From: Cunninghamella blakesleeana | Taxonomy: Eukaryota; Mucoromycota; Mucoromycetes; Mucorales; Cunninghamellaceae | Direction of reading: 5' to 3' | Assembly (NCBI GenBank): GCA_017871115.1 | Contig: JAFCIZ010000002.1 | Location: 3,803,501-3,867,500 of the forward strand | DNA: 64,000 bases | In this document: piece by piece, positions 1-64,000 of the stretch | Layout: each line of letters starts with the position of its first letter | How positions within the stretch are numbered: position 1 is the stretch's first letter | The notes under the pieces: model-generated | Seen by the model: only the letters and a program-made list of their open reading frames with translations | The model's database searches: none | What the model was told of the DNA's origin: nothing | Made by a program: the position numbers and the translations under genes

Positions 1-2556
1 ATATAAGATTTTATCATGCCATAAAGACGTCACCTGATCAATTATACCGTTGGGCTCCTTGATTAATTTGCCATTGACAAGTGTATCACCATTTCTTCTT
101 TTTTGATCCAATGTTGTTATATAGGGATTTCTTTTTTTAGCATCAGTTGTATTTGTAGTAGTAGTAGTAGTAGTATTAGTTGTATTTGTAGCAGTGGTAT
201 TAGTTGCATTTATATCAGTAACATTAGCAGCTGTAGTAGTAGTAGTGGGTGTAATAGATGGAATCATATCAATATGGACAGCATACATTGATGGAAAGAA
301 AAAAAAGGATTTTTGCCATCCAACAAAATCATCATTATCCTGCTGATTATCATCCTTTGTTGGATCTGTAAAATTCAATACTGCCACACCCATTTGGCTT
401 TCTTCTAAAACAGCTGCACCAACAAAGGATTCTTTACCATCATATTTTTTTCTTGTACAGGTAATGGATGCATTTTTATTTATTGTAGTTGTTCCAGGTA
501 CTTTATACCAATTCCAAGCACCAAACGTATCCAAATACTCTTCACCTCTTTGGTAAGTGAAAAGACTACCATCATTTAAATGAATCCCTTTTGTGTTTTG
601 TCCATTGAGACACTCAGGGGTGGATGTACGATTTGATATCAATTTCAATGTTGTTACAAACCCATGACTACGATGAATTAGATATTCACTATTCCAAAAA
701 TATCTTGTTCCTAATAAACGCCCTTGATTAGCAGACGAATAAGGTTGTTGTAATCGGCGTACAGTAGAAGATAATGAATAGGTTTTATTGGTAGTAGCGG
801 TAGTGTTATCATTGATAGAGGAGGTAGTAATGGGAGTAAGAATTGGTAAAGGAGCCCATTTTTTAGTAACTTTATCTAACTGAGTGATATTGAGAAGTAT
901 CCCAGCAGTATTTTGTAAATCTTCTGATTTGACCGAAATCATTCTACTTAATGCACTGTATTGCCATAATAATGGGGAGCGTATATACTGCGTCAAGTTA
1001 TTCTTTTTTTTATTATTTTTTTTCAAATCCAAACCAAACATCATCCATTCGCTACCAGTAACTAAATGGGCAAAAGCTTGACGAGTTGCATTAGGAGGTG
1101 ACCAAACTGCGTTAGGCATCATATCAAATATCATCAGCATATTGATTAAATGCACTTCCCCATAATTCCCGCTATAAAGTTCATGATCGTGATAAAGATA
1201 AGAACCATCCATGTTAATACCATCGATGTCTTTGGAAGCAATCATTGTATCTTGAGAAACTCTATCCAAAGCATCTTGTAAAATCAATGAATCATTTTTT
1301 AATAAGGCTAAAGAAATGCCATTATAGGCCACTTCTAAAAGATTACTTCCATTATGTTGGTGAACCAATGAATAAGATCTAGATGTAAATTTAATACATT
1401 GTTGTTTTTGTTGAAGAGTTAAATGGTCGTGAATAAGTAAACAGGCATTACCAATCAATCGAGGGTTACCGATCACTTGAGAATACCAATTTGGATTCCA
1501 TAATCCAGGTGTTCCACAGGGACAATTTTTGTATGCCTTGCCACCATTTGATGTACAATCTTCTTCTGTATAATCATTATCAAACCAAAAATCAAGACCT
1601 TGCATTACCTTTTTTAACAACTCTTTGTCTTTTGGATTATCATACCAAACAGAAGCCATAGATACTACAAAAGTAGAATAAGTAATAACAAAAAAATAAA
1701 AATAATATTAATATTAATTAGTTATTATGCCATTAAAATATATAAACTTTATAAACCCTACTATTATATAAATACGAGTATTACCAAGCCTGTCTAAATG
1801 TTGCCTTGCTGGCCAATATGCTCTTCTATATAAATAAATAATAATAATAGTATTAAAATAAAATAAAAAAAGGTGTCAATACAATATTCCTCTTTTTTTT
1901 TTTTTACCTAGCAGTACAACCTGAAGTATAGTCAATATCCGGAAAGATACCAGAATCATTCAGTGTTGACTTCCTGTAATTATTATTTATATAAAGAATA
2001 AATGTTATTTATTCAAGTTGGTTGATTGATTTATTTTATTTAAAAAATTGAAAAAGGAAAGGAAAAGGAAAAAAAAATTAGGTTCCCCTTATAATAAATG
2101 GTTTTCTCTGAATGGAACTTACCATAAATGGACATGAGCTTTATCTAAATTAGAATAAGTAGTGATTTGATTTTTATTTTTTATAATAGTTGAAAATGCA
2201 TCTTGTTGAATAGCTGTATGATTTGTATTTAGAGTAATAGGATAAAAAAATGGTGACGATGACAATAAATAAGTATTGTTATTACTTTTGTCAGTCTCTT
2301 GCTGTTGTTGTTCTCTATTTCCTATATTTACATTAATATAATTATTTATATGATCATTCTGATAATGATGGTTATTCTTATTTATTAAATTTGTAAAAAT
2401 TGGTTCATGTACAAATATAAAACTTGATAATGACATTTGCCATCCAAGCCATAAAAGGAATAATACACCAGTATAAAAACAAAATTTATAATGTTTTTTA
2501 CTATATAGAAAATATTGTAAGCATAAACATAAAAATAATAATAATAAATGAATCAT
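1..2556 (-). CDS. PL8-type polysaccharide lyase, membrane-anchored, C-terminus off window
   Basis: Hyaluronate/chondroitin/xanthan lyase family (polysaccharide lyase 8), which cuts uronic-acid polymers by beta-elimination. Exons on the minus strand are 2123-2556, 1908-1973, 1785-1825 and <1-1664; the phases agree throughout. The spliced protein reads FPDIDYTS, then WPARQHLDRL, then NPNWYSQVIGNPR and GSNLLEVAYNG (probable catalytic Asn). Then comes DGSYLYHDHELYSGNYG, whose His and Tyr align with the catalytic His/Tyr of PL8, and later GAWNWYKVPGTT, typical of the beta-sandwich part. The N-terminus has two hydrophobic stretches (about residues 1-16 and 27-50) followed by an Asn-rich linker, so a signal anchor or type II membrane protein is likelier than a freely secreted enzyme. 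Family assignment is by motif recognition and is firm; the substrate is unknown. The 3' end lies outside the window. Confidence 0.88.
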
Positions 2557-2660
2557 TTTTTATATGAAATTATTATTTTTTATTTTGTAAAGAATGAAAA
2601 TGAAAGGAAAAGAAAAGAAAGAAAGAGAGAAAGAAAGAAAGAAAGAAAGATAGAGAGGGG

Positions 2661-2692
<32 letters not shown>

Positions 2693-2967
2693 CGTAGGAG
2701 CAGATTTGTTTAATATTAATTATAAATCATATATTTATAGATAGAGCTTATATATTAATGATGCAGATTATATAAAAGGTAAAGAGAAATGCTTTTTTTT
2801 TGACTTTTTCTTTTATTTCTCCCCTTAATTATAAATATGTTTATTATATATGTTCTAACAAAATCAATATAACTCTTTTTATTATTTATTTATTTAATAA
2901 AAAAATATACAAAAATAATACATAAGATCTTTTATTTATAAACATTGATATAATGATAATAAAAAGC
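2557..2967. other. AT-rich spacer with simple repeats
   Basis: This stretch lies between the PL8 gene start and the LRR gene stop, both on the minus strand. It holds a GAAA-type purine run (about 2600-2655) and an (AT)n tract (about 2662-2690). No coding signal is visible; it is probably the promoter of the PL8 gene. Confidence 0.6.
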
Positions 2968-4453
2968 TTATTTTCTTTGAATTTTAGAAAATAAAAAACT
3001 TGAAGGATTTCTATTCATGACTTTTTGTAATCGCTGAGGGTGTCTAACAAAGGAAGATAATTTACCAGTAGTAGTAGTAGTAGTAGTAACAGTATCCAAA
3101 TCATCCATAATATTATTATTGTCTATAAAAGACATTCTTCTTGATGATAATAATTTCATATCCACTTCTTCATTATCTTCAAGCTGATGGTATCCAAGTA
3201 GTTTATGAATAAAAAGAATATTGTTTTTCAAATCATCTTGATGATGAGAAGTTTCTTGGTGAAATAAATTTAATAAACGATCCTTTTCATCAGACCAATG
3301 AGCAGAACATAATCGATATTCAAGAGGAATCCATGCATCATTTTTTTCAATCAATCTACCACGTAAAACATAAGATTCAAAATAAGGTCCATGACAGGAA
3401 GAGCAAACTTTTGCTGATCCAAGGTAGGCTAATAAATGCTCAGGTAACAACTTCATGATGTTGGCTTTTTGTTGAATGATGCTAGCTTTTTTGTTCTTAT
3501 TGGATGAAGAAGACGAAGAGGACATAATTTTTCTTGAACATATTTCTAATAAGCTAGGAGGATCATGAGTAGCATTGTATTCTATGGCATTATCAGGATC
3601 AATATCAAGTAATGATCGACAAGCTTCTAATTTTAATCTTCTTAAATGAGACAATCGAATGATTTCAGCTGGTAAGACCTTTAATGGATTATTAGATAAA
3701 TCAATAGTAGTAATTTGTTTCATGCCGTTGATATCAGATGGTAAGGACTCTAATAAATTATTGGACATTAAGAGAGTGGATAAAGACGAAAAATTACCAA
3801 GAGACTTGATTTCTTTTAATTGATTATGAGATACATCTAATTCTACTAATCTTGTTAAATATTGTATACTATCAGGTAAATTTTGTAATCGATTTTTTGC
3901 TAAGATCAATACTTCTAATTGCTTTAATTGACCGATTGTTTCTGGTACTGATTCTAATTGATTATTGTATCTGCAAATAAATATAAAAGAAAAAAAATAA
4001 AGTATATATTAGTGATTAGTTTATTTTGTTTTATATTTTCTCCTAATATATATATATATTTACTCCTCTTTTTTTTTTCATATTATGACCCATATACAAT
4101 ATATCCCATCTCTCTCACTTTCTTTCCCCCCCCCCCTTTTTTTCTATTTTATTTTATTTTTTGCCACATTTTAAATAATTATTTCAAGTAACTATCCACT
4201 ACGTAATCATATATGTATTATGAATAGCTGTTTATAGTAAAAGTCTATATATAACTTGATTACATCACCACTTCTTCTAGTTCTCCTCTCCTCTCTATAA
4301 ACCACTTTTTTCATCATCTACTTTATTCTATTACGCACATGCTTTTTTTTTTTTTTGTCAATCCCCCTTTCCTTTCTCCCCCCAAATTGACAGTCCATGC
4401 ATTCAATTAAATCAATATACATGTCATCATCAATCCTATTATCATTATCATAC

Positions 4454-4486
<33 letters not shown>

Positions 4487-5365
4487 AAAAGCCAAAACCG
4501 TTTTTTTTTTTTTTTTTTTTTTTTTTAGCGAATGATCTTGTATTTCTATTTTCTCTTTTTTATTTTTATATATCCGCCCAGACCAATAAAAATAAAGATC
4601 TCCACCCCTCCCTTTCTTCCCCTCTCTCTCATCCTCTTTCTTTTCCCACTTTTTCCCATATATGATTAAAAAAAGAAAAACAAAAAGAAAAAGAGAAACT
4701 TACAGATCCAACTTTCTTAAACAAGTTAAAAGACCAATATTATCACTTAAATTAATTAAAGAACGTCTTGGTAAATAAATTTCGCGCATGGATATATCTT
4801 GAGAAGCTAAAGCAGCAGCAGCAAAAGTAAACTTAGTTCCATTTGATTGAATAGATTGCTGATCTGTAGAGGAGGATAATGGCAATTGCTCTGGTTGCAC
4901 AAGATAATCAGGATAATATATTTCATCTACATAAGAAATATCTTCAGTTAAACTAGATAATGAGGATGATGTAGAAGAAGGTGATACATTTGATACTTTT
5001 ATTGAATAAAATCCATCTTCATCTCCATAGCCTGAATCAATACGATCGATTTGTTTTGTTAAAGTTGTTGAATCACTGGATGATGATAATGAGGATGATG
5101 AGGATGATGATATCGTACTTGATGATAATAAATCAATACATAATGGCTGCTCTTCTTCTTTTTCTTCTTTTATGGGATGATGATCATAGGTATCTTTAAA
5201 ACCATACTGTTCTGGGTATAATAAAATTCTTTTATCTAATGTTACTATATCTTGTTGTAGTTGTTGTTTAATTATTCTTTGATGTTTTAAAGAAGAACCA
5301 GCTTCTGAAGAATCAGCTATCACACCAAAAGTATAATCTATTTGACTTGATACTGTTTGTCCCAT
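2968..5365 (-). CDS. Leucine-rich repeat protein with putative N-myristoylation signal
   Basis: Two exons, 4704-5365 and 2968-3970, join in frame to give LDLYNNQLESVPETIGQL across the junction. The protein starts MGQTVSS, a good N-myristoylation context (Gly2, Ser6), so membrane attachment is likely. About 220 residues of Ser-rich, acidic, low-complexity sequence follow, then five or six leucine-rich repeats of the LxxLxLxxNxLxxLP type. A C-terminal region contains CSSCHGPYF and a further Cys before HWSDEKDRLL, which could be a metal-binding or disulphide site. LRR proteins of this kind usually act as interaction scaffolds in signalling; no catalytic domain is visible. The single intron is 733 nt, long for this window, and consists of pyrimidine-rich low-complexity DNA including a T26 run. 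The exact function is unknown. Confidence 0.8.
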
Positions 5366-5807
5366 TTTTTTTTTATATCTATAACAAATCTATTTGTATA
5401 TATTTATATACTTATATATATATATATATTATTTTTTTTCTATGTATTTTTTATTTTATTTTATTTTTCCAATAAAAGGCTTTTTATATATGATATATAT
5501 ATATAATGAGGGTATTAAAATACAATAATGAAAAAAAAATGAAAAAAAAGGTAAAAAATAAAAAATACAACAATAATAATATAATATAATATAATATATA
5601 TAAAGATATATAAAAAAGTAAGAGAAAAGAAAAAGAAAGAAAAAAAAAAAAAAGAAATTGGAACTTCAGGACAAAAATAAATATACAAAAAAAAGAAGCG
5701 GAAGTTCAAATATATATCGACGACCCATTTTAGGAAAATGATTTATTGTTTTTTTTTTATGTGCTTATTCTATTTATAAATAAATAAATGATATTAAATA
5801 TATATAT
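5366..5807. other. Intergenic, low-complexity AT-rich
   Basis: Upstream of the LRR gene and downstream of the bL9 stop, both on the minus strand. It contains AT dinucleotide and A-rich runs. The only open frames are composition artefacts (Phe/Tyr/Ile strings). It is presumably the LRR promoter and the bL9 3' UTR. Confidence 0.6.
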
Positions 5808-6951
5808 TTAGGTAGATTTTACATTGATTTGAATTAAAGTAGGTACATCAGCTATTTGTACATTAATAGTATGGTCGCCTAAAGTTTTAATACGACCACC
5901 CTCTGATTTGAATTCAATAGCACTCTTTTCTATATTTATGCCATAATCTTCCTTTAATTTCTCCACAAGATCGTCCGATGAAACTGATCCAAAAATATGG
6001 TTACTATTGGGTACCACTGCACGTTGGAATTCAAGCACTTTCACCTTATTTAATTCATTTACTAATTTGTTTACTGCTTCTTGTCGCTGTTCTTTTTGAA
6101 TATCTGTTAATGAATCGTTATCCTAAATAAATAAATAAATAAGGGGAGAAAAGAAGATGAGGATATAATCATCTTTTATGGTAAATCATCATTCATTATT
6201 ATTACGTACGATCACATGTTTCTTTTCATTTTCTAATTCACGATTACGAGGTCCAGTATATTTTTGAACATAACTTGCTTTTCCCGAAGGATATAAAATG
6301 TTTCGCATCAATCCAGCTATATTTATAAAATTTTTTAAAAAAAAAGAATGCATTGTCAATAAAAAATATTTATATGGTTATCTATGCAACAGATAAATCA
6401 CCCCACACCACATATATACACATTACATTACTTTTTTTTGCATATATAGAAATCATTATCTCCCTCTTTCAAACTTTTTGCCCACTCAGTCATCAATCTC
6501 CTTATCTTTCCTATATTCCTTTTTCTCTTTATTTCCCTCTCCCCCCCCCCCAAAAAAAAAAAAAATATTATTTTTTTTATAAGAAAACCTACGTCTAACA
6601 GTAACAATATCGTCTATATTAAAAAGATAAAAAAAAATAGTTTTATTTTATTTTAGTATGTTTATTATATACACATATACATATATATATATATATATAT
6701 GTATGTTACCTTTAATACCAACACCTTCAATATATTCATTTAGCTTGACTTGAATAGAAGCTTTTTTATGTGCTTGTCTCTTCATATAAGTAAAATAAAA
6801 ATGCAAAGGAAAAATAGAATACAATAAATATTATGTCATAGGTAATATCATTTTTTTATTGTTAGTTAATTTTATATTTAACCTTAGTAATGGAGGTAAT
6901 AATGGGTTGACACGTTCTAATTTGACTACACTGACGCACAAAGAATGACAT
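5808..6951 (-). CDS. Mitochondrial large-subunit ribosomal protein bL9m
   Basis: bL9 binds 23S-type rRNA near the L1 stalk of the ribosome. Five exons on the minus strand: 6883-6951, 6710-6779, 6593-6613, 6210-6316 and 5808-6122, giving 193 aa in frame. After a 23-residue leader (MSFFVRQCSQIRTCQ..., plausible mitochondrial presequence) comes the N-terminal bL9 domain: VKLNEYIEGVGIK, DDIVTVRPGLMRNILYPSGKA, where RPG.xRN.L.P.GKA is the family signature. The C-terminal domain reads IFGSVSSDDLVEKLKEDYGI, then IKTLGDHTINVQI. The third exon is only 21 nt; it uses donor GTAGGT, since the alternative donor three bases on would break the RPG motif. The exon 1 donor (GTTAAA) is weak and that junction is the least certain. 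Confidence 0.9.
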
Positions 6952-7826
6952 ATTTTTATTTTATATTTTTTAAAAAAAGGAAAGAGTGAGAGAGGGGGAA
7001 GTTTAAAAAAAATCAAAAGCCACAAGGATTTATTATGATATGAGCCAAAAAAAAAAAAAAAAAAAGAAACGGGCTTTAAAATTATTCATAAAATTTGATC
7101 AAAAAGACAGAGGCATTTTTTTTTTTTGTTCCCTTTTTTTAGCTAATAATAAAAGAAAGTATGAAAAAAGTAGGATATATAGAAAAAACAATATATATAT
7201 ATATATATATATATGATAATATTATACAAAAAAGGTTATGATGATGTCGTAAAAGGTTCGAAAATAAAAAAGATATATTTATATATGATATAGTTTATGA
7301 ATTGCGTTATCTTTTATTACTGTTCGTAATCTTGATATTATTCATACTTTTTGAATTTAAATATCGTAAGGCCGGACAAAGAATAATCAAAAACGATAAC
7401 AATAATACTAATACTAATAGTAATAGTAATAGTATTATAATTATTAGTATTATTGTTATCTGTGTTATATTTAGATTGTCTATAGTTATAGGGTAGTGTA
7501 TTATATGACAATAAAGGGTGACACGACATTTTTTATCAAAACCAAGCTTTTATCTGAACTAAAATATCTTTTAAAGTGAAATAATATTTTGGTGGATAAT
7601 AAAAGCAAGATATTTAATAAAAGTCAAACCATTCATAAGCTATTACACTATATAAATATTTTTTATTTTATGTGAACAAACCTTTGAAAACTGAACCTTT
7701 TTATTATCATTATTATCATAAAAAAAATAGAATGTACGCATATTATTATTTTCTATTGATTAACCAACTATTCATTTATATACTTGATCTATTTTCAATA
7801 ATATAGAAACCCACTTGATATCAACT
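6952..7826. other. Divergent promoter region, bL9m / Alba protein
   Basis: The two flanking genes are transcribed away from each other, so this 875-nt stretch should hold both promoters. It contains long A and T runs, an (AT)n tract near 7190-7213 and a strong inverted repeat at 7395-7460 (listed separately). No convincing gene was found. Confidence 0.6.
7395..7460. repeat. Perfect 18-bp inverted repeat
   Basis: The left arm 7395-7412 (GATAACAATAATACTAAT) is the exact reverse complement of 7443-7460. The 30-nt centre is itself made of TAATAG units. It could form a cruciform or hairpin in the shared promoter. It may simply have grown from trinucleotide repeats of TAA/TTA type. Confidence 0.8.
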
Positions 7827-8237
7827 ATGGAAAATTATAAAAAGGATAATAATAAACCAGTAACCACTAGTGAAGCACCACCTGCAGACAATGAAATAAG
7901 AATAACACAAACATTAAAAATTCAACGAGCAGTAGAGATTGGGTTAAATAAAATAAAGGTATCATATATATATATATATGTATTATTTATAAACTGGATT
8001 AGGCCAAATAATTAATTGAATATATATATTTATATTTATATAGGAACATTCACATATAGTTCTAGTTGGTAAAGGAAAACACATTAATAAATCAATTACT
8101 GTAGTAGAAATAGTAAAACGAAAGATGAAAGGATCGCTCCATCAATATAATCAAATAGGAACAGTAACATCAACTGATTCTTGGTCACCTTCTCCTGCTG
8201 AAGACATCGATAGGTACAAACCACTTTTATTACACCC

Positions 8238-8279
<42 letters not shown>

Positions 8280-8562
8280 ATGTATGATATGCAATATATT
8301 AATTGTACAAATGCTGTTTACATTTTTCATATAATAGTATCACCGTCGATAAAAAATTACCTGTCATGATTATTCATTTGTCAACTAAAGAATTACCAGA
8401 GTTAGAGTTCATATCAGGGTATAATATAAATATAAAAATATTTTTTCAGTTTGATAGATGTATACTAATTGTCATTATTTATTTTAATCCCTGATTTTCT
8501 AAATTTTATCCTTTTGTATTTTTTTTTTTTCTACTAGATATCAACCACCTACAAATGAATAA
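7827..8562 (+). CDS. Alba-domain RNA-binding protein (Rpp25/Pop6-like)
   Basis: Four exons: 7827-7958, 8044-8213, 8338-8418 and 8538-8562, giving 135 aa. The ATG at 7827 is the first in frame; the upstream in-frame TTG at 7815 is not a start. The protein matches the Alba fold of RNase P/MRP subunits: IRITQTLKIQRAVEIGLNKI, then HIVLVGKGKHINKSITVVEIV, LHQYNQIGTVTS and LPVMIIHLSTKEL. In eukaryotes single-domain Alba proteins of this length are Rpp25/Rpp20-type subunits that bind the P3 domain of RNase P and MRP RNA in the nucleolus. Which subunit this is cannot be settled here. It could also be a cytoplasmic Alba homologue. The gene converges on the rhomboid gene, with only about 160 nt between the stops. 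Confidence 0.85.
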
Positions 8563-8721
8563 CTATAGATATAAAATAATAAATAGGATAAATCTAACAA
8601 CTGTATATATACATTTAAACAATCATACAATGAATAAACAACTACTCATCATTTTGGATAATAAGGATGCAACTTTTTTATATATTTTATTGATATATTA
8701 TGAATTTTAATAATAAATTAA

Positions 8722-9132
8722 TTATATGCTACATGTTTTTGAGAATGGAAGACATGATACATAATGACACCAAGGACAATTCTAAAATAAAGACAATATA
8801 TAAAATGATGGAATAAATAAAAATACAAAAATAATAATATAATATAATATATATTATTTAATTATACCTCTGATAAATTTCGGTTGGAGTAAAAACTAGA
8901 CAACATCAAATAAAATGCAATTGTTAAAATAATAAATGATAACACTTTTATCACCACGATAAGGATCCCTTTTTTTTTATTCAATTTCAAATTAATTGAA
9001 GCAGGTAACACCATCACACCAATTAATATTCCAGCAATTAGACCACCTAAATGATTAAAATTGTTATATCCCGGAAAATAACCGATGATTCCACCGCTCA
9101 CTACATGTGGATATAAACACATTTATAAATAG

Positions 9133-9176
<44 letters not shown>

Positions 9177-10740
9177 GTGCTTATTATTTATTTATTATAT
9201 TTATTATTATAATTTTCATTTATATTACATACCGATAAGTAAAATGTGTTTTAATAATAACATATTATTTGAAAATTGTTGCCACGATGTAAATAAATCA
9301 ACTATGCTTAACCCAACAATACCAAAGATTGATCCAAAACAACCAGTGAGAACTATTTAGAATAATAATAATAATAATAATAGTAATAATAATGAATTTT
9401 TATATAAATACAGTAATATACATTTTTACATATATTTATTTTTTTTCTTTGTATTACCTATACTTTCATTTAAAAATAAAGAAACAAATACAGATCCAAA
9501 TATACCGGAGACAATCCAAACAAAAGCATATCGTAAAGGGTTTATTTTTCTTTCAACACTTGCACAAAAGGTTAAAAGAATAGTGACATTAATTATCAAT
9601 TGAACAAGACCTGAGTTAACTAAAAGAGAACTTAAAAATCGATAATGTTGGTCAGGGTAACCTTCCTTTGAAAATGTAGTTAAACTACATAATTCTTGAA
9701 GATGGCAAGCTCCATTTGTAGAAGGCTGAATAAAATAAGTCCATGATGGTGATGTTAATGGCAATGGTGTGCCTTATTTTTTTAAAAAAAATAAAAATAA
9801 AAAAATGAATAAATAAAAAATGAAGAAGTATTTATTTTTCTAATTTTAAACTTTTTTAGTTTTTTTTTTACTTGTTGATCCACAATCAAACGTAGTGGTG
9901 CTATTTATGAGATTTCCTTTTCGAATACAAGAAGTAAATAACGCACCAGATTTAACCATTGTTTCTGAATTTGGTCCCAACATAGCATTAAATGGGGATA
10001 AACTAAGAATTGATCCTAAAGAATAAATAAAGGAAAGAAGAAAAGATAAATAGCTTTTTCTTAAAAAATAAAATAAAAAGCCATCTTTTTTTAAACAAAT
10101 ATTAAGTACCATAGTTTTGTTTAAATAAAATAACTTGATAAACAAAAAGGATACAGCTGCCTATAGCAATAAGGTATGAAAAAATGGGTATCCAATTTCT
10201 ATTTAATGATGGTTGTTGTTGTTGTTGCTGTTGATACATATTCGGACGATGATAATCTTGTTGACGTACAGATTCACTATCATGATGATGATTAGGATGG
10301 ATGGGATAATTAATGGAAGGTGAGGATTGATATGATTTTTCTTGAATTTTTGGTGGTATAGATATATTATTATTATAAAGATCATGATGATGATGTGTTG
10401 CTTTTTCATTATGTAGAGCCCAATTTAATTCTTGATTTTTTAATCTTTCATTTTCTAATCGAGCATTATACCATTTCATAGTTTCTAACATGGATAATAT
10501 GGTTTTTCGTACTGTTTTTTTTCTACTTTTATAATCATCTTCCTCATCTTCGTTATATAAAATACCTCTTCGTTTACTATTACTATTACTATTGCTACTA
10601 TAATAATTTTGTTCATCGATATCGTCATTAGGCAGCGGTCTAATGTTTTGATTTGAATGTGACATAAGTGATGCACGTGAATCCGAAGAATAATATGGTA
10701 AAATAGATCTTGTTTTCCATTTTTCAAAATAATACTTCAT
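8722..10740 (-). CDS. Rhomboid-family membrane protein lacking the catalytic serine (pseudoprotease)
   Basis: Six exons on the minus strand: 10110-10740, 9872-10015, 9458-9772, 9233-9352, 8868-9100 and 8722-8781, giving 500 aa in frame. The order is: low-complexity cytoplasmic N-terminus with a polyQ run, a first membrane segment (IFSYLIAIGSCILFVYQVIL), the fungal rhomboid signature LSPFNAMLGPNSETMVKSGA, then DQHYRFLSSLLVNSGLVQL and SVERKINPLRYAFVWIVSGIFG, GCFGSIFGIVG, and NNFNHLGGLIAG. The tail is CPWCHYVSCLP, common in fungal rhomboids. Active rhomboids have GxSG in the fourth membrane helix; here the frame reads Gly-Cys-Phe-Gly. The partner histidine (HLGG) is kept. This predicts an iRhom/derlin-like non-proteolytic protein. 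The loss is read directly from 9330-9343 and is inside an exon, so it does not depend on a splice choice. Confidence 0.85.
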
Positions 10741-11201
10741 AATTACGTACGTATGATCACTTTAATTTCTTTAATGAACGTAATAATAGTAGTAATATTA
10801 ACAATAGTTTAATGTTAATTATTTAAAAAAATTAAAATATTAGAAAATTAAAAAAATGAAAAAGTTAAAAAAACTTCTTTTTATAACTTTTAAAAAATAA
10901 AAATCGTAATTAATATTTCAATATATTAAAACTTAATTTAGTACAAAAGTCGATCTGTTAATTGACTGATAGCTTTCAAAGTAGAATATATATAATTTGA
11001 TTGATATGGATATATAAATAAGTGTACAACCTTTAACAAATTATATTATAATTAAAGAAATATTAAAGGCATTAACCATTTTTGTTCATCTCTCCATTTT
11101 AAAACTCAGTTATTGAAATTTAATCTATTCGCCCTGTTTGATTTTTTTTAAAATTTTCATTCTAGTCTATTTTAATAAAAATAAAATTATAACTTTTTAT
11201 T
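10741..11201. other. Divergent promoter region, rhomboid / sphingomyelinase
   Basis: Both flanking genes start here and run outwards. The 461 nt are AT-rich with scattered TATA-like stretches and no open frame of note. Nothing else is recognisable. Confidence 0.6.
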
Positions 11202-12892
11202 ATGGATGAATTATGCATCTTGTCATTAAACTGTTGGTATGAATTCAAATAGTATTAGAACAAAAACAACTTTATAATTAATAATATATATATATATATA
11301 TATATAATCATTTAGGGGACTTTACATTGTTTCCAAACAACGTCAATTTCGGTTAAAGGCTATTGCTGAAGCTATTCACCAATCTGCTTATGATATTGTT
11401 ACTCTACAAGAAGTATGGGTTCAAAAAGACTTTGAATATATAAAAAATATAAATAGTATTAACCTTCCATACGCTAAATATTTTCATAGGTAATAAATAA
11501 TAGAAGAACGGTTATTATAATATATAGAACATGTAGTGTATTTACTTTGTTCTATCTTATTTTTCTTTCTTTTTCTTTCCTTTATTAGTGGAGCACTCGG
11601 TAGTGGATTAGTTCTTTTATCAAAATACCCAATCATTTTTACCCATTATCATCAATATACTTTAGCAGGAAGACCATTAAAAGTATTTCATGGTGATTAC
11701 TATGTTGGAAAAGGAGTCGGGTCAGCTTGTATAGAACATCCTATTATTGGTACTCTCGAAGTATTTACCACTCATGTAAGTACTATTTTTTTTTTTAATA
11801 AAAAGTAAAATAAATTAGTAGGATACATAAATCAATATTAATACTATTCTATTTATATATAGCTACATGCTGGCTATGGAAAATTAGATGAATATAAAGG
11901 ACATAGAATAACTGAATCATGGGAATTGGCTAATATAATAAGAAACTCAATAGCTCATAATCGACAAGTCATATTGGTAATTTTTTTTTATATATAACTA
12001 TTTAAATAAATCATTATTAATTACATATATATTTATATATTTATAGACAGGTGATTTCAATAGTACACCAACTAGCCATAACTATCTTCTTTTAAAACAA
12101 CATGCGTTTATGGTAGATTCTTGGTTTCAAATGAATTTGGATTTAAATCTAGTAGAACCACAATATACGGATGAACTTGACTTTATTCAAAAGTTAGGCA
12201 TTACATGTAACTCTTCATTAAACACTTGGTCTAAATATTATAATAAATTAAGCTTTACTGGAGATAGATTAGATTATATATTTTATTTTCAAACGCCACA
12301 ATTACAATGTATCTCTTCCTCTGTCACATTCATAGATTATATAAATAGCGATAACAGCCAACTAAAATCAAGTTTCTCTGATCATTTTGGTGTGAAATCA
12401 ATATTTAAATTAATGCAAAAGAATGATCATTATCAACAACAGCCGAATGGCTATGACAATAATAATAATGATATGATTTTTCCATCTTTATTAAATAACC
12501 CAACCTACACTTTATTAAGCTTATCAACTGTACAAGCATTAATCTATATATTACAAGAGGAACATTATAAAATACAGCAAAATTATAAACGATTATTAAG
12601 CCTATTTATTTTTTTACTATGCTCCATCATCATTTTATACATTATACAAGTTGTTTTACCTTATAAACTGTATTCTACTACAAATATCATTATTTGGCTA
12701 TTACCTATATTTACTGGTTTACTACTTATCGCTTGTTCAGCCCTAGCGATAATTTGTCTTGTTGTTGGTTTTGTATTTGGCTTTGGGGAATCTCAATCCA
12801 TGTATCAATTTATTTTAGATTTACAAACTCTACTTCAAGGCATTCAATTAAGAAATAAAAAGAATGCATCTTTGACTTTAGATGATATATGA
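11202..12892 (+). CDS. Neutral sphingomyelinase / inositol phosphosphingolipid phospholipase C (Isc1-like)
   Basis: Five exons: 11202-11236, 11316-11489, 11589-11775, 11863-11976 and 12047-12892, giving 451 aa in frame. The DNase I-like (endonuclease/exonuclease/phosphatase) fold is complete. LSLNCWGLYIVS carries the Mg-binding Asn, YDIVTLQEVW the catalytic Glu, then GSGLVLLSKYPI, LHAGYG, TGDFNSTPTSHNY and SDHFGVKSIF with the catalytic Asp-His pair. Two hydrophobic helices near the C-terminus (about residues 368-390 and 400-430) match the membrane anchors of Isc1/nSMase. The family hydrolyses sphingomyelin or inositol phosphosphingolipids to ceramide at membranes and is activated by acidic phospholipids. 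Length agrees with yeast Isc1 (about 480 aa). Substrate preference is inferred from the fungal context only. Confidence 0.92.
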
Positions 12893-14529
12893 AGTAATAA
12901 TAAAAACAATAATAGTAATAACAATAATAATAAAGTTTTTAGATCTAAACACGAATACAGATACCAACTTTTTTTAAAAAAAAAAATGAAATGAAATAGA
13001 AATAAATAGATGGATAAATAAATACACATTACCAATACAATATATTAAATTTGAATCTGTTTGATGTTATTTTATTTTACTTTTATATGAGTTAATGGCT
13101 ATAATCCAATCAAAACACTCCCCCTCCTACTACCATCATCACCATTAATAAACTCATTTATTTAATATCTTTTACTTAATATATATAATTTGATTGCTTC
13201 TATTATACCTCATAAAACCAGATATCAGATAAATACCAGTACGATTATTATAAATTTATTATTATATAATACTATTGTTTTAATTTAATTTAAAAGTAGT
13301 CCACATTTTTATTCACTTTATGCACATTTTACCTATAAATCGTTATGATGTTATTGTTCCTAAAACCAGTATATTTATTATGTAATGACAATTAATGAAA
13401 AAAAGATAGAGGGCAAAGGAAATAGGATGTATTTTTTTTTTTATTTCAGTTTTTGTTTTAATTATAAAACCACCATTTATCACAAGTGTCAGTGGATGTT
13501 TGACAATAGACCATTTGTCAAAAAAATAATTACTTATAAAGGAATATATATCATATTCATATAACTAATATCTATTATTCAATTTGTTCAATTTTTTTTT
13601 ATACTTTATATTATTATTTTTATCTTATGTACATCAATAATATTTATCTACAGATATTTCATACATATTAGTGTTGTATAAACTATATTCATACTATATT
13701 TCAAAATCTGATAAATACAAAAAAAGTATAAAATGCGTAAATTCTAGAAGAAAAAAGAAAAAAATAGCTTTTTATACATTTTATCTCTTATTAATAAAAT
13801 CATATATATATATATATTAACAACAACAAACATTTTAAAATTTTTTATTAATAATAATTTTCTTTTGATTATTTCGTTTAAAAAAATCTGACTTTTATTT
13901 TTGATCTAACTCTAAATCATAGCAAACACTTACTAAATTTTTATTTTTAATTTTACTATTTAAAAAATGACCTGTATTTATTAGACAAGCACTTTTTCTT
14001 ATCAATATATACTAAATAATCAAAACTAAATAATATACCTAAAAAGCAGGCACTTATATAGGCAGATACTTCTTATATAATACAACGCATTTGGGATAAT
14101 CAACTGTCAAAATACTATATTTAATGCACAAATATGGACTGCTTCCCAGAAGTCAGCTCAAGTTGTGAAGTTTTAATAAACTACATATTTTTGAACGATC
14201 TAGATAGAAATAATATATATAAAAAATGTATAATTTAAAACTCTGTATAATATCTAAATTTTGAATAATATGTATAGTATATTGTTTAATAATATGTACG
14301 TAAAGATATAGCTCAATTTTAATATTAATTAATAATCAGGTTTTCACATTTGATAACAAGCGCCAATTTTTTTTTTTTTTTTGAAAAGAATATTCAATTA
14401 AAAATGGTAAAATAAAAATCCTAAATTTATACTTAATCTTTAATCTTTAACCTTGAATAAATATTTTTTTATATAAAAGCTAGAATTTTTTATATTTCAT
14501 TTTTATCAATTCATAAAATAATACTAAAG
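12893..14529. other. AT-rich gene-free stretch at the edge of the repeat island
   Basis: About 1.6 kb with no credible open reading frame on either strand. It contains trinucleotide (AAT/TTA) clusters just after the sphingomyelinase stop, T runs, and one arm (14221-14291) of a diverged direct repeat listed separately. It is probably decayed repeat DNA. Confidence 0.5.
14221..14291. repeat. Diverged dispersed repeat, copy 1
   Basis: It shares the core TATCTAAATTTTGAATAAT and the ending ATTGTTTAAT with the segment at about 15608-15680, with several small differences between. The two copies lie about 1.4 kb apart on the same strand and flank the possible small secreted-protein gene. Probably remnants of an old repeat. 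Confidence 0.55.
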
Positions 14530-14899
14530 CTAAGCGTTATTATAACAAGTTACTTTAATAGCTGTTGCATTCACTCGGTTAACACCTGGAGTAGATGCCT
14601 TTCCTAAAGAACATGGAATGGCATAGCCAGAACGCACAAATACAGTTTCATTCACGTTTGGACCATTGTATGTACATACCAAGTATGAATAATAATCATC
14701 AGATCCATCAGAAAGTCCATCAGAAGGTTCACGGGGAGGTTCAACGCTTTCATCTTTAAATTCAACTGTTGTATATTTTAGATTCACATATTCTGCCATT
14801 TCTACAAGTATCTATAGTCCATTCTGCCCCAACATGATTTATTACAACTGCAAAAGCCAAAAAAATATACAACAACTTGCTCAATCCAAATAATAACAT
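14530..14899 (-). pseudogene. Possible small secreted Cys-containing protein, frame broken or unusually spliced
   Basis: An ATG at 14897-14899 opens a frame starting MLLFGLSKLLYIFLAFAVV, a very good signal peptide ending near HVGA, followed by about 18 mature residues with two Cys. It then stops at 14762-14764. A second frame (ATG at 14799, stop at 14530, 89 codons) overlaps it and continues with an acidic Pro/Ser segment and three Cys in VCTYNGP, IPCSLG and VTCYNN. The two frames look like one small secreted protein split by a frameshift. A 37-nt intron (GTTGTA...CTATAG, after FLAFA) would restore phase but is shorter than any other intron here. No family is recognised. Either a pseudogene or a sequencing/assembly indel is possible. 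Confidence 0.4.
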
Positions 14900-15386
14900 A
14901 ATGTGTACCTACAAATAGATAAATTAAGTTTAGTTAATACTTAGGGTATCATTAAACATATATGAAGTAACAAGAACCAAACGTATATAACTATTAGACC
15001 CTTAATCTCACTTACTAATTTAGATAATATATAATTCTTTATTAAAAAAAAAATCTGATAGATGTTTTTATATACAGCAAAAATCAGTAGGTTAGTATAA
15101 ATCAAATCAATAAACTCTTTTTTCAGTTATGTATAAATTTAAAAATGCAAGAGGCAAAATATATGCATATAAAATATTTTATCTTCAAAATACGCCTACA
15201 TATTTACATCGAATTTTTCTCCAATATATGGCTCTTTTTCTCCTTATTTTGCTTTATCTGTTTCTATATAAGAAATAATTCAACTATAAGGCTAGTATAG
15301 TATTGTATAAATAATATATATATCGATGGGGTCACTAATAAAGTTATTTATAAAGTAATTGATACAATAAACAACCATACATTTAT

Positions 15387-15422
<36 letters not shown>

Positions 15423-16000
15423 AACTATCTTTTATATCTAATTTCATATTGACCATTAAATTTGAAAAAAAAAAAAATATTTGAAAAAAAAATCATATTA
15501 AAACATTTATCAGTAGCATTTTAATTTTTAAAAGAAGTACAGTAATTTATTCGTAACTCTTGAGATGTGAACCATGAAAGAGTATATTTTTAAATAGTAT
15601 ATTATATATAAAATGTATTTTTAAAAACCTTTGAATTATATCTAAATTTTGAATAATTTACATAATATATTGTTTAATACTTCTTATATATACATCACAG
15701 CCTCTTTATTTAATCTATCTCCCACTTTTAAATTAAATTTTGTTTTAATATGAATAGATTTGAATATTTTTCTTTCTCTTTTGTTTTATTTTTTGTCAAA
15801 TATCAATGTCAAATTTTTAAATAATATTTCATATAAAAAATATTTTATTCGTCCAAATCGATTTTTTTTTAACTTTATACTAATTTCTTAATTGAAATTA
15901 TTTTATTTTATTTTATTTGATTATTACCCTTTTTATATAATAATCTACCCTCTGACTTTAAAATTCATTTGCATATACTTTTGATTTTTTTAAATACTTT
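14900..16000. other. AT-rich repeat-derived stretch
   Basis: There is no coding signal. It holds an (AT)n tract near 15388-15420, the second copy of the dispersed repeat (about 15608-15680), and T-rich DNA leading into the first LTR fragment at 16001. Confidence 0.5.
15608..15680. repeat. Diverged dispersed repeat, copy 2
   Basis: Second copy of the segment at 14221-14291, recognised by the shared TATCTAAATTTTGAATAA core and the following ATATTGTTTAAT. It has no coding content. Confidence 0.55.
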
Positions 16001-16365
16001 TGTTGGCAATGATGCTACTAATGGCGTTCCTTAAAATCAGTACTGCTTTTTGGAGTAGCTACTCTTGGAGTAGCTGTACCTCGAGTGGTCACTCTATACA
16101 GTAGTCACTTTCATCTCTTTTCTCTACTCTCAAGATACTTTAAATAGTTTTTTTAATTTTTTTTAAATATAAATGGAGCCAATTTTTTTCTCTTCCTTTC
16201 CCTTAAATTGTCAAATTTTTATAATAAATTATTATCTATTAAATAATTATTAAACTAGTCCACTTTATAAATCATATTTTCTAATTTCGTCTTATTTTAT
16301 TTTATATTACTTATAACATATTCATATTACTGGTTTTATATATTTTTTATAACAAACTATTTTTA
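16001..16365 (+). repeat. LTR family 2, copy A, left part (split by the DIRS element)
   Basis: It starts TGTTGGCAATG, has a diverged U3, then the block AAATATAAATGGAGCCAA and the long stretch to AACAAACTAT that recurs at 21244-21350 and 21600-21790. It breaks off at 16365 where the DIRS terminus begins, and resumes at 20287. The block AAATATAAATRGAACC looks like a TATA region, so this side is U3 and R. Confidence 0.75.
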
Positions 16366-16506
16366 TAGTATGTAATACGAATACTTTATGAAGTATTTAA
16401 CATATTACACGAGTAAGTGATAATGGTTGTTGTAATCATTCTTTATTTATTAAATCGAACTTTGCACTGAGTTTAAAATTAGAAAATATAAAATAAAATA
16501 TATAAA

Positions 16507-16540
<34 letters not shown>

Positions 16541-16559
16541 TTTTTTCTTTATCTTCTTT
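16366..16559. repeat. DIRS terminal repeat (downstream end for the ORF)
   Basis: The shared inverted core is about 16417-16559, from GTGATAATGGTTGTTGTAAT to CTTTATCTTCTTT. It matches the reverse complement of 20128-20273 apart from homopolymer and AT-tract lengths. The outer 51 nt (16366-16416) are unique to this end and are copied only in the internal complementary region. Confidence 0.85.
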
Positions 16560-16612
16560 GAGTGAGTATGAGTGTAATTATAGCTTAAAGATAAAAGGGA
16601 GAGGAGGGTGGG

Positions 16613-16707
16613 AACAACCATTATCACTTACTCGTGTAATATGTTAAATACTTCATAAAGTATTCGTATTACATACTATTACACTTCGTTTGTGATAATG
16701 GTTGTTG
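16613..16707. repeat. DIRS internal complementary region
   Basis: 16613-16678 is the exact 66-nt reverse complement of the left end (16366-16431). It is joined directly to 16679-16707, which is the exact 29-nt reverse complement of the right end (20258-20286). This is the circle-junction template expected for DIRS replication, and it fixes both element termini to the base. Confidence 0.9.
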
Positions 16708-17315
16708 ATCCAGAGTATAAGATATAATAAAAGAAAACAAATGTGATAGACAATTAAATGATTGTATCAATAATGAGATAACATATAATTGTAGTGTACA
16801 AATCAAAAATATTTGTATAGAAATATAGAATTATGTGTAGAAAGATTTAAAGGATCATATAACTATAACTGCATATTTAAATGTATTTAACCAAGTGTAA
16901 AGATGCATAAATGGGTCAGGTTGCTATTATAATAATCTGTGTTGAACCAAATATTTAATATGTATGTGTCTATAGCAGTGTATTGTTATATTCAAGTTGT
17001 AATGTATGTATATATCTCTTTATATATATACTTTTTTTTTTTTTTTTTTGGAGATGATGATAGTGGTAAAATTAAACTACTTACTAATCCATATATATTT
17101 TCTTGAGTGATGATAGTGATAAAATAAACTACTTGTTAATTTATAAACATTGTTGATGTATATGAATTTTCTTGATTGTTGAGCTAAATATTGAAAGACC
17201 TTGTAATAGTAGTAGTTCTACCCTAGTTGTCTCTATTAGTAGCTTTTGTCATTAATACGTATATCAATGGTGTAATTATACCAGTAACTCCATAGTGTAA
17301 AATAATAGTAGATCC

Positions 17316-17355
<40 letters not shown>

Positions 17356-17719
17356 GTGAATAAACTTCCTAATAAATAATAATTATATGTGGATTATTGT
17401 AGAATTGTATAATTTACTCTTCTATATGTTATTCTGATATCCTTTCTATGTATTTATGATGTTAGCTTATATTGCCATGTAGATCTATATTATTGTATAT
17501 ATTAATATTTCCTTTATAATTATTATTGTCGATGTATATGTATATGATTAATTCATCTTATCTTTAATATTCATTTGAATTAAAATAATGTAGTGAGAGC
17601 TGTTATATAATTTAATTAGAATGTAGTTGAGCAAGTCGAATAAGTAGTGGTTGTATAACATATTTGAAAATCGATATAAAGAATAGACTATGTAATTATA
17701 TATATCTATTTAAATGTGA
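16708..17719. other. DIRS internal stretch without the expected recombinase ORF
   Basis: In full-length DIRS elements the tyrosine recombinase lies here, between the RT ORF and the internal complementary region. Every frame on the minus strand is broken by frequent stops and I see no recombinase motif. It includes poly(T) runs near 17030-17050 and a 30-plus T run at about 17317-17354. Either the gene decayed or the element never carried it. Confidence 0.6.
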
Positions 17720-20071
17720 TTATGTAGGTTGATCAAGATCCCATGCTAACATTGTCCATCTATTATTCTTTTTTATAATATGATTATCTTCCTCATGATC
17801 TATTAAATGATGTTGTTGTAATATAATTGGTTGTTGTTGAGCAAGATTAGCTGCAATTGGATACCAAGGAGCTGAAGGCCAATTAGGTGTAATTAGCGTC
17901 GCAGATTGTGGAGACTTTTGTAACCGTTGAAGTACTTGTAATATTAAATTCCAAGGTGGAGCTAAATATATTCTACCATTAATGTTTTTCCATGATATTG
18001 AAAATGCATTGGTTCCTGCTGCATCAGAATAATATTGATATGATATAAAATAAGTCGGAATTTTTGAATTTTTTGGTGAGGCAAACAAGTCTACTACATG
18101 AGGTCCCCAAAGGCTATCGAGCCAGTTAAAAGTACGTTGAGGAATAGACCATTCAATTTGATCATGGAGCTGTCTTGAAGGTGCATCAGCCGGATTAAGT
18201 TTTGAAGGTACATATAGAGTAGATAATTCAACATTATTACTAAAACAATATTTCCAAATGTCCATAGCTAAATTATTGAGTTTTTTAGAACGTGTACCAC
18301 CAAACTTATAAATATATGACATAGCTGATAAATTATCAATACATATTTGAAAGTGAAGATGACTATCGTTTATATGTAATTGTTTTTGGTGTTGCCATTG
18401 TATGGCTTTTTTAACTACAAGGAGCTCTTTATAATTTATGTGTTCATGTATTACGGAAGGTGACCATTTTCCACTTAGGTTACCATTATCCGAAACGATT
18501 CCCCATCCATCGTTTGAAGCATCAGTAAAAATTTGTAAAGGTGATTGTTGTATAATATTTCTTCCATTCCATTTTAATAATTGAGATATCCACCAAGTAA
18601 GCTCTTGTTTCATATGTTGATTAATTGGAACTAAATGATCGGTAGATTTTTTACGATACATATTAAGTTGTTGGATTAGTCGTCTAGTTCGAAATTTAGC
18701 CTGAATATTTCCCATAAAAGTTGCTAATGCTGTACCAATAAAACTTGATAATAATCTCCATGTTGTTGATGTTTTATATAGTAACTTATAGGCTAAACGT
18801 CTGATGGATCTTATCTTCTTGCCAGGCACCGTAAGTGTCATGTCCATTGTATTAATTGTCATACCTAGATGATCTATCTTTTGAGTTGGTGTAAGTTGCG
18901 ATTTTTTGTCATTGATTAACCATCCCATTTGCTTCATTTTATCATGAACCAGTTGAGTATGTAATATTGATTTTTCGCGCGTTGGAGCCATAATAAGAAT
19001 GTCATCCAGATATGCTGTGATTCTAATACCTTGTTTACGTGCCCAATGTAATAAAGGTTTAACTACCTTTGTAAATACCCAAGGTGATAATGCCAAACCA
19101 AAAGGTAAGACTTTATATTGATACAGTTGTTGTTTCCACATAAATCGTAAATAATTACGTGATGTTACATCAATAGGGATATGGTGAAAGGCATCTTGAA
19201 GATCAATGGATGTGAGATAATCATTAGGTTGAAGCAGAGAAGATATCATTTGTAAAGTTTCCATTTTGAAATGACGTTGAGGTAGGTATTCATTTAAACG
19301 ACGTAGATTGAGAACTGGTCTTAAACCTCCATCTTTTTTTGGTATAACGAAAAGATTTGAGATAAAGCCGAATGAACGATCGTTGACATGTTCAATAGCA
19401 TTTTTTAATAGTAGGGTGTTTATTTCTTTATCTATCACACTAATAGAAGTAGTCGAAAGTTGATTTATTCCATAAGGTTGATTAACTTTTAGTGTCAAAG
19501 GCGGTGGATAATTGAAATAAAGTTTGAATCCATTACGTATAACTTTAAAGAGCCATGGGTGTAAAGGTTCTTGTAAAATAGAAGACCATAAGGAAGCAAA
19601 TGAAGATAGACGCCCTCCTACTATATTTTCTGGTAATGCATTTTCAGTAAAATAATTAAAACCATTATTAGATACTGATGATGAATAGCTATCGTGTGTT
19701 AAACTAGAGTTGAAGGTGTTGTTATAATTTTTTCTATACGAACTTCGTCGTTTATTATTTATGTGATATGATGCTGAACACTTATATTTTAATCTTTTAG
19801 ATTTTTTATTTTTTGTAAACTGTTGTAAATAGCGATATATCTCTAAGTATTTATGAAATTCGTCGGGGGGAACTAAATAATTATCTTCCGAACTTCTAGT
19901 ATATATAGCTTTTCTTTTTCTCCTTAATAGTGCTGTGTTAAGAGTAGATTGTTTATCCCAAAAGTTAACAGTGGCTGAATTAGTTGATAACGGAGATTTA
20001 TTTAACTTATCAAGAAATTGTGGTAGCCAAGAAGGAATATCATTACTATTATCAACAGGATCTTTATTCAT
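17720..20071 (-). CDS. DIRS reverse transcriptase - RNase H - DAM-like methyltransferase polyprotein
   Basis: An intact ORF of 783 codons. The N-terminal 170 residues are basic and Ser/Asn-rich, possibly a short Gag-like part. Next comes the DIRS entry motif GGRLSSFASLWSSIL. The reverse transcriptase follows, with LRPVLNLRRLNEYL, SIDLQDAFHHIPI, LPFGLALSPWVFTKV and the active site AYLDDILIM (about residue 355). RNase H has FTDASNDGWG (about 517), ELLV, CIDNLSAMSYI and NPADAPSR. The C-terminal DIRS methyltransferase-like domain has VDLFASPKNSKIPTY (about 660), then YLAPPW and TPNWPSAPWYP. Catalytic residues appear intact. The protein would copy element RNA into DNA using the terminal and internal complementary repeats. 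Confidence 0.93.
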   Translation of the reverse strand: MNKDPVDNSNDIPSWLPQFLDKLNKSPLSTNSATVNFWDKQSTLNTALLRRKRKAIYTRSSEDNYLVPPDEFHKYLEIYRYLQQFTKNKKSKRLKYKCSASYHINNKRRSSYRKNYNNTFNSSLTHDSYSSSVSNNGFNYFTENALPENIVGGRLSSFASLWSSILQEPLHPWLFKVIRNGFKLYFNYPPPLTLKVNQPYGINQLSTTSISVIDKEINTLLLKNAIEHVNDRSFGFISNLFVIPKKDGGLRPVLNLRRLNEYLPQRHFKMETLQMISSLLQPNDYLTSIDLQDAFHHIPIDVTSRNYLRFMWKQQLYQYKVLPFGLALSPWVFTKVVKPLLHWARKQGIRITAYLDDILIMAPTREKSILHTQLVHDKMKQMGWLINDKKSQLTPTQKIDHLGMTINTMDMTLTVPGKKIRSIRRLAYKLLYKTSTTWRLLSSFIGTALATFMGNIQAKFRTRRLIQQLNMYRKKSTDHLVPINQHMKQELTWWISQLLKWNGRNIIQQSPLQIFTDASNDGWGIVSDNGNLSGKWSPSVIHEHINYKELLVVKKAIQWQHQKQLHINDSHLHFQICIDNLSAMSYIYKFGGTRSKKLNNLAMDIWKYCFSNNVELSTLYVPSKLNPADAPSRQLHDQIEWSIPQRTFNWLDSLWGPHVVDLFASPKNSKIPTYFISYQYYSDAAGTNAFSISWKNINGRIYLAPPWNLILQVLQRLQKSPQSATLITPNWPSAPWYPIAANLAQQQPIILQQHHLIDHEEDNHIIKKNNRWTMLAWDLDQPT

Positions 20072-20127
20072 TATGAGAATAGTACCCAGACGGTAGATAC
20101 CAGGTGCATAAGTACAAAGTTCGAACG

Positions 20128-20141
20128 AAAAGAAGATAAAG

Positions 20142-20184
<43 letters not shown>

Positions 20185-20286
20185 TTATATATTTTATTTT
20201 ATATTTTCTAATTTTAAACTCAGTGCAAAGTTCGATTTAATAAATAAAGAATGATTACAACAACCATTATCACAAACGAAGTGTAA
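20128..20286. repeat. DIRS terminal repeat (upstream end for the ORF)
   Basis: Inverted partner of 16417-16559. It starts AAAGAAGATAAAG next to a long A run and AT tract, and ends CAACAACCATTATCAC, followed by the end-specific AAACGAAGTGTAA. It lies 57 nt upstream of the ORF start, so it should contain the promoter. Confidence 0.85.
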
Positions 20287-20557
20287 TTTTATTTAATTCT
20301 ATCTTATATTTTATATCTATTTACTTAAATATTTTTCAGCAACTCAAATTTAAATTATATTTAAATTTCTATATTATTTCATTTTACATTGCAGTTACTG
20401 AAACCTTACTTTAATCCTGCAATTATATTACACCTTTAAATTTTTTTATATTTATATCTTTTTATTTTACTTTATTTTATTTTATTTTTGTTCCTTTATA
20501 TTAAGTCGTTCTACTTATAAAACAGGAACTGGTGCTCACTGGAATTATCTTATTTGT
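20287..20557 (+). repeat. LTR family 2, copy A, right part
   Basis: This continues the LTR interrupted at 16365. It matches copy C (21800-22060), including TTTACTTAAATATTTTTC, TTACATTGC and TTATATTAAGTCGTTCT, and the U5 motif ACTTATAAAACA followed by CTGGTGCTCACTGG. It is truncated where LTR family 1 copy 1 begins. Confidence 0.75.
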
Positions 20558-21083
20558 TGTTATGAAGTGGATTCGTTTGGATCACTTCAAAAACGGTGTT
20601 TAAATTTTAAACCTTATTTTATACTTTTACCTTTCATGGGAAGATAAAAAGTTTATATATTACTTTTACTTTCTCCTGGAAGATAAAAAGTTCTATACTT
20701 TTACCTTCTCTCAGAAGATAAAAAGTCAAACCTTATTTCTAAAAAATAGTATAAATACTCGACATTTTTATTTTTATTTTTGAAAAATCAGTTAATTTTG
20801 AATAAAAGAAAGATTTCTATATATTAAATTCTCTTAACTCATCTTTTTAGCTAAAGATTATATTTACTTTATATTAATATTGTTGATTACTATCCAATAT
20901 TACTTTATATTATTTTATTATAATAATCGTTGATCTTAATCCGATATTATATTTTATTTTATTTTAATTTTATTACTTTGTCTATATAATTGTTGATCTT
21001 TATCCAATTATATAATTTATTTTATTTTATTTTATTATTTTATTTTTATTTTAAACTATCAATCTAAACTAAGTTGTATCTAC
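20558..21083 (+). repeat. LTR family 1, copy 1 (truncated)
   Basis: It begins TGTTATGAAGTGGATTCG and contains three short repeats ending in AGATAAAAAGT, then ATAAATACTCGAC. The hairpin block runs from 20841 to about 21016. It is cut at TTGTATCTAC where a family 2 LTR (copy B) begins. Nearly identical to copy 2 up to that point. Confidence 0.75.
20841..21016 (+). other. LTR hairpin block, copy 1
   Basis: Four successive potential hairpins: ATCTTT/AAAGAT around TTAGCT; AATATTG/CAATATT around TTGATTACTATC; a stem with ATCG/CGAT around TTGATCTTAATC; TATAATTG/CAATTATA around TTGATCTTTATC. The last three keep the loop almost unchanged while the stems differ. Other copies lie at about 22603, 23335, 24052 and 31597. 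Confidence 0.65.
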
Positions 21084-21414
21084 TGTCGACAATGGTGATA
21101 TCAATGGCGCTCTTTGAAATTGGTCACTGCTTTTTTGAACCGTTGTTCACTGAACCAATGTTCACTGCACCGTTGTTCAATATGAAAGTCACTTCCATAT
21201 CTTTTCCCTACTCTCAATATACTTTAAATAATTTTTTTAATTTTTTTTTAAATATAAATAGAACCAATTTTTTTCTCTTTCTTTCTCTTAAATTGTCAAA
21301 TTTTTATAATAAATTATTATCTACTAAATAATTATTGAACTTGTCCACTTTATAAAACAAACTTTATAATTTTAAATTTTTTTATTTTATTTTATTTTTT
21401 TTAATTTTCTATTC
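21084..21414 (+). repeat. LTR family 2, copy B (truncated)
   Basis: It starts TGTCGACAATGGTG. Its U3 holds several GTTCACTG-type short repeats, then AAATATAAATAGAACCAA and the conserved stretch to GTCCACTTTATAAA. It is broken at 21414, where another copy of the same family begins (TGTTAGCAATAACG). Confidence 0.7.
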
Positions 21415-22135
21415 TGTTAGCAATAACGCTCTCTGATTTTTCTTTCCTTTTTTGGATTGGCTTTGTGCTACTGGTGCAAAAACACCAAGGTGCAAAAACA
21501 CCAAAGGTGCAAAAACACCAAAGGTGCAAAAACACCAAAGGTACAAAAACACCAAGGTGCTTTTGTTCCTTACCCGATCCTTATAAATTTTAATTTTTTT
21601 TTTTAAATATAAATAGAACCAATTTTTCTCTCTTTCTTTCTTTTAAATTGTCAAATTTTTATAATAAATTATTATCTATTAAATAATTATTGAACTTGTC
21701 CACTTTATAAATCATATTTTATAATTTTAACTTATTTTACTTATAACTTATTCAAATTACTGAATTTATCTATTTTTTTTATAACAAACTATATTATTTT
21801 ATTTTATATTTTTATATTTATTTACTTAAATATTTTTCAACAACTCAAATTTAAATTACTTTTTAAATTTTCTTATTATATTTATTTTACATTGCGGTTA
21901 CTGAAATCTCTCTTTAATCCTGTAATTATATTACACCTTTTAAAATTTTTATATTTTTTATTTCTTTATTTTTACTTTATTTTATTTTATTTTTTTATTC
22001 CTTTATATTAAGTCGTTCTACTTATAAAACAGGAACTGGTGCTCACTGGAATTATATTATACATATCAAATATTACTTATAATACTCATTACTCATTTCA
22101 AAAAAAATAAATCTTAAACAAAAACCCACACAACA
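21415..22135 (+). repeat. LTR family 2, copy C (uninterrupted reference copy)
   Basis: It runs from TGTTAGCAATAACG to AAACCCACACAACA. It carries the GGTGCAAAAACACC minisatellite in U3, the TATA-like AAATATAAATAGAACC, and the complete stretch that is split by the DIRS element in copy A. It ends with the U5 motif ACTTATAAAACAGGAACTGG. Confidence 0.75.
21472..21561. repeat. Minisatellite of self-complementary 17-18-bp units
   Basis: About five tandem units of GGTGCAAAAACACCAAA. Each unit can form a small hairpin, GGTG/CACC around CAAAAA. It sits in the U3 region of LTR copy C and is absent from copies A and B. Confidence 0.85.
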
Positions 22136-22323
22136 ATTCCTTTATATTAAGTCGTTCTACTTATAAAACAGGAACTGGTGCTCACTGGAAACTTATTATA
22201 TACTCCAAATATAACTTATAATACTCATTCCTCATTTCAAAAATAAATCTTAACCAAAAACCCACATAACACTACTTATAAAACAAGATACTGGTGCTCA
22301 CTGACAAAAAAAGGAAAATGCTT
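22136..22323 (+). repeat. Tandem U5 fragments
   Basis: Two partial repeats of LTR 3' ends. One restarts at TTTATATTAAGTCGTTCT and runs to AAACCCACATAACA; the other starts at CTACTTATAAAACAAGATAC. Each contains CTGGTGCTCACTG. They look like tails of LTRs interrupted by later insertions, or products of aberrant priming. Confidence 0.6.
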
Positions 22324-22943
22324 TGTTATGAAGTGGATTCGTTTGGATCACTTCAAAAACGGTGTTTAAATTTTAAACCTTATTTTATACTTTTACCTTT
22401 CATGGGAAGATAAAAAGTTTATATATTACTTTTACTTTCTCCTGGAAGATAAAAAGTTCTATACTTTTACCTTCTCTCAGAAGATAAAAAGTCAAACCTT
22501 ATTTCTAAAAAATAGTATAAATACTCGACATTTTTATTTTTATTTTTGAAAACTTGAGTTAATTTGAAATAAAGATTTATATATATTAAATTCTCTTAAC
22601 TCATCTTTTTAGCTAAAGATTATTTTTATTTTATATTAATATTGTTGATTACTATCCAATATTACTTTATATTATTTTATTATAATAATCGTTGATCTTT
22701 ATCCGATATTATATTTTATTTTATTTTAATTTTATTACTTTGTTTATATAATTGTTGATCTTTATCCAATTATATAATTTATTTTATTTTATTTTATTAT
22801 TTTAATTTTATTTTAAATTATCAATCTAAACTAAGTTGTATCTACTTATAAAACAAGATACTGGTGCTCACTGACAACTAAATTAAACTATAAAACTATC
22901 TACTTTCCAAAACTATAAAAGGAAATTCTATTTTTCAAACAAC
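22324..22943 (+). repeat. LTR family 1, copy 2
   Basis: It begins TGTTATGAAGTGGATTCG and is nearly identical to copy 1 over its shared length, then continues through the hairpin block (22603-22773), the U5 motif and ACTATAAAAGGAAATTC. It stops at CAAACAAC where copy 3 begins. Confidence 0.75.
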
Positions 22944-23695
22944 TGTTATGGTATGGCTGAACTTACCATACCTAAATAATCCTCGAAATAATTTTTAAAT
23001 ACATATATATTCATTTATATATATGTATATATAAATATATATATGTATCTGCATATATAAATATATGCAGGTATAAATATATTAACCTTATATTTTATTT
23101 ATATTTTATCTTATTTATATATCTTATATTATATATTTTATCTAACTTATATTTACTCCCTTATTTATATTGACCTTTATATATACTTAAGAGTCTGTGT
23201 TTAAATTCAGATTTTTTTATATATAAAGAAGCGAAATTTTTATTTTATTTTTGAAAAATCAGTTAATACGAAGTTAATAACAAGTTAATTTTAAATAAAA
23301 GAACTTATATTATAACCAATAAGTCTATTAACTCATCTTTTTAGCTAAAGATTATTTTTATTTTATATTAATATTGTTGATTACTATCCAATATTACTTT
23401 ATATTATTTTATTATAATAATCGTTGATCTTTATCCGATATTATACTTATTTTATTTTAATTTTATTACTTTGTTTATATAATTGTTGATCTTTATCCAA
23501 TTATATAATTTATTTTATTTTACTTTATTATTTTATTTTTATTTTAAACTATCGATCTAAACTAAGTTGTATCTACTTATAAAACAAGATACTGGTGCTC
23601 ACTGACAACTAAACTAAACTACAAAGCTATCTACTTTCCAAAACTATAAAAGGAAATTCTACTTTTACAACAACCAAAAATTTACACAACACTAC
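22944..23695 (+). repeat. LTR family 1, copy 3 (divergent U3)
   Basis: It begins TGTTATGGTATGG and has a short palindrome GGTATGG/CCATACC at its start, with (AT)-rich DNA in U3. From TTAACTCATCTTTTTAGC onward it matches the family. Its leader (GAACTTATATTATAACC, then AATAAGTCTATTAACTC) is closest to the 3' LTR at 31258, not to the adjacent 5' LTR. It ends TTACACAACA plus CTAC. Confidence 0.7.
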
Positions 23696-24405
23696 TGTTG
23701 CGCGATGGATCCGCTTAGATCAATTCAAAAGCCGATCTTAAAACTCTAATTGGTTAAAATAATTGTCTACAATTATTTTACCTCCTGAGATATTTTTTCA
23801 CACTTTTTCAATCATATTTATTAACAAATTTTATATTATTTTTGTTAGTTTTTGACATTTTTTATATCAATTCTATTAACAAAATCTATATTCTTTTTAT
23901 TAATTTTTCACACTTTTAATGTCTTATTTGACATTAAATATTTTTTCTTATATTTATTTTTTTATATAAATACTCGACCTTTTTCTTTTCTTTTTGAAAA
24001 ACTTCAGTTAATTTGAAATAAAGATTTTTATATATTAAATTCTCTTAACTCATCTTTTTAGCTAAAGATTATTTTTATTTTATATTAATATTGTTGATTA
24101 CTATCCAATATTACTTTATATTATTTTATTATAATAATCGTTGATCTTTATCCGATATTATATTTATTTTATTTTATTTTTACTTTGTCTATATAATTGT
24201 TGATCTTTATCCAATTATATAATTTATTTTATTCTATTTTATTATTTTAATTTTATTTTAAATTATCAATCTAAACTAAGTTGTATCTACTTATAAAACA
24301 AGATACTGGTGCTCACTGACAACTAAACTAAACTAGAAAACTATCTACTTTCCAAAACTATAAAAGGAAATTCTATTTTTCAAACAACCAAAAATTTACA
24401 CAACA
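23696..24405 (+). repeat. 5' LTR (family 1, copy 4)
   Basis: It begins TGTTGCGCGATGGATCC and ends TTACACAACA, 710 nt, TG...CA bounded. It contains ATAAATACTCGACC (probable TATA region), the hairpin block (24052-24219) and the U5 stem-loop with ACTTATAAAACA. The leader before the block resembles copies 1 and 2 (ATATTAAATTCTCTTAACTC). Confidence 0.85.
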
Positions 24406-24410
24406 TATTT

Positions 24411-24428
24411 TGGTGCTCACTGGCCGGG
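24411..24428 (+). promoter_or_regulatory. Primer-binding site for minus-strand DNA synthesis
   Basis: TGGTGCTCACTGGCCGGG follows the 5' LTR after a 5-nt spacer. It begins TGG, as expected for pairing with a tRNA 3' CCA. The tRNA species is not identified; its 3' end would read CCAGTGAGCACCA. The first 12-13 nt also occur inside every U5. Confidence 0.7.
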
Positions 24429-24582
24429 GGTAATACTAAAAATCTAGGGAAACACTAATTATCAAGGAATAACTAAATCTATAAAAGAATATAATCAAGA
24501 ATACTTAAATTCAAGTTAAACAACTACTTTAAAAATATACAAACTTTATCATCCTATTTCAAAAACTTATCTTTATATTCCA

Positions 24583-25719
24583 ATGGAAAATCCACAAAAA
24601 TCAAGCATCGAGCAAACCGCGTTGGAAAATCATGATCATCACCATGATCCTAACCTTGCTGCTAAGCTGAAGCTTAATCTTTTAACTTTTTCAGGTTCTG
24701 ATGACGAAGACTTTCGTTATTTTGAAAAGTCCTTGGAAAATTATTTTAAATTATCTAGAGTTGGTATGGATAGAAGGGCAATTATCTTGAAGGTGCAATT
24801 GTCTGGTCCTGCTGAATTCTATTTTGAACAATTAGAACAAGATCCTAATATGGCTAATGATTATCAAAAATTGATGAATGCTTTAAGGGAAAAGTATGTC
24901 ACCAAAGAATTGATATTATCATACGAAATTGCACTTGGTACTATTAAACAAGGCAATGACGAAAGACCAAAGAACTTTTTGGCACGTATCCAAGAAATGG
25001 CAAGATTGGCACAATTGAAGGATGATCATATTATATTGATGAGATTCCGTGCTGGTTTAAAAGAAGAAATCAGAATGCACTGTATGGATCAAGGTGCTGA
25101 AACATTGAATCAATGGTATAACTATGCCGAAAATTGGTGGAAGACAAGACACATACAATCATTACCATCTGTATGTAATCTTACCAATGCTAATAGATTT
25201 GCTGGAGGCCATAAAAAGAAGTCAAATAATAATAATTATGGTGATTATAATGGCAATACATCATTAAATACAGCTGAACATGTTGATGGAGAATCTGCAT
25301 TCATGCAAAAGCTTTTAGGTCATATGGAAAAATTGATAAACACCAAATTGGAAGACAAAAGAGGCTCGTACAATAACCAAAGAAACAACAACAATAATAA
25401 TCGTAACAATCAATCATATAATGGACCTAATAATTATAACAGAAATAATAATCAAAAATACAGAAATAATCAGTATAACAATTATCGTCAATATAATAAT
25501 AATAACAACAACAATAATCATAATTATAACAATCAATATTTACCTGAAGATAATTATAATAACAGAGATTATTATCATCAAGGAAATCAAATGCAAAATA
25601 ACAATAATTATAATCCACAATATAATTATCCACAACAAAATCCTTATAATAATCCATCAAATAATAATCCACCAAATAATAATCAAAATAACACACCAGT
25701 TAATGGTTCAAAAAACTAA
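24583..25719 (+). CDS. gag: Retrotransposon Gag (capsid)
   Basis: 378 codons. Residues about 30-200 match the retrotransposon Gag domain: LNLLTFSGSDDEDFRYFEKSL, then VQLSGPAEFYFEQL, LMNALREKYV, ERPKNFLARIQEMARLAQL and ILMRFRAGLKEEIRMH. It has no CCHC zinc knuckle; instead the last 130 residues are extremely rich in Asn, Gln and Tyr with scattered Arg and Lys, probably the RNA-binding part. The ORF ends TCA AAA AAC TAA, where the final heptamer is a -1 slippery site (separate entry). The protein would form the particle that packages element RNA. Other-strand and other-frame ORFs here are shadows of the Asn-rich codons. Confidence 0.92.
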   Translation: MENPQKSSIEQTALENHDHHHDPNLAAKLKLNLLTFSGSDDEDFRYFEKSLENYFKLSRVGMDRRAIILKVQLSGPAEFYFEQLEQDPNMANDYQKLMNALREKYVTKELILSYEIALGTIKQGNDERPKNFLARIQEMARLAQLKDDHIILMRFRAGLKEEIRMHCMDQGAETLNQWYNYAENWWKTRHIQSLPSVCNLTNANRFAGGHKKKSNNNNYGDYNGNTSLNTAEHVDGESAFMQKLLGHMEKLINTKLEDKRGSYNNQRNNNNNNRNNQSYNGPNNYNRNNNQKYRNNQYNNYRQYNNNNNNNNHNYNNQYLPEDNYNNRDYYHQGNQMQNNNNYNPQYNYPQQNPYNNPSNNNPPNNNQNNTPVNGSKN

Positions 25720-28700
25720 ATAGGGCAATTGTTACAGATGGTCAATTGGGAATCCCTATTACAAAATCCATCCATCCAAATGATAATCAACTATATCAAG
25801 AAAATAATATGAATAAATATCACAACTATAATACACCAAATAATTCCAACATAAATTCACGATATTACAATACAAATACTTACGTCCCACATAACATAAT
25901 GGACAACCATAATAATTATTTATCAGCACAAGATCATTATTATCTTCAAAATATATTAGAAAGTGATCAAGAAATCAATGATTGCGATTTTAATGTTGCT
26001 GCAAATCCAAAACCACCAGTTGTTGAAAAAGCAATAAGAAAACCACGTACAAGGAAGACTATAGAAAAACCAAGTACATCAGCAGCTGCTACAAAATCTA
26101 TTCCACAACAAGTACAACAAGATATTCGTGATCATACACATGTTCCACCACAAAATAATCCATTTTTCCAAAACGTATTTTCACAGCATCCAAATCAAGA
26201 TGTAACTGAACCTTCTAAATCAAATAATAATGATATGATGGAAGAAGTACAAGTAATAAATGATAAAAGGAAAAAAGTATCCATTCAAGAACCACCTGTT
26301 GATAAAAGGAAGAAGACACCAAAAAGGAAATCACAACCATTACCAATAAATTATAATATTTCTGAAGAGATACTACATCAAAAGGCTAATATTAATGTTG
26401 GTGATCTTATAACTATATCTGCTCCATTAAGAAGAGAATTGATTACAGCTTGTAGACAATCAAGAATAAAAAGACCAGCTGATAAAGGTAAGGAAAAAGA
26501 TGTACAACTAAATTCTATTGATAATAGTGATGTTGTAACTACTGCTGCATATGCCGATATAATGGTGAATGATGTAAAAGTTACTGGATTAATTGATTGT
26601 GGAGCTGCAAGAGCTTGTATGTCCAGGGCAATGATGAAATCATTAGATCTAGAAATTGATGCACCATCTACAAGTATTTTTGTAATGGGAAATGGTACTA
26701 AACAACCTGCACTAGGTGTAATTCATGATGTTCCTATTACTGTTGGTGAAGGATTAACTATACCAATTGATGTTGAAGTATTACCAAAGTGTCCACAACA
26801 TATAGTATTAGGTACTAGTTGGTTGGATCATGCACAAGCAGTGATTAACTTTAAAACAGGTACTTTAAAGGTGACTTATAAACGCCGTACACAAGAAATT
26901 CCAATTACATATATAAAAACAAATGAACGTCCATATACATATCAACGTGTTACAAATGTTAAATACGAATTGGAACAGCCACAAGGTGAAGAAATAGCTG
27001 AAAATCTATCAAATACTAGTGAATCTGAAGATGATACTGATTCTAATGATGAAGATTCGATTGATGATGAAGAATCCACTGATAGTAATGAAGAAGATGC
27101 TGTACAAGATGATGAAGACTTTTATCTGATGGATGATCACGAAAAAAGTCCAGTAATCCAAACACGTCCAAATAAAGATGAAGGTACTATGATGATATTA
27201 AGTGGAAGTACTGGTTTATCAATACCACCTTATCATATTTGTCAAATCAACTATGCGATTGATGAAAATATAATTGTTCCATATTTTAAACGTCTTGACG
27301 AATTTTTGGACAAGCACGAAGACTTTGATGTAATCTTGGAAATTATAAATAAAACTGAAGACATGATGGAAATACCGCCAAACAACATACTAGGTGAATT
27401 CATAAATAGGAAACAATTTCCAATACAAAAGGATCCATATGTCGAATATACTGGTTATGATTTTGAAGACCACTATAGAGAATTACCACCTTCTCTGCTG
27501 GAAGATGATACTGAAGAAATTATACTTGATCCTAATATAAAAGGAAAAATCCAAATGGGTGATATACCTGAAGAATATAAAAAGAAATTTTATAAATTAA
27601 TACACCATTATCAAGATATCTTTGATTGGAATAATGATAAAATGGGAAAAACTACATTAATAGAACACGAAATAATATTAAAAGAAAATACATTACCTAT
27701 CAGACACAGACCATATAGATTGGGACCAAGTGAACAAGAATATTTGAAGAATGAATTAGACCGTCTTTGTGAATTGGGAATTATAAAACCTTCAAATTCT
27801 CCTTTTACTGCACCAATTATCTTAGTCAAAAAGAAGAATGGTGAATATCGTATGGTAGTTGACTATCGCAAACTGAATACACATACAAAAGTTGATTCAT
27901 ATCCATTACCACGTATTGATGATTTAATTGACGAACTTGGAAAATCAAAAATATTTTCTGCTTTGGATTTAAGATCTGGTTTCCATCAAGTTCCATTAAA
28001 AGAATCAAGTAAAGAATTAACTGGCTTTACAACTAAATTTGGTACTTATCAATATGAAATGCTGCCAATGGGATTGGTGAATAGTCCTGCTACTTTCCAA
28101 AGATTAATTGATATCTGTTATAAAGATTTATTGCACAGTAATCTAGTTGCATTTATTGATGATCTTAATGTACATTCTAAAAACTTGGATCAACACCTAA
28201 TTGACTTGGAAAGATTATTCGAATACACTAGAAGAGGTGGATTGGTGTTTAATATTGAAAAGTGTATATTCTTTAAAGATGAATTAAAATTTTTAGGCTA
28301 CATAATAACTGCTGAAGGAATCAAGACTGATCCAGATAAAATTGTTAAGGTTAAAGATTATCCAATACCGAAAACAATTAAACAAGTTAGAGGCTTTTTA
28401 GGTTTAGCTTCATATTACAGAAGATTTGTAAAAGGATTTGCTGCTACTGCTAGGCCATTACATGATCAAACAAAAACCAAAAAGAGAATACCATGGACAG
28501 AAGATACAACAAAAGCTTTTGAAAAATTAAAGGAAAATCTAATCAATGCTCCAATATTAAGAAGACCTGATTTTGATAAACCATTCATTGTTGTATGCGA
28601 TGCTTCACAACTAGGATTAGGTTCTATATTAACACAACTAGATGATGATGGTCGTGAACATCCAATAATATTTGCTAGTAGAGGATTGAAGAATAATGAA

Positions 28701-28955
28701 TTAAACTATGGTGCTACTAAATTAGAATGTCTTGCCTTGGTATGGAGTTTACAAATATTCAGACCGTATTTATTGGGAAAGAAGTTTACTGTTATATCTG
28801 ATCATTCGCCTTTAAGATGGTTAATTGAATCGCCAAAAGTTACAGGAATTGTTGCAAGATGGATCACATATTTAGCCGATTATGAATTTGAAATCAAATA
28901 TAGAGCTGGAAGAAAACAAGAAGCTGCTGATTTTCTTTCAAGACTAGGCTACTAA
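25704..28955 (+). CDS. pol: Pol: protease, reverse transcriptase, RNase H (made by -1 frameshift)
   Basis: The frame is open from 25704 and has no early ATG near the gag stop, so it should be made as Gag-Pol. Counting from 25746, a 270-residue linker is followed by the retropepsin at about 282 (GLIDCGAARACMS, then IVLGTSWLDH). The active-site triplet is Asp-Cys-Gly rather than the usual Asp-Ser/Thr-Gly. The RT has YRMVVDYRKLN, ALDLRSGFHQVPL, LPMGLVNSPATFQ and VAFIDDLNVHS (active site about 803; FIDD rather than YIDD). RNase H has VCDASQLGLGSIL (about 950), then LECLALVWSL and VISDHSPLRWL. The ORF stops right after RNase H (DFLSRLGY); integrase is not fused, which is unusual for this class. 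Confidence 0.93.
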   Translation, partial: WFKKLNRAIVTDGQLGIPITKSIHPNDNQLYQENNMNKYHNYNTPNNSNINSRYYNTNTYVPHNIMDNHNNYLSAQDHYYLQNILESDQEINDCDFNVAANPKPPVVEKAIRKPRTRKTIEKPSTSAAATKSIPQQVQQDIRDHTHVPPQNNPFFQNVFSQHPNQDVTEPSKSNNNDMMEEVQVINDKRKKVSIQEPPVDKRKKTPKRKSQPLPINYNISEEILHQKANINVGDLITISAPLRRELITACRQSRIKRPADKGKEKDVQLNSIDNSDVVTTAAYADIMVNDVKVTGLIDCGAARACMSRAMMKSLDLEIDAPSTSIFVMGNGTKQPALGVIHDVPITVGEGLTIPIDVEVLPKCPQHIVLGTSWLDHAQAVINFKTGTLKVTYKRRTQEIPITYIKTNERPYTYQRVTNVKYELEQPQGEEIAENLSNTSESEDDTDSNDEDSIDDEESTDSNEEDAVQDDEDFYLMDDHEKSPVIQTRPNKDEGTMMILSGSTGLSIPPYHICQINYAIDENIIVPYFKRLDEFLDKHEDFDVILEIINKTEDMMEIPPNNILGEFINRKQFPIQKDPYVEYTGYDFEDHYRELPPSLLEDDTEEIILDPNIKGKIQMGDIPEEYKKKFYKLIHHYQDIFDWNNDKMGKTTLIEHEIILKENTLPIRHRPYRLGPSEQEYLKNELDRLCELGIIKPSNSPFTAPIILVKKKNGEYRMVVDYRKLNTHTKVDSYPLPRIDDLIDELGKSKIFSALDLRSGFHQVPLKESSKELTGFTTKFGTYQYEMLPMGLVNSPATFQRLIDICYKDLLHSNLVAFIDDLNVHSKNLDQHLIDLERLFEYTRRGGLVFNIEKCIFFKDELKFLGYIITAEGIKTDPDKIVKVKDYPIPKTIKQVRGFLGLASYYRRFVKGFAATARPLHDQTKTKKRIPWTEDTTKAFEKLKENLINAPILRRPDFDKPFIVVCDASQLGLGSILTQLDDDGREHPIIFASRGLKNNELNYGATKLECLALVWSLQIFRPYLLGKKFTVISDHSPLRWLIESPKVTGIVARWITYLADYEFEIKYRAGRKQEAADFLSRLGY
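25710..25757 (+). promoter_or_regulatory. -1 programmed ribosomal frameshift site between gag and pol
   Basis: The gag frame reads TCA AAA AAC TAA, so A AAA AAC (25710-25716) is a perfect X XXY YYZ heptamer touching the stop codon. Slipping back one base puts the ribosome in the pol frame, which is open from 25704. After a 5-nt spacer (TAAAT) a stem can form: AGGG CAATTG (25722-25731) pairs with CAATTG (25743-25748) and CCCT (25754-25757), with a 5-nt bulge. Site, spacing and stem all fit the known -1 frameshift architecture. Confidence 0.85.
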
Positions 28956-29177
28956 AATAACAAAATGCAAAAATATAAATACATATATATATATATATAA
29001 AAAAAAAAAAAAATATATATAATTACTTACCACTCGACCAAGTTTTGCTGAAGTCGTAAAAAGCTGCATACATACAATTATAATTGATCAACATAACTAA
29101 TCAGTATTATCAAAACAATATTCAACAATATATACAAGAATCTAAATACAAATAATATACAGCAAATATCAGTAAAA
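28956..29177 (+). other. Spacer between pol and integrase ORFs
   Basis: 222 nt without an open frame: an (AT)n plus A14 tract, then A-rich sequence up to the integrase ATG. An AG at ATATCAG just before TAAAAATGG could serve as a splice acceptor. An A-rich leader could alternatively support internal initiation. Neither is shown by the sequence. Confidence 0.5.
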
Positions 29178-30491
29178 ATGGAACAAAGCAAAATTGATTT
29201 AATAAAAAATTATTTATCAACATTAAAATTACCTGATAACATCACCAAAAAGGAACAGAATTATTTACAAAAACATTCCCACAAATTTATTATACAGAAC
29301 AACGAATTATATCGATATAATATCAACTTGCAGACGATAAGGAAAGTTCTGAATAAAGATCAAGTATCGGAAGCATTATACATGCATCATCAACATCCTT
29401 TAGGAGGTCATATGGGGTATCATAACACCTTGTTTAAACTTGCTAATCATTATTACTGGGAAAATATGACAAAAGATGTACAAAATTATGTCAAAAGATG
29501 CAGTAGGTGTCAAACTACAGGTCCTGCTAAACATAACGAATTGTTACACCCAGTTCCAACTTCATCCAAACCTTTCTTCCAATGGGCATTAGATGTCAAA
29601 CACATCTCTACTTCTAAAAATGGATTTAGATATATAGTTGCAGGAATTGATTATCTAACGAAATGGGTTGAAGCTCGTGCATTAAAATTTCAAACGGCAG
29701 CTGAAATAGCATTATTTATTTATGAAGATATTATTTGTCGACATGGTGCTCCACACATAATAATTACAGATAATGGAAAACCATTTATAGGTGATTTAAT
29801 TAAAAAAGTTTGTTTCCAGTACAGAATCCATCATAAAACTATAAGTGTTGGGAATTCGCAAGCAAATGGGTTGATAGAAAAGTTTAATTCCACTTTAGGC
29901 GCCATTCTAAAAAAGTTAAATAATAAAGAAAAACAAGTTTGGGATCAATATTTACCTTCCGTTTTATTTGCATATCGTACAATTAAACAAAAATCAACAG
30001 GTTATTCCCCTTTTTATTTAACTTACGGATACGAAGCAAAGACGCCTTATGACCTATTCATGGATATACCTTTAGAAATAAATTCTGCAAGTTTCCAAAA
30101 CCAGTTAAGAATACGTGCTGCAAAAGAATTATTATCACTAAAACAAATAAGAGAAGATGCTGCAGATTTCATCCAAAAATCACAAAGGAATCAAAAGAAG
30201 GCTATTGATAAAAAGATTAATAATCAAAAGAAGGAATGGAAGCCGCCTTTTAGAATTGGTGATATTGTTATGATGTATGTTGGAAGAACATCTAACTCTT
30301 GGGGTGGTAAAATATCTGATAACTGGAAAGGCAAATATGTTATTCATCAAAGTTTAGGAAAAGGTACATACTTGATAAAAGAATTTAACGCGACAAATAC
30401 TAAATTAAGAAGAATACACGGGAATAAATTGAAGTTATTGCAGATGCCTGATGTATTTTGGATTGATTTTGCTAAAAGAACAATCGTATAA
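29178..30491 (+). CDS. Retrotransposon integrase, encoded as a separate ORF
   Basis: 437 codons with its own ATG. The N-terminal zinc-binding HHCC motif is present (His residues in HHQHPLGGHMGYHN, then CSRCQ). The catalytic core has Asp139 (WALDVKHIS), Asp198 (IIITDNGKPF) and Glu234 (ANGLIEKFNSTL), giving the D,D-35-E spacing. After it come YLPSVLFAYRTIKQKSTGYSPF and, near the end, a GPY/F-like module (WKGKYVIHQSLGKGTYLI). No chromodomain is visible. In nearly all Ty3/gypsy elements integrase is the C-terminal part of Pol. Here it is separated by a stop and 222 nt, and lies in a different frame from pol. Confidence 0.93.
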   Translation: MEQSKIDLIKNYLSTLKLPDNITKKEQNYLQKHSHKFIIQNNELYRYNINLQTIRKVLNKDQVSEALYMHHQHPLGGHMGYHNTLFKLANHYYWENMTKDVQNYVKRCSRCQTTGPAKHNELLHPVPTSSKPFFQWALDVKHISTSKNGFRYIVAGIDYLTKWVEARALKFQTAAEIALFIYEDIICRHGAPHIIITDNGKPFIGDLIKKVCFQYRIHHKTISVGNSQANGLIEKFNSTLGAILKKLNNKEKQVWDQYLPSVLFAYRTIKQKSTGYSPFYLTYGYEAKTPYDLFMDIPLEINSASFQNQLRIRAAKELLSLKQIREDAADFIQKSQRNQKKAIDKKINNQKKEWKPPFRIGDIVMMYVGRTSNSWGGKISDNWKGKYVIHQSLGKGTYLIKEFNATNTKLRRIHGNKLKLLQMPDVFWIDFAKRTIV

Positions 30492-30679
30492 AAAAAAAAA
30501 AAAATACGTATATAAAAAAAAAAAAAAAAAAAAAAAAATATAAATATCAAAAGATAATGATAAAACAAAAAGGAGAAAAATTGAATTTCCGAAAAAAAAA
30601 AAAACTATAAATAAGGAAAAATTTGTGTTATAATTTTTTTTTATATTTCAAACTGACTCAAGTAAAAACTAATTCAAGC
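30492..30679 (+). other. A-rich spacer before ORF4
   Basis: The stretch contains two long A runs (about 14 and 26 nt) separated by TACGTATAT, then further A-rich sequence up to the ATG at 30680. It resembles the spacer before the integrase ORF in composition. Confidence 0.5.
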
Positions 30680-31318
30680 ATGGAATCCTTAAATGCGGAA
30701 CTCAAATCAAGTGATATCATAAAAATTGAAACCATTTATGATTATCCTACTCAAAATATGGAAGAAATATTAAATGATTATAATTCTTTTGAATTCTTGG
30801 TAAATCCTGAAAATGCTATTACAAGTGACGTACCCAATAATATAAATCTTACTGGTGAAGATTTTAACATTATTAACAATACGATAACTGATGAATTGTT
30901 GGTATGGCTTAATCAAGATTACACTATTAACGACCAGTTGGAATTCATGGTTAAAACTAATTTCAAAAAATTCATGGAATATTGCATGATGGAACTGGAC
31001 TACAAATGGAAAAAGGAAAACTTATTGGATAAAATAGTAATCCCGAACTCCATCACTCTTGTCCATAATAAACTCAAAAAACCAAACACGAATTCTCAAA
31101 AAAGAAACTATTACGTAAAAAGAAGAAAAATTTTGGAAGATCTTTTCTCTGAACTTGGTTACGAAGAATTCAAACAAGAAATTATAAAGAAAGTTTATGC
31201 CAATGACCCATGGACCAGTAAAAACGGTGGTGGTCCACCTAAATCTTGGTGGGCGGATGTTGCGCGATGGGTTCGCTTGGATTATTTTAAAATCCAGTCC
31301 AACACTTTGATTGGCTAA
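30680..31318 (+). CDS. Unknown retrotransposon ORF between integrase and 3' LTR
   Basis: 212 codons from the first ATG (MESLNAELKSSDIIK); an upstream in-frame TTG is not a plausible start. It sits where some gypsy elements have an env-like gene, but it has no signal peptide or membrane helix, so it is not an envelope. It is acidic in the first half. The second half is basic and Trp/Tyr-rich (MELDYKWKKENLLD, KKPNTNSQKRNYYVKRRK, SKNGGGPPKSWWADVARWV), which suggests nucleic-acid binding. The last 20 codons run into the 3' LTR (from 31258), so the C-terminus is coded by LTR sequence. No family is recognised. Confidence 0.75.
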   Translation: MESLNAELKSSDIIKIETIYDYPTQNMEEILNDYNSFEFLVNPENAITSDVPNNINLTGEDFNIINNTITDELLVWLNQDYTINDQLEFMVKTNFKKFMEYCMMELDYKWKKENLLDKIVIPNSITLVHNKLKKPNTNSQKRNYYVKRRKILEDLFSELGYEEFKQEIIKKVYANDPWTSKNGGGPPKSWWADVARWVRLDYFKIQSNTLIG

Positions 31319-31954
31319 TATTTTTCTAACATTTTTCTTACCACTTTTGATGTTAATTTTATTTAACATTTTTCATGCTAATTTTTATTATTATTTTTAT
31401 TAACAAAATTTATATCACTTATTTCATAATATACTTATCAACACTTTTAATATCATTATTGATATTAAAAATGGAATATCTAATTTTTATTTTAGTATAA
31501 ATACTCGACCTTTTTTTCAATTTTTTGAAAAAACTTTAGTTAATTTTTATTATAATAATAAAGTACTTATATTAAAACAAATAAGTCTATTAACTCATCT
31601 TTTTAGCTAAAGATTATATTTATTATTAATATTGTTGATTACTATCCAATATTACTTTATATTATAATATTATAATAATCGTTGATCTTTATCCGATATT
31701 ATATTTATTTTATTTTATTTTAAATTTATTACTTTGTTTATATAATTGTTGATCTTTATCCAATTATATAATTTATTTTATTTTATTTTATTATTTTATT
31801 TTTATTTTAAACTATTAATCTAAACTAAGTTGTATCTACTTATAAAACAAGATACTGGTGCTCACTGACAACTAAATTAAACTATAAAACTATCTACTTT
31901 CCAAAACTATAAAAGGAAATTCTACTTTTCAAACAACCCAAAATTTACACAACA
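31258..31954 (+). repeat. 3' LTR (family 1, copy 5)
   Basis: It begins TGTTGCGCGATGGGTTCG and its first end is at TTTACACAACA (31954), 697 nt. It is preceded by the purine-rich GGTGGGCGGA, a candidate polypurine tract. It carries ATAAATACTCGACC, the hairpin block (31597-31768) and the U5 motif. The sequence before the block (ATTAAAACAAATAAGTCTATT) matches LTR copy 3, not the 5' LTR of this element. Confidence 0.85.
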
Positions 31955-32033
31955 ACTTTTACAACAACCAAAAATTTACACAACACTATAAAAGGAAATT
32001 CTACTTTTACAACAACCAAAAATTTACACAACA
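31955..32033 (+). repeat. Tandem LTR-tail copies after the 3' LTR
   Basis: Two further copies of the LTR 3' end (CTTTTACAACAACC, then AAAAATTTACACAACA; the second preceded by CTATAAAAGGAAATTC). They are best read as the remaining tails of older LTRs into which this element and its predecessors inserted near their 3' ends. Confidence 0.6.
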
Positions 32034-32114
32034 GCTTTTTAAAATTCCGCTGATCGTACCGACAGGCGCACTACCTGTATAATTATTTATCCGATAAAAA
32101 AATTCAAAATATAT

Positions 32115-32196
32115 CGTCAGCTACAGGATTTGAACCTGTGCAGGCAGAGCCTATGTGATTTCTAGTCACACTCCTTAACCACTCGGACAAACTGAC
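32115..32196 (-). tRNA. tRNA-Ser (anticodon AGA)
   Basis: 82 nt on the minus strand, no intron. Acceptor arms GTCAGTT and AGCTGAC pair with one mismatch-type position and are followed by discriminator G. The D-arm reads CCGAGTGGTTAAGG, the A-box. The anticodon stem TGTGA/TCACA encloses loop CTAGAAA, giving anticodon AGA. A long class II variable arm follows, then the T-arm ACAGGTTCAAATCCTGT (B-box GGTTCAAATCC). Long variable arm plus AGA identify serine. Its 3' end lies about 80 nt from the last LTR tail. Confidence 0.95.
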
Positions 32197-32640
32197 AAGT
32201 TGTTGATCTGGAAGCGGCAATATATATTTGAAGTTATTCATTTTTGTAAGCCTCTATTTTTTTTAATTTTATATTATTTATACAAATATATTTATTTTTA
32301 CTATTTTAAACCTCATCGTATTTTAGATTCTGATAGGAGTAAATAGATATAAATCAGGATTTCATTACAATAATAAAACGATACTCTCTCTTTCACGTAT
32401 TAGTCACTTGTCTTAGTTTTAGTTTATTTTTTTTTATTCTTTAGGTTTGAAAAATTGGAACTGTTTTATTGTTGAAATTAAAGATCAAATAGAATTGTTT
32501 TTATTTTATTTCCGTTTTATTTTATATTGTTTGATTTCATTTTACTTTATTTTATTTTTTTATTTAATACTTGTTCAATTCAATCACCCCTATCGAGCTA
32601 AGCGTATTGGTAGTTTTTTATTTTTTATTTTTTTTTTATT

Positions 32641-32672
<32 letters not shown>

Positions 32673-32942
32673 TTAACTCTCGAACCTAACCACTTCAAAT
32701 TGAAGTACCACTTGTAATCCTGAATGTATAAAAAAATAGTATATTCGAATAAAAAATTAATTTAAATAGTATTTTAAATATTTTCTATATAATTGTTTTT
32801 GTAAAACAAAACTGTATATCTGGATTTAAAATGATAATTTTTTTAAAAAATTTAAAAAAGGCATGAAGACCCTTTTTTCTTTTTCTTTCACTTTATTTTT
32901 ATTTTTTTATTTTTTATATATTTTGGATGTATACTTAATATA
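32197..32942. other. Gene-free region upstream of tRNA-Ser and DDB1
   Basis: T-rich DNA with a stretch of short TTTTTA repeats around 32615-32670. It should contain the DDB1 promoter and the tRNA 5' flank. No open frame other than Phe/Leu/Ile composition artefacts. Confidence 0.55.
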
Positions 32943-35900
32943 ATGAATTTTTATGCATACATTACAAAATTACAACCACCTACAGCTGTAAATCATGCAG
33001 TTAAAGGGAACTTTATGTATCCTGATGAAACAAATTTAATTATTAGGTATTGATTATTTACTTATATCTGTTTTGAAAGTAAAAGTTAAATTTAATATAA
33101 ATATTCCCTTCTTAACCTAAAACTATTATTAAATTGATAACCTTTTTTAATAATAATATTAATGATATTATAGTAAAGGATCGAGGATTGAAATTTATTC
33201 TTTGGATTCAGATATACTTACACCAAAATTAGATTTTGATTTATATTGTCGCATCTCTTCTCTTCAAGTATTTACTGTACCTGTAAAGCATTTATTTTTT
33301 TATTGATATAGATTTATGTGTATAAATGTACGTTATTATTTATTAAATCTTTTTTGTTTGTTTATTTATTTCTTCTCCTTACTATGTATATTAGCAAAAT
33401 TATACGTGTTTATTATTTATACTTACTGAAAAGCAAACGTACTTTGTAATTCGTTATGATGCCATGGTGGATGATATTATCTCTGAAGAAAGTGGTTTTT
33501 TATTTCAGGAACACGAATCAATATTAAATAACCGTATATTAACCGTAAAAGATCATCAAGATTCGTTAATTGCTATCAGTGCCTATCCAAATACCCTGTC
33601 TCTTTTTTATATCAATAAATCAATAACCAACTTCAATATAAACAATAAAGGAAAAGAAAAAGTAACGAGCTTAAGTCAAAATATTTTACTCTCTCCATAT
33701 CATGTCATGTAAGATATATATATATATAAAGAAACTACAGTAGGGATAGTAATTTATAATTGTATTTGTATATTTGTATACATCTTTAATTAGGATACAA
33801 GAACACAACATTACATCCATGGTATCTATTGGGGGTTTTCCTAGTCCAACAATTGCGATAGAATACGAACAATACGATGGAAAACATATAAAATTTTATA
33901 CATTTGATATAGATAACAAAATAATACAGGAACTATGTACAGTTGAATCAAGTATTGAAGTTACTGCTCATTTATTGATACCAATACCAAATCCATATGG
34001 AGGAGTTGTTGCTATAGGTGAATATACAATTAGTTATTACTCTATAAAAGGGAGCTATACTTCTATTAGTATTGATGCCGTAATGATCACAACGTAAATT
34101 TTAATAATTTTTTAAAGAGAAAAAAAAAAAAAGATGCATATATTTATTATCATATATATATATATGTATTATAGGTATGAGCTTATCGACAATAATCCGT
34201 ATCAATATATATTAGGGGATACCTCAGGTACGCTGTATTTTCTTTCCATTAGAACAAATAAGAACCAAGTAACTGATTTACATGTACAATATTTAGGCGA
34301 AGTGAGTAATATATATAGAAATAAAGTAAAGGTAGATTATTATATTAGAAATACATATATATTCTATATTAATTTATATATATATTAATTAGGCATCAGT
34401 GTGTTCTACTATAGTATATATGGGCTCGGACTTGGTTTTTTTTGGATCAGCTCAAGGTGACTCAATGTTAAAAAAAATTATTAGAGAACATGGAAAGTTA
34501 AGGTTGGAAACAGTGGAAGTATATCCAAATCTTGGGCCTATTACTGATTTTTGTATCTATGATTTAAATAAACTTGGAAGGGTAGTAAATATGTATATTT
34601 TAAAAAATATAAAACAGTAATTAATATTAATTCTATTTTTATTATTATTTTTATTGTTTAGCAAACTATGGTATGTTGTAGTGGAGTAAATAATAGTGGC
34701 TCATTAAGAGTAATTCAGAATGGATATGATTTCAATGAAGAGGTAATCATTCCTATAAATGGTGTGCAAAAAATTTGGTCGTTGAATTTAAATGAAATGG
34801 ATCCAAAGATTAACAATGATAAATTAATGGTTTTATCAATGATTAATTGTACACGTATACTATATCACAAATATAATGATAGCTGGGGTTTAACAGAAGG
34901 GAATACATTTAATTTCATTGATTTAGATCAACCTACTATTGCTTTAAGTTACCTCGGTAATGGGTGTATTTTACAAATCACTCCTCTTCAGATACGTTTA
35001 ACAAGACCTACTGATAATAAAGTGGATATACTATGGACTCCTATACAAGGTACAACTATACATTCAGCCGTAATGGGTCGCGATTATATTGTTATAGCAT
35101 GTAGCCGTGGTCGGCTTGTAATTTTTGAATTCTCATCAAGTAACGGTCGTTTTATTCAAGCACGGTAGGTAATAGTAATAAAAGTAGAAACAAAAGCAAC
35201 CACAATAATGCCAATAGTAATAATTAAATGTATATTAATATATATCAATTAATTAGTGATGTAGGTTTATCCACTGAAGTATCATGTTTAGATATTAAAA
35301 ATGGTATTGGGTGTGAAAAAACATATCTTGCTGTTGGTTCTTGGACTGGAAAAAAAATACAGCTATTTTCTTTACCTGATTTTACCATTGTTACTACAGA
35401 TACAATTGATGAACTTGTACCTTATAATATTAAATTTCAAAAATTACAAGATATTTCTTATTTATTTGTTTCATTTGGTAATGATTTATGCTAACAATAT
35501 TATATTTAATAATAGTCATTATAATAATATTATTATTATTTTTTAATAGGAAATGGAACAGTAATGCACTATAAAATAAAAAAAAATATGAAATTAGCTG
35601 AAAAAAGACTAATTTCACTTGGTACTCACCCAGTAATATTATACCCTATTGTACATAATAATCAAAACGCAATACTTGCAGCAACTGATCAGTCAACTAT
35701 TATTAGTAGTGTTCATAATCAATTAATATATTCATCAATTAATATAAAAGTAATATATAAATGCATATATGAATATGAAAAAATAACATTAACGGTTAAT
35801 TAAGATGTATATTTATTATTAATATTATTTTTTATTTTACATTTAATTCTTTACATAGAATATGACAGCTTTTGCTGTATCCCAAAATCAACCTTGGAAA

Positions 35901-37488
35901 GATTCCTTTTTGATGGCGACTAATGATGCAATCCATGTTGGTACATTGGATAATATTAGAAAGCTACACCATACTAAAATCTCTCTTAATAAAAAAATGG
36001 CAAGACGAATCGCTTACCATGAAGAATCTCAATCTATTATACTTGGTACTGCTGAATTGATTAGAAATCCAGATAATGGCCTTGAAAAATCTATAGGATG
36101 GATTAGTTTATACGATGCAAATACATTCAAAGGTGAATTGATATAGGTAGATAAACATAAAGTTATTTATGACCTTATGCTTATAGACCTATTTAAATTT
36201 TATATTTACACTTTGTGTATTAAATAGAAATGGATACACACGGATTGATGGAAAATGAATTAATTGAAAGTATTTGTATAGCAAGAGTTTTTGATAAAGA
36301 ACAGTTGTATATATTTGTTGGAACAGCCATTACAACTAACCCAAAAGAAAGTGGACGTATTATCATGTATAAAATCAAAAGCGATAAAAAGTTATATATG
36401 ATAGATAATGTATCTGTTCCTGGTGTTGTATATTCTATAAAATCTTATATGAATAGTGTAATTGCATCAGTTAATGGATCTGTAAGTTTATGCTTGTATA
36501 ATATATTATAATATTATGTAATTATATATAATAATAATAAACAATAGTAAAAGTAATTTTTTTCTAATATATGAATATATTATTTTTATATATTTTTTCT
36601 TTCCACCATCACTTTAGATTTACTTTCTCAACTCGATAGAAAATGAAGTAAATCATGATGAAAAATTGAACTTCTTGCAAAAAATGGATTCAAAAGTCGC
36701 TATTCTAGATATAGATACAAATCAAAATTTAATTTTAACTGGCGATATACTACATTCAATGTCCTTGTTGAAGTTAGAAAATGCCAATTTTCCAACGGTG
36801 ACTTTAATAGCAGAAGATAAACAATCTCATTCTATGACAGCCGTGAAATTACTAAAGAATGATATTTGCTTAGGTGCTGATGGAAATTATAACTTAATTG
36901 CTATGAAGCAGCGATACATTGCTAAAAAAAATGAAAAACCACATGCATCATCTATATTAAGTGTTATTGGTCAATACCATCTTGGCGAATTAATTAATAA
37001 AATGCAAGAAGGTAAAAATATTAAATTGAAATGTGTAAATATAAATAATTATATAAATGTAAATAAATTTATAAATATAACATATATACTAAAAAATCAA
37101 ATTATTATTATTATTATAAATAGGATCATTAGCAGATAAAATTAATTTTATCCATAGAGGACCGAAATCATGGACAATGACTTATGTTACAGTCGATGGT
37201 GCAATTGGTATTATAAAGGAAATCACAGAAGATGATTATGAGTCATTACTCGCGGTACAGCAAAGATTAGCAGCTATATTGCCATGTATTGGTAATTTTA
37301 GTCATACGACTTGGAGAAGTGTTCAATATAGTAACAAAATAAGCGAAGCAGAAAATTTTCTCGATGGCGACCTACTTGAAAGATATTTAAATTTACCAAT
37401 GCATCAAAAAATCGAAGTAGTAAAAGATTTACCTTGTAATACAGAACAATTGGAAATTAAAATACGTAGTTTATCACAATTAAGATAA
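32943..37488 (+). CDS. DDB1: DDB1-like UV-damaged DNA-binding protein / CUL4 adaptor
   Basis: Thirteen exons, 1117 aa, all phases consistent: 32943-33046, 33174-33282, 33395-33708, 33794-34093, 34175-34301, 34393-34581, 34662-35164, 35257-35477, 35550-35749, 35859-36132, 36228-36481, 36618-37011, 37124-37488. It starts MNFYAYITKLQPPTAVNHAV, like DDB1 (MSYNYVVTAQKPTAVN...). Further matches are LLFILTEKQTYFVIRYDA, MVCCSGVNNSGSLRVIQNG, GNGTVMHYKI, IGWISLYDANTF and YHLGELINKMQEGSL. The C-terminus is LAVQQRLAAILPCIGNFSHT, then FLDGDLLERYLNLP, as in the third beta-propeller and helical end of DDB1. Length matches human DDB1 (1140 aa). The protein links substrate receptors to the CUL4 ubiquitin ligase in DNA repair and replication control. 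The homologous CPSF160 and SF3b130 families fit less well at both ends. Confidence 0.92.
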
Positions 37489-38233
37489 ACAAAAAAGTAA
37501 AAAGAAAAATAAAATACATTGTATTATATAAATACTATTATCATAAGAAATATGGGTGATAACATATTATTATTTTCAATATGTATAAAGAGTATATTCC
37601 ACAATTTGTTGTTGGTATATATGCTAGCACATACACCAAATGCAGCTTTATCACCAATTATGTAAAAAGTATAAAATTTAGTATTTATCAGGAACTATCA
37701 AAGCATTGGCAATTTTAGTATCAAATGTTTTCATTTTATAAACACAAATATACATAAATCAGCCTTCTCTTATTGGATAACATTCAATTCCTTTATTCTT
37801 GTTGTTACTTTAAAACTATTTTTTGTGTATGTAAAGGTATATTTTTTTTTTTATGAATACATAAATAAAGAAAATTAATAATACATATAAAATTGAATTT
37901 GGCTAAGAATCCGTTATATACTAAAATAGAGCATTTTTGTTTTTATAAACAGATTCAATTGATATATAAAATAAAAAAAGGTATTTAAATGTGATAATTG
38001 TTCAATAACGTAATAAATTTTCATTTTTTTCATTTTTTTTTTCATTTTTTCAAAATAGTGATTTATGTCAAACTTCAATCAAATACCTATTTAATATCTA
38101 ATCTAATTAAAGAATAAAAAAATATATATGAAGTCTGATTTTAAGTATCAATTTGTCTATCTAAATCCAACTGGAATTACAGTAGCAATAGTTTTATTAA
38201 TAATAGAAATTAGTAGAATAAATAATAAAATAA

Positions 38234-38278
<45 letters not shown>

Positions 38279-38405
38279 GTTTTATCCTTTTTAAACATAT
38301 AATTTGACAAAATTGCACGAAAGCAAATTTTTTAAGACAAATAAAAATAGGTAATTTTTTTTAAAACACGTAAAAAAAGAAAAATAATTAAATAATATAT
38401 TGGAA
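37489..38405. other. Convergent 3' region, DDB1 / dynactin
   Basis: The two flanking genes end towards each other. About 0.9 kb of AT-rich DNA includes an (AAT)n tract near 38238-38276. No gene is visible; it contains the two terminators, which I cannot place exactly. Confidence 0.55.
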
Positions 38406-39193
38406 TTAACGAACAAAAATACTGTGGATACGATCAAATTCTTGTAAACTTTGTAATTGAACACAATGTCGCTGAGATGTTAATTGATTCCATCTAGGGA
38501 TTTGTATTTTTGCAAGGGATTTATTCAATATATTTGATATAGTTCCCTAGAAAATAAAATAAAAAAAAATATTCATCATCAGTATTTATATTTGTTCATA
38601 TGAATTTAAAATGTATATGTAGTTCATTGTCGTTTACCTTTTCCTCTTTTGTCAGTATTGAATCATTTTGTTTATTTGTTAATTGTAATTGCACTAATTT
38701 TGATTGAAGTATTTCAGTGCGTTGTTTAAGAGTATACATTGCTGATTGTTGAGTTTGATATTGATAATCAGGAGTATATTTGTGTCGTTGCCATTTACCA
38801 CCACGATGTACTTCTGATAAATTAACTAATTTAGGTGTGGCACCTGCCATTCGGACATCTCTTATAAGGATACGAGCTTCCGTTGCAAATGATCTAACTT
38901 GATCTCGAATAGGATTACCATTAGAATGATAAATCTCATTTTTACTAGAATCTAATTCATTTTCTGTATCCTTCTTTTCTTCAGTTTCATCACCATCATC
39001 ATTAGTTGTTGTTAATTGTTGTTGTGATGTTTCATGTTTATGGGTAATAATAGGTAAATGATCTAATTTAATAGTACGGGCCAAATCACATGACTTTAGA
39101 TGTTTATTTTCAGCACGAAGGTATCGAATAACAGACTTTAATGAATCAATCTACATAAATAATAATAATTAAATAAATTAAAATTAAAAATGA

Positions 39194-39231
<38 letters not shown>

Positions 39232-42200
39232 TCAGTTGTCAAATTCAATAAATTATTGTTTATATTTGAATCCAAAGTTGTATTGCTGTTATCAGATCCA
39301 TCCAAATCAGATTTTTTAGGTAGTGTAGTAGAAGTAGTTATGGATCTTTCTTCTTCCTTCTTGGATATTAATTTTTTGAGCTTAGCATTTTCTTGTTCTA
39401 ATCCATCATATTCAGCTTGTAAGTTTTCCATAGCTTCTGCATACATTTGCTCTTGAGTTTGAGTTTTTTGTAATGATTCTTCTAAAATGGCGATTTGCTC
39501 TGCTTGTTTCTTTACTGTTTCCATACGTTTTTCTAGTAATTCAACTTTAACACTAGCTTCTTGAAGTGAAAGATCCTATTGTTAATTTAAATATATTTTT
39601 TTAAAAAATAAATAGTAATAATATAATATTTGTAAAATTATTAATATCAATATTATTCATATATATTTTTTTTATCTTTACCTTCATCTTAATATCTTTG
39701 ATCAATTTAAGAATTTCATCAGCATGTTGTTGTAATTTACGATCCTTATCATGATCAATAATCATTTCAGCTTTCATATCAGATGCTCGTTGAATCCAAG
39801 GGGCTGTACTAGTGGAGACTAATAAATATATATTTATAGATTAAAGGAATAATAGTTAGCAAAATAAATATATAAATATTATGGATATACTTTTTTCTAA
39901 CATTTTTTTTTAATAAATAAATAAATAAATCAATTAACTTACTTTTATCCATTTTATTGTCACTCTCAATACGACTAAATGTATTTGATAGTTCATTAAT
40001 CAATGATTTTAATGTTTTTAATGCACCTTCCCACATTGAACTTTCTGCAATTTCCAAGATTTCATCTGATTTGTTATAAACGATTTGTTGTATAATACCC
40101 AAGCTAATTTCTTCTTTACTACCACGTTTAGCGTCCACATAGCTAATAATTTGTTTATAAGTCTATATTGAATATATTGTATATATAATATGGTATATAT
40201 TTAATTAATATAATATTTTTTTTCTCTTTATGTTTTATACATCATAATATTCATAAAACTAATTAAAGTAATAATACTAATAAAAATACTTACTTCAAAG
40301 CAGAATCTACTAACTTTGGAACTAATTGCATACAATGTTTTGAATCGATGTAAATGTTCAGCTTTGGGTGTAAGGGCTTGTTCTGATAAATCTTCTAATT
40401 GTCGTAGTAATTTTCTATTGAAATTATATGTATAAATATAAGTTTTAATATATATACGTGTGTGTGTATGTATATGTGTTTAATAATTTGAATTTTAATT
40501 ACCTAGCCAATATTTTACTATTTTTAGCTTGAACTACCAACCGAGTCAGTGGTTCTAAATAATCATAATCCAATCGTTCGAATCCTTCTGTTATTTGAAT
40601 ATCTAACAAAAAGAAAAATAAAAGCATATATATATATATATATTTAATTGCTTTATTAATATTTATACATATTTACATGTATATATAAAAGTATAATGTT
40701 GACTTACTGTCTTTTCGGGCAGCATTTTCTACAGTTTGTTTAACAAAGGTGAATTCTACAGCCAATTTATCTGCATTGAAATCAAGTGCTCTTGTTAATC
40801 CAAAGAATTGATCAACATGATTTGGTGGTCCATTAGGTACAATATAAACTTCAGTTAAGTGTTCTAATTGAGCAATCATCCTAGCAATACATAAAAATTA
40901 AAGGTAAAATAATATTTTTATTAATAAATAAATATACAAATAAATGCATTTATTGCGTAGTTATTATTTAATCATCAATCGAAATAATAAGTTTTACCTT
41001 TGCAATTCAACGATACTATCAGATTCATTGAGTTCATCAGTTCTAAGCAATTCTACAATTCCATTCAATCTTTAAACAACACGATAAAGATATAAATTAC
41101 ATACATATTAAAGTTAATATATATAAAAAACATTGACTCCATATATTTATAGTCGTCCATTACCTTCTTTCAGTTCCTACAAGGTCATGATACACTTGTC
41201 CCATTTTTATAAAAATATCAGGTTTACAATGCTTAATAAATGTAACAAAACGAGTAGCTACATCACCTAACCAACCAGTACGTTGTCTTAGCTATTTATA
41301 ATATAAAGAAATAAAATAAATAATATATCCATTAATAAAATGCCGATTTTTATCACTTTTTTCATTGCTTATGTATACATTTAAAGAATACTTACTTCAC
41401 AAACAGCAATAAGGTTTTCTGGAATTATATCCATAATTTTTTCACTAATAGGGTATTTTTGATCCAAATGTTTAATGATTAATTCTGATTTAAATACTAA
41501 TCGTTTGAATAAGAGTAGACAAGAAATAGCATCGTTTTCAGTTTTAACAAATGAATCAGGTAAATAAGGCTAAAATATATTATTAAAAAAAGAGAAAAAT
41601 AAAAAATAAAATAAAAAATTGGTTACTAAAATTAAATAAAACATGGATGATCATGCACTTATTTTCACTGTTTTATATATTAACATTTACCTGAATATAA
41701 CTAAGTTTATCTGTAGCTTGCATAGCATCTAATTTTCTTAATTCAAGATCAATAGCCTTGGCTTGAGCCTTCATGACAGTAGATTGTAATTGGATATTAA
41801 GAGACATCATTGCTTGGGATTGGCTACTGAGATCTTGTTTTTCAGTTTGTTGACTTTCTTGTTTTTGTTTAAGCTGTTCCAAATCACTATTAATATATAC
41901 AATAATAATGCGATTAAAAAAGTGATAAGCTATTTTCATGGGATATATATATATATATATATATATTTACCTTTGTAAATGTAATACCAGTTCTCGGAAT
42001 TGTTGGATTGTTGCTTCATAATCAGCACTAGTTTCTTCGTTAGCAGCCAATCTTTCCATTTGTTCACGTAAAAGCATATCACGATGATCTTATTTTTTTT
42101 AAAAAATAAAATAAAAATAAAACGATAATAATAAAATCGATTATTTTAATAAATGTTTTCATTTAGTAAATTGAATATAATTATATTTTTCTTACATTTT

Positions 42201-44809
42201 TTTTACATACCAATTTCTGCTTGTAATTGTTTTTCAGTCTCTAAATGATTTTCCTCAAGTTCGTCAGCTAATTCTTTCAAAGCTTCCAAGTCATCAATGG
42301 CATCACGCATTTCTTCCAATTTTTCGGTCAAGTTCAAATTCTTTTCTGCTAATTGTTCTACTAAATCTTCAGCGCCAAGAGCATCATCTAATCGTTGTTT
42401 AAGATTTTCATTTTGTCTTTCAGCTATATCTAATTTTTCCTTAGTACGCTCAAATTGACCTAAATTATAAATAATATCCACAATCAATACATTTTTTTAT
42501 AAGGAAAAAAAGAAAGAAAAATCGATAAATATATGTATAATGTTATATTGCAAATCAATTTAATCGTTATTATTATAACTATACCTTTAATTTCCGTTAA
42601 TTCGTGATTGTCACGTTCCAAATCTTTTATTTTTCTATTCAATTCGGCCTCATGTTCAGCAGTGGCATCACGTAATCTAACAAATACAATAATTAGATAT
42701 GAGTAATTATAATTTGATTTTTAATTTTACTTATGCTTTTATTATCTCTCTCTCTCTATATATATACGTATTCAATTACCTAAGTAATGCTTCTTTTAAC
42801 CGCTCATTATGTCTTTCCAATTGAACTATTTCTAAAGGTGTTCTTTCATCACCATTAGCTTCAGGGGGACGATTCAATATATCTAATATTAGAAGAAATT
42901 GATATAAATATTTATGAATTTGATTGACAATTTAATTTATATTATTATTATTAATATTATTATTATCATTGTCATTATCATTATTATATTATATATAAAA
43001 ATTTTAAATGTTCATATATAAATGTATTTATATTACCAGCATCTTTTCTAAGAATATCAAGATCCACGCTAACTTCTTCTAATTTATCTTTCAAAAGGCT
43101 AACTTCCTGTTGTAAATTTTCAGCTCTTTCTTCGGCAACTTCTTTATCAAGAGTCATCATTTCTAAAGATTCCAAAGCATCTGTATATTTCATTTCCATA
43201 TTTTCTTTTTCGGTTTCATTTTCTTTGCTCCTTCGAGTTGCTTCTCTTAAATCTTTTTGGAGCTCAGTTACTTTATCTATCATGAATAAAAAAATATAAA
43301 GTGAGAAGAAGTTTTACTTTTTAATTTTTTGGTATCCATTTTTTTTTCTTTTTTTTTAACCTTGTAATTTGTTCCTTAATGTCAAAAATTGCTCGGCTTC
43401 TTCTTTGATTTTTTCATGCTCTCTGTATCGTTCTCTGTCTTCTTGTCGTTTAGCTTCTAATATTTTTAATTTTAATCGTAATTCTTCATAATCTTTCATA
43501 GAAATCATCTATATAAATTGATGTACATATATATATATATATATATATGTATATGTATATTTTAATAAATCTATACGGTGTATATATAATATAGTTATGA
43601 TTTTACCTGATCAGATTTACTAATAGGTGCTGAAGTATCCAAAGCGCCATATACACGATTATTTTTAGTAGCCGTATTTATATTGGAAATGTCTGATGGT
43701 GATTGAGGTTCATTTGTCATTGAAGGGTGTTCTTGGATAGTATTTGAATAAGAAGTTGTATAAACATTTATGGTTTCCTTTTCTTCCCCTTGTTCTTGAT
43801 CCATAAATTCATCCTCTTCTTTTTCTCTATCTTCATAGTTATTATCATCATCGTTATCGTCATCTTCGTATTGTTGTTGCTGTTTATTTTCATATTTAGT
43901 ATTTTTATCAGCATCATCTTCATTATCATCATCATTATGAAAAGTGGATTTTTGTTGTTGTTGCTGTTGTTTTAATTGCTGGTGTTGTATTTTTAACTTT
44001 TCAAGTTGAGCTTTTCGAAGTTCTTTTGTATCCTTTTGTAAAGAAGAAGGGGAGGAAGATCCTTGTGTACCAGACCTAGGTCTTGTTAATCCTGATTTAC
44101 CAACAATACTTCTTTTTTGTGGACTAGCTGATATAGTGACACTTGCTGTAGGAGCAACAATATGAGTGCTATTAGCACGTGATGAGGTAGGTGGAGAATT
44201 GGCTCTTCCAGTATTATTATTAGCTGAAAAAGTTTGTAACCGACGTGATTGAGCAGAAATACGTGAAGGCAATAAAGTAGAAGAAGGCGAAGGAGTTCTT
44301 TGTTGTGAATGTCTAGCTGCTGTTAAACTGGAATCCTGAGCTGGTGCAAATCTTCCATATGAATCCGTTGAACTTCTACCTGACCTTGTCGAAGAATCAT
44401 TATCATCCTGTTTATTTATTTATTTTAAAAAAAAAGGAGGAAGAAAGATAATGAATGAATGAATGAATATGCAAAAAAAAAAAAAGTAGGCTATTATTAT
44501 ATATACAGTATATAAATATCTTACTTCGCTATTAACACGATCCATAGAAGAAGATGATGGTAATACTTTTACTTGACTAGGACGTACAAAAACACCATGG
44601 TTTGCTCTACAATCAAAATATCTTTTTCCTTGAACAACACCACTGTTTTTCCCAGAAGGGTCATCCAATTCAATCCCAATCCATTTTCCTGTTTGGAAAC
44701 TTGTTGTGCCAGCATAACGAATAGTTCCTAATTTACCTTGTACCTGGACTCTTGTCCCAGAACGTAATTCCAACGAAACATCGCCAGTATTACTGTTATG
44801 CGAAGTCAT
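38406..44809 (-). CDS. Dynactin subunit 1 (p150Glued) with CAP-Gly domain
   Basis: Twenty exons on the minus strand, 1451 aa, closing in frame: 44525-44809, 43607-44407, 43361-43508, 43037-43276, 42780-42882, 42585-42676, 42211-42459, 41971-42088, 41691-41886, 41396-41569, 41164-41291, 40998-41069, 40708-40880, 40503-40602, 40294-40414, 39943-40162, 39682-39818, 39231-39575, 38638-39150, 38406-38546. Residues 12-80 are a CAP-Gly domain (GTIRYAGTTSFQTGKWIGIEL, DDPSGKNSGVVQGKRYF, NHGVFVRPSQV); the usual GKNDG microtubule/EB1-binding motif reads GKNSG. A basic Ser/Arg-rich and polyQ/acidic linker follows, then coiled coil (the CC1 region that binds dynein intermediate chain), the dynactin p150 domain (LEHLTEVYIVPNGPPNHVDQ, RQRTGWLGDVATRFVTFIK) and further coiled coils. 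It recruits dynein to cargo and microtubules. Confidence 0.93.
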
Positions 44810-45082
44810 ATGAAATTATAAAATAAATATATTTCTATAATTTATATATAAAAGTATAAATTTATTATTTATGTAATTTGAATTTATAAAATCAAATGTA
44901 ATATATTAAAATATATTTATATTTAAAGTATTAATATAAATAATAATAAAAAAGGATTGTATTAAAAAAAAAAAAAAAAGAAAAGATATATAGAGAAAAA
45001 AAAATTAATTCCTCCTATTTTATTTTAAAAAAATGCCTTAAAAAATGGAGTTTTAAAAAAATTAAAGAGATCAAAGAAAAAC

Positions 45083-46469
45083 TTATTTATTGGAAGAAAT
45101 GATTTCATTAATTGCATGAGTTACTGAATCAAAAACATAAGTTTTATCACCAGTTAATTTATTTTCATCACCTTGACGATATTTACCAGTGCGTACTAAT
45201 GAACAAATATGGTTAATTTTTTAATAAAAGTAAATTTCTTCACATTATTTCTTTAATAAAAATAATAAAAATGAGCTGATTTACCTAAAATTCTATGTAA
45301 TCCAAGTTTTTCAGCACCATCACCTAAATCACTATTTACATCATCACCTATAATAGCTACTGAACCAGGATTGTTTTCGAACCCACTTTTTTTAAATATG
45401 AATAAAAATAATATATATATATTTATATATATATATTAGCTTATTATTTTTTAATTTTTTAAAAAGTGATTATTATCATTGTTATTTTACATTTGTTTTA
45501 AAGCCAATTCAAAAAAACTTTTTGTAGGTTTTCCAACAATAGTAGCAGTAGTTCCAGTAGCATACTCCAATGCTGTAACGAAAGGTCCAGGTCCTAGCGA
45601 AAGTTCTTCATCCTTGTCTGCAAAGTATTTGGCTTTATGCACTGCTATTAATGGAATATCAGGATTTTGTATCATTAGCCTAAATGCTTGATTCATCTAT
45701 TTAATAAATAATAAAGATAATAATAATAATAATTAAATAATAACTGTAATAAATAATTATCATTTTCCTTTTTATAAATATTCATGCAATGAATAATTGT
45801 TATTTTTTACCTTGGCATAATGAAAATTAGAAGGTGCCAAACCAACGACAACGGCGTTTTCATTTTCTGTTTTAATATCCTTAAATTCTTCTAACGCGTC
45901 TTCTTCCATAAATAATAAAGGTCTATAGAACATATATATTACTATTTATTAGACTTTTTTTGCGTAGGTAATCTTTTTTTTTTTTTTTTTTTTTTTCAAA
46001 AAAAATAAAATATTATTTTACCGTAAATTTTTTGCTTTAATCAAATCACGACAAGCAGATAGTGAAGTAAAAACCTAAATAATAGAATAGTATGATAAGT
46101 AACTCATAATAACAATAATAAATAATGCTAATAGTATAACATATACATAATATAAACTTACTTCGTTAGGACTAATATTGAAGCCTATATTATTTAATTT
46201 TTCTACTAGTTTCCTAGAAGATACTTTGGTAGTATTTGTTGCAAATCTATTTTAAAAAAATATATTAATAAAATACAAGTTTCTATTATTTCTATTAACT
46301 AAGGAAAGAAGATAAAAGTATTTCTGCATCTCTATTTTTTATTTTACTTGAATGGAATATTATTTGTCCGAAGTTTCTCTATAGCTTCAATAGCCCCTGG
46401 AATGACTTTAGAGTCAATATGTATAGTTCCACTGAGATCTATAAGCAAAGCTTTGATTTGTGATTTCAT
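45083..46469 (-). CDS. HAD-superfamily phosphatase, HDHD2-like
   Basis: Seven exons on the minus strand: 46348-46469, 46162-46246, 46022-46074, 45811-45922, 45491-45696, 45285-45385 and 45083-45195, giving 263 aa, matching human HDHD2 (259 aa). Motif I is [13 protein letters not shown]: the nucleophile Asp is present and the second acid is Ser, as is normal in HDHD2. Motif II is FATNTTK, the C2 cap region has [10 protein letters not shown] and [10 protein letters not shown], then [14 protein letters not shown] and VGKPTKSFF (motif III Lys), and [19 protein letters not shown] (motif IV acids). The ATG at 46469 is chosen because the longer in-frame extension is a run of hydrophobic residues not seen in the family. 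Substrate unknown; probably a cytosolic small-molecule or phosphopeptide phosphatase. Confidence 0.9.
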
Positions 46470-46750
46470 ATAAAGAAGGTATATATTTATAAAGACCGAT
46501 ATGTAGATAGAGAAAAAAGATAGAAAGTGAAAGGAAAAAAAAAAAATTGATAAAGCCATTTTTATAAATTTTTGAATTTCAAATTCAGTTTTTTTATTTA
46601 TATATAAAAATAATTGTACCTGACAAAATTGTATTTTAAGTGTATGTATATATAATATTTAAATCGTATAAAAAAATGTATATATTTCTATATGTAAATG
46701 TATGTATATGTATATTCAAAAATAATTCTAATAAATATATTATTTTTGAT

Positions 46751-47824
46751 TTAATTGGCATTTAAAGCAAAATCTTTAAAGTAAGAGTATTGGGTTTTTG
46801 GAGTTCTAAATTCATCAGAAGAACCACCAAAGAAAGTATCAAAGGCAATACCAAATATTTTCTTGGTTTTCTTTGTTCTAAGGACAAGATTATTTTGTTG
46901 GTATACTTTTTTCCCATTTAAAAAGACAGTTACTACACCATTTTTTTTACCAGGGGTATTAAGAACTACTTTTTGTTGAAGCTTATTCCAAGCACCAGTC
47001 TTGAATTTCCAACTACCACGACCCAAACTATAACCATAGTCAGAATTGCAAATGTTACCATTGGATTTACAAATATTTTTAGTTTGTAATTTAGGTGGAA
47101 CATAAGCGTATACTTCTCCTTGACCATTTTCTCTCCACATGAATCTAATGTTATTAAGATAAATAGAATAAGACAAAATAAAATAAGGATGAGTAAAATA
47201 ATAATTTATTATTGTTTCAATATATATACATATTTATATATTAATTTACCTTGTAGAAAAGCATGTTGGCGAATTAGTACCGCCTGAACATTCATCATGA
47301 CCGCCATAAAGACCCTGCAATAATCATAATCGGTAATAAAATAAATAAATAAATATAAACATTTCATTATCTATTCTTTTTTTTTAAAAAATAAAAGAAC
47401 TTACAGGTAATTTACCACCTTTTACAAAATCAAAACCTTTTGGGAAATAAACTTGGTAAGACAATTGAAGTTCACGGGGGGCACGAGACAAACTAATAGG
47501 TTGAGAATAAAAACCAATACCGCCTTGAGGATCAGCACCAGGGTTCATTGAATTTTCGGGATATGTGACCTTTAAAATACCTTTTTCACCACCAACGGGA
47601 TCTTTAACGATATCATAATTAAAACCATCTCCATGCCATGGCCAACTCCATCCATTATCATCGGGAATCCCCCAAGCAGATTTCCATTCAGGATCGCTAG
47701 ATGGTTCTTCTTTCATGTATTTCTGCCAATTTTTAAAAGTCCATGATTTACCGTAACATGTTGTGGTATACGTTAATATAAGATGAAGTATAATAATGGT
47801 TAAAGTTGCAGGAAGTTGTAACAT
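46751..47824 (-). CDS. Secreted polysaccharide lyase, PL14-like (alginate lyase fold)
   Basis: Three exons on the minus strand, 47405-47824, 47250-47314 and 46751-47144, giving 292 aa. The ATG at 47824 starts MLQLPATLTIIILHLILTY, a signal peptide that ends near CYGKSW. The catalytic-cleft signature of fungal PL14 lyases is complete across the first splice site: LSYQVYFPKGFDFVKGGKLP, GLYGGHDECSGG, then FSTRFMWRENGQGEVYAYVP. The beta-jelly roll continues with VVTVFLNGKKVYQQ and FGIAFDTFFGGSSDEF. These enzymes cleave uronic-acid polymers outside the cell. The substrate may be alginate-like or glucuronan. With the PL8 gene at the left edge, this is the second uronate-polymer lyase of the window. 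The family call is confident, the substrate is not. Confidence 0.87.
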
Positions 47825-48490
47825 TTTCAATTTTTATAGTTATTATTTATATACAAATATATATAATACAAAGAAAACGTGTCAATAAGAAAGAAATTAT
47901 TTATAATATGAAAATGATAAAGAAGAGAAGAAGAAGAAAAAAAGGTTAATCATAGCATTTATATATACTATTTCATGACCCCTTGATTTTCAGTAAGATC
48001 ATCCATAATTGGCGGAATTCTAATAAATTAAATTGTGTTCATATATATTAATGCGATTGTGTCACAAAAAAGAAATTAATTATTAAACTACAGTCAATTT
48101 CATTATTTATTTTTTATTCTTAATCAGCACATAAAGGATATATACGTATATATAAAAAGAGAGAAAGGGAAATGAAGAGAAAAATAAAATAATATGTTGG
48201 ATATACACATATAAACATAAAATAAAAAATAAAAAACATAATAAAATGGTATGTATATAAATATAATATAAAGAACTAATATCAAGACAAAAGATGTCAC
48301 CCAAAAAAAAAAAAATTAACTAAAAAAATAAAGTTAAAAATATAAAATAGGAAATAATAATAATAATAATTGTAATATAAATAAATAAAATAAGATAATA
48401 TAAATAAAAAAAAATTGTGATATATCTAGGTTATAATATAATAATAAAATAAAATAAAATGAATTGATTTAACCAAAAATAAACATTCAT
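47825..48490. other. Intergenic AT-rich region, PL14 promoter / kinesin 3' side
   Basis: This 0.67-kb stretch lies upstream of the lyase gene and downstream of the kinesin stop (both minus strand). It contains purine-rich and (AAT)n stretches and no credible gene. Confidence 0.55.
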
Positions 48491-51400
48491 TTATCGAAAT
48501 GGGATCCAGGATGAAGCACGTCTTTCTTGTTTGTCAGTAGCCGAGATTTCACTATACAGAATAAGGAAGGTTTGTGATTTAGGTACGTAATTTATGGTGA
48601 CATTTTTTTTATTATTTTTTGGTTAATTAGAGAATTTCCTTTTGCATAATTAAAATTTACCTATCAACAACGGCGCCACTACCTCTTAACGGTTTGGCTA
48701 TACGGCCAAAGTTAATTGCCATAGCACTTTGTGATTTTTGTGTCTTCATTTTTTCTAATCTTTCTCTAACAGCTTGTAATTGTGCTTCGAACCTATATAA
48801 TTTAAAAAAAAAAAATTAATAATAATAATAATAATAATAATTAAAAAAAGGTATTAATAAAGGAGTTGAAAGGAGATTGTCGTAATATTATTTCTTAATA
48901 TATATAATTATTATAATGATTTCCTTTTTTATAATAAACTTTTTTTTAAAAAAATAAGAATAATTACTTTTGTGCCTGTGAGTATAAATTATCTTGAGCT
49001 TCTTGCAACATGGATTCTAAACTTTCAATACGTTCATTCCGAGTATACAATTTACGTTCTGACACTGCAGCTTCCTTTTTAAGATGAGAGTTTTGTTCCA
49101 CCAACTTTGTAATACATACATTTTTTTAAAAAATATGATGCAGAAAAAAAATGATGTCAGAAATTAGAAACTAGTACATTTTTCGATGTCTGTTATATGT
49201 ATATATATATATATATATTACCTGCTTTTGAACATTAGTTAATTGTTCTAAATTACGTTCTAAAAAGGCCATCTTTTTTTGTTGGGCCTTGTTATTTGAT
49301 GTTTTCAAGATACGGTTATATTGCTCACGACTTTCTTCTAAAGAGATTTCCAATTCTACTACTTTTTCACAACGAGATTGTAAATCGCGCATTAATCCTT
49401 TCTTCATGACATCAAAGTAAGCCAATTGTTCGGCCATTGATTTGCGTACTTTTTCAATATCTTTTTCTTTTTCACGTACAGCTTCAATTGTCTTTGGTTG
49501 AGAATCTAATCTTGTCTATTTATTGTTAATAAAATAAAGAATAAAAATATACCTGGTTATGATATTGCTTTTTTCTTTCTTTTTCTTCTATTATTATTTT
49601 TACTATTTACCTGTAAATTTTCATTTGAAATCTTAAGTTCTCTTATAAGAGTATCAAGTGTTTTATACTCTTCGTCTTTTTTAACAAGTTCATTTTTTAA
49701 CTCATCAATTTCTTTTTGTTGTTGAGTTTTTTTGATAGCGTGTTCATTTTCTAATTTAGTCTATTTTTTAATTTTCATTTAATATATACATAATTTTTTT
49801 AAAATAAAATAAAATAAAATAAAAAAGTCAGCTTTAATTTATATATGTATATGCAGGTAACTAAATATGGTATATGTCAATTATGATTTTTTTTTCTTAT
49901 TTTTTTTTTTTTTACCTTAAGTTCAGTAATGGTATCTGTTAATTCAACATTACGATTCATTGACACTTCTTCATCAGCAATAGCTTTTTCTAATATTTCT
50001 TCATATTCTACTTCTAAGAGAGCAAGTCTTCCTTCTAATTCTGTACGTTTGGTGATCAGTGTTTCTCTATCTGTTTGAAGACCATTAATAATAGTTTCTT
50101 GTTCATTTACTAGAATTCTATTCTGTTGTACTTGCTCACGTAGTTGTTGAATGGCTTCTTCACTGAGATTAGCTACAGAATCAGGGTTTAATCTATCTAA
50201 AGCATCTTTCATTTGTTGTTCCTTTGAAGCGATATCATTGTCCTAATCATTTATAATATAACATATATATAGTTTAATATAATTATATATTTTTCTTTTT
50301 CTTTTTTTTTAACAAAAATTACCATATCTAAAGTAGCCATCATTTCTGCCATTTTATCAGCTTTCTTTTTAGATTTAGTTTCTTCTTCTGCATCCTTTTG
50401 TGAAACCCTTAATTCTGATAAAGTTTTCCTGTGTTGTTCTATTTGTAAGGATAACTCTTCATTTTCTTTACGTAATGATTCAATAGCTGTTGTACTCTCT
50501 TGACTCTGTTTTGATGCTTTTTCAAGTTGTGATTTCATATCATTGTACTCTGTCGAAATAGATGAATTATCTGTTGACATTGCTTTTTTATTTTCCTGTA
50601 ATACGCTAAGTTCTTCTTGTAATGATTCTAAAAGTTTTTCACGATTGGCTAATTCAGTTTCCTTTTCATATTAAACAAGGTATAAGAAAAAATTATAGTT
50701 TAAAACAAAATTACCATCAGTTATATATATATAAATAATAATTTTTTTTTCACTTACCTTTTCAGCAATTTGATCCATTAATGTATTTTCTCTTTTCAAG
50801 AATTCTTCACGTTCATCTTTTTCAAGGGTAAGGCCAGGTGTTGCAGGTCTCGAATCATCGGGAAGAGTAGGTTTGTAAGAGGTAGGGGTAGGAGTTCTAG
50901 GTGAAGTGACATCACCATTAGCATTACTATTGTTACTGCCTTTTGAAGAAGCTTTATCCATAGAAGCCCATTGTAATTCAGGAACTATACCACCAGTACG
51001 CCATGTATTAAGTTCATGTTCCAATGCTTGAATGTATTGTTGAAATGTAACTGTATCGCTTTTTACTTTTTTCAATAAAGCTTTTAATTCAGCAGGTGAT
51101 AAATCAGCATTAACTTTAGCTTTATTTTTAATAGTTTTTGCACGAACACCAAATCGAAGTGTTGAGATGGTTTCGGCTTCATTATAAGAGGATGGCGAAC
51201 AATTGATAATCAAGGTTGTACGAGAATTACCACCAAGAGATTCTTGTAAAATACGAGTTAATTTGGAATCACGATAAGGAACATGGCTTGACTAATGATA
51301 GTTGTAATAAAAATATATACTTTTATAAGTACTACTGTGTTTTTCCCATTTTATTTATTTTATTTTATTTTATACAAAATAATAATATATTATTATTATT

Positions 51401-52877
51401 ATTATTATTATATTTACCTTTCCATCAGTTAATGAATTAATGACCATACCTAAAGCAGTCAAAGATTTATTGATTTTTTTTGCTTCTTCTAGAGTTTGGC
51501 CTGATGCACCAGTTTTACCTACTTTTTCAGAACCAGCTAAATCCACAAGATAAAGTTTACCACTTTTAGCTGCTCCCGTATCTAAATTTTTTTGAGTAAT
51601 GGTCACTAATACAATGGAATGACTTCTAGAACTTTCAGCATTCATATCTGTTATTTTTAAAGTATAAATATAAATATAAATAGAGTTGTCATTATTATAT
51701 TAGAAATATTTAAATATTTTATTATCATCACTATGATTAAACTTACTTGTATAAGCTACAACACGATTATTGCCACCACTTTTCATCACTTCATAAACTT
51801 CTTCAGTAGATGAAACATAAACTTCTAATAAGCCTTTTACATAAACACCTTTAGATTTATCTTCATGAATAGGTAAATTATCCTGAGAGGCTATTTATTA
51901 TAAATAAAAATAAAATAAAATGGAATAAAATAAAAATAGAATTAATGAAATTAGATAAATGTAAATAATGAATGTATGATCGATAATCGGACGAAAATGT
52001 GATGGCATATTTTTTATTTTTATTTTTTTGGTGTTTCAAGAATAATATCAAACTTACGATTTAAAAGATCACGCACTTTTTCCATATAAATTTCCATATA
52101 AGACACTTTAACTGTAAATTCCATATTTGCAGGTGCAAGAATAATGCTTTGAAAAATTTGTTCAACAATACGAGGAATAATACCTTTATTCTTTTCATCT
52201 TCAATATCTGACCCCTATTATCATAATAATATGTTGAAATTGAAATAATTTTAAATAATATGATATAAATATGTATAAATATTTGAACCATCATTATCAC
52301 TATTATAATTATTAGTTTATATTTACCATCATTGTAAAAGTTTTACCACTACCAGTTTGACCATATGCAAAAACGGTACCATTATAACCAGCAACCACAT
52401 CTGACAAATAAAATAAAATAAAAAATCATATGAAAATAAGAATATATGTATGATGATAAAACTTTTTTTTTTTTGATACTCTATTTTTTTTTTTTTTTTC
52501 TAAACACACTATATATTAATATCTGTTTCTTTTACCATCAACAATGGATTTAATAGAATATTCAAATATTTCTTGTTGAGCTGTATTACTACCAAAGACT
52601 TTATCAAAAGAAAAATTTGGCTGGGATTCTTTCCCCTAATATATATATTAAAGCACGAAAATATATATGAAAATCATGAAACACCATCAATCACCGTTCC
52701 TTTTTTTATTTTCAGGCACTTTTTTTTTTTTTAATATAGTAAAATATAGTATTTTACCTTCACTACTACTGATGTTCCTTCTTCATTAATATCCACAATA
52801 GGCACACCGCCTTCTTTAATTTCAAGTTTATTTTGAGGTCGAAAACGACATACTACTTTAATATTGTTTCCTGACAT
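48491..52877 (-). CDS. Kinesin-1 heavy chain (conventional kinesin, NKIN type)
   Basis: Fourteen exons on the minus strand, 932 aa, in frame: 52758-52877, 52536-52635, 52327-52400, 52058-52214, 51747-51890, 51418-51647, 50758-51291, 50323-50661, 49916-50242, 49611-49760, 49222-49515, 48968-49104, 48661-48792, 48491-48551. The motor has IKVVCRFRP, the P-loop [14 protein letters not shown] (about 84-97), switch [12 protein letters not shown], switch [17 protein letters not shown] and the neck entry [20 protein letters not shown]. Next is the fungal-kinesin neck [21 protein letters not shown] long coiled-coil stalk follows. Near the end, [12 protein letters not shown] is the IAK autoinhibitory motif of kinesin-1 tails. 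Length matches Neurospora NKIN (about 930 aa). It drives plus-end vesicle transport in hyphae, opposite to the dynein pathway served by the dynactin gene nearby. Confidence 0.96.
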
Positions 52878-53734
52878 GGTTCTTGAATATTTATTATATA
52901 AAAAAATAAAAGATGGAAAATATATTAAAAGATGAAGGAAATGTGAATTTATAAATAACTGATAACGTGTTCCAATATGATTATTGTTTTTAAAAAAGGT
53001 GATATAATAAATATATATATCTTTATTCTATTATTTATTTTATAATTGTAATTATATGTAATATGATCATTATATATTTCTATATACCTTATGTAATGTC
53101 AATAAATAAATTAGATAAAAAACAAGAGAGAAAAAAGTGAAAATTTAAAGTGTGGAAAAGAAATAAAAAATTTAAAAGCGCTCCCAGCCAAAAAAAAAAA
53201 AAAAAAAAAGATAAAAATTAAACTCAGTCAAAGTGAAAAAAAAAAGGAATAGTTATCTTCCTCGATATTAAAATGTATCAAAATATGAAAAGTGAAAGTA
53301 CATTTTTTTATGCATTAACTTATTTCAATCCTTTAATAAAAGATAAAAAAAAATTATGGTGATATTTCAGATCTTTTTTATCAAGCAAAACAAAAAAAGT
53401 AATTTTCCAAATAGATAATGTAGCCGATTGGCTTCTTTTCATATGTCCATTATCATTCAAACCTTACCAAAAGTAAAAAATAAGAGACGACCGGAGTATA
53501 AAAACCCATGAGATTTATTGGTTAAACATTTCCCCAATGAGTCATTATTTGATCAGAAAAAGATTTTTTTTGATTTAAAAGAGTGATTTTTTTTTTTAAT
53601 TTCATTTCTTTTCTTTCTCTTTATTATACTTTATTTATTGAAAAAAGAATACTTATTATATAACTTCTTTTTTCATTTTTACTCTTTTTTTTATTAAAAA
53701 ACTTATATACAACAACAGACGTAAAGTCTAGCTT
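52878..53734. promoter_or_regulatory. Divergent promoter region, kinesin-1 / CPA1
   Basis: 857 nt between two outward genes. Contains a perfect Gcn4/CPC1-type palindrome (53537-53545, separate entry), a partial site ACTCAGTCA near 53222-53230, A-rich tracts and a T/C-rich stretch just before the CPA1 transcript leader. Confidence 0.65.
53537..53545. promoter_or_regulatory. Gcn4/CPC1-type binding site
   Basis: ATGAGTCAT, the exact symmetric site bound by Gcn4-family bZIP activators, about 190 nt upstream of the CPA1 uORF. CPA1/arg-2 genes of other fungi are under general amino-acid control, so the position makes sense. The binding itself is inference. Confidence 0.65.
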
Positions 53735-53914
53735 ATGTATATTCACGCTTTCGAAAAGTGCTCAGCCGATTATATTTGCGATCAAAGTAAGTCTTATATC
53801 TTTTTTATTATCAAGCAATATGGATAATACAAGTTTCATTTTAATAATCCATGTTATTTGTTTTTCTTTTTTTTTAAAAAAAAATAGTCTGGAAATCCTC
53901 TGGTAGTTTCTAAA
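53735..53914 (+). CDS. Arginine attenuator peptide (AAP) uORF of CPA1, split by an intron
   Basis: Two exons, 53735-53786 and 53889-53914, with a 102-nt GTAAGT...ATAG intron, encode 25 residues and a stop. The first 17 codons read MYIHAFEKCSADYICDQ; the intron splits the next codon, and the rest reads IWKSSGSF. It aligns without gaps to fungal AAPs (Neurospora and yeast, core QDY(L/I)SDH(L/I)W): Asp12, Tyr13, Asp16 and Trp19 fall at the same positions. In those fungi the nascent AAP stalls the ribosome when arginine is high and blocks translation of the downstream CPA1 ORF. The uORF ATG is 333 nt upstream of the CPA1 ATG. An unspliced transcript would not encode the Ile-Trp-Lys part of the peptide. 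Confidence 0.93.
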
Positions 53915-54067
53915 TTAACTCAACTTATACAAAAAATCTCTTTATTTGTTTATCAAAAAGTCTTAATTTATTTTTTATCTCCTAAAACCCCCAAGAAAAT
54001 AGAACCCTACTTTTTTTTTCTTTCTCTTATTTTATTTATTTACATATCTTATTATTAAAAAACAATC

Positions 54068-55306
54068 ATGTCTCTCCTCAAGTCTATTCAACTCACTCTT
54101 CGTGCTCAAACCAAGCAACAACAACAATTTTTTACTCGTGGATTTGCTACAAATGTTGGCACTCCTGCAGCCCTTAAATTAAAATCTGGTCAAATATTTA
54201 ATGGTACCTCCTTTGGTTCTGATCAATCTAAATTTGGTGAAGCTGTCTTTACCACTTCTCTTGTTGGTTATCCTGAATCAATGACCGATCCTTCTTATAC
54301 TGGCCAAATTCTTGTTTTCACTCAACCTTTAATTGGGAACTATGGTGTCCCTGGCCAAGATAAAGATCAATATGGTCTTTCTAAATATTTCGAATCTGAT
54401 AAAATTCAAGTACAAGGTATTGTGGTAAATGATTATGCCACCCATTATTCCCATTGGACTGCTGTTGAATCCCTTGGCGAATGGTGTAAACGCTTTGATG
54501 TCCCTGCCATTAGCGGTGTGGATACTCGTGCCATTACTCAATTATTACGTGATCAAGGTTCTACTTTAGCTCAATTAGCTGTTGGTGATGATGCTCACAA
54601 AGATAAACATGACGAATTCCCTGATCCTAATACTGAAAACCTTGTTGCCAAAGTCTCTACTAAAGTTCCTCTTCACTATCATCCCGAAGGTGACGTCAAA
54701 ATTGCCGTCATTGATTGTGGTGTCAAACAAAATATCTTACGTTGTTTAACTGAACGTGGAGCTCAAGTTACTGTCTTACCTTGGAATTATGATTTTAATC
54801 AAGTCAAAGACGAGTTTGATGGTTTATTTATTTCTAATGGCCCTGGTAGTCCTGCTACTTGTACTGAAACCATCCAAAACTTACGTGTTGCTATTGATAC
54901 CTGGAATAAACCTATCTTTGGTATCTGTATGGGTAATTTGCTTTTGGGAATGGCCGCTGGTTTAGATATGTATAAGTTGCCATTTGGTAATCGTGGTCAT
55001 AATCAACCTGCTCTTAATGTTGATACTGGACTTTGCTATATCACTTCTCAAAACCACGGCTATGCTCTCCAAGATAATGTCATGCCTAAAGGCTGGAAGA
55101 AATTATTTGTTAATGCTAATGATGGCTCAAATGAAGGTATTCAACATGAATCCAAACCTATCTTCTCAGTACAATTCCACCCTGAAGCTAAAGGTGGTCC
55201 CCAAGACACTGAATATTTATTTGATGACTTCTTAGGTCATGTTCGTGCTATGAAATCTTCAAACTACCATTCTATTGAACAGCAACAACAAGTTGCTTTT
55301 GCTTGA
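54068..55306 (+). CDS. CPA1: Carbamoyl-phosphate synthase, arginine-specific small (glutaminase) subunit
   Basis: Single exon, 412 aa. The start MSLLKSIQLTLRAQTKQQQQ with basic and hydroxyl residues and no acids is a mitochondrial presequence. The carA-type N-terminal domain follows (ALKLKSGQIFNGTSFG, GYPESMTDPSYTGQILVFTQ, IGNYGVPG), then the class I glutamine amidotransferase domain. The nucleophile elbow reads PIFGICMGNLLLG: the catalytic Cys is there, but the residue normally Gln (GxCxGxQ) is Leu. The second triad part FSVQFHPEAKGGPQDTEYLF supplies His and Glu, and ITSQNHGYAL is typical. The enzyme releases ammonia from glutamine for the large subunit in arginine synthesis. Codon use is more C/T-rich at third positions than neighbours, suggesting high expression. 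Regulated by the AAP uORF just upstream. Confidence 0.95.
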   Translation: MSLLKSIQLTLRAQTKQQQQFFTRGFATNVGTPAALKLKSGQIFNGTSFGSDQSKFGEAVFTTSLVGYPESMTDPSYTGQILVFTQPLIGNYGVPGQDKDQYGLSKYFESDKIQVQGIVVNDYATHYSHWTAVESLGEWCKRFDVPAISGVDTRAITQLLRDQGSTLAQLAVGDDAHKDKHDEFPDPNTENLVAKVSTKVPLHYHPEGDVKIAVIDCGVKQNILRCLTERGAQVTVLPWNYDFNQVKDEFDGLFISNGPGSPATCTETIQNLRVAIDTWNKPIFGICMGNLLLGMAAGLDMYKLPFGNRGHNQPALNVDTGLCYITSQNHGYALQDNVMPKGWKKLFVNANDGSNEGIQHESKPIFSVQFHPEAKGGPQDTEYLFDDFLGHVRAMKSSNYHSIEQQQQVAFA

Positions 55307-57785
55307 TCGCAAATATAATCGTGCTTTTCACTTTTTTTCTTTTTATAAAGAAATCTATTTTTTTTAATTCAATATTATTTTTTATTTTTATATATATTAT
55401 TATACATAGCTTCATAAGTTTTACTATTTTTTTTTAGCTTTCATATTTCATCAAAATTCATTAAATAAAATTTATAAATAGTTTATATCCAATTCGACTC
55501 CATTTAAAAAAATTTTTTATCAAGGGTATAAAAGGAAAAAAGATAAGCTGGGTTTAAAAATGATTTACTTGCATATTTTTTTTCTCATTATTACTACATA
55601 TTGTTTTTCATTAAATATAATTAAATGATTGAATATTTAAATATAAGTTTTTATTAAAAAACGTTAATATGTTCATTTACAGTCATTTTTGTAATTAATA
55701 TTATTATCATTCTAAAAAAATTTTTTTGTAAAAGAGGCAGACTTTATAAATCAATAGATAGACATCTTTCATAAAATCTTTGTATTATTTCCATCAGTTT
55801 TGAGAATCTCTAAATAGATGGCTGCAACGACTGATATTGTATTTGGTTGCACTTGAATTTATTAAATCAAAACTATTTTTTTTAACAGCAATCATTTTCT
55901 TAAATCTGTGGATACATATTTCTGATTATTACTATTACCTTTCAATCACATTATCAAATGTATTCTTCAATAAAATCATATTCACTTTATAAACGTGTTA
56001 GCTCTAATGACTGTACAGAAATTGTGCTGGCATTTTTTAAAAAATAAAAATGAGTGTGCATACCCTTCTTTTTTTTCATAGATATAAAAAAAAAAGGATA
56101 AAGTTGTTTATTTCAAATCATTGGAAAGTATTAGATCATGATGATGTTATTCATCTAAAGTATTTTTTTTTTAAATTTTTTTTTTTCTTGTTATTCTCCC
56201 CACCATTTTGTATTTCATCTCCCCCTTTTCACTTCTTTATAATAGTGTCCACCAAGTATTGTGTAGGTCAGATCTGAATAAGCTCCAAAATTAAATATCT
56301 CACCAAATCTAACATGAAATTATATTTCCATTACTAACTTTGTTTGTTATAAAGCCTTTTTCACTACAAAGATCGTTAGCACTCGCCACTAATGGACCTA
56401 TTAATCCATAATGCAAACAAATTGCTCGAAAGTGTTTTATGCAAAGAATACTTTTTTTAATATGAAATATAAGTTAAAAGAATTTTCATTGAACTATACT
56501 AAACAAGTAAAAGTTAAAAAAAATGAAAAAGAGAGAGAAAGAGAAAGGAGAGAAGAGGAAAAAGAAAAAAAATAATCGGAGCACAAACGTTTAGCAACTA
56601 GATATTTGTGAAATGGAAAATATATATACCTCACCAAATGTCAACGAATAAATATAAAAAATTAGCTCTAAAAAAGCGAGAGAAAAACCATGGGTGTCTT
56701 TTATTGCTAATGTAAAATAATGATAATGATAATATTAAAAAAGGTGCTATTCAGAGGTAAATGGATGATTATTCATTATGTCATTGTTATGTATATGGCC
56801 TAAAAATAATGAATTCATACTAAATTTATGAAATTCTACTCTTTTTTTTTTACATATTACGTAGCATTATTCATGAAAATGCTTTAAATAAATAAATAAA
56901 TAAATCTTTAACTATCCACTTAACCCGATAGATAATAAACCTATAATATGAAATTTTGATAGATTACTAATGTAAGCATTCTCTATATGTTTACTAATTT
57001 CCGTCCGGCAATCGTGGATATTCACCAACTAATCTAAAAAACACAATATATTCTAAATATTTACATATTTGACTTTACATGTAAATAATAATAAGCTGGT
57101 TGAAATAATATTTTAAAAAATCAACATAATCATATTCTATATATAGACCAAGTTTCATAAAATGATCTTGAATATGGATAATTTATTTAAATTACCATAT
57201 TTGATAATAAAATAAAAACATTAAATGGTGTATATAAACATTGGTTAGATCATTCTTTCACCAAAAAAAAAGATGGAATTATTTCATTATAATATATATA
57301 AGCAATTTACGTACGTAAACAAATGAAAAAAAGAAGCAGAAATGTGAGGAAAGGGAAAGAAAGGTTGAAAAATTCCTTTTTGAGTTTTCTTTAAATGTCT
57401 ATTTTTTTAAGGACTGAAATATTGTGTAACTGATATTTTTTTTCATTTTAACGTATTTTTACTGACGTCTCGTTGTAAAAAATGATTAAATAGCTTGGCG
57501 ATTAAATTACAGATAAAAAGATATAAATGACTGATTAATAATAATTATATAAACAACAACATAAGAAATAGAAAAAGAAGAAGCAATTATAACGATGAGC
57601 AAATCAAAAAATAGATAGCTTTTTCGTCAAATCAGCTGGCAACAAAACGGCGGTTTTTTAAAAATAAATGTACCTTTTTTGAAAAATTTAAAAAATCCAG
57701 GTAAATTTTTTTTTTCTTTTTCTCTTTTCTTTTTTTTCAGCCATTATTTAGAACTATTATTTTTTTTATTTTTTTACATTAAAAC
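55307..57785. other. Long gene-free interval
   Basis: About 2.5 kb between the CPA1 stop and the ADAM start, both plus strand. It is AT-rich, with no ORF carrying recognisable features and no tRNA or repeat of the LTR families. The last few hundred bases should hold the ADAM promoter (pyrimidine-rich just before 57786). An unrecognised non-coding RNA cannot be excluded. Confidence 0.5.
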
Positions 57786-60700
57786 ATGGTATATAAATAT
57801 ACGTTTATACTATGTATTGTATTATTCTTTTTATTTAATAATGGTGTATTAGGTAAAATAATCATAGTTATAATAATAATAGTAATAATTATGGTGGATA
57901 TTTTATTTTATTAAATATAAACAAAAGGAGAATTATTTGAAACTAAACTATTTAATATATATATATATGTATATATATGTATGTATGTATGTATGTGTAT
58001 TTCTTATAGCTCATAGTTTAAATAATCGACGATTGTTAAGAATTGAAGCTTTAAACAAAGTCAATGTAGATATTGCACCACGGCCTGATACTTTTTTCCA
58101 AAAAAGAGATATATCAGCTAATAAACACTATAAACCTAGAGTGCAATCTATTGAACATGACGATATTTTACGATTTACTTTAAATGCATATAATCAAACA
58201 CATCATATTCATCTTGTTCCTAATCATGATCTCTTTCATCCCAATGCTGTAGTTAATACAGAGGGTGTCGATAAGCCTTTAAATCATAAAGAGTATCGTG
58301 TCTATCGTGGTTATGTCGTTGATTCTACTTTATCCGAAAAACGCTGGCAAGAAGATCAAGTTGGCTTATGGCGTGATCATGAAACATTAAATAATCGTGG
58401 CGATGGTGGTATTTTAGGTTGGGCAAGATTTATTATACGTCATGATATAAAGTAAGATTAAAGTTTTTTTTGTTTTTTTTTGTTTTTGCCAAGGATGGCT
58501 GAGTATTCTTAAAAAGAAACAGCAAGCTTAGATATACAAATAATAACCATATATTTTTATTTTTATTTTTTTTTATTTTATTTTTATAATTTCTAAATAT
58601 AGACACGATTTGGAATATCCTATATTCGAAGGTGCTTTTATGACAAATGGTGATACTTATCATGTTAAATCTTCAGAAACTTATCAAAGAGTAAAAAGAT
58701 CGGATGATGCAGAACTACACCATGCATACCGATCGCCTTCATCTAATGTACATATGGTCATCTATCGGGATTCAGACACTGTAGTTGTTCCTGTTATGAA
58801 ACGGGATGGTACCATTGCTTATGGTGATAGTTGTGCGGTGGATAAACTATTATATAACAACAATCAAAAATCTTATTCATTTGATCCTGCCTTATCATTA
58901 ATATCATCATCATCAATAAAAGAAAATGAAAAGGAATTGGATACACATTTATCAAAGTTAAATTATGATGCTTTTAATGGAATTCATAATATGGCTATGA
59001 TGGGTTCATTATCCAAACGTGCTCCAACTGGTTGTCCAACCACTAAAAAGAGTAAGTTGATTAAAAATAAAATAGCAACAATGGTAATAATACAACTAAA
59101 TACAAAGGGAAAATATTTACTTTTTTATTAATTTTATTTATCAATAGTTAATTATATGGGAGCAGCAGCAGATTGTACTTATACAAAATATTATCAATCA
59201 GATACTCAAGCTCGTATGCAAATCATCAATGACTGGAACACCGCTTCAGCAGTTTATGAAAAACAAATGAATATTGGACTTGGATTAATCAACATTACAG
59301 TAATGAGTTCTACATGTCCTACTACACCTGATCCTAATAACATCTGGAATCAAGGTTGTTCTAATGCTTATGATATTACTACTCGTCTTTCTGATTTTAG
59401 TCGATGGAGAGCAAAAACACCTGATGATGGGGCTGGTTTATGGCATTTGATGACGAATTGTCCGTAAGTTTTTTTTTTTTTTAAATAATATTAATCATGG
59501 AAGAATTGTAGATAGAGAATATCATTACTGATATCATTATATATATATATATGTATATACATAATCATAGAACTGGTGCTGAATTAGGTGTTGCTTGGGT
59601 AGGTGCTCTTTGTACTACAGATGTCCAAGAGCAACGTACTGGTGGCCAAACTCAATATGTTTCCGGTACTGGTGTATCTTCTGTTGGTAATTATATAAAT
59701 AAAATATAAATTTATATGATGATTTTTTTTAAATATGCATTTATTGATCACTTTGAACTTTTTTTTTTTCTTTTCTCTCTATAGTCCGGGATGAATGGAA
59801 GGTGGTTGCACATGAAATTGGTCATGGTTTTGGTAAAAAAAAAGAATAATAATAATTGATACATCTCCGAAAGAAAAAGTACCGAATATCCGTTTTAATA
59901 TTATATACCTTTTTCTTTCTTTTTTTTTTTTTTTATTCATGTAGGTGCTAAACACGATTGTACAGCAGATACTTGTAGATGTAACGGTGGTCCTTGTGAT
60001 TGCTGTCCTCTTAGTAGTACGCAATGTGATGCTGGTGGTACTTTTATTATGAATCCTGTTAATAATGCTTCTGCGGGCGAATTTAGTCCTTGTACTTTAG
60101 ATACTATTTGTCAACAATTCCCAAGTAAAGGCCAATGCCTTAAAAGTAAGTATATGTACATTTTAATCTAGTGCTTAATATATATTTATATAGTCGTTTG
60201 ATTTAATTCATTTTAAATCTCTTTATTACTATATTATATTATATTTTTATTTTTTTAGATCCTGGAACAATACCTACTACTGGATTACAAATGTGTGGTA
60301 ATGGTATTAAAGAAGCTGGGGAAGACTGTGATTCCAACGGCCAAGATACACCTTGTTGCGATGCTAAAACATGTAAATTTAAACCTGGTGCTAAATGCGA
60401 GTAAGTATAGTGATCTATATAATAAGATAATAATGATTTTTTGTTATTATTTGATCACTCATCACTTATATTTTTATTCGTTTTAATTTTAATTAGTGAT
60501 TATAATGATTTATGCTGCAACAACTGTCAAATTAGACCTGCAGGTTATGTATGTCGCCCAGCTACTGGAAATTGTGATACTCAAGAAGTATGTAGCGGAA
60601 GCACGGGAGATTGTCCTAACGATTCATTTAAATCTGATGGTGAACAATGTGGAGAAGGGCTTCAATGTGCCTCAGGTCAATGTACATCAAGAGATTTACA

Positions 60701-61519
60701 ATGTAGAAATCGTTTAACATCTATGAACCTTACAAAAGCTTGCGGTGGTATGACAGGTGCTGGAAGTTGTCAAGTATCTTGTGCTTCGCCTAATTCTCCT
60801 TTACAATGTATTATATTTACTGGTAACTATATTGATGGTACGCCATGTGGTGTTGGTGGTGCTTGCAAGCAAGGTCAATGTAGTTTGGATAACTTTGGTA
60901 AGTAATTGTTATTAAATTATTTATTTTATAAAAAAAATATAAAAATTATACGTTTTTACTAAAACCTTCTTTTTTTTTTAAAAAAAAATAGGTAGCAACC
61001 TTAATAATTGGATCAATAATAACAAACATATTTTCATCCCTGTTGTAGTAGTTGTTGGACTTTTACTTATTTGTTGTATATCAAGATGCATCTATACTGG
61101 TACACATGGTTATCGTAATTTAAATAATGATACTTATGTTGTTACAACCGTACCTGGTAATGGATATGCACCTCCTCATGGACAATACTATACTCCACCT
61201 CCTGGTCACCAACCTCAAGGTAATATATATATATATATATATATATAACTATATATACATAGTGAGAAAAAAATAATTGACAATAAAATAAACTGATTTT
61301 TTCTATTTATTATTAGGCTGGGTAGACCCTTCATCTTATAATGGTACTTACACACCTTCGGCACCTCCTCCAAGTTATACTCCTAATACAAATTACCGTC
61401 AAGATACTTATGAAATGAATCCAAGTAATCAGTGGCGTTCTAATTCTACTGTTCCTTCTTCACCTAGTCCTGTCAATAATAATATTAACAGTAATTCGTA
61501 TGGACGCCCTCATAACTAA
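57786..61519 (+). CDS. ADAM-family metalloprotease with disintegrin domain and membrane anchor
   Basis: Eleven exons, 870 aa, in frame: 57786-57852, 58010-58451, 58603-59051, 59148-59463, 59571-59686, 59785-59832, 59945-60145, 60259-60400, 60497-60897, 60992-61219, 61317-61519. A signal peptide ([20 protein letters not shown]) is followed by a prodomain, which ends near LSKRAPTGC with a possible furin/kexin site. The reprolysin domain has [16 protein letters not shown], the HExxHxxGxxHD zinc site with catalytic Glu (about 473-484), and the Met-turn [10 protein letters not shown] Cys-rich disintegrin-like domain ([15 protein letters not shown], then [14 protein letters not shown]) and a Cys-rich region follow. 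One membrane helix ([17 protein letters not shown], about 740) is followed by a Pro/Tyr-rich cytoplasmic tail with PPPG and PSAPPPSY. Fission yeast Mde10 is the best-known fungal relative. Confidence 0.94.
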
Positions 61520-61990
61520 GGCACTGTATAAAGTTTGTAACATGTGATCACTTTTGTATACACATATATATTGTTATTTATCCATTTATTATATATATCA
61601 TTTTCTAATTATATATATATATATTATATATATAATTTCTATTTTTATTCATTGTATTTATACTCTATATTTTTTTATTTCCTTTCAATAAAATGCATTA
61701 ATCTTTATTTATTTTTTATTGATATATAATAAATTTGTTTTTATTACAAAAAGTTCTAATTGTCTATACAAATAAAATAATGAAAAAAGAAAATGATAAA
61801 AAGAAACGAGTATATATTAAAAAACAATAAAAAATAAAAATTGAAATGTTATATATGTATATATACTATATGAATAAGTAATTTTTTTTGTCTGTATACA
61901 AATTAAAAAAAAGAGAGAGGGGAGAAAAAAGTAAAAATTAAATATATATATATAAAAGAAAGAAAGAAAAAAATAATAATAGCTAGATTT
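61520..61990. other. Convergent 3' region, ADAM / GrpE
   Basis: The stops of the two genes face each other across about 470 nt of AT-rich DNA. AATAAA-like signals are present on the plus strand (for example around 61687). No gene. Confidence 0.6.
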
Positions 61991-62968
61991 TTATTTAGTT
62001 TCCATTACAACACCGACTTGAGCAGGGCGTAAAACACGACCTTTAATGGTATAACCTAATTTTTGAACAGAAAAGATGGTACCAGCTTGTTTATCAGGCA
62101 TAGGGGCTTGGAAAAGAGCTTGGTGTAAATTAGGATCAAATACTTCACCATCAGGATTATGTTGTTCAACACCATGACGTTTTAAAGTTTTAACAAGTTC
62201 TGATTCGGTCATAGAGACACCAGTATAAAGATTGGTTAATTGATCAGCAATATTAAGAGATAATTTATTAGCTTCTTCTTCAGCAGTTTCCTTTTTACGT
62301 AATCCTTCAGGAACAGAGGTTAATGCCATATTTAAAATATCGACTGTATCTAATAAATCTTTTGCAAATTTTTGAATAGCAAATTCTTTGGCGGATATTA
62401 ACTCTTTACGACTACGTTCACGAATATTTTCTTGATCAGCAAGACTACGTAAATAAGCATCCTATTTTTTAATAAGTAAATAAATAAATAATAACAATAA
62501 CAAAAATAATAATAAAACCATGATGAATATATATATATATATATATATAATGAATCGCTATTCTATTTTTTTTTTTTTTTGCTAGTTCACTATCTATCGA
62601 TCATCCTCAATTCATTTTACCTAGATACGCATATTTTTTTTTTTTTTTTCCTTGTCACTTTTTATTTCCCATATATTATATAATAATTCTTTTTAACTTA
62701 CTTGAAGTTCAGAGATTTTTTTATCCTTTTCTGTTAATTGAGCTCTAAGTTGATCTTCAATAGATTCTGCAGGTTTTTCTTCTTGTTCAGACTTCTTTTC
62801 TTCGGGGGCTTTTTCTCCTTCGGTAGTAGCAGCAGCTTCTTTATTATTATCATTATTTGTGGTAGAAGAATAGGAACGTTGCCACATGGAAAGTGTAGTT
62901 AAACGAGAAGTGACAGTTGTTTGACGTACGGAACGAATAGCAGCTTGACGAAGAGGAGTAAGTGACAT
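61991..62968 (-). CDS. Mitochondrial GrpE-type nucleotide exchange factor (Mge1)
   Basis: Two exons on the minus strand, 62702-62968 and 61991-62461, giving 245 aa. The first 35 residues (MSLTPLRQAAIRSVRQ..., many Arg, Ser and Thr, no acids) are a mitochondrial presequence. A charged Glu/Lys linker and the long GrpE helix follow: DAYLRSLADQENIRERSRKE, AKEFAIQKFAKDLLDTVDIL, then GVSMTESELVKTLKRHGVEQ. The C-terminal beta wing is FDPNLHQALFQAPMPDKQAG and GYTIKGRVLRPAQVGVV, the GrpE signature. It exchanges ADP for ATP on mitochondrial Hsp70 during import and folding. The gene is divergent from the TBL1-like gene. Confidence 0.96.
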
Positions 62969-63565
62969 TGTGATTTGTTATGATTATGATTATTATAGAT
63001 TATTAATATATTTATATATATATATATATTTAAGTGTTTATATATATATGGGAATGTTTAAAAAATAAATATGAGAAAAAAAAAAGAAGAAGGTAGAAAG
63101 AGAAAGAAAAAGAAAAGAAAATGAAAGTTTTTTTATATTTTATTCTTTAAAACTCAATTTTTTTTTCAAGTGTAAATCCACCCCAGGCTTTTAGGTGGGA
63201 GCCAAAATTGGTCCGGGTTTCGGGTTTTAAATTCTTTAAAAAAAAGTCATATATTAATTATTTCATTTTTTTTTCTATATTCATTTTTATTTACAGTTTT
63301 CTTTTTTTCTTCCTTTTCATTATATTTTCTTTTTTAGTATTATTATCATTAACACAAATAGCCTATATTTATTTTCAATTTTAATCAGACATCAATACTT
63401 TTAATAATACATCTCATCGATTCATTTAGCATTTTTTCTTTTCTTTTTTTTTCTAAAAAAAAACTATTAACATCCTTATACGTATATTTTTTTTTCCTTC
63501 CAATTTTACTAATACATCAAAAAAGATAAACGCGACAAAATAATAAATATTTAGTATATAATTCA
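62969..63565. other. Divergent promoter region, GrpE / TBL1-like
   Basis: 597 nt with an (AT)n tract, a GAAA-rich stretch, an inverted CCACC/GGTGG around 63179-63199, and ATTGG (inverted CCAAT) near 63207. I see no regular heat-shock element of the nGAAnnTTCn type. Confidence 0.55.
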
Positions 63566-64000
63566 ATGACATTAACCAGCGAAGAAGTCAACGCCATCGT
63601 ATTTAGATATTTACAAGAATCTGGTAATGTAGATTTATTTATATTTAAAATTTTAAACTCACACACGCACACACATACACACATACTTACGTATATTCCA
63701 TTTTTTTTTTTCCCTTCTTTTTTATGTATTTAATATGTATATGTATAGGTTTTCGACATTCATCATTTGCATTTCAATATGAAAGTCAAGTAGATAAATC
63801 AGCATATCGTGATGTAACCATTCAACCTGGTATGCTTATCAATATTATACATAAAGGATTACAGTTTATGGATATCGAAGCACATATGAGCGAAGTAATA
63901 ATAATAAAAAAATGTTATACGATAATGATATAATACATTTATATATGATTTTTTAAAAATGAATATAATAAATAGAGTGATTAATATTTACATTATCATT
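63566..64000 (+). CDS. TBL1/TBL1XR1-like LisH protein, 5' end only
   Basis: Exons 63566-63623 and 63749-63894 are visible (68 residues); the next exon lies beyond the window. The sequence MTLTSEEVNAIVFRYLQESG, then FRHSSFAFQYESQVDKS and MLINIIHKGLQFMDIEAHMS, matches the LisH and N-terminal region of TBL1X/TBL1XR1, where the human protein begins with (S/D)EVNFLVYRYLQESGF. Those proteins continue with WD40 repeats and act in the SMRT/NCoR-HDAC corepressor complex; Sif2 in the yeast Set3 complex is related. The WD40 part is not in view, so that is inference. Confidence 0.9.

Follow-up and report, generated by a model that had tools for sequence, protein, structure and literature searches.

In the locus considered here, a short upstream open reading frame (uORF), divided by a predicted intron, precedes a gene for the small subunit of carbamoyl-phosphate synthase (CPSase), which raises the question of whether this leader encodes an arginine attenuator peptide (AAP) and of what the intron contributes to the control of the gene. 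The whole stretch of DNA analysed, referred to below as the window, is 64,000 nucleotides long. We consider it very likely that the CPA1 mRNA of this Cunninghamella-like Mucorales fungus carries a fungal AAP uORF, that the intron within it is constitutively removed, and that the encoded peptide stalls ribosomes in an arginine-dependent manner.

Identity and setting of the CPA1 gene

The protein encoded downstream of the uORF matches TIGR01368, the glutamine-dependent carbamoyl-phosphate synthase small subunit, with 449 bits (cut-off 307.35). Its closest relatives among the matches listed are those of Cunninghamella echinulata (98% identity), which belongs to the Mucorales within the Mucoromycota, and of C. 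blakesleeana (92%); by these relatives the host is placed in the Mucorales, bearing out the early-diverging fungus proposed in a preliminary description made from the DNA sequence. The assembly (31.9 Mb, 12 contigs) also contains a CAD/URA2-type gene on contig C11, in which exons for the amidotransferase and for the synthase occur side by side, as well as another large-subunit gene on contig C2. In view of these two genes, the small subunit encoded alone in the window is best taken to be the arginine-specific CPA1. In an unspliced reading of the 700 bases preceding the ATG of the CAD/URA2 gene, six ATG frames are listed and none is AAP-like.

An AAP-like motif is present in none of the 120 CPA1 homologues listed (the best 120 of 7,999 scored), all proteins without leaders, a result expected if the uORF is separate and which says little either way. 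A query fusing the AAP to CPA1 gave two candidates for residues 1–40, none at E <= 10. The CPA1 search recovered no relative from viral_contigs and 44 loci from genome_contigs, every one titled as bacterial or archaeal in its record; a query alignment of 16 sequences, drawn from the window protein and the 120 listed homologues, recovered one locus from viral_contigs (L053; 54% identity, residues 34–389). The search of solved structures returned three matches to one unrelated protein, at E values of 0.22–0.37.

The remainder of the window contains several other features. A kinesin gene on the minus strand (approximately 49500–52900), with at least eight short introns and a Kinesin domain in the exon tested, is transcribed divergently from CPA1. 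Open frames resembling an LTR retrotransposon occupy 24520–30491 on the plus strand, and the two frames tested within them (25704–28955 and 29097–30491) contain aspartyl protease, reverse transcriptase, RNase H and integrase domains. An 838-aa frame on the minus strand (17720–20236) combines a reverse transcriptase domain with a Dam-methyltransferase match below the cut-off, which suggests a DIRS-like element. Plus-strand open frames at 57889–59131 resemble, by eye, the N-terminal region of ADAM-type metalloproteases, and the frame tested among them (58547–59131) has no match in Pfam.

Coordinates of the CPA1 gene and of the features found or predicted upstream of it, given as positions in the window
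Feature	Position	Strand	Description
ATGAGTCAT palindrome, presumed promoter	53537..53545	+	RTGASTCAY match
AAP uORF, exon 1	53735..53786	+	52 nt; codons 1–17 and first base of codon 18
Predicted spliceosomal intron	53787..53887	+	101 nt, phase 1, GTAAGT...AATAG
28-codon uORF (MDNTS...)	53820..53906	+	present only in intron-retained RNA; expected to repress CPA1
AAP uORF, exon 2	53888..53913	+	remainder of codon 18 (Ile), Trp19, Lys20 ... Phe25, stop TAA
AUG-free stretch, uORF stop to CPA1	53914..54067	+	154 nt
CPA1, carbamoyl-phosphate synthase small subunit	54068..55306	+	412 aa; uninterrupted ORF 54068–55303 plus stop

The upstream frame and its peptide

In the predicted spliced RNA, the uORF (ATG at 53735, TAA ending at 53913) encodes MYIHAFEKCSADYICDQIWKSSGSF, a product of 25 amino acids which carries the AAP core D12-Y13-D16-W19, in the arrangement Asp-Tyr-x-x-Asp-x-(Ile/Leu)-Trp near the C terminus, and its length of 25 codons and its place before the gene for the arginine-specific CPSase small subunit are those of an AAP uORF. 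The TAA of exon 2 is the predicted stall site. Read without splicing, the frame from 53735 gives a 30-aa peptide that departs from the AAP sequence after residue 17 and has no AAP core. The main claims of the preliminary description stand: a 25-residue peptide lies in the CPA1 leader; an AAP-type uORF precedes CPA1, with core, length and position all in agreement; Asp12, Tyr13, Asp16 and Trp19 are kept and, together with Met1, are the residues that do not vary among the three AAPs compared; and an intron is predicted within codon 18. Its coordinates are also right, apart from the intron end, which it had placed at 53888 rather than 53887.

As a single genome was examined, a likeness arising by chance has to be weighed, in which an ordinary, sequence-independent uORF would lower CPA1 translation constitutively. 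When the peptide was shuffled 100,000 times, 11 and 12 shuffles scored at least as high as the real peptide against each reference alone (about 1 in 10,000), the best reaching 58 and 45 compared with 47 and 39 for the real peptide, reference by reference. Since shuffled peptides can equal or exceed the real score in this way, the strength of the match is to be sought in the core, the length and the place combined, not in the score against any single reference. These weigh against chance. When the leader (53546–54067) was shuffled 20,000 times with its dinucleotide composition preserved, the core (D[YF][ILVM]xDx[ILVM]W, in ORFs of <=45 codons with one GT...[CT]AG intron of 45–160 nt allowed) never appeared; the real sequence yields 14 candidate ORFs as opposed to a mean of 6.6 per shuffle. 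Among 7,565 candidate ORFs on both strands of the window, either short or spliced once, a single one contains it, and this is the uORF directly before CPA1, at the place expected of an AAP. The AAP-like length, the weak start codon and the AUG-free stretch before CPA1 speak in the same direction, and we regard a fortuitous likeness as highly improbable.

In the 31.9-Mb assembly as a whole, a pattern built on the AAP site itself (the exon-1 core followed by GTAAGT) occurs once. The uninterrupted core pattern, in an unspliced reading, has one match elsewhere, at C2:132473, which we count as chance because it lies antisense to an open frame of 524 aa and its own 82-aa frame contains no Met before it.

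The leader intron, start codons and predicted control

The intron can be judged against those of the adjoining kinesin gene, where eight of the nine junctions tried were solved, giving introns of 80–167 nt, all of the form GTAA-...AG and beginning with GTAAAA, GTAAAT, GTAAGT or GTAATT; two of these eight junctions had two solutions, of which the GTAA- one was kept, so the set is biased to that motif. Beside these eight, the AAP intron (GTAAGT, 82% A+T) is typical in its GT-AG ends, its size and its 5' site. A YTRAY branch-point motif lies 5–60 nt from the 3' end in four of the nine introns, that of the AAP included, and is non-discriminating. A scan of 255 nt starting 25 nt inside the intron lists seven AGs, of which that at 53887 alone places the core in register; the other six, considered as alternative 3' splice sites, never do. 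The fold of the intron RNA is unremarkable (z = -0.76). A GTAAGT 5' site, an ordinary length and the lack of any unusual structure are read most simply as constitutive splicing.

The preliminary description had instead raised the possibility that splicing is regulated, the cell producing transcripts with and without a working stalling peptide as a second layer of control over arginine synthesis. In this reading an AAP which is itself real would be switched by its intron, through the ratio of spliced to unspliced transcripts, in response to arginine or stress. The position of the intron would suit such a switch, since it splits the peptide core, so that retention removes Trp19, and no other intron was found from the uORF start through to the CPA1 stop. 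The features that favour constitutive splicing tell against this, as does the effect expected of retention: in intron-retained RNA a further uORF would begin at an ATG at 53820, which has A at -3 and G at +4, and another ATG lies at 53851. Since the first of these starts has such a context, unspliced mRNA should come under stronger repression instead of escaping it, irrespective of arginine. The proposal finds no support in the ordinary size and splice sites of the intron or in the uORF, expected to be repressive, that its retention would add, and we consider a regulated switch of this kind unlikely. Unlikely, too, is a reading in which the common ancestor of Mucoromycota and Dikarya already had an AAP and, in Cunninghamella-like fungi, intron retention turns the arginine-sensing leader into a constitutively repressed one; if this were true, splicing would gate arginine synthesis a second time, but with the sign reversed relative to the preliminary description.

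The ATGAGTCAT palindrome, which we take to be a Gcn4/CPC-1-type site, has its end 190 bp before the AAP start. The RTGASTCAY pattern has two matches in the 64 kb (53537–53545 and 37238–37246), both of them perfect ATGAGTCAT sites, against 1.18 expected, which is weak alone; the proximity of the first to the AAP start hints that general amino-acid control may also act on CPA1. The same sequence occurs at 2549–2557 of locus L002 (G000 C11) in the CAD/URA2 gene, by eye in its first intron, probably by chance.

The start codons differ in context: the uORF ATG at 53735 has C at -3, which is weak, and the CPA1 ATG at 54068 has A at -3 and is the stronger by this position. As far as sequence goes, this is the pattern of an inefficient uORF start permitting leaky scanning, and the predicted spliced leader from 53546 to CPA1 contains no ATG besides that of the uORF. 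In yeast CPA1, the uORF start context is likewise poor and leaky scanning underlies control, according to the accessible part of PMC7969011, in which arginine causes the nascent AAP to stall ribosomes at the uORF stop and the D13N change abolishes the stall; the accessible part of PMC11550727 is a further source for the AAP mechanism. Yeast D13 corresponds to D12 here.

From the weak uORF start, the stronger CPA1 start and the 154 nt free of AUG, we infer a mechanism like that in the accessible part of PMC7969011, with splicing, stalling, arginine dependence and decay drawn from known AAPs, whereas the ORF, the likeness of its peptide, a sequence compatible with splicing, the contexts of the two starts and the identity of CPA1 are seen directly in this locus. 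The intron of 101 nt would be constitutively removed from the CPA1 leader. At low arginine, scanning ribosomes would mostly leak past the weak uORF start, allowing CPA1 to be translated; at high arginine, ribosomes having made the AAP would stall at its stop codon and block others from reaching CPA1, and the stall would probably expose the mRNA to nonsense-mediated decay. A transcript retaining the intron would encode a non-AAP peptide together with a second, stronger uORF, and would represent an off state.

Relation to known arginine attenuator peptides

The locus suggests that this feedback switch for arginine exists in an early-diverging fungal lineage as well. Should the peptide stall ribosomes as predicted, nascent-peptide arginine sensing would reach the Mucoromycota and would likely be older than the Dikarya, and a well-studied eukaryotic arrest peptide would gain a distant homologue with natural substitutions at residues 15 and 17. 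Its intron would provide a clean natural test of whether the splicing state can gate an arrest peptide. Scans for uORFs that ignore splicing will miss such elements, because the unspliced frame lacks the AAP core. Neither an AAP in Mucoromycota nor an intron inside an AAP appears among the literature matches listed, which comprise titles and abstract openings, most subscription papers lying outside the coverage.

The uORF of Neurospora crassa arg-2 (24 aa) lies before the same gene, has a similar length and carries D12, Y13, D16 and W19 under the same numbering. An ungapped comparison with its sequence gives six identities at offset 0; the peptide described here has Cys15 for Ser, Gln17 for His, Ile18 for Leu and Lys20 for Arg, and is one residue longer. 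The uORF of Saccharomyces cerevisiae CPA1 (25 aa) gives eight identities, ungapped, at offset 1, with I-W-K kept; it differs by this one-residue shift and is not known to contain an intron, whereas the uORF here is split by a predicted one. The gap-free alignment claimed in the preliminary description is exact for Neurospora, but for yeast it holds only after the shift, and MAFFT set one gap when the three AAPs (window, yeast and Neurospora) were aligned.

Both references have Ser at residue 15 and His at residue 17, so that Cys and Gln at these places could reflect a once functional AAP in decay, its stalling peptide lost through an unspliced intron or through drifted residues. Decay would be expected to lose some of the D, Y, D and W common to both references after Met1, yet all four are present, and the reading frame continues unbroken through the predicted junction; we regard such decay as very improbable, and a functional AAP remains the reading that we prefer.

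AAPs are not confined to the Ascomycota, in which the preliminary description calls them best described; they extend to Basidiomycota, as exemplified by Cryptococcus, in which an AAP uORF precedes the CPA1 homologue (CND01050). According to the accessible part of PMC7049704, this uORF is conserved and ribosome-occupied, and a 5-fold rise in an upf1 mutant links it to nonsense-mediated decay. It can be likened to the present element by this description, as a non-ascomycete AAP uORF on the same gene, although the host here belongs to the Mucoromycota.

A more distant parallel is provided by the arginine-responsive uORF of Toxoplasma gondii ApiAT1, which, in the accessible part of PMC8370653, has a partial AAP likeness and a critical Asp. 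In contrast with the uORF described here, it is 33 aa long and precedes an arginine transporter, not a CPSase gene, and a function shared with the AAP would, in the view of its authors, represent convergent evolution.
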